In this document: piece after piece, positions 1 to 32,690 of the stretch
Layout of the letters: each line of letters begins with the position of its first letter
How positions within the stretch are numbered: position 1 is the first letter of the stretch
Assembly: GCA_022573485.1 (NCBI GenBank)
Contig: JACZTW010000004.1
Location: 1 to 32,690, forward strand
Length of the DNA: 32,690 nucleotides
Origin: Planctomycetota bacterium
Lineage (GTDB): Bacteria; Planctomycetota; Phycisphaerae; UBA1845; CAIVHJ01
Reading direction: 5' to 3'
Notes under the pieces: generated by a model
Database searches by the model: none
Seen by the model: only the letters and a program-made list of their open reading frames with translations
What the model was told of the DNA's origin: nothing
Made by a program: the position numbers and the translations under genes

Positions 1-2
1 AT

Positions 3-764
3 GTGCTGGAACACCCGACCCGCTCGCCGCCCCGCTACTTGACATTCCAGCAGTTCTTCGGCGGGCAGCACGCACCGATGCCCGTCCGCTTGGCGCTGTC
101 CGTGACAAAGACGGGCGATGCGACAGCGCGCTTCATTCAATTGACCAACCGCGGGAACGTCGAGACGCTCGAGTTTGCCTGGCCCGATCCGGCGATCAAG
201 AAATCGATCCCGGCCTCCGTGCCCGGCCGACATCCGGGTCATCCGGAACACGCCCTGGGACAGGACCGATTCAAATCGGTGTGTGCTTGCATGTACATTG
301 AGGGCACGGTCGTCCGCTGCGATATCTATATGCCGCTTGTATTGCTTGAGACCTGGCTGCCGCTCCGACGGGCCAGTCGCGACTTCATTGACGCCGGGGA
401 GATGGCGGATGCGCGGGAGCGACTGCGCGCCTTCTTCGCCGGTCGCAATCAAATCCGCATCAACGGCCGACGTGCAGCGGCGAGTGCGGTTCGGGTTTCG
501 TTCCTCGGCCCCGATGCCATGTCGATCGATGAACCGGGTCTCACCCGCTGGCGGGCGCAGGTGGAGCGGTTGGGCGCTTGGTCGGCGCGCGTCGGCGTGC
601 GCCTGACGTATGAGACCGACGTCCCAGTCAGTCAGGTCGAGCTCGTCTGGGATCTGTTCAACAATGTCGTGCTGGACGCCGCCGTCACGACGGTATTCGG
701 TGATTCGCGAAACGAGAAAGTTGTGACACCCTACAGCCCAAGCGTGTCATGGTCTCACCGCTGA
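3..764 (+). CDS. hypothetical protein, probably truncated at the left window edge
   Basis: Open frame from the window edge to 764, GTG at position 3; no recognised domain. Confidence 0.6.
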   Translation: MLEHPTRSPPRYLTFQQFFGGQHAPMPVRLALSVTKTGDATARFIQLTNRGNVETLEFAWPDPAIKKSIPASVPGRHPGHPEHALGQDRFKSVCACMYIEGTVVRCDIYMPLVLLETWLPLRRASRDFIDAGEMADARERLRAFFAGRNQIRINGRRAAASAVRVSFLGPDAMSIDEPGLTRWRAQVERLGAWSARVGVRLTYETDVPVSQVELVWDLFNNVVLDAAVTTVFGDSRNEKVVTPYSPSVSWSHR

Positions 765-964
765 CGGTTCAGCAATACTCTCTTTTCCGGCCGGCGGATT
801 ATTATCGAGGTGATCCGGAGACGTTGCTGGCCGAGCGTCGCCGGAGATTGCAAGCGGCCAGAGAACTGCGAAAGCAGGAGAACATCAAACTGCGACAACG
901 GCTGATCCCATGGCCGGACGACAAAACTACCCCTTATCCAGAAAGGCAGATTGTCTCACTTTGA
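749..964 (+). CDS. small hypothetical protein (71 aa), overlapping the end of the preceding CDS
   Basis: ATG at 749 overlaps the upstream stop by 16 bp; charged, helical composition; no recognised domain. Confidence 0.45.
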   Translation: MVSPLTVQQYSLFRPADYYRGDPETLLAERRRRLQAARELRKQENIKLRQRLIPWPDDKTTPYPERQIVSL

Positions 965-1034
965 GTGAAACATATCACGACGGCTCCACGCATATCAAGT
1001 GAACTCCCGGTCCTTCTTCTTTCTTCCCTCTTCC

Positions 1035-3035
1035 CTATTTCTTCTTAGCGTCGTCCGCCATTTTCTCCAGTTTCTGAAGAAACTTGGGCATCCTGATTGA
1101 TTTGCGTCCGGTGGATTTTCCGGGGCCGCCGGGTTTGCCGCCGCGCTCCTCTTCCTCGCGGAGGTGCTTGCGGATGCGGCGCTGCTCGACCAAACCGAAG
1201 AAATTGCTGGCCATGATGTACAGCGTCAAGCCCGAAGGTGCGTTATAAAAGAACAAGATCATCATCGCGCTCATGACATACATCATCATGCGCTGCTGGG
1301 CCATTTGGTCGGCAGCCTTACCGGTCGCTTTGGCGGCGGCGGCCGGCTTGGGCATGAACTTCTGTTGCAGCCACATGCTGATGCCCAGCAGCAGCGGCAG
1401 GAGATTGAAAGAGGCCACGGTGCCGATCAATGGAATATCGAACGGATGATCGAAGTAGAACAGCGCATCGGGAACAGTCAGATCGTTGATCCACCAGAAG
1501 AACGGCTGATGGCGCATGGCCACGGTCGAATTCAGGGCGCCGAACAGGCCGGCCCAGATCGGCATCTGGCACATCATCGGCAGGCACGAGAGCATCTGCC
1601 CCGCCGGGTTGACGCCTTCCTGCTGATAGAGCTTCATGGTCTCCTGGTTCAGCCGAGTCTTGTCATTTGCGTATTTCTTGCGGAGTTCCTCCATCTTCGG
1701 CTGCAAAGTAGCCATTTGTCCCGCCATGCGGGCCATGCCGATCTGGCTCTTCTTGGTCAGGGGATGGAGGCAGGTTCGGACGATGATCACCAAGAAGATG
1801 ATGGCCATCCCGTAGTTGTAAGGCGGCACGTAGTCATGGCAGGCCTTGAGCAGCCAAACCATCGAATTGACGAACGGCGCCCATTGGCAGCAGTAATAAT
1901 CCACTTGAAGCAACTGCATATAGTTGCGCGAAAGATAGAGGGGGTTGCCTTCGAACACTTCTCTTGATTTGGATCCGAGATAGCAGTCGAATGAGAACGT
2001 GGTGCTGCCCTGAACCGGCACGCGAACCGCCGAATTGATCAGCCGAAAGCTGAGATCCTCGGTTTGGCCGTCTTCTTTGGACAGCCGGACGGCCTGCGCC
2101 GTCCAGGACGACGGCGACCCGCCCGTGCCCTTATTCAGCGCCACCGCAACAGCGAAGAAGCGGTTCGTCAGCCCACACCACGCAAAGCCGGCCTTCGATT
2201 GGTCGCTGTGAAGAAGTGGTTCGCCGGAGCCCTGTTTGACCTTGCTGTTTTGAAGTGACTCAATGTCGATCTGCCCACCGATGTCGAAGCCGACCGTGAC
2301 GCGACGATAGTCGATGCGCGATACGACGGACCCGTCGGGCGTTCGCAATCCCTCGCGCGGCACGCCGGTCGGGCCCAATTGAGTGATGATGACCTCCGCA
2401 GACTCGTCGCCGAGATTCTCATAACGGAGCACCAGCTCGAGCGCATCGGGGGCCTGCTCGCCCGACGGCGCCCGGAGAATGTAGGTCTTGGTCAGCCGGC
2501 CGATGGGCTGATCCTCGCCCTGGCGGAAGAACTCGATCCAGAATACCGCGCGTTCGGTTCCGTCGATGGTCTCGCGTTTGGCGTGCCAATACAGTTGGTC
2601 TAGCTGAAAGCTTTCCTCACCCCGCCTCAGATTGATGCTCTCGGTGACGAATGAGTACAGCAGCGTCTCATCTTTTAGTTTGACCGGCCCGATGATTGGA
2701 TAAAACTGTTCCTTGCGGATTGTTTCATAGTGGTCCCTCAGCCGCGCAGAGACCATCCCACCTCCGCGGTTGCTCAGCGTGAGCGCCAAAGCAAATGGGC
2801 TTTTGATGTTGGGATCAGTGCTGCCCAATTCGATGAATTGCTCGGCGTCCACGCCGCGCGCCTCCATATCGCGCGGCGCGCGGATAACCGGATCGGCCTT
2901 GTGATCCGCCGTTACGACTTCTTGCTGTGAAGCGGGTGGCGGCGGCTCAGGCCGAAACGCCCGGGTCAGCAGGTTCCAAACCACAAACGCCAGCAGGGCG
3001 GCGATGAGGGCTTTGAAGAGATTGTCTTTATCCAT
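1035..3035 (-). CDS. yidC: membrane protein insertase YidC/Oxa1 family
   Basis: N-terminal TM segment plus periplasmic domain, then the conserved C-terminal core (NYGMAIIFLVIIVRTCLHPLTKKSQIGMARMAGQMATLQPKMEELRKKY..., MPIWAGLFGALNST, SGLTLYIMASNFFGLVEQ). Confidence 0.95.
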   Translation of the reverse strand: MDKDNLFKALIAALLAFVVWNLLTRAFRPEPPPPASQQEVVTADHKADPVIRAPRDMEARGVDAEQFIELGSTDPNIKSPFALALTLSNRGGGMVSARLRDHYETIRKEQFYPIIGPVKLKDETLLYSFVTESINLRRGEESFQLDQLYWHAKRETIDGTERAVFWIEFFRQGEDQPIGRLTKTYILRAPSGEQAPDALELVLRYENLGDESAEVIITQLGPTGVPREGLRTPDGSVVSRIDYRRVTVGFDIGGQIDIESLQNSKVKQGSGEPLLHSDQSKAGFAWCGLTNRFFAVAVALNKGTGGSPSSWTAQAVRLSKEDGQTEDLSFRLINSAVRVPVQGSTTFSFDCYLGSKSREVFEGNPLYLSRNYMQLLQVDYYCCQWAPFVNSMVWLLKACHDYVPPYNYGMAIIFLVIIVRTCLHPLTKKSQIGMARMAGQMATLQPKMEELRKKYANDKTRLNQETMKLYQQEGVNPAGQMLSCLPMMCQMPIWAGLFGALNSTVAMRHQPFFWWINDLTVPDALFYFDHPFDIPLIGTVASFNLLPLLLGISMWLQQKFMPKPAAAAKATGKAADQMAQQRMMMYVMSAMMILFFYNAPSGLTLYIMASNFFGLVEQRRIRKHLREEEERGGKPGGPGKSTGRKSIRMPKFLQKLEKMADDAKKK

Positions 3036-3137
3036 AATTGTCGTCGATCACAAGCTGTTCCGTCAGCCGCCGCATATCAATCCCCGATCCCTGATCCCTT
3101 TCCCCTTCCCCTCCCTCTCATTCCCCTGTTGCTCTGG

Positions 3138-3320
3138 CCCGGATGATTCACCGCAGAGAACGCGGAGAACGCAGAGTGTTGTAGAGAAAGAAGTTGCGAG
3201 CGATCATGAATAGGCGTTGCTTTGACAGTGTGGATCGCCCGTCGTTCTGCCTCGGCTTCGCGAAGTCTTCTTCTCTTGCGTCTCTGCGGTCTCTGCGTTC
3301 TCTGCGGTGAATTATCCGGG
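3138..3320. repeat. 183 bp inverted-terminus intergenic element, copy A
   Basis: Ends CCCGGATGATTCACCGCAGAGA ... TCTCTGCGGTGAATTATCCGGG (21/22 inverted match); the interior aligns with 13715-13898 read in reverse complement. Confidence 0.85.
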
Positions 3321-3327
3321 TTAGCCG

Positions 3328-4191
3328 TCACCGGCCTTCGTACAGGCGTTCGCCGAGAAAGTCATCCAGCTCCGGCACGGCTTTGACTTTTGCGACAGCC
3401 TTGTCGATGTCGTATTCCACGCGGACGAATTCAATCTTGGGCAGCACTCCGCCTTCGGGTGCGGCGGCTGGGTCGAGCATGATCGGCTTGTCCTCGTTGT
3501 TGTCATTCAGGGTGAAGTCATCCAGAATGCTGTCGTAGTTGTGCAGCAGGACATAGCAGGCCCGCGAATCCTGATCGCGCGGCTGGCCCACACTGCCGAC
3601 ATTGATGATGGCTTTTTCGTCGGGCGACAATTCAAAGATGTTCGGCTCGGGCAATTCCGAAGGCGGGTCGAAGTAAGGATCGTCCAGAAAAACGCCCGGT
3701 ACGTGTGTGTGGCCGGTGAAACAGGCTCGCTGGCCTTCCTCCAGGCGCTCGAAATTCGCGAGAATCTTGTGTGGGTTGGTATAGACATCTTCCGCAAAGA
3801 GGTATTCGTTCACCGGCCGCCGCGGCGAAGCATGTACGAACAACAGTTCCTTAAGTTGGACCCGAAAGGGCAGGCGGCCCAGAAACTCCCACCGCCGGTC
3901 ACGGGCGGCTTTGTGCGGTTCGCGCTCGAACACGTCGCGTGTCCAATAGCAGGCCCGCTCAGCGCCGATGTTAAAGTTGTACGGCTCATAGAAAACCGCT
4001 TGATCATGATTCCCGCACATACTAAACCGCACCCGCTCGATCACCAGGTCGAGGCAGTCGCCGGGGCTGGCCCCGTAGCCGACCACGTCGCCCAGACAAA
4101 TGATGTCCTTGATCCCTCGGCCGTCGATATCGGCGAGCACCGCTTCGAGGGCTTCAAGGTTGCCGTGAATATCAGAAATTATCGCAATCAT
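3328..4191 (-). CDS. metallophosphoesterase (calcineurin-like, YfcE/protein-phosphatase type)
   Basis: MIAIISDIHGNLEALEAVL, CLGDVVGYGASPGDC, GNHDQAV, FTGHTHVPG, NVGSVGQPRD motifs. Confidence 0.93.
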   Translation of the reverse strand: MIAIISDIHGNLEALEAVLADIDGRGIKDIICLGDVVGYGASPGDCLDLVIERVRFSMCGNHDQAVFYEPYNFNIGAERACYWTRDVFEREPHKAARDRRWEFLGRLPFRVQLKELLFVHASPRRPVNEYLFAEDVYTNPHKILANFERLEEGQRACFTGHTHVPGVFLDDPYFDPPSELPEPNIFELSPDEKAIINVGSVGQPRDQDSRACYVLLHNYDSILDDFTLNDNNEDKPIMLDPAAAPEGGVLPKIEFVRVEYDIDKAVAKVKAVPELDDFLGERLYEGR

Positions 4192-4409
4192 GTGGCAGCA
4201 GAGCAGTTATAAAAAGGTCGCGAGTTTAGAGTCCGGACTCAATGGGTTGCGCCAGAGGTCTCCACGCCCAAGGGAACGCAAGCGGCTGCCCATGTTAGGG
4301 TTTGGTCGGCATGACGTCAAATGTTCGGTCGTGGGGCATGAGAAAGAGAAAAGAGAAAAGAGAAAAAGGGAACGGGAAAGGGCTCTCCCCGGCAAGTGCG
4401 TGCTACTCG

Positions 4410-4458
4410 CTACTGGATACTGGTTACTGGATACTGGATACTGGATACTGGATACTGA
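4410..4458. repeat. tandem heptamer array, 7 units of consensus ATACTGG
   Basis: ctactgg atactgg ttactgg atactgg atactgg atactgg atactga read directly. Confidence 0.9.
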
Positions 4459-4484
4459 CTCCTTCGGCCACAGCCGAAGGAGTC
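4457..4484. repeat. perfect 12-bp-stem hairpin with 4-nt loop, upstream of tsaB
   Basis: GACTCCTTCGGC CACA GCCGAAGGAGTC. Confidence 0.85.
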
Positions 4485-4491
4485 GGGAAGC

Positions 4492-5271
4492 GTGCCAAAG
4501 GCGGAGCGGTCGCGTAGAATTCCGATCGTGGCGCACGAACCGAACATCCTGGCCATCGAAACCTCCGGGCGCGTCGGCAGCGTGGCATTGGCCACCGGCT
4601 GCGAGTTGAAACAGTCCGCCAAATTCCGCGCGGATTTCAGCCATGCCGCGGAACTTCTGCCCACGATCGATGAGTTGTGTCGCCCGCTGAACTGGACACC
4701 CGGCGACATCGATCACGTTTACCTCTCGATCGGTCCCGGCAGCTTCACGGGTTTGCGGATTGCCGTCACACTGGCGCGGACCCTGGCACTCTCCATCAAG
4801 GCGGACATCGTCGCCGTTGCGACACTCGAAGTGATTGCCCAGAATGCATTGCTCGCGGGTGAACCTCCGCCGCACGTGGCGGTGCTCCTGGACGCCAAGC
4901 GCGGGCAAGTCTACTCAGCCGCATTCGAGCGGGCAGAGAGTCGATATGCACCAACTGTCGATGCCCGTATCGCCGACCCAATCGAATTCCTCAACGGTCT
5001 GCCGCAGCCGGTGTGCGTCCTCGGTGAAGGCATCACGTATCTTCGGGAGGCGTTGGCATGTGTGGCCCACACGGAACTGCCGGAAGCACTGTGGCCGCCA
5101 GGAGTGGAAACGGTTCTCAAGCTGGGGTATGAGAAAGCGCAGCAAGGACAGTTTGAACAACCCACTGCCTTGGTTCCGGTCTACCTCAGAAGGCCGGAGG
5201 CGGAAGAAGTGTGGGAACGGCGACACACCGGGAAAGGGAAGAACGAATCAGGTCCGCACGCGCGCGATTAG
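4492..5271 (+). CDS. tsaB: tRNA threonylcarbamoyladenosine biosynthesis protein TsaB (true start may be GTG near 4531)
   Basis: NILAIETSGRVGSVALA ... SIGPGSFTGLRIAVTLARTLAL ... VAVLLDAKRGQVYSAAFE. Confidence 0.92.
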   Translation: MPKAERSRRIPIVAHEPNILAIETSGRVGSVALATGCELKQSAKFRADFSHAAELLPTIDELCRPLNWTPGDIDHVYLSIGPGSFTGLRIAVTLARTLALSIKADIVAVATLEVIAQNALLAGEPPPHVAVLLDAKRGQVYSAAFERAESRYAPTVDARIADPIEFLNGLPQPVCVLGEGITYLREALACVAHTELPEALWPPGVETVLKLGYEKAQQGQFEQPTALVPVYLRRPEAEEVWERRHTGKGKNESGPHARD

Positions 5272-5408
5272 GCTCTGTCTGAAAACACCCAAGGAGCCGC
5301 AGATCCCGGCGCGCCGGGAAAATCCCGACTTGTCGGGAGTCTGCGCGAGGCCTCGCGCGGGTTAAGACCCGCGGCTCTTTGAAAGAATCTGAGTTTTCAG
5401 ACAGAACC
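5271..5408. mobile_element. MITE-like element, family TAGGYTCTGTCTGAAAAC, copy 1 (flanked by TA on both sides)
   Basis: TIRs GGCTCTGTCTGAAAAC / GTTTTCAGACAGAACC; TA at 5269-5270 and 5409-5410; homologous in reverse complement to 7894-8000. Confidence 0.8.
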
Positions 5409-5593
5409 TAGTCGCCCAATCCTGCAAACAGAGCCTGAAGCAGGATGTTCGCGAACGTCGTGGAGGTCGTCTCCAGGCCCTGCAACACGGCGTCTCGCAC
5501 ACCCGGGCTGCACGAGGTCACTTGAAACAGGGCTCCTCCGGAGCACAAGGCCATGAGCAAGATCCGCCGGTATAATCTCGATCCCAAACGCAT
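5408..5593 (-). CDS. tiny putative lipoprotein/exported protein, paralog of 5784-6020
   Basis: MRLGSRLYRRILLMALCSGGALFQVTSC... signal peptide with lipobox-like VTSC; GGGAG ribosome-binding site upstream of ATG 5593 (ORF track extends to 5644). Confidence 0.6.
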   Translation of the reverse strand: MRLGSRLYRRILLMALCSGGALFQVTSCSPGVRDAVLQGLETTSTTFANILLQALFAGLGD

Positions 5594-5685
5594 CACTTTC
5601 TCCCTATATTCTATGCCAGACAGCGAGGTAGAGGTCTCGATCAAGCCCTCATGCTAAATTGTACTCGAAGCGGGGAGGCAAGACG

Positions 5686-5758
5686 CACAAAAAAACAGTC
5701 AGCGGGCCGCCGGCGGTGGCGAATATGAGGAATCGCCGCCTGCGCTCCGCTGACTGTT
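5686..5758 (-). terminator. Rho-independent terminator on the minus strand downstream of the 5784-6020 gene
   Basis: AACAGTCAGCGG ... CCGCTGACTGTT 12-bp stem with inner GGTGGCGA/TCGCCGCC pairing; minus strand continues as a T7 tract (plus strand acaaaaaaacagtc). Confidence 0.85.
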
Positions 5759-5783
5759 GGTCTCTTGATTCCGGGCCGGACGA

Positions 5784-6020
5784 CTAGACTCCGCCGCCGG
5801 TGAGCCCGTCGGTCAGATCGTCATCCTGGCCGCTGTTGTCCAGGGACTGGAACAATGCACTGGTGAGCGACAAGAGCAAGATGTCGGTGGCGCCGTTAAG
5901 CCCCCCGAGAACCGTTGATCGGATTGACTGATCACATCCGCTCAGTTGGAAGGACACACCGCCCATCCCAATGAGCGTCATCCAAGTCATGATTTTCTTC
6001 AAACATTTTCTTTGACGCAT
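5784..6020 (-). CDS. tiny putative lipoprotein, paralog of 5408-5593
   Basis: MRQRKCLKKIMTWMTLIGMGGVSFQLSGC lipobox; GAGGAG ribosome-binding site 7 nt upstream of ATG 6020; alignable with the neighbouring small ORF. Confidence 0.65.
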   Translation of the reverse strand: MRQRKCLKKIMTWMTLIGMGGVSFQLSGCDQSIRSTVLGGLNGATDILLLSLTSALFQSLDNSGQDDDLTDGLTGGGV

Positions 6021-6256
6021 GGATCCACTCCTCAATTCGACTGCCGTCGGCCACCCGGACTCCAGGTCCCATGCAGTCTCGCGGGTTTTCGATGCTCGGC
6101 GGATCTGTACTTGGCCCCAGCGACAGACAGCGCTGAGGCTCGTGTAGTATCATCGGCGGAAACCCCTCACCGGTTTAGCGGTTCGCGTTTGCCCGCCGGA
6201 CGGGCCGGAAATGCAGTTCGTCGGCCCCACGCCGGCCAGAAGCGGACAATCGGTCG

Positions 6257-7075
6257 TTAGCGATAGGCCATGGCGCCCAATCTCGCATTGAGATCGGCCA
6301 GAGAGAAATTCTGCCCCGGGCATTCAGTCTTATGAGTAACGGCCCCATGGGTTAAGAGGTTCTGGCGAGGGATGTTGCAGGTCCGCATCAGATAGCTGAC
6401 CAGATTCGCCAGCGAACGCATCTGGGCCTCGCTGGGGCGGCCACCACTCTGAAAATTGCCCACCAGGCAGATTCCAATGCCGTAGTCGTTGTAGCGGTTG
6501 TCAGGGGTCTTGCAGTGGGCCCCGTGCTTTTGCTTGACCCATCGCGGTCCGACTTGAATTTGGCCGTCGGGCGCGCCCCGGCCGTTGCCGAGGACGAAAT
6601 GATAGCCGAGTTCATTCCAGCCTCGCACCGTGCGGTGATAGCGGTCGAATTCGCGAGCACTGCCCGAATCGCTGGCACTATGATGGATCACGATATACTG
6701 CCAAGGTCGCCGGATTCCGCCGGGCAAATCAATGCTTGTCGGAAGCCCCCGTCGCATTGAGTAGGGATCGGGAGCGCGCACGGGGCGTCGCGGGTTTCGC
6801 ACGATTGTCGCCCGCCTGAGCGGCGCCCGGGTTCGCGGGATCAAGAGGGGATCAGGCAGATGGGATGCGCTCCGGCTGGTGGTACTCGTGCAGCCCGCCT
6901 GAATCAGGACCACACAAACGACGAGCATCCGTGCCCACCTGGGGCCACTTCTGTTCGCCGGAGTCGGTGCGGGGTCAAACTGCCGGGGCGAGCCTGTCAC
7001 ACTGAACTTATCGGTTATCCAGGCACCGCTCGTCAAGGACTTATTCTCCCGACCGACTTGTAATTTCGCCCGCAA
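6257..7075 (-). CDS. N-acetylmuramoyl-L-alanine amidase-like (Amidase_2/PGRP fold) lipoprotein
   Basis: MLVVCVVLIQAGC lipobox; YIVIHHSASDSGSAREFDRYHRTVRGWNELGYHFVLGNG ... NRYNDYGIGICLVGNF ... LLTHGAVTHKTECPG. Confidence 0.92.
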   Translation of the reverse strand: MRAKLQVGRENKSLTSGAWITDKFSVTGSPRQFDPAPTPANRSGPRWARMLVVCVVLIQAGCTSTTSRSASHLPDPLLIPRTRAPLRRATIVRNPRRPVRAPDPYSMRRGLPTSIDLPGGIRRPWQYIVIHHSASDSGSAREFDRYHRTVRGWNELGYHFVLGNGRGAPDGQIQVGPRWVKQKHGAHCKTPDNRYNDYGIGICLVGNFQSGGRPSEAQMRSLANLVSYLMRTCNIPRQNLLTHGAVTHKTECPGQNFSLADLNARLGAMAYR

Positions 7076-7233
7076 CGGGTCGTTTCATCGCTCCGCGCCG
7101 CAAACGCAGACCCTCTCGCCCAGCACGGGGCCTCCCGCACCTCGACGCCCGCCACCGGCCGGCGAACGAGATGGGCCATCCTGCCCCGGAGGGTCTGTAT
7201 GAGACAAAGATTCCTGCCCTCTTTGATTTCCGT

Positions 7234-7288
7234 GTGCTAAACGGCAAGCCACGGGATGCGTCGTTCGCAGTGGCTTGGCCGTTTGGCA
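7234..7288. repeat. inverted repeat related to the CGTTTRGCA family
   Basis: GTGCTAAACGGCAAGCCAC ... GTGGCTTGGCCGTTTGGCA; core GTGGCTTGCCGTTTAGC shared with 23434-23489 and 24509-24575. Confidence 0.75.
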
Positions 7289-7649
7289 GACCTCACGAAC
7301 AATCGAAAGAAGCAGAAATCAGAGGCACCACCGTGAGGGAGTGCTTTGCAGTCCATCGCCCCTCCGGGGCGAGCACGACAAGCAAAACCCCTTCCCACGG
7401 GTTCCGCGTCCCGCTGCGCCGGGACGCGCCGCCCGTAGCTACAACCCTTGACCCCCTCAGGGTCATTCCGACAGAGCCCGCATGTCTCACTCGCGGTACC
7501 AGCCGGATTAGCGGAAGATCGTTCGGTTATGTTGCTGGGTGCGGAAGCACGAATTCGAGGTTGATCCCGTTGTGGCCGACCCGAGGGTAACCTGCCGATA
7601 GAACAAACATACACAAAAGCCAAGACACCAGAGCAAGCGATCCCAAATC

Positions 7650-7865
7650 GTGGCCAAGAATCACGCAACAAAAGAGCCGCTGCACCAGCATGACGAACAG
7701 GCGCTGCCTGCGGATGACCAGCGCACCCGCAAAATCATGCAACTCCGGCGGGCCATTCAGGCGGGCACTTACGACGAGGAAGAGAGCCTCAAGCACTTGC
7801 TTGGAAACCTGGGCGGACAGGCCTCGGACGAGCGGGAAACCGAGCCGGATCCCGAGCGGCCGTAG
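7650..7865 (+). CDS. possible FlgM-like anti-sigma factor / small regulatory protein (71 aa)
   Basis: GTG start; RTRKIMQLRRAIQAGTYDEEESLKHLLGNL resembles the FlgM C-terminal helix pattern; weak ribosome-binding site. Confidence 0.4.
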   Translation: MAKNHATKEPLHQHDEQALPADDQRTRKIMQLRRAIQAGTYDEEESLKHLLGNLGGQASDERETEPDPERP

Positions 7866-7893
7866 GACTGCGATCGCACGATCCCCATCGAAC

Positions 7894-8000
7894 GCTCTGT
7901 CTGAAAACTCGGATTCTTTCAAGAAGCCGCGGGTTTCAACCCGCGCGAGGCCTCGCACAGACTAAAGTCTGCGGCTCCCGGGATGTCTCCAGATAGAGCC
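7894..8000. mobile_element. MITE-like element, family TAGGYTCTGTCTGAAAAC, copy 2 (diverged)
   Basis: GCTCTGTCTGAAAACTCGGATTCTTTCAAGAAGCCGCGGG... ending ...CCAGATAGAGCC followed by TA; aligns with the reverse complement of 5271-5408. Confidence 0.78.
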
Positions 8001-8767
8001 TATTCCTTCATGTCAAGCGAGAGCCGAAACTCAGCCCCGCATCGCGGGCACACCACGGTGATCGGTTCCGGCAGGATCCCGGACCAGTTTCGATCCCGAA
8101 GCGTATTCACAACTTCGATCACCTTGCCGGCCAAGGCGAGATTGAGACCCGGGGGGAGAACATCTTCGATCATGAATCGAAAGCCCCGCGTACAACTATT
8201 GGGACAGGACGCGCGGGTCGCCGTGGCCACGACCTCCATGACCACTCCGGTCCGTCGTTCGTCGCCGGCCGGGGAGCCGCGCCGCGCCCGAGCCCCAGGC
8301 TCGCGCTCTGGACTGAGTGCAGGCGGGGCGCCGATCAGCCGGACGTCGGTGACATCTTCCCCGGTATCCAGCGCCTGGTTCACCAACTCATCTGCACGGC
8401 GGTTTTGATCTCGCAGGACGTGGTGAATCTTCCACTGTGCGAGACCCAATAGTTGATGCTGCACGTCTTCAAAGAGCGGCTTGAGTCCGCCCGCTTTGAC
8501 TCGGTATTCGCCCATCAACTGTTTGACCATCAACTCGCTGTCACTGTAAATGGTCAGCGACTTGGCCCCAGCCTGCCGGGCGGCGCGCACGCCGATCAGC
8601 AAAGCGCTGTATTCCGCTTGGTTGTTGGTCAAGGTGCCGAGGAGGTAGCCGGCTTCCAGGAGAGACGCGCCACCCTCATCCCGCAGAACGACTCCGGCCG
8701 CAGCCGGGCCTGGATTGCCGCGGGCCCCTCCATCCACATAGAGCGTCAACTTGGAATCTTCAGCCAT
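8000..8767 (-). CDS. ribonuclease HI domain protein with C-terminal Cys-containing extension
   Basis: LYVDGGARGNPGPAAAGVVL ... NNQAEYSALLIGV ... YSDSELMVKQL ... HHVLRDQNRRADELVNQAL; then low-complexity linker and CPNSCTRGFRFMIEDVLPPGL...CPRCGAEFRL. Confidence 0.9.
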   Translation of the reverse strand: MAEDSKLTLYVDGGARGNPGPAAAGVVLRDEGGASLLEAGYLLGTLTNNQAEYSALLIGVRAARQAGAKSLTIYSDSELMVKQLMGEYRVKAGGLKPLFEDVQHQLLGLAQWKIHHVLRDQNRRADELVNQALDTGEDVTDVRLIGAPPALSPEREPGARARRGSPAGDERRTGVVMEVVATATRASCPNSCTRGFRFMIEDVLPPGLNLALAGKVIEVVNTLRDRNWSGILPEPITVVCPRCGAEFRLSLDMKE

Positions 8768-9491
8768 CGAGGAACAACACGCGGCCGCAACTGTTGCAAA
8801 GTTGGATATCGATCCCGGCTTGCAGTATGACGAACTGCTCGAGCGTCACGCCCATATTGCAGCCGTCACACATGAACTCCTGGCGCTTGGGATGCGGCTG
8901 AACCACTTGCGCCAGAGCCTCCCCGTCGTGGCGTTCGGCCACGCGCTCAAAAATCGACAGCGTCGAACTGGGTACGGCCGAAGCCGCTTCCGCTCGCTCC
9001 CGCCCCAGGGCCTCCACTTCGGCCTGCGAATCTTGCTCAAACGCGTCCGCGGCCTTATGGGCGTTCGCCAGGGCCTGTTTCTCATCCTCGATCTTTGAAT
9101 GAATGACTTGTTCCTCGGCGCGCAGCTCCTCAAGTCGGTTCATGCCCTCGAGGATCTGATCCTCGAGCTTGCTGTTGTCGGCCTTGCCGGTGTTGATCTC
9201 GGTCAGAAGGGCCGCGTATTCTTTGTTGGTCTTGGATTTGTTGAGGGCCTCACGCAGTTGAGTGGTTCGGTCCTCGTGGGTCTTGACTTCCAGCTCCAGT
9301 TGATCCACAGCGGACTGCCGCTGCATAATGACCTCGTGCTTGGCGGCCAGCTCGGCCTCGTGAGCGGCCTGCCGCTGTTCATGCGATCGGACCGAGCGCT
9401 TCTTCCTCTCAATCTTCGAGCGCAGGGCCGTCAGTTTCAGGGTCACTTGCTGGAGCACTTGCAGCGCATCGAGCGTTGCACTCATAGACAT
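8760..9491 (-). CDS. CT398/DUF164-type zinc-ribbon coiled-coil protein
   Basis: Long coiled coil with LNKSKTNKEYAALLTEINTGKADNSKLEDQILEGMNRLEEL, C-terminal CDGCNMGVTLEQFVILQAGIDIQLCNSCGRVLF zinc ribbon; stop overlaps the next start by 8 bp. Confidence 0.85.
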   Translation of the reverse strand: MSMSATLDALQVLQQVTLKLTALRSKIERKKRSVRSHEQRQAAHEAELAAKHEVIMQRQSAVDQLELEVKTHEDRTTQLREALNKSKTNKEYAALLTEINTGKADNSKLEDQILEGMNRLEELRAEEQVIHSKIEDEKQALANAHKAADAFEQDSQAEVEALGRERAEAASAVPSSTLSIFERVAERHDGEALAQVVQPHPKRQEFMCDGCNMGVTLEQFVILQAGIDIQLCNSCGRVLFLDG

Positions 9492-9612
9492 CTCTCGCTT
9501 TTCCAAAGCACGGGGAACCGAACCTGTGCGACATTCCAAACCGCCTATTATGATGTGTCCGGACGGGATGTGCAAGTGCCCGGCCGGGGCTCGATGGACG
9601 CGAGGGCCGGCG

Positions 9613-11109
9613 CTAGATCGGATGCCGGATCAGGATTCCCAGCGTACGGAAAATGATCACCAGGTCGAGTTCGAGCGACATTTGTTTGATGTAGTACAGA
9701 TCCAGGTGGAGCTTCCGCCGGGCGTCCTCGACGCTACAGCCGTAGCGGTAGTTAATCTGTGCCCAACCGGTCAGACCGGGCTTGACCAGATGCCTTTCAT
9801 CGTAGTAGGGGATCTCGGTAATCAGCTCCTGAACGAACTCCGGTCGCTCCGGCCTCGGGCCGACGATCGACATGTCGCCGAGGAAAATGTTCCACAATTG
9901 GGGCAGCTCATCAAGATGTGTGCGTCGCAGAAAGCGGCCGACCCCCGTCACGCGCGGATCGCCCGGCGTGGACCACACGTGACCATCGGCTTCTGCGTCC
10001 GGGCGCATGGTCCGGAACTTGATCAGCCGGAAAACGCGGTTATGGCGCCCGACACGCTCCTGCGAATAGAACACGGGGCCTCTTCCGGACAACTTGACCG
10101 CCAAAGCGATCAACGGCCACAGCGGCAGCGTGATCAAGAGGGTGAAGGCTGCGAAGCTGAAGTCGAACACGCGCTTGATCGTGGCCCGGCCGGCGCGATG
10201 GCCTTCCAGATCAGCGAACAAGAACCAATCCGCTGAAATGTAATCCACCGGTACTTCGCCGAGCACGCGCTCATGAAATGTCTGTTGGTTGGTCACGCGA
10301 CATCCCAACCGCAGACAACACATAATGAGCTGAGAAAGCTCGGTGTCTGATGATTCCTCCGCTCCGATGACCACTTCCTGCACGTCCTCGGCCAGACAGA
10401 CGGCTTGAACGTCCTCGACGACGCCCAGGCACGGAAGGTCGGTCGCGCCGGGCGGATTGGATTCGGACTCAGGCCCGGCGAGATACCCGAGCAGCACGTA
10501 ATTGCGGCCCGCCTCAGATTCGGCTACGGCTTCGGAGACCCGCCGAATGGAATCGCCGCAACCCACGAAGAGAATCCGGCTCTTGAGGTTACGGAGCGAG
10601 CGGCAGGCCAACAACCGCAGTCCACCCGAAATGGCAATGAACGTGAGCGGGCTGATGATGGCGATCCGGCGGCTATAGATCTCATACATCAAGGTATGCA
10701 GCACGACGTAGGCGATCGCCGTGGCCAGGCCAATGGTGAGCAACGAACGCACCGCGATGCGGGAGCGATGACGCAGAGTTTCGGTCTCGTACAGCCCGAC
10801 CGCCAGCCCCGCTGCGATGTACGCGACGGCGACGACGGCGTTGGCCAGCGTCATGTCCGCAACCCACGTACTCGTTGGGAACTGGAGCCGGAAGAATTGA
10901 TAGCCAATATAGTTGCCGAGGCACACGGAGGCAGCGTCAGCCACCGCCCACACTGATTTAGGTACGTGCATCAAGCTCCGCGCCAGAATCTCCGATCGAC
11001 TTCGGTGCCTCTCGAAAGAGGGCACGGAGCGATTTTTCGGGGCGGGCTCCTTCGGAGTGCCCGTCGATGGGCGGGCCGCTGACTTTAACGTGTTGGTGTT
11101 TGCGGACAT
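9613..11109 (-). CDS. polyprenyl-phosphate sugar-1-phosphate transferase (WbaP/WcaJ-like initiating enzyme of exopolysaccharide synthesis)
   Basis: N-terminal TM region plus CoA-binding-like domain; C-terminal FDFSFAAFTLLITLPLWPLIALAVKLSGRGPVFYSQERVGRHNRVFRLIKFRTM ... RRTHLDELPQLWNIFLGDMSIVGPRPERPEFV ... KPGLTGWAQINYRYG. Confidence 0.95.
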   Translation of the reverse strand: MSANTNTLKSAARPSTGTPKEPAPKNRSVPSFERHRSRSEILARSLMHVPKSVWAVADAASVCLGNYIGYQFFRLQFPTSTWVADMTLANAVVAVAYIAAGLAVGLYETETLRHRSRIAVRSLLTIGLATAIAYVVLHTLMYEIYSRRIAIISPLTFIAISGGLRLLACRSLRNLKSRILFVGCGDSIRRVSEAVAESEAGRNYVLLGYLAGPESESNPPGATDLPCLGVVEDVQAVCLAEDVQEVVIGAEESSDTELSQLIMCCLRLGCRVTNQQTFHERVLGEVPVDYISADWFLFADLEGHRAGRATIKRVFDFSFAAFTLLITLPLWPLIALAVKLSGRGPVFYSQERVGRHNRVFRLIKFRTMRPDAEADGHVWSTPGDPRVTGVGRFLRRTHLDELPQLWNIFLGDMSIVGPRPERPEFVQELITEIPYYDERHLVKPGLTGWAQINYRYGCSVEDARRKLHLDLYYIKQMSLELDLVIIFRTLGILIRHPI

Positions 11110-11414
11110 AGTAAACTCGCAGCCCGCCGCCGGCGAGCTCCGGGCTTAACATCGGAACAAGCCGAGTCCCACCTGAGATACGTGGACGCGGACCGCCGGT
11201 GTTCCGATGTGACTTCCACAGGAGCGACCGGCGAGCGAAAGACCGTCGAGCTGGGGCCGGCGTACCGCCGATTATCGGAACCCGACGGTCCGCCGATATC
11301 TCGATCGGGCCGGCCCGCTTGCCGATGATTATTTTGAGCTTTTTCAACCGGCGACCGGCAGACGTGCGGCGACCGGCAGGCCACGCTGCGGCACACGGAA
11401 GGGCGTGAAGGATC

Positions 11415-12185
11415 ATGGCTTTCGGATCGAGTATCACGATGAAAACCGCGCTTGCCTCGGCTTGCACGCTCCTGTTCGTGTCCGGCTGCACCTGGGGGCT
11501 GAAGCATCCCAACCAGCGCGTCGAGAGCGCGCTGAAGTTGTCCGACATCACAAACGAAATTCCGCGCGTCGGGGCGGACATTCAGCATTTCGAGATGGCG
11601 CCCACCGTCGGCCGGTTCCCCGCCGGCATTGCCATCGTCCGGGTGGCCAAGATCCTCGATGAGGAAAATGCGATTGAACGCCTGCGGATTTACCCATTCA
11701 AGGGATACGAGATACCCTACTGGGTGGAGCTGTTCGATGGCACGCCGGAAGTGCGCTCCCTGTATCCCATCCACGAGAAAAGCGTCCGCGACGTCTACGT
11801 GACGTTGCCGGAGTTGAAAAGCGCGGCCCACGTGTTGAATGCGGGACTCCTGCTCGCTTATGGCTACGACAATACCTCGGCGAATTATACCTGCCGCGTA
11901 TTCGGGTTGGTCTACGAGATTCCATCCGGCAAATTGATCTCCGCGATCCAGCATCGCGCAACGTTTGTCGAGGCCCGCGCCGAGGCAGAGAAGTTGCCCT
12001 CACGGTCCAGGCCGGTCACTGTCAAGGACTGGAAATTCTACGTGGACCACGTGGCTTTTCGGAAATTCGAGAAGAACTTCAAGAAATGCGTCTGGGACTT
12101 GATCGACATTGATCGGGCGCCGGAAGACTTGAAGCGCAATCCATTCGAGGATGCTAAGCCTCCGTTTCCACGTACTTGGCAGTAA
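11415..12185 (+). CDS. hypothetical lipoprotein (start may be 11439)
   Basis: MKTALASACTLLFVSGC lipobox; uninterrupted frame; coupled to the next ORF by overlap at 12176-12185. Confidence 0.75.
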   Translation: MAFGSSITMKTALASACTLLFVSGCTWGLKHPNQRVESALKLSDITNEIPRVGADIQHFEMAPTVGRFPAGIAIVRVAKILDEENAIERLRIYPFKGYEIPYWVELFDGTPEVRSLYPIHEKSVRDVYVTLPELKSAAHVLNAGLLLAYGYDNTSANYTCRVFGLVYEIPSGKLISAIQHRATFVEARAEAEKLPSRSRPVTVKDWKFYVDHVAFRKFEKNFKKCVWDLIDIDRAPEDLKRNPFEDAKPPFPRTWQ

Positions 12186-13657
12186 GGTCAAAGGAGCGGA
12201 GACGGCGGATCTTAGCGATGGGCAGGAGACACAGAAGCAGTTCTCGCCGGCGAATTTCGTCGGAACCCCTCATTAACTTCGTGCATCAGCGTCTCGAAGT
12301 CGTGCTGGCGATCGCCACGGTGCTGTTCATCTTCTACACCACGCTTCTCCCGACGGCCATCGACGCAGGTAAATCAGAGCACGGCGTTTCGCTTTCTGCT
12401 GTTACTTCAAGACAAGATCTGGCGCAGAACATCGCGCTGTATCTCCCGCTCGGATTTTTCCTGGCTCTGGCCTGCCGGCGCAGCCGCATGAAATGGTGGA
12501 CCGTGGCCCTGATCACGTTGATCAGCGCCGCAGCGTTGTCGGGCACGGCGGAATTCGTCCAGCAGTTTCTGCCGGCAAGGGTCTCATCGCTTGCAGACGT
12601 GCTGTGCAACATTCTCGGTGCCGCGGTCGGAGGATTGTGCGCCTATGTGTTTCGCGTGGGTTCGAGGTCTTTTCGGTCGAAAATGCGCGATGCACTGTCG
12701 CATCATCCTATGTTCATGACCTATATCTTGGCGGGCACGATTTATGTGGTGCTCTGGTTCGTGCCTTTTCGGCTGGATCTGACGCCACGCACCCATGACA
12801 CCCTTCTCAATCCCGTACGGCTGGCCGCCTTTACGCCCACCAAGGCTTCAGAATTTGCGCCCCAGGGCCATACGGCGCGAGGGCAATATGATCACGCCAT
12901 CGACCTGGCGGTGGCCATTTCCGCATTCGTGCTGCTTGCGTTTCTGGCTTGCGGATCGTTGCAGGGCGAGTTTGGGTTCGGCGAGATTACGGCCGGCCTG
13001 GCCACGCTGTGGATGATTTTCTTCTTGTCCGTTGCCATCGTGTTGGGCCGAATGTTCATTCACACTCTGGGGTTCCAGATCATCTTCATTCCGGCGGCTT
13101 TTCTAGGAGCGACAGTCGGAATCCTGGCCTCCTGGACTTCCTTGCGAACCCGCCTTCGCGCCTGGCCTCAGGTGGCGGCTTGGGCGTGGAGCGCCGTGTT
13201 GTTCTGCCTCGCAGTGATCGTTGCCCGCGAATTGAGTCCCTATGAATTCGACTTTGAGTCCGTCACGATTGCCGACGCGTTGGCTCGGATGACGTGGATT
13301 CCCTTCCGGCAGTATTTCGCCGACGCGCCCACCGCCGGCGCCGTAGGCGACATCCTGGCCAAGTTCGGCCGTTTTTTGGTCTTCGGGATTCTGATTTCAG
13401 TGGCCCTGAAATCAGGAAGCGTTCGGCCGTTCCGGAGCCGCTTGCGGCGGTGCTGCTGGATCAGTTTTCTCTTGGCGATGATGATCGAGTTCGTCCAGAC
13501 GGGATGCCCAGGGCGCTATTCCGACATCACGCACGTCTTGCTCGCCGTGGGAGGCGCGCTTGCCGGTGCGATCGCGCTCGAGTGGTGGTCCGACTTAATC
13601 AAGGCCTCGCGTCCGCAGAGGGACGATCGCGCCACGTCTTTGAGCCTGACCCTTTAG
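12176..13657 (+). CDS. VanZ-like membrane protein with two VanZ-type regions (start may be 12218)
   Basis: QNIALYLPLGFFLALACRR...GTAEFVQQFLPARVSSLADVLCNILGAAVGG and ILAKFGRFLVFGILISVAL...MIEFVQTGCPGRYSDITHVLLAVGGALAGA. Confidence 0.88.
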   Translation: MAVRSKERRRRILAMGRRHRSSSRRRISSEPLINFVHQRLEVVLAIATVLFIFYTTLLPTAIDAGKSEHGVSLSAVTSRQDLAQNIALYLPLGFFLALACRRSRMKWWTVALITLISAAALSGTAEFVQQFLPARVSSLADVLCNILGAAVGGLCAYVFRVGSRSFRSKMRDALSHHPMFMTYILAGTIYVVLWFVPFRLDLTPRTHDTLLNPVRLAAFTPTKASEFAPQGHTARGQYDHAIDLAVAISAFVLLAFLACGSLQGEFGFGEITAGLATLWMIFFLSVAIVLGRMFIHTLGFQIIFIPAAFLGATVGILASWTSLRTRLRAWPQVAAWAWSAVLFCLAVIVARELSPYEFDFESVTIADALARMTWIPFRQYFADAPTAGAVGDILAKFGRFLVFGILISVALKSGSVRPFRSRLRRCCWISFLLAMMIEFVQTGCPGRYSDITHVLLAVGGALAGAIALEWWSDLIKASRPQRDDRATSLSLTL

Positions 13658-13714
13658 AACCTGTATGAGAAGGTGGTTGTGTCATCAGAGGCGCTTCTGA
13701 CACGCGCACTTTAG

Positions 13715-13898
13715 CCCGGATATTTTACCGCACAGCACGCAGAGGCCACCAAGACGTAACAAAAAAAGGACTTAGCAAAGCCGGCGCAACACGGGCAAGT
13801 GATACACACTGTCCAAGCAACACGCGCTCGAATTTGGCCGCAACTTCTGGACAACAATACTCTGCGTTCTCCGCGGTCTCTGCGGTAAAATATCCGGG
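13715..13898. repeat. 184 bp inverted-terminus intergenic element, copy B
   Basis: CCCGGATATTTTACCGCACAG ... CTCTGCGGTAAAATATCCGGG; interior (reverse complement) GTGTTGCTTGGACAGTGTGTATC matches copy A GCGTTGCTTTGACAGTGTGGATC. Confidence 0.85.
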
Positions 13899-13939
13899 TT
13901 CAGGGTCGTCGCCGCGGCGGACCATGGCATACGAGCGGT

Positions 13940-13959
13940 CCGTGGCCTGAAGGCCACGG
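13940..13959. repeat. short perfect palindrome CCGTGGCCTGAAGGCCACGG next to a stop codon
   Basis: Read directly; one base from TTA (stop TAA) of the 13961-15331 minus-strand CDS. Confidence 0.8.
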
Positions 13960-13960
13960 C

Positions 13961-15331
13961 TTACTGGGGGGTCGCCGATTCAGCAATCGCGTTGATGATA
14001 TAGCGGTATTTGCCGGACGCGTGAGGAGGAAGATCATCGACGCATTCGATGATCACTTGCGTCGCGTCGCCGATGCGGGCTTTTACGAAACAGCGCATTT
14101 GTCGCTCGCCCTCGGCGCGGCGGTAGTGGGAATTGGTCACGGCCAGAATCCGAACTCGATCGCGTGCCTCTTGAATGACTCGATAGTGAGTGAGGCCTTC
14201 GATTTCTTTGAGGTCTCTGCTGAGGCTGACGCCCGTCACTTGGGTGCCGTCGTTGGTCTCCAGGAACTCGAAGGATCGGCCCGTGGGGCGCCACATCATC
14301 GGCAGCGGGCGCCCGCAGGCACACGCTCCCGCCCGCAGCGCCGCGCGATCACCCGTATCATAGCGGATGAACGGCATGGCATAGGCGTCGAGGTTTGTGA
14401 CCACGACCCGGCCTTCCTCGTCGGAGGGCAGCACCTTGCCGTCATCGTCCAGAATCTCGACGATGATGTTCTCCGCCGTGATGTGGTAGGCTTCTTCGGG
14501 ACATTCGTGGGCGATCAAGCCGCCCTCGCGACATCCGTATTCCTCCGCCACCGAACACTCCAAATAGCGGATGATTTCCTCGCGCCACTGCGGCAACAGT
14601 TGCTCGCCGGTGGCGAAAGCAACCCGGCGAATCACGCCCTTGAGCTCGGGCCTGTGTTCATGCACGAATTGAGCGAAACGCCACAACGTGCTCGAATAGG
14701 AGTACAGCGCGTGAGGTTTGATGTACAGGAACTTGTCCGCGTAGCAGTGAAGCTGTTCGTCGGACAGTTCAAACGCGCGGAGTAGTTTTTCGTTGATCAG
14801 CCAATCACGGATCGCCCGCAGACGATCCTGGCGGTCGGTCTCGATCCGCGAACCCCACAGGTAAATCACTGGGTCGCCCGTGCAGACATCGAACCAGCGA
14901 TGCGCCCGGATCCGCGCCGCCAGGTCAGCCCCGCACCGCCTCCGTCCCACGCTGAAGATCAGCGGCGAACCCGTCGACCCGGACGTGCAGGACGACATCA
15001 ATTCACCGCGATGCGAATCGGCGATCATATCCTCGTGGCCATCTCGAATATCGTCCTTGAGCAACAACGGCAAATCGCTGAGATCGTCGATGCTTCTCAC
15101 ATCGGCCGGTCGGATGAACGCCCGTTCAAAGCGTTCCCGATAAAACGGCGTTTGCGAAGTCGCGTGCCGAATCAATTGACGCAGCTTCGTGTCTTGAAAC
15201 GCGCGGAGCTGGTCCGGGCTCCACCATTGGGATTGTTCCAATTCACGCCAGCGACGCAGCGATCCCAGTCCCCGCAGGCCATCTTGAGCCGGATAAAAAA
15301 CGTGCTTGGCCAACCATGAACGAATCATCAT
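13961..15331 (-). CDS. CapK/PaaK-like adenylate-forming (phenylacetate-CoA ligase family) protein
   Basis: SCTSGSTGSPLIFSVG; AEEYGCREGGLIAHECPE; AENIIVEILDDDGKVLPSDEEGRVVVTNLDAYAMPFIRYDTGDRA. Confidence 0.9.
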   Translation of the reverse strand: MMIRSWLAKHVFYPAQDGLRGLGSLRRWRELEQSQWWSPDQLRAFQDTKLRQLIRHATSQTPFYRERFERAFIRPADVRSIDDLSDLPLLLKDDIRDGHEDMIADSHRGELMSSCTSGSTGSPLIFSVGRRRCGADLAARIRAHRWFDVCTGDPVIYLWGSRIETDRQDRLRAIRDWLINEKLLRAFELSDEQLHCYADKFLYIKPHALYSYSSTLWRFAQFVHEHRPELKGVIRRVAFATGEQLLPQWREEIIRYLECSVAEEYGCREGGLIAHECPEEAYHITAENIIVEILDDDGKVLPSDEEGRVVVTNLDAYAMPFIRYDTGDRAALRAGACACGRPLPMMWRPTGRSFEFLETNDGTQVTGVSLSRDLKEIEGLTHYRVIQEARDRVRILAVTNSHYRRAEGERQMRCFVKARIGDATQVIIECVDDLPPHASGKYRYIINAIAESATPQ

Positions 15332-16440
15332 CAGGCCTCGGCGGGTTTCAGTAATTGCTGATAGAGCGCATCGAGCAAGCGTGCCACTTTGGACAAGCCA
15401 AATTCTTGTCGAACGCGCTTTCGGGCGGCCCGACCCATCTTCTGCCGCAGTGCCGGACTGCGAATCAGCTTCCCAAGGAGCGTGCTCAACTGTTCGATAT
15501 CGCCGGGACGCACCAGGAACCCGCTGACTCCGTGGTCGATGACTTCGGGCACCGCCCCCACGCTGCCCACCACCGCCGGCAGGCCACAGGCCATCGCTTC
15601 CAGCAGGGCATTGGGCAGGCCTTCGGCGTAACTCGGCAGCGTGAAGATCGCCGCACGCCGAAGTTCGCGTTTGACTTCCTCAGAACTCAACTCGCCTGTA
15701 AAGACCACGCTCTCGGACAGGCCGTGTTGCTCTGCCAGCGCCCGGAGTTCTTCAATGCGGCGGCTGGGATCCGTTCCGATGATGCGCAGGTCGATTCGCC
15801 GGCGTGTCTGTTTCGGAAGTCGCGACAGCGCTTCGATCAAGTCATCGACGCCTTTGGCTCGTTGCGTCGTGCCCACGAAGACGATTCTGATCCGCGCCGT
15901 GGGCCGATGCTGCCTCGGCCTTTCGGGTAGCGGCACGCCGTTGGCGACCACCTGCACGGAGATGCGAGAGTCGAAGGCCAGGAGTCGTTCGGCCCAGACC
16001 GGGCTGAGGGCGATCACGGAGTCGGCGGACACCAGCGCCCAGCGCACCACGCGTCTCCCGATCGCCGAACGGCCGTTTAAGAACTCCTCGAAACGGCCGC
16101 CCCGAATGTGCAAAATGACGGGCATGCCATACAGCCGTACGATCAACATATCCACGATCGTGCGATAAAATGTCAGGCCGCTGCACGTGTGAACATGAAC
16201 AAGTTCGGGCCGATGCCGAGCCAGCAGTCGGTTCAATTTCCAGAGCAGGCCCAATTGCGAACGAACGCCCTGCCACAGCGGCCGATCCGGCGGCGTGCGT
16301 TTGCTGTTGTCCAGGGGAATCATCTTGTATTGCTGAGCGAGTTCACCGCCGAGTTGCAGGCGCATCGACGTCGCCATTCCGCCCACCGCGCCGACGGGGC
16401 CGATGACCAACACTTTCGGCTTTGATTGGCGCCGGGTCAT
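15331..16440 (-). CDS. glycosyltransferase family 4 (GT-B)
   Basis: GAVGGMATSMRLQLGGEL; HVHTCSGLTFYR; FVGTTQRAKGVDDLIEAL; LPSYAEGLPNALLEAMACGLPAVVGSVGAVPEVIDHGVSGFLV; start overlaps next gene stop. Confidence 0.93.
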   Translation of the reverse strand: MTRRQSKPKVLVIGPVGAVGGMATSMRLQLGGELAQQYKMIPLDNSKRTPPDRPLWQGVRSQLGLLWKLNRLLARHRPELVHVHTCSGLTFYRTIVDMLIVRLYGMPVILHIRGGRFEEFLNGRSAIGRRVVRWALVSADSVIALSPVWAERLLAFDSRISVQVVANGVPLPERPRQHRPTARIRIVFVGTTQRAKGVDDLIEALSRLPKQTRRRIDLRIIGTDPSRRIEELRALAEQHGLSESVVFTGELSSEEVKRELRRAAIFTLPSYAEGLPNALLEAMACGLPAVVGSVGAVPEVIDHGVSGFLVRPGDIEQLSTLLGKLIRSPALRQKMGRAARKRVRQEFGLSKVARLLDALYQQLLKPAEA

Positions 16441-17588
16441 TCCGCTGCTCCCACGGCAAGGGGATTCTCAACGCCGATCAAAGCCCGATAGGTTCGCTCG
16501 TAGGCATTGATCATGCGCTCGAAGCTGAACGATTCGGCGACGACTTGCCGGCCTCGTTGACCCAGGGCCGCACGCCGAGGAGCGTCGGCGTGGAGATCGA
16601 TTAACTGTTCCGCCAGAGCTGTATCATCTTGGCCGTCAACGAGTAATGGCAAGCCTGTGCGTTCCTGAAGCTCCCTACAGCCTGAGGATCGCGCCGCGAT
16701 AACGGGCACGCCGCAAGCCAGCGCTTCGAGCACGGCCGTCGGCGAGCCCTCCTTGAAGCTGGGTTGTACGAACAAGTCCATAGCCGCGATGTGATCGCGC
16801 ACATTGCTCTGCCGCCCGCAGAACAGGATACGCGGCGAAACGCCTAGCTCGCGCCCCAAGGCCTCCAGTTCCGAGCGCAAAGGCCCGTCACCGACGATCA
16901 ACAAGCACGCATTGCCCGCGTGCCGACTGAACTCAGCGAAAGCGCGGATCAGGAATCTCGGGTTCTTGACCTCGCGGAGTGAACCGACCGAACCGATCAC
17001 GAAGGCATCACAGGAAATCCCCAGGGCCGCGCGCAGCGCCCGATTGTCTGCCGCCGGGTTGAAGCGATTCAAATCGACTCCGTTCGCTATCACCTCAACC
17101 CGGTCCGGAGGAAGGCGCCACTGCTCAACGACGCGCCGGGCCAAATCATGGCTGACCGTGATGAACGCATCGGTCAAGTCGCGCATACAAAAGGCCATGA
17201 TCTTTCGGCGCCGCCGTTCTATATCGAGACTCGTGGCACCGTGGAAGCTCTGGATCAACTTCGGCCTTCGCCGAGCAAACAGCTTTGCCGCCGAGCATTC
17301 AGGCCATGAACGATACGCTCTTCCGTGGATCAAATCGGGCGAGAACTCACGCGCGATGCCCGTCAAATACGCCACACTGCCTAGCAAACGTCGGGATCGA
17401 TCGGGATACAGCAAGGGGACCGCCAGCAGAGATTCGACGTTGGCGTGAACTTCCGGCGTGAGGCTGACGACGATTTGCTCGAACCCGCGCTCGCGGAGCG
17501 CCGCCACCAGCCGTGTCGTATTCATTTCAGCTCCGCCCGTGGTGAAGCTGGACAAGACGTGCATGACCCGGGGCCGCCCGGAGCACAT
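16437..17588 (-). CDS. glycosyltransferase family 4 (GT-B)
   Basis: VMHVLSSFTTGGAEMNTTRLVAAL; FVQPSFKEGSPTAVLEALACGVPVIAARSSGCRE; ATGA overlap with the upstream gene at 17588 supports this start over 17798. Confidence 0.92.
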   Translation of the reverse strand: MCSGRPRVMHVLSSFTTGGAEMNTTRLVAALRERGFEQIVVSLTPEVHANVESLLAVPLLYPDRSRRLLGSVAYLTGIAREFSPDLIHGRAYRSWPECSAAKLFARRRPKLIQSFHGATSLDIERRRRKIMAFCMRDLTDAFITVSHDLARRVVEQWRLPPDRVEVIANGVDLNRFNPAADNRALRAALGISCDAFVIGSVGSLREVKNPRFLIRAFAEFSRHAGNACLLIVGDGPLRSELEALGRELGVSPRILFCGRQSNVRDHIAAMDLFVQPSFKEGSPTAVLEALACGVPVIAARSSGCRELQERTGLPLLVDGQDDTALAEQLIDLHADAPRRAALGQRGRQVVAESFSFERMINAYERTYRALIGVENPLAVGAAE

Positions 17589-18988
17589 CACGTGTACCTC
17601 GGCTGGCTGATCAGCAAGCCCGGCTGGAGGTTCTGTTCCGCCGATGGTGATGAGGTTGAGGAAGAAGAAGACACTTCCTGCAGTCGCAGCTGGAGGCAGG
17701 CGGCGATGTTGCGCAGACAGCAACTCATGGCCATCAGCACCCACAGGCCTTCGACCCACAGCCGGCTGGTAAACGCTGCGCAGACCAGGAAGCCGCACAC
17801 CGCGACCTCGTTGGCCGTGGCCAGCAAATGGATCTCGCGCTGCTCTTGCGCCAAGTCGGGATGGCTGAGTTGCAGCGCGCGCCAGCCCCGCCCGACCCTC
17901 CGGGCCCGTTCAAAGTGATAAAACGAAGTCGCGATCACGAGGAGATACAGGAACAATCCGGGATAGCCGAGTTCGGCGAGGCACTGGAAGTACGTGCTGT
18001 GAGCGGATCGCCCGACATCAAGGTCTTCAACATAGATGGGTACGAAATTCCGAAACTGTCCGATGCCGATGCCCCATGGGTAATCCGCGGCCATCTCGAC
18101 AGCCGCCTGCCAGTAGTCGTAGCGGCGAACGATCGATGCGTCCTGGTTCGGATTCTTGAGCGTCGCCATCCGCGCCCACCAGCCTTTGTCCGTCAGTTGT
18201 GCGGCACAGGCCAGGCCGATCAGCATGCCGACCAGACACTTTATACGCAGGCCCCGCGGCAGGCGGATCAAACCCACAATGACCAGAACGATCATGCCCG
18301 GAACCGCATTGCGTGTGCGCGTCAGAATGATGGTGTTGATGGCAAAGGCCGCTGCAAGCAGAGCGAAGAATTTGGCGCGCTTCGATCGCGAACTGAAGAA
18401 CAGAAACCCCGCGATGGCTGTCATCGGCACCATATGCGCGGCCAGTCCGCTGGATTGATTGAAGTCCGCGCCGCCCAGGTAGCTCGACAGGCGCCCCGAT
18501 TCATTGCCTCCCACGCCGCTCCAGGCCTCATATCCAATGTAGATCGTCCCCGCCATCCAGGACCACAGCAGCCAGCGATACTGCCGCATCGTGCGGATAA
18601 TTCGAATGAGCAGGAACACGAAAATTGAGATGCGCATCAATTTGTCGATGCGCGCACGACCGAAACCGTCCGCGATGGGCTGCAAGCCGGACATGAACGT
18701 AAAAAGACAGTACGCCAGAAACGCCAGCATCATGACGTACATGATGGGGAACTGCTTCTCGGGCCGGTTGAAACGCTTCCAGTTGATCAGCACCCCGATG
18801 GTCGTTGTCAACGCAATCACGAAAGAGGTTCGCAGCTCCAAAGCTCGAACATTAGCGCCCCACCATTGCGCTTCCGGGTTGAGGTGGTAAACCAAGATGT
18901 ACACAAGGATGCCGTAGGTGGGGTTGAACATCGCCCCCACGCCGCCGCCAATGAACACAAACCAAAATATGATTTCTGTAAGAGACAT
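17588..18988 (-). CDS. O-antigen ligase/polymerase family membrane protein (Wzy/WaaL-like)
   Basis: Multiple TM segments; RTRNAVPGMIVLVIVGLIRL; PWGIGIGQFRNFVPIYVEDLDVGRSAHSTYFQCLAELGYPGLFLYLLVI. Confidence 0.9.
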   Translation of the reverse strand: MSLTEIIFWFVFIGGGVGAMFNPTYGILVYILVYHLNPEAQWWGANVRALELRTSFVIALTTTIGVLINWKRFNRPEKQFPIMYVMMLAFLAYCLFTFMSGLQPIADGFGRARIDKLMRISIFVFLLIRIIRTMRQYRWLLWSWMAGTIYIGYEAWSGVGGNESGRLSSYLGGADFNQSSGLAAHMVPMTAIAGFLFFSSRSKRAKFFALLAAAFAINTIILTRTRNAVPGMIVLVIVGLIRLPRGLRIKCLVGMLIGLACAAQLTDKGWWARMATLKNPNQDASIVRRYDYWQAAVEMAADYPWGIGIGQFRNFVPIYVEDLDVGRSAHSTYFQCLAELGYPGLFLYLLVIATSFYHFERARRVGRGWRALQLSHPDLAQEQREIHLLATANEVAVCGFLVCAAFTSRLWVEGLWVLMAMSCCLRNIAACLQLRLQEVSSSSSTSSPSAEQNLQPGLLISQPRYT

Positions 18989-19017
18989 TTTTGCTGATCA
19001 ACCTGCCGCGGCGGGCT

Positions 19018-20154
19018 TCAGATAACGGACGCCTCATGCGATACAGCAGCGTGCAGCCCGAGATAGCGCGCCAGCGCCTCCTCGCCCTGTGTCACACTGA
19101 TCATGTCCATACAGTTGGGCGAATAGTCACAATGCCGCTTGTAGCACGGGGCACAGCCGATCTTGGCGACCAATCGTACTCCGCGGCCATAGAGGTCAAT
19201 TTCCTGCGGGCACGTCGGACCGAACAGAACCACGACCGGCACGCGTAGGGCGATCGCGACATGCATGGCCGTCGTGTCGCCGGTCAGGATCGCGCTGCAG
19301 CGATGAACCAGCGCTGCGAACTCCAGCTCGCTGTGCCGGCAGCCGGGGTGAATCACCTGCGGTCCGGTTTGCTGAGCAATCCAATCGTTTTTTTCGACTT
19401 CCTCCGGTCCGCCCAGGAGCATCACCCGGCAGTCGCCGCGCCCGAGCAAGTTCTTCGTCAGGGTCACGAATTTCTCCGCAGGCCAGGTCTTGTTGGCGAA
19501 CGTCGAACCGGCGCCGGTGTTCAGGCCGACCAGTTCTTCGTTCTCGCGAACGCCGGCGCGCCGCAACACTTCGCGGGCATGGTCTTCATCCGCCGCAGAA
19601 GGAAACAAAGAGTAGCGCTCCCCATCGTACGGCAGACCCAGCGCCTCATAGATCAGGCGCTGGTAGCTGCTCTGATTGTCTTCGAACTTCAAGTGATCGC
19701 TCAATCCCAGAGCGAAGTAGTAATGCGCCTCTTCGTTAAGAGGACAGATCGTGCCGTGCGAACTCAGGCCGATGCCGCGCTTGTCCTCGGCATTGACTTG
19801 CATCGCCAAAGCGGCCGGCCCGGGCTCTTTGTCCAGATTGATGACCAAATCAAACTTCTCGCACTGCAAACGGCACAGGGTCTCGGCGCCGTATTCCAGC
19901 CGGCGATCAATGAGGGGATTGCCGGCCAACATACGACAGCCGTCGGCCCGGCTGACCCACGTGATGTGGCTCGTCGGAAAAGCGTTCTTCAGACCGGGCA
20001 GCAGGGCTTCGGTGCGAATGACGTCCCCGAGCGCCGCCAGCTTGATCAGCAAAATCCGATGACCCATCGGCTCGTAATACTGACACTCGCCCTGGCAACC
20101 TTTCCGGCAAGGCCGATCGCCGAGGTAGTGCCGGCAATCGAGCTTCAGCTTCAT
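19018..20154 (-). CDS. glycosyltransferase family 9 (heptosyltransferase-like) with two Cys-rich motifs
   Basis: RILLIKLAALGDVIRTEALLPGLKNAFPTSHITWVS; NTGAGSTFANKTWPAEKFVTLT; LTGDTTAMHVAIALRVPVVVLFGPTCPQE; N-terminal CX8CX3CX3C and C-terminal CX2CX4CX5C (ORF track extends to 20217). Confidence 0.9.
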   Translation of the reverse strand: MKLKLDCRHYLGDRPCRKGCQGECQYYEPMGHRILLIKLAALGDVIRTEALLPGLKNAFPTSHITWVSRADGCRMLAGNPLIDRRLEYGAETLCRLQCEKFDLVINLDKEPGPAALAMQVNAEDKRGIGLSSHGTICPLNEEAHYYFALGLSDHLKFEDNQSSYQRLIYEALGLPYDGERYSLFPSAADEDHAREVLRRAGVRENEELVGLNTGAGSTFANKTWPAEKFVTLTKNLLGRGDCRVMLLGGPEEVEKNDWIAQQTGPQVIHPGCRHSELEFAALVHRCSAILTGDTTAMHVAIALRVPVVVLFGPTCPQEIDLYGRGVRLVAKIGCAPCYKRHCDYSPNCMDMISVTQGEEALARYLGLHAAVSHEASVI

Positions 20155-20226
20155 GCGGGTCCGCGGACCGCCGGAATCTCTGTCAATGTCGCTGGATGGA
20201 TCCAATGGGGCTCCCATGTGCCGATG

Positions 20227-21354
20227 TCATAAACACTTCTCGAAAATCCGGCATATCGTTTCCGCGGTGCCTTCCCACGTAAACTGTTGCACACGCTCCC
20301 GGCCTCGCCGCACCAGCAGATCGCGCAGATCTGCGTCACGAAGAAGCCGGGTCATTCCTTCCGCGATACTGCGGCAATCGCTCGGATCGCAATAGACCGC
20401 CGCTTCACCCGCCACTTCCGGCATGCTGCTGACGTTCGATGTCAAAACCGCCGTCTCGCAGCGGAAGGCGTCGAGAATCGGCAGCCCGAAGCCTTCATAG
20501 AGGCTGCAAAAAGCCAGTGCGTCCGCGCCGCTGAGCAATGGCGCGATGTCTTCTTCGGGTGCAAATCCGAAAACGGCGCAGTTTTCGGCGATTCCCAATT
20601 CGCCGATCAGTTCGGTCAGTCCGCCTCGTTGCGCGATCGGCTCCACGCCGATCAATACGAATTGCACGGCGCGGCGCACTTCGGCAGGCAATCGTGCGAA
20701 CCCTCGGATCATGCCCTCGGCATTCTTGCGCCGAGAGCGTCCGGAAAAAGCCAGCAAATAGCGGCCTGTGATGTTGTATCGGGCCCTTATCCGCGCCAAT
20801 TCAGCTTCATCGCGGACCGGGGTGCAGGCGGAATCAGCCGCCCACGTGATCACATCGATCCGGTCCGGATTCCCGCCCAGGTCCGATATCAAATCCTGTT
20901 TCGTGCTCTCCGAGACGGCGATAACACGTTCCGAACGTGCCAGGCAGCGGCGTACCCTGTTGCGGAACCGCTGGGCCTCCCCGTTCATCGCCGGGTCTGG
21001 TAACTTCAAGGGGATCAAATCGTGAATGGTCGAGACCACGCGTGTCGCGCGAAACCGTGGACAGGAGTTGGCGGGGCAGTGCAGCAGATCGACGCCGTCG
21101 CGACAGACAGCGGCGGGAAGGCGCAAATGCTCCCACAGATTCCAGCGATCGCCGCGGATGTCAATCGCCGCACTCGAAACATTGGCGTATTCGGCGAACG
21201 GATCGGCACCCTCGAAACCGCGATGGTACAGCACGAAGCGCCACTCCGGCCGGAGCCGCACCATCACGCGGTAGGCGTCCAGCAGGTTCTTACCGGTCCC
21301 GCGCCGCGACCTCGCATAGATCGATCGTGCATCCAACCCAATGGTGACAGCCAT
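20227..21354 (-). CDS. glycosyltransferase family 4 (GT-B)
   Basis: IGLDARSIYARSRRGTGKNLLDAYR; STIHDLIPLKLPD; FCSLYEGFGLPILDAFRCETAVLTSNVSSMPEVAGEAAVYCDP. Confidence 0.93.
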   Translation of the reverse strand: MAVTIGLDARSIYARSRRGTGKNLLDAYRVMVRLRPEWRFVLYHRGFEGADPFAEYANVSSAAIDIRGDRWNLWEHLRLPAAVCRDGVDLLHCPANSCPRFRATRVVSTIHDLIPLKLPDPAMNGEAQRFRNRVRRCLARSERVIAVSESTKQDLISDLGGNPDRIDVITWAADSACTPVRDEAELARIRARYNITGRYLLAFSGRSRRKNAEGMIRGFARLPAEVRRAVQFVLIGVEPIAQRGGLTELIGELGIAENCAVFGFAPEEDIAPLLSGADALAFCSLYEGFGLPILDAFRCETAVLTSNVSSMPEVAGEAAVYCDPSDCRSIAEGMTRLLRDADLRDLLVRRGRERVQQFTWEGTAETICRIFEKCL

Positions 21355-21383
21355 AGATTCCGTTCCGTGTCATCCTCACGAAC

Positions 21384-21468
21384 GAGCCGTGGGCTTTAGC
21401 CCGCGCGGCCGCTCAAAAGGTGCGACGTTCTCACTACTCGTAGCTCCGCGCGGGCTAAAGCCCGATGC

Positions 21469-21470
<2 letters not shown>
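21384..21470. repeat. palindromic intra-operon element with 18 bp perfect inverted arms
   Basis: GGGCTTTAGCCCGCGCGG (21391-21408) / CCGCGCGGGCTAAAGCCC (21446-21463); outer GAGC/GCTC also match. Confidence 0.88.
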
Positions 21471-22686
<1,216 letters not shown>

Positions 22687-22689
22687 CCG

Positions 22690-23376
22690 CTAAGATCGAT
22701 CGTGATCCTGCCCGATGATCAAAATGTCTTTACTCAGATTCTCCGCCGACAGAACGACTTGCGCGTCATGCTGCACGACCAACCCTGCGCCGACGAGCGC
22801 CTCGCTATATTCAGCAAGGCTGCGAAACGCGACGTGCGCGGCGGTGTCGGCTGCCTGGCCCGGCTGCCTCAATGTTTCGAGAATCACGATGATGCCCTCG
22901 GGGGCCAAGTGCTCCGCGAAATGACGCAACACCCGGCGCCAATCCGCCGGATCGGCGACCGCCACCAAGACGTTCAACGTGATAATCACATCGAAGCGTT
23001 GCGAAAGATCCAACTGCGTCAAGTCCGCCACGCGAAAGATCGGCTCCGGATAGCGCTGCTGAGCGCGCTGCACAGCCTCCTCGCAGAAGTCCGTACCGGT
23101 CGCGTCGAAACCGAGCTTGCGGGCCATCTCCGTGAAGTGGCCCACGCCGCAACCGGCGTCCAGCAGCGTCTTGCCCGCAAACGGTGCAGCATGCCTTTGG
23201 AGCACGTCGGTGAGCGCGGCCATGATTTCGAGGGCACTGTTGTAGTTCACTTCATCCGTCCACCGCCGATCCCCGCCGGCCACCCAGCCGTCGGGATCGT
23301 CCGCGAACCGCTTGCGCCAGTAAGTCTTCGCATCGGTTCGACGATTCCTGAATCTGTTGCGCACCCATTGGATCAT
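22690..23376 (-). CDS. class I SAM-dependent methyltransferase (proposed start MIQWVRNRF at 23376)
   Basis: KTLLDAGCGVGHFTEMARKLGFDATGTDFCEEAVQRAQ; the upstream extension to 23502 is translated repeat sequence. Confidence 0.88.
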   Translation of the reverse strand: MIQWVRNRFRNRRTDAKTYWRKRFADDPDGWVAGGDRRWTDEVNYNSALEIMAALTDVLQRHAAPFAGKTLLDAGCGVGHFTEMARKLGFDATGTDFCEEAVQRAQQRYPEPIFRVADLTQLDLSQRFDVIITLNVLVAVADPADWRRVLRHFAEHLAPEGIIVILETLRQPGQAADTAAHVAFRSLAEYSEALVGAGLVVQHDAQVVLSAENLSKDILIIGQDHDRS

Positions 23377-23433
23377 GCAGTGTGCTCCGCAGGTTGCGTT
23401 CCGGCCACGGGTAGAACGCACATGTTCCCGCAT

Positions 23434-23489
23434 CTGCCAAACGACGAAGTCAATGCGAGAGGGTCCACCTGTGGCTTGCCGTTTAGCAG
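23434..23489. repeat. CGTTTRGCAG-bounded repeat, copy 2
   Basis: CTGCCAAACG ... GTCAATGCGAGAGGGTCCACCTGTGGCTTGCCGTTTAGCAG; near-identical core at 24509-24575. Confidence 0.82.
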
Positions 23490-23553
23490 CGTTCGCAAAC
23501 ACGATTGAATCTTGCCTATCGGTTTCACGGACAATACCGACCTTTAGGTATTA

Positions 23554-24357
23554 CTAGATATACTCCGCAAACTTCGGCTCCGTCCGATGGAACCACGCCC
23601 ACCCGCCAAAGAACAGCACGACGGCGACGGCCGCCGCATAGAGCAATCCGCCGTCGAGCGGCACCTGGCCGTGAACGATGCACTGGCGGTAAGCGACGAT
23701 GATGGGCGTCATGGGGTTCAGGTTGATGAGCAGGTTGTACAGCGGCTTGCTGCTCTCCAGCGGATAAATCACGCTGGTGACGAACATCCACAGGTAGATC
23801 CCAACCGAAAATACGAAGCGCACGTCGCGATAGAACAGATTGCCCATGGCCAGCAGGAACCCCAGCCCGATGGTGAAGAGGATTTGAATCAGCACAATGA
23901 CCGGCACCATCAAAACAGAGGCGTGCAGCGAGAAGCTCCACTCGGTGAAGAAGTGGAAGTAACCGATGATCCCGATCAGCAGCGTCGAGGCGATTGCAAA
24001 GTCGAAGGCGCTGCTGGCGATACAGGCGAGGGGGAACGCTTCCCGCGGGCAGTACACCTTCGTCACCAGCGTCTGGTTGGCCACCAGGCTGTTGACCGCG
24101 CCGGTCAAACTGGCGGAAAAGAAGGTCCACGGCAGCAATCCAATGTAGGCAAACACGGCGTAAGGCATCCCGCCCAGGTCGAGTTGGCCGCTAAATTTCA
24201 ATGCTTTGGTGAACACGAAGGTGAAGATCAGCATCATCGACAGCGGTACGAACAGCGCCCACAGCACACCCAGAAAAGATTGCTTATAGCGCACGCGGAT
24301 TTCGCGCAGCGTCAGGCTGTAGAGCAGTTCCCGATATTTGATCAACTCTGCGAACAT
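23554..24357 (-). CDS. wzm: polysaccharide ABC transporter permease (ABC-2 family, Wzm-type)
   Basis: LIKYRELLYSLTLREIRVRYKQSFLGVLWALFVPLSMMLIFTFVFTKAL; six TM-like segments; LNPMTPIIVAYRQCIVHG. Confidence 0.94.
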   Translation of the reverse strand: MFAELIKYRELLYSLTLREIRVRYKQSFLGVLWALFVPLSMMLIFTFVFTKALKFSGQLDLGGMPYAVFAYIGLLPWTFFSASLTGAVNSLVANQTLVTKVYCPREAFPLACIASSAFDFAIASTLLIGIIGYFHFFTEWSFSLHASVLMVPVIVLIQILFTIGLGFLLAMGNLFYRDVRFVFSVGIYLWMFVTSVIYPLESSKPLYNLLINLNPMTPIIVAYRQCIVHGQVPLDGGLLYAAAVAVVLFFGGWAWFHRTEPKFAEYI

Positions 24358-24508
24358 AACTCAGTACGAATTCCTCCCCGAGCAATCGTGGCCTGTGTAC
24401 GTTGCAGGTATGTCGGCGGAAGCATTGGTGCGGGTAAGTTATTACCGGGCCTGCGCGACTGCGTCGAGCGTCCCATAAAGCACCCGAACCCGTCCTGTCG
24501 AGCGGCAT

Positions 24509-24575
24509 CTGCTAAATCCCGGCGCGCCGGGAAAGTCAATGCGAGAGGCCCAACCCGTGGCTTGCCGTTTGGCAG
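24509..24575. repeat. CGTTTRGCAG-bounded repeat, copy 3, with internal CCCGGCGCGCCGGG palindrome
   Basis: CTGCTAAATCCCGGCGCGCCGGGAAAGTCAATGCGAGAGGCCCAACCCGTGGCTTGCCGTTTGGCAG. Confidence 0.82.
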
Positions 24576-24717
24576 CTCGCGCGAAGTGGAAACGATTCAC
24601 GGATGACAGACCACATTCACGAAGACGTGGACCCAAACCCCATTACCGGACCTGCCGCGCGGAACGCTCGATAGGTTGAGATGCCGCCGATATCGGACGA
24701 TAGAACACTCGACTGTC

Positions 24718-25722
24718 ATGACGCGCACCAAGACTCCATTACCTATTCCCGCGCCCGTCTCGACCGCGAGGTCGCTGACGATCATCATCCCTGCGCTGAA
24801 CGAGGAAGCGACCATCGCCGATGTCGTGCAACGCGTGCCCCGCGAGATCGAAGGCATCGCCGGCATTGAAATCATCGTCATCGACGACGGCTCGACCGAT
24901 CGCACCGCGGAGCTGGCCCGACAGGCCGGTGCGGAGGTGGTCTCACATACAGTCAATCGCGGCGTGGGCGCCGCCTTCGCCACGGGCGTGCGGACGGCCC
25001 TCGAACACGAAGCGGAGATTGTGGTCAACATGGACGGCGACGGGCAGTTCGACCCGGCGGACATCCCCAAACTGCTCGAACCGATCCTGTTCGCCGGCGC
25101 CGATTTCGTCAGTTGCACACGCTTTGCGAATCCTGAGTTCATGCCGGAAATGCCCGCCATCAAGAAATGGGGCAACGCGGTCATGACCCGCCTGATCAAC
25201 CGCCTGGCCTGGGGATCGAACTTCACCGACGTATCCTGCGGCTTCCGGGCCTACACACGCGACACCCTTCTGCGGTTGAATTTGATGGCCGACTACACTT
25301 ACACGCAGGAGACGTTCCTCAACCTGGCCGCACAGCGGATCAACATGGCCGAGGTGCCGCTTCAGATTCTCGGCACACGCCCGCACGGCAAGTCGCGCGT
25401 GGCCGGCAGCATTACCAAGTATGTCCTGCATACCGTGCCCATCATCTTCCGCACGCTGCGCGACCTCCGCCCGCTGCTGTTCTTTGGCGGCATCGCGCTG
25501 GCGGTGCTGGCAATCGGGTTGGCGCTGGGCGGGTTCGTTTTCTGGCACTGGTTCGAAACCGGCTACACCACGCCTTACCGATCGGTGCTGATGGGCAGTG
25601 CGGTATGCATTGTGCTGGGGTTCCTGTTGGGTGTGCTGGCGTTGATCGCGGACATGATGAAACGCCAAAGCCATCTTCTGGAAGAATTACTCTATCTCGG
25701 CCGCAAGCGTGGGATGAAGTGA
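24718..25722 (+). CDS. glycosyltransferase family 2 (DPM1/DPG-synthase-like) with C-terminal TM segments
   Basis: LTIIIPALNEEATIADVVQRVP; IIVIDDGSTDRTAELARQAGAEVVSHTVNRGVGAAFATGV; VNMDGDGQFDPADIPKLL; two C-terminal hydrophobic helices. Confidence 0.94.
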   Translation: MTRTKTPLPIPAPVSTARSLTIIIPALNEEATIADVVQRVPREIEGIAGIEIIVIDDGSTDRTAELARQAGAEVVSHTVNRGVGAAFATGVRTALEHEAEIVVNMDGDGQFDPADIPKLLEPILFAGADFVSCTRFANPEFMPEMPAIKKWGNAVMTRLINRLAWGSNFTDVSCGFRAYTRDTLLRLNLMADYTYTQETFLNLAAQRINMAEVPLQILGTRPHGKSRVAGSITKYVLHTVPIIFRTLRDLRPLLFFGGIALAVLAIGLALGGFVFWHWFETGYTTPYRSVLMGSAVCIVLGFLLGVLALIADMMKRQSHLLEELLYLGRKRGMK

Positions 25723-25789
25723 TACGGCGTGCGAAATCAATTGCCTTTCCTCCCGGATTGCTACGCAACCAATCATCGAGCGTGAAACC

Positions 25790-26773
25790 ATGAGTGAGCA
25801 GACCTCGTGCAAGACCCGATGGCTGGGAGACGCCCGCTTGGTGCTGGGAATTGGGGTGGCCGTGCTGGCCTTTGCCCTCATCGGCCGCGAAGCTTATGCG
25901 CAGCTCGATTCTATCCGTGCGATCCAATGGCGCTTCGGGTGGCTCACCGCGCTGGCCCTGATTTGCATCATGCTCGGACAATGTGCAGTGGGCAGCATCA
26001 CGTTCGTGAGCCTCAAATCCCTTGGTGCGAAACCCTCCTGGGGCGCGGTTGTGAACATCCATTTGGTTTCGCAAGCCGTGAAGTACCTGCCCGCCGGGGG
26101 ATTCTTCAATGTCGCTGCTCAGACGTTGGCGCTTGGCCGCGTGCGGAGCGTGGGCGCAGGCAGAGCGGCCAGGGCCATCGGAATAATGATGATTACTTTG
26201 TGCGCCGCGTCGGGTGCCTGGGCGGGCCTGGGATTGTGGCTCGATCGGTCGCAACCAACGTGGGCCATCGTCGTCGGTCTCGGAGCTGTGCTGCTCTGCC
26301 TGGTGAGTATCCGATCGCATCGAGTAGGGAGCCGGCTGATTCGCCGAGCCGAGCACCGCAGAGGGTCGGAGGCCTGTTCTCCGGAAAACGCAGCGACGCC
26401 ATCCCCCCAGGCCGCCGCGAAGATGGCCCTGCTGGGCTTGGCAGCCTTCGGTCTGTTCGGAATGTCTTTGGTGCTGATCACTGCCCAACTCACGGTCATA
26501 TCGCCGGACCTGGCCTTCCGCATGGTGGGCGTCATGGCGGCGAGTTGGCTGCTGGGGTTCGTCAGCTTCGTGGTGCCGGCGGGAATCGGCGTGCGCGATG
26601 CCGCCATGATGGCGTTGTTGCTACCGATCCTGGGTCAGCCGTGGGCGGTGGTCGTGCCGGTGCTCTCGCGGGTGCTGTGGGTGCTCGCCGATCTGTGCAA
26701 CCTGCTGTTCTGTCTTGTTCTCGTGCGTCGCCGGATTCCGCAGCCCAGCCCGGTCGATGCCGTTGCGCGCTAA
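25790..26773 (+). CDS. lysylphosphatidylglycerol synthase TM/UPF0104 family membrane protein (possible flippase)
   Basis: Multi-TM; VNIHLVSQAVKYLPAGGFFNVAAQTLAL; LLGFVSFVVPAGIGVRDAAMMALL pattern. Confidence 0.82.
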   Translation: MSEQTSCKTRWLGDARLVLGIGVAVLAFALIGREAYAQLDSIRAIQWRFGWLTALALICIMLGQCAVGSITFVSLKSLGAKPSWGAVVNIHLVSQAVKYLPAGGFFNVAAQTLALGRVRSVGAGRAARAIGIMMITLCAASGAWAGLGLWLDRSQPTWAIVVGLGAVLLCLVSIRSHRVGSRLIRRAEHRRGSEACSPENAATPSPQAAAKMALLGLAAFGLFGMSLVLITAQLTVISPDLAFRMVGVMAASWLLGFVSFVVPAGIGVRDAAMMALLLPILGQPWAVVVPVLSRVLWVLADLCNLLFCLVLVRRRIPQPSPVDAVAR

Positions 26774-26797
26774 ACTGCGATACAGGGATGTGTTGAA

Positions 26798-27484
26798 ATG
26801 ACCAGCAAGTCACTCCTGCGAGCAGCCATCCTGTCAGCCTATCGAGAAGTGGGTCCGGACCTCGGCCGAGAAGTTACCGACGAGATGGCGGTTCCCGCGT
26901 ATCTGCAGGGCATCGCCCTGTCGCGCTATGTTTTTTGGCGAAAGCTCCACTGTGTAATCCGGGCAGCGAAGCTGGTGCCGAATTCGCGGGTGTTCGATTT
27001 CGGCTGTGGAACGGGCATCCTGCTCCCGCAACTTGCGGCAGCAGGCCGATCGGTGGTGGCTACCGACTTGCACCCTTTGATGGCCCGCAACGTGATAAAG
27101 CAATTGCGCCTTTCGCGGGTGACCTTGGTGCCCGCGGATCAGTGGCCGGACTCGATCCCAGACGGCGAGATAGAAACCGTCATCGCAGCCAACGTGCTGG
27201 AACACATCGACGAACGTCGAGAACTCCTGCAAGTGCTCGGGCGCAAGCTGACGCCGACCGGTCGACTGGTTATTTCCGGTCCCACAGAGAATCGTTTGTA
27301 TCGCCTCGGCCGCAGAATCGTCGGATTCTCGGGCCGTTATCACGTAACGAACATCCACGACATTGTCGCGGACGCTCGCGCCGTGGGCCTGCGGCAGGTC
27401 TATCGCAGACGGTGGCCCGCTCCCGGACCCTTGTCGTTGTATCACATCGCCGCATTCGAGCTGCCCGATGCGGGTCGTCGGTAG
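26798..27484 (+). CDS. class I SAM-dependent methyltransferase
   Basis: SRVFDFGCGTGILLPQLAAAGRSVVATDLHPLMARNV; ETVIAANVLEHIDERRELLQVLGRKLTPTGRLVISGPTENRLYRLGR. Confidence 0.92.
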   Translation: MTSKSLLRAAILSAYREVGPDLGREVTDEMAVPAYLQGIALSRYVFWRKLHCVIRAAKLVPNSRVFDFGCGTGILLPQLAAAGRSVVATDLHPLMARNVIKQLRLSRVTLVPADQWPDSIPDGEIETVIAANVLEHIDERRELLQVLGRKLTPTGRLVISGPTENRLYRLGRRIVGFSGRYHVTNIHDIVADARAVGLRQVYRRRWPAPGPLSLYHIAAFELPDAGRR

Positions 27485-27514
27485 ACTGCCTCGGTCGTTG
27501 GGGCGAGGGAAGAT

Positions 27515-29134
27515 GTGAGCGAACCAATGAATACGAACGACCATCCATTGCCACCTCCGCGGAACGCCTCCAATGGTCTGTTCCCCCGCGGGCGGGTGTG
27601 GATGGGGTTGTGCCTCGCGCTCATTTTGGTTTTGGGTGCGGGCTTGCGGCTTACCTTTCTCGTCGGCCCAGCTGGCTCGGATGATATGCGCTATATGCGG
27701 GCGGCTGAGTTGGTCGCCGCCGGCGAAGTCAACACGCGACTCGATCACGGCTATGGGCGGGCGGCTTTCATCCTGTGGCTGGCCGTGTGGGTCAAACTCG
27801 GCGCCGGCGCGGTTGCACTGGCTTACAGCGACGTGGTGTTGTCGTTGGCCATCATGCTGACCGTCTACTGGCTGGCCTGCAAGTGGGCGGATCGGGCCAC
27901 GGCGCTGCTGGCGATGTTGTGGCTGGCCTGCCTGCCGCTCGATTTGCTGACCAGCGGACTGGTCACTCCGGATCGGCTGGCGTTGCTCTGTAGCTTGCTG
28001 GCAGCCGGCTGCGCCTACGACGCCCTGCGCGCTCCGCCGCGACAAGGCCGACTCAAACTGCTTCTGGCCTGCATTTGCACCGCTCTGGCCGTCTCCGCCA
28101 AGGAGACCTCGTTTGTCCTGCCGATCATCTTCGGCGTGTGGGCGCTGTGGCGCGTGCGGCCGCTCAAGACGGCGGTGGCCCGCGCGGTGCTCATCGGTGC
28201 GGGATCGGTGGCGGTGTTTAGTCTCGAGCATGTATTCTTCTACGTTTGGACCGGCGACTGGGCCTACCGCTATCACGCCGTGAGCAACTTCTACGGCGAC
28301 CCGACCACGGCGGTCCCGCTGGGCCTGCGCGAGTTCCTGTACTACATCGCGCACTTTCTTGCTAATCCCAAGGTCTTGGGCCTGTGCGGCTGGATCATGC
28401 TCGTGGCAGTGCTGCGTACCTTTGGCAAGCTGCGTGAACCGCACTTGATCCTGGTCTGGAGCCTGTGCTTCTTTTTGTTCATGCAGTACGGCTCCAGCAG
28501 TCTCAGCCACTATCACCCCGTGCCCAAACAGTGGCGCTACATGCTGCCGATGGTCATCCTCCTCTTGATCCCCATCGGGCGCTGGACCATCGATCTGTAC
28601 CGCTCGTCCGTGGTCGGCCGGGCCGGCACGGTGTTGCTGACCGCCGGTATCTTGATTTGCGGCATCATTCTCGCCAACGAACGCGCCGCCGAGCGAATGT
28701 ACTCCGAAGACTCGATTCGCTGCCTGACGATCGCGCAACAAATGCAGCAGCGCGGCGAGTTGCACAACATCGCCGTGCCGAATTGGGTGGCGCGCGGCAC
28801 GGCGCTGGACCTGCAAGCCGGCATTGCCGGATGGGAGACGGTTGACCTTTCGGACGGGCTGCAACGCGAAGAGGCCAAGCGCATGGCCGCACGTGACGCG
28901 GTGCTGTTGGTGCCAAATGTCATGTGGCACCACAAACGCAACGACCTCGCTTACATGGCTGCGCGAGACGATTTGACGCGACACGCCGACACCACGGAGC
29001 TGATCCTCGACTGGCGCTCGCCGCTGGACCGCTTGTTCGCGCACCTGCGCCCACTCCGCCACCTCGCCCGCCGGACTCCCATAGGCCAGTGCTACCGAAT
29101 CGACGAAACCACCCTCGAAGCCTGGAGACAATGA
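27515..29134 (+). CDS. GT39/ArnT-like membrane glycosyltransferase
   Basis: Multi-TM; N-terminal GSDDMRYMRAAELV acidic motif; WLACLPLDLLTSGLVTPDRLALLCSLLA; ETSFVLPIIFG. Confidence 0.8.
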   Translation: MSEPMNTNDHPLPPPRNASNGLFPRGRVWMGLCLALILVLGAGLRLTFLVGPAGSDDMRYMRAAELVAAGEVNTRLDHGYGRAAFILWLAVWVKLGAGAVALAYSDVVLSLAIMLTVYWLACKWADRATALLAMLWLACLPLDLLTSGLVTPDRLALLCSLLAAGCAYDALRAPPRQGRLKLLLACICTALAVSAKETSFVLPIIFGVWALWRVRPLKTAVARAVLIGAGSVAVFSLEHVFFYVWTGDWAYRYHAVSNFYGDPTTAVPLGLREFLYYIAHFLANPKVLGLCGWIMLVAVLRTFGKLREPHLILVWSLCFFLFMQYGSSSLSHYHPVPKQWRYMLPMVILLLIPIGRWTIDLYRSSVVGRAGTVLLTAGILICGIILANERAAERMYSEDSIRCLTIAQQMQQRGELHNIAVPNWVARGTALDLQAGIAGWETVDLSDGLQREEAKRMAARDAVLLVPNVMWHHKRNDLAYMAARDDLTRHADTTELILDWRSPLDRLFAHLRPLRHLARRTPIGQCYRIDETTLEAWRQ

Positions 29135-29136
29135 GC

Positions 29137-29175
29137 CGCAGGCGGAACGTGTCCCGATGTTATCGGGAGCCTGCG
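29137..29175. repeat. nested hairpin immediately downstream of the GT39-like stop
   Basis: CGCAGGC ... TCCCGAT gtt ATCGGGA GCCTGCG; TCGGGAGcCTGCGCGA matches the module at 5332-5347. Confidence 0.75.
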
Positions 29176-29293
29176 CGATCGTCGCTCATGCGAGACTCCA
29201 GACTCGCACGCCAACGGGGTCACGTCGCTCCGCGGGGCGGCCCGACGTTTGGCATGCCATGTTGATGCTACGGCGAGGGAAGAGATGTCCGAG

Positions 29294-29965
29294 CTACCGG
29301 GCTGCTGGGAACAATTCGTCGCCCGACTGGGCTTGGTATGGCTCACGTCGTATCAATTCGCTCGGGCGATCCAGCGCATGAAGAACATATCCCGCAAGTA
29401 CGATCCGCCACGGCCCCTCCCCTCCGACTCCATACCGCTCAAGATCTGCGCCTTTCCGAGCGACATCGACATCGGCATACGCTAACTGAAGCGTTTCCTT
29501 ATCCACTTCTGGAAGAACGCTCTTATCTAGATCGAGTAACTCAATATCGACCTGCAAGTGAGCATCGAGCACGAATCCGGCGCAACTGAAGCGACGATAT
29601 CTCCGAACACCGGTGTTGGGATCACGCTCATCCTTCCATGGAGGATCAATGATGTACTGCTGTTTCCGATCAGGACCTTCGGCCTCGTACTCGTCTTTCA
29701 TTTCTTCGATACGGGCCTCAATCTGTTTGATTTCGTCGTTGGTCAGGGAGACTCCACCGACCGCATGCACCGGCAGGTTGCAACCAGTTCCGAGAGGCGG
29801 CCCCATATGCGCGACCTTGACCTCCTCATACATGCTCACCGTCGCAGCATCTCCGTCAAACAAACTAACATGCCTGATGAACCTCGGGAGGTAGTCTGAG
29901 TACATTCCGACGACATCATAGCGAGCAAGTGTCTGTGAACCTTGGGATAGGTCGAACGCGGGCAT
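29294..29965 (-). CDS. uncharacterised protein (cassette gene 3)
   Basis: 223 aa continuous frame, last of three codirectional ORFs; no recognised family. Confidence 0.7.
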   Translation of the reverse strand: MPAFDLSQGSQTLARYDVVGMYSDYLPRFIRHVSLFDGDAATVSMYEEVKVAHMGPPLGTGCNLPVHAVGGVSLTNDEIKQIEARIEEMKDEYEAEGPDRKQQYIIDPPWKDERDPNTGVRRYRRFSCAGFVLDAHLQVDIELLDLDKSVLPEVDKETLQLAYADVDVARKGADLERYGVGGEGPWRIVLAGYVLHALDRPSELIRREPYQAQSGDELFPAAR

Positions 29966-29993
29966 AGCAGGCTTCTGGTTCGTAGAAAATGTG

Positions 29994-31064
29994 TCAGTTC
30001 AGGAGTTCGGAGAGCACGCGATCGACTAGGTCGCGATGCGCGCTTGCCACATTGCATCGCTGGCTATGCCAGAACTCATCCAACTCGCGCAACTTGCGCA
30101 CCGTTCGACGAGTGAACCAATCGACAGCAAGCTGTTGAATCGATCGCGCACTTGTCGCAAGCTGACTACTGCCCATGGCGGCGAGGGCATAAACGGCCAA
30201 CTGCGCCATGGCAGCGCTTTGGCTGTTCGCGATGGCATAGGGGTTCAGTAGCGACTCAGCTATTTTGCGTGCCTCGTTCGCCAGCGGTTCGTGCTGGTCG
30301 ATGTTATCAGGCGGCTGGACCTCAAACACGCGTCCGAGCATCTTTAGCGTCACGAGACTCGTTTCTATCGAATGCCCAGGTTCAAGCAGTGGCAGGAGGC
30401 GTTCGGCCTCGGACGGACGAAGCATCGAAGCCCCGGTGCGAATGGCCGACCAAACGACTGCTTTGTCTTGCGGATCGTTGCTGTCACGATGCTGTTCTGC
30501 AAGTTCAAGCAATCGCGGCACTAGTCGAGCGCTTTGTTCCAGGGTGAACTCGGTATCCTCGGCAAGCAGGATGACTTCTCGCAAGCGATGAGACGGATCC
30601 TCGGCCCCGATAGACAGAATCTCGTCAGCAAGACCGTCCGCAGTGACACATGTTGAGTCAGCCTCGAATCGGTTTCCATCGGATACGTCAATCACTTCCA
30701 ACTCAGCGATCTCATCTTCTGCCAGATCCCGAGTCTTCAACATGCGCTGCCGATCTCGAACTAAGGAAGCGAGTACGTCCTTCGCCATCCAGGCCTTCTG
30801 ATACGATCCCGATGCCCTGTCGAATTCAGCCTGTGCATCTCCCGCACCGACATATTGAGCGCCGTCAAGGACGATAAGACCTTTCAACGTATTAGCCTCA
30901 ATCCTGAGTGCTCCGGGCTTCCATTGACTTGGAAAAATAGCTCCACAATTGATCTCTAGCGGTGTTTCGCCACGCCCGGATCGCTGCGCTTCAATCAGTT
31001 CTGATAATTCATCCCAACTGATCGTATTCCCGGATGCCGCTAACGAGGAGCCTGAGTCAGGCAT
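29994..31064 (-). CDS. uncharacterised protein with helical-repeat-like C-terminal half (cassette gene 2)
   Basis: 356 aa frame; start overlaps the upstream stop by 8 bp; no recognised family. Confidence 0.75.
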   Translation of the reverse strand: MPDSGSSLAASGNTISWDELSELIEAQRSGRGETPLEINCGAIFPSQWKPGALRIEANTLKGLIVLDGAQYVGAGDAQAEFDRASGSYQKAWMAKDVLASLVRDRQRMLKTRDLAEDEIAELEVIDVSDGNRFEADSTCVTADGLADEILSIGAEDPSHRLREVILLAEDTEFTLEQSARLVPRLLELAEQHRDSNDPQDKAVVWSAIRTGASMLRPSEAERLLPLLEPGHSIETSLVTLKMLGRVFEVQPPDNIDQHEPLANEARKIAESLLNPYAIANSQSAAMAQLAVYALAAMGSSQLATSARSIQQLAVDWFTRRTVRKLRELDEFWHSQRCNVASAHRDLVDRVLSELLN

Positions 31065-31785
31065 TGGGCGACTCCTTCTTGGCCGTGCGCGTCAGAGGTA
31101 GATCCGGCAAACCCCCGGGAGTGATACTCTCGACTGTCTTTCTCAACACATCGAGCTTCTCAATGGCCTTTGCAGCTTTCTCTGCCAAATCGTGAACCGC
31201 CTGTTCGCTCAGTTCGGCCTCGAACGCATTCGGCAGCCCGTCCGCTCCTTTTGCAACGAGGCGTAAGCGCGTATAGGGCATCATTCCCTCGAGCCGCGTA
31301 CGTGACTCATCGAAGATCGGGCGTAGGTCGCAGATCAGCTCGAAAGACTCAAGCTCCTGTCCGGTCAGTCTCGCAAGCCGTTCGGCCTTCTCGAACCGCG
31401 TTAGTGCGGGATACGTTTGAATAAGCTCGGGCAGTATTTTCGCGAGCCTGCCCAACAAGTCCTGAGCGAGAGGAGAACCCTCTTCCTGCCCTTGATCGGA
31501 GAGGGCTTTCAGTAGTGGCTCGACGTCTTTCGGTCCAAGGTTCCGCAGCGCCCGCCGTACGGACTGAGCAGCGTTCTCCTCGTGGACTACCTGACGAATT
31601 GTTGCTGCGAGCGTCTTGGGATCGAGGAAGCCTTTGGCGTCAGCCAGAAGCTGACTTAAGGCCTTCACGTCCTTATCCGAGAGGGCTGCGACTTCCTTGA
31701 GGTCCGCGAGCATGTCCGGACTGAGCGCTGAGGAGTCAAAGAACGACGAGGGGAAACCTCGTATATAGAAGACCGATTCTGGCAT
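31057..31785 (-). CDS. uncharacterised protein (cassette gene 1)
   Basis: 242 aa frame; leucine-rich amphipathic helices then FELICDLRPIFDESRTRLEGMMPYTRLRLVAKGADGLPNAFEAELSEQAVHDLAEKAAKAIEKLDVLRK. Confidence 0.75.
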   Translation of the reverse strand: MPESVFYIRGFPSSFFDSSALSPDMLADLKEVAALSDKDVKALSQLLADAKGFLDPKTLAATIRQVVHEENAAQSVRRALRNLGPKDVEPLLKALSDQGQEEGSPLAQDLLGRLAKILPELIQTYPALTRFEKAERLARLTGQELESFELICDLRPIFDESRTRLEGMMPYTRLRLVAKGADGLPNAFEAELSEQAVHDLAEKAAKAIEKLDVLRKTVESITPGGLPDLPLTRTAKKESPNA

Positions 31786-32180
31786 GGTTCGCTACCGTGA
31801 ACGCTGGGCCGACAACCGGTTTCCCATCCTTTCCGGTGTGACGATTTGCTCGGCGCCGAGTCCTCCGGCGCCTCTCGGCTTAGTTACTGTAAAGAGTATC
31901 GGTTGCCAGGTAAAGCCAAGAGCGATCCATCTGCTGCTGGGACGCTATTATTGGCCTCGAGTACGGATTCCACCTGTCATCAGCGTGATCCTGCCGGGCT
32001 GGAATCGTATGTCCACTTTGCCCAATCGAGCGGGTACTGTATTCTAGCGTATCCGTGCGATGGCTGCCACAACTTAAGTCCCCTCCTGCCAACATCTTAT
32101 CCCTTGGATCGATTATCGCGTGCCATCCCTTGTGCAGGGGCGAGAGTCGATGATGGCCCTTGAGCTGGACTCGTGAGTTC

Positions 32181-32267
32181 GAGACCAAGAGGGCGATTCT
32201 CTTGTTTCCGGGGAGACTTGGGCACCGTTCTCCCCTACCGCGACTGGAGAATAGGTGGTCGGGTCTC
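32181..32267. other. possible structured RNA/DNA region (multibranch inverted-repeat arrangement), strand unknown
   Basis: Outer GAGACC/GGTCTC encloses CAAGAG..CTCTTG and GGGGAGA..TCTCCCC. Confidence 0.3.
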
Positions 32268-32690
32268 TCGCAAACTGCCATGCCATGCGCCTCGGAACCC
32301 CAATCTATAGCGCGCCCGCCAAGTAACAAGGATAGTCGTTAGTGCGGTCGCGGTGTGCGCGCAGCGTGAGAATGACGAATCATGAATTCAGAATCACGAA
32401 GGAAGACGACAGAGGATGGCAAAACGTGTAGCGCCAAACGAACCCACCGTCCGCGCAAGTACAAGGCCCGGTCGAGGAAGAGTCAAGAAGTCAAAGAGTC
32501 CAAAGTCCAAAGAAAGGAGGTTCCGAGAGGTCGAGATCGATGAGGAAAATGCGACGCAAAGCTCAGTGGCCGAACAAACCCATTCTTCCGCAAGCTCAAC
32601 GCCGCAAGGGAGAAAGGCCGGGGGTTGCCTCAGGCGGAGGCTGATTGACGTAGGGAGGTGGCCGGTTCGGTTCGGGCATAGCTCTGTTTT

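Follow-up and report, generated by a model that had tools for sequence, protein, structure and literature searches.

Insertion sequences of the IS5 type duplicate a 4-bp target whose published motif is YTAR (PMC10359306), carry terminal inverted repeats, and have short non-coding derivatives, the IS5-type MITEs. A bacterial MITE containing tandem short repeats is reported from Porphyromonas gingivalis (PMC4596501); there a minisatellite lies within the MITE. The 23S rRNA intervening sequence of Coxiella combines heptamers with a terminal stem (PMC4990558), and intervening sequences associated with the S23 protein (PF05635) likewise have terminal inverted repeats that form a long stem next to short tandem repeats. 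The element described here resembles each of these systems in part. With the IS5 derivatives it shares the 4-bp YTAR duplication, the inverted ends, and the absence of coding sequence, but its ends, CCCGGATNNTTCACCG, were found on no transposase gene here, and the target motif is the one feature that suggests IS5 membership of the mobilizing enzyme. Unlike those of the P. gingivalis MITE, its short repeats build the inverted arms themselves. Unlike the 23S rRNA intervening sequences, it lies outside rRNA, has no ORF, and uses 9-nt rather than 7-nt units; we rejected it as an intervening sequence because it is non-coding and sits between protein genes.

The window, the whole stretch of DNA analyzed, comprises 32,690 nucleotides of a Planctomycetota bacterium (contig JACZTW010000004.1, positions 1 to 32,690). 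The features discussed below are the following:

3138..3320, plus strand: copy A of the putative MITE, whole element, with CCCGGAT...ATCCGGG ends; based on 14 near-full copies in its own genome, the family ends, and the target duplication
3138..3176, plus strand: left terminal inverted arm of copy A, CCCGGATGATTC followed by ACCGCAGAG/AACGCGGAG/AACGCAGAG units
3282..3320, plus strand: right terminal inverted arm of copy A, 92% complementary to the left arm
3134..3137, no strand: left flank of copy A, CTGG, a decayed form of YTAR at the position of the duplicated 4-bp target
3321..3324, no strand: right flank of copy A, TTAG, in agreement with the YTAR consensus, at the position of the duplicated 4-bp target
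13715..13898, minus strand: copy B of the putative MITE, whole element; based on the inverted repeat and the own-genome copies
13711..13714, no strand: flank of copy B, TTAG on the plus strand (CTAA on the minus strand), at the place of the target duplication
13899..13902, no strand: flank of copy B, TTCA on the plus strand (TGAA on the minus strand), decayed partner of the duplication
3328..4191, minus strand: metallophosphatase gene (PF12850/PF00149), its TGA stop 7 nt from copy A
1035..3035, minus strand: yidC gene (60 kDa inner membrane protein, PF02096), downstream of copy A

The initial annotation had described an intergenic element at 3138–3320 and 13715–13898 in opposite orientation, and both coordinates proved exact. 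The ends that it quoted were also right (GGATGATTCACCG and GGATAATTCACCG in copy A, GGATATTTTACCG at both ends of copy B), as were the interior blocks that it gave as common to the two copies, which align over their full length at 74% identity (E = 9.5e−25). Among all inverted repeats in the window, copies A and B rank highest. The arms of copy A are 39 nt each, with 105 nt between them; those of copy B, which lies in the minus orientation, are 30 nt long and 87% complementary. We found no credible ORF within the element, in agreement with the annotation; its longest frames, which disagree between copies, arise from the CGCAGAG repeats. A further inverted repeat lies at 5264–5286 and 5393–5415 (23 nt, 91% complementary, 106 nt apart; GCGATTAGGCTCTGTCTGAAAAC), and is possibly a different small element.

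The description of a dispersed intergenic element with inverted ends was borne out by the genome to which the window belongs, which contains 14 near-full copies and many arm-only matches. That assembly has 3.37 Mb in 345 contigs and is about 81% complete and 5.8% contaminated; like the other genomes it is a draft, and every copy number given here is a minimum. The core is also found in copies from G052 and G058, genomes from the same order but other families, and 8 of the 114 genomes from the order have ends of this type. One of these, G196, has undergone a burst, with 54 MITE ends (L195–L227), several of which have fresh duplications; many of its ends coincide with a contig break or lie close to one. 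A tree of 20 copies places those of G052 in one group and those of G058 in another, so amplification seems to have been lineage-specific. The element was unmatched in the plasmid collection and in viral contigs, and a 26-base core pattern gave a single match, JACZVE010000028.1 (L092), in a scan of named genomes. This contig is filed under a SAR324 cluster MAG but is orthologous, with closely similar flanks, to contig C173 of the own genome. Because that MAG holds no other copy of the element and no metallophosphatase homologue, the contig may be mis-binned. Within the CGCAGAG arm of some MITE copies lies a second small palindromic element (TTAGCGCGGCCTTCGGCCGC...CGACCGTTTGCAAT), which occupies 164 bp in L006 (about 1335–1505). 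The orthologous copy L092 is uninterrupted, and the comparison reveals a clean insertion of this second element with no target duplication. A related left end occurs at the same arm phase in L010 and in L186, the latter from another family of the order.

Pooling of 68 distinct ends gave the consensus YTAR at −4 to −1, followed by CCCGGATNNTTC(NN)ACCGCAGAG, the element reading on from CCCGGAT; information was near zero from −5 outward. YTAR is self-complementary and could belong to either the element or the target, and the deciding test was whether the 4 bp on the two sides of a single copy agree. Exact 4-bp direct repeats flanked 15 of 41 complete elements (shuffled mean 5.05, maximum 12 in 20,000 shuffles, P < 5e−5), one of them extending to 5 bp; the first set had given agreement in 13 of 35 elements, versus about 4 in shuffles. 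Two agreeing pairs were off-consensus, CGAG/CGAG (L176) and TCAG/TCAG (L178), pairs that the element is hardly likely to have supplied and that assign the 4 bp to the target. From the excess of agreement over shuffles and from these two pairs, we conclude that YTAR is a 4-bp target-site duplication. At both window copies the duplication is decayed (CTGG/TTAG and TTAG/TTCA), and these are old insertions.

The stop codon of a long ORF exactly abuts the element (at −3) in 10 of 22 copies. The expectation from non-coding YTAR sites in the window was about 23% (7 gene-end versus 23 intergenic sites; binomial P = 0.019), and thus the target motif together with gene avoidance explains most of this placement. 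Because TAG and TAA fit YTAR, the stop codon survives insertion and the gene stays whole. Copy B sits between two convergent gene ends. For copy A, the comparison with relatives that the initial annotation had proposed showed that genomes G001 and G002, of related genera, keep the metallophosphatase–yidC pair without the element. In these genomes (L095 and L094, respectively) the gap holds different short hairpins, as though elements had landed in it repeatedly. In a genome from another family of the order (G058:C202, L051/L096), the same metallophosphatase gene is followed at short distance by a MITE copy that is oriented the other way with respect to the gene.

These results make it very probable that both window copies are old members of a non-coding MITE family of approximately 184 bp, mobilized in trans by a cut-and-paste transposase of the DDE type with a 4-bp staggered cut at YTAR. 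The family has conserved outer ends on terminal inverted repeats (68 ends); it is short, dispersed, and free of a transposase ORF (about 184 bp, 14 near-full copies in the own genome); and it has a target duplication of fixed length (15 of 41 elements, the window copies being decayed) with the YTAR motif of IS5-derived MITEs. Insertion flush behind a stop codon would leave the gene intact through the first copy of the duplicated TAG or TAA. Judging from the target motif, the mobilizing enzyme would be IS5-like; the search for the enzyme itself was negative. Of the 23 PF01609 loci in five carrier genomes, not one is bounded by MITE ends; these loci carry other ends, and no insertion sequence with homologous IS5-family ends was seen among them or at the other loci examined. 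One candidate autonomous element, a 1293-bp end pair in G196 (L202), was rejected, as it contains a nested MITE and an unrelated gene but no transposase.

The initial annotation had interpreted joint changes in the two arms as compensatory, as expected of a paired element. An element of this kind could be a structured RNA, such as a regulatory hairpin or a cis-acting sequence behind stop codons, with base pairing under selection. Both window copies are indeed predicted to fold strongly (z = −10.7 and −5.0 against dinucleotide shuffles), the paired arms are long, and the element is placed directly behind genes. The compensatory reading had been based on two copies, however, and failed when the covariation check was run on 20: the score was 0.085 versus 0.080 in shuffles, 101 of 500 shuffles being as high, and standard pairs made up 81.5% of the arms versus 80.7% in shuffles. 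The covariation term of +0.37 kcal/mol gave no support for pairing, and several arm mismatches are fixed across copies. When arms were matched to their own and to swapped partners, P was 0.05 over all copies, 0.24 for comparisons within genomes, and 0.72 with the outer part alone. An Rfam search gave no match, the element has no T-run terminator, and the marks of transposition are clear. We therefore consider selection for an RNA structure very unlikely.

Co-conversion of the arms, which had been offered as the other possibility, fared better for the two window copies, whose two arms agree in both length and sequence. Ordinarily the left arm is two bases longer than the right (TTCAAACC against TTCACC). 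In L001 (copy A), L003, and L007 (copy B) this 2-nt surplus is gone and the left arm equals the copy's own right arm, the bases before ACC in both arms being TTC, TTA, and TTTT, respectively. L009 also lacks the surplus, by way of a 9-nt arm deletion. The arms of L092, at the site orthologous to L006, have also changed independently: two 9-nt units have gone from the right arm but not from the left. Of all copies, A forms the most nearly perfect hairpin, with 12 of 12 outer and 26 of 27 inner pairs and −112 kcal/mol. The equal arms of three copies, including both in the window, point to arm-to-arm copying; copying of this kind, through template switching, has been described (PMC8794818, PMC7202029). 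Occasional rewriting of one arm from the other at an extruded hairpin would yield the equal arms of the window copies, and for these three copies it is a simpler explanation than selection on RNA.

The inner parts of the arms led to a different comparison. After ACC, the MITE arms repeat CGCAGAG every 9 nt, and they match the inverted arms that frame most genes for GxxExxY proteins (PF13366), which mostly start with ACC and repeat C[AG]C[N][AG]AG every 8–10 nt. Arm pairs were present at 44 of 56 GxxExxY genes, 33 of the 44 with CCRCNRA[GAT]. The arm tests were run with fixed flanks and one score cut-off, on loci that include some gene fragments: arm pairs scoring at least 28 were found at 21 of 26 PF13366 genes in relatives and 23 of 30 across the phylum, and 24 genes of the window reached at most 24. 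In the first 30 loci, own arms scored better than swapped arms (mean 38.8 versus 19.1) and the own partner was best in 21. The GxxExxY arms are mostly 8–10-nt periodic, and the window arms, ACCGCAGAGNNCGCAGAG, have this period and the CCRCNRA[GAT] motif. In L063, from the same family, and in L068 a GxxExxY ORF lies directly between CGCAGAG arms, in L063 starting right after the last unit of the left arm. Genes for PF05635 proteins (S23/four-helix bundle) were framed in 25 of 33 cases, with period 7 in 19 (14 counted as double) and 8 in 6, and CCRCNRA[GAT] occurred in none of 24 PF05635 arm pairs. The PF05635 repeat arrays (L031–L037, L109–L136) vary in sequence from locus to locus. Searches with the exact arm sequences, GxxExxY, and the family accessions returned no paper describing these arms from a limited, open-access literature, in which absence is weak evidence.

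Mobilization of the element by the PDDEXK-like GxxExxY proteins, acting on the 9-nt repeat arms in place of a DDE transposase, would account for the arm grammar common to it and the GxxExxY-framed genes within the same family of genomes. The own genome has one GxxExxY gene, and the search of the PF01609 loci yielded no DDE partner. That single PF13366 gene lies between long inverted arms of another repeat. Against such mobilization, target duplication was absent from the 43 GxxExxY elements examined, whereas that of the MITE is sharp and of 4 bp; GxxExxY elements also yielded no clear CCCGGAT end, L184 showing a weak resemblance. We regard this explanation as improbable, and spread of a REP/BIME-type palindrome by a RAYT (Y1) transposase as scarcely credible. 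The element is palindromic, intergenic, and multi-copy, in keeping with the latter. REP/BIME sequences, however, are palindromes of 20–40 bp with a GTAG/CGTC tag and no target duplication, and Y1 elements are not known to make one; the present element is 184 bp long with a conserved core and a 4-bp duplication, and the tag is absent from its ends.

For the MITE moved by a DDE-type enzyme, the relationship to the GxxExxY-framed genes may be one of origin. Its inner arms (ACC plus 9-nt CGCAGAGNN units) are of the GxxExxY-framing type, and the MITE was perhaps derived from the ends of such an element after loss of the gene. Because unit, phase (ACC first), and spacing agree, descent or capture is favored over convergence. 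The window element differs in having no ORF and in its additional CCCGGATNN ends and 4-bp duplication; since the GxxExxY-framed elements lack target duplication, the shared arm motif may be due to convergence or capture and not descent. A GxxExxY ORF between the MITE arms gave no convincing tblastn match in 25 copies (best 26 residues, E = 0.002, L009). A hidden GxxExxY remnant in the core was rejected, the short, weak tblastn scraps disagreeing between copies.

The element is a new MITE family of a familiar kind, with a niche provided by its target motif: the motif contains TAG/TAA, and a gene is whole after insertion at its stop codon. The wider gain is the arm grammar. Matched inverted arrays of short repeats flank most of the sampled GxxExxY genes (across the phylum) and S23 genes (in the order), with a repeat period and motif that vary from one protein family to the other. 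Tentatively, and with more doubt than confidence, we propose that these arms are the recognition sites of the proteins that they frame (8–10-nt CCRCNRAG for GxxExxY, 7–8-nt for S23/four-helix bundle). They would then define a widespread minimal class of mobile hairpin that includes the 23S rRNA intervening sequences; within this class, the window MITE would represent a member without a gene, one that gained a second mobility through its CCCGGAT/YTAR ends. The arm grammar yields a testable prediction on what GxxExxY proteins, S23 proteins, and rRNA intervening sequences do: each protein should bind or cut its own repeat.
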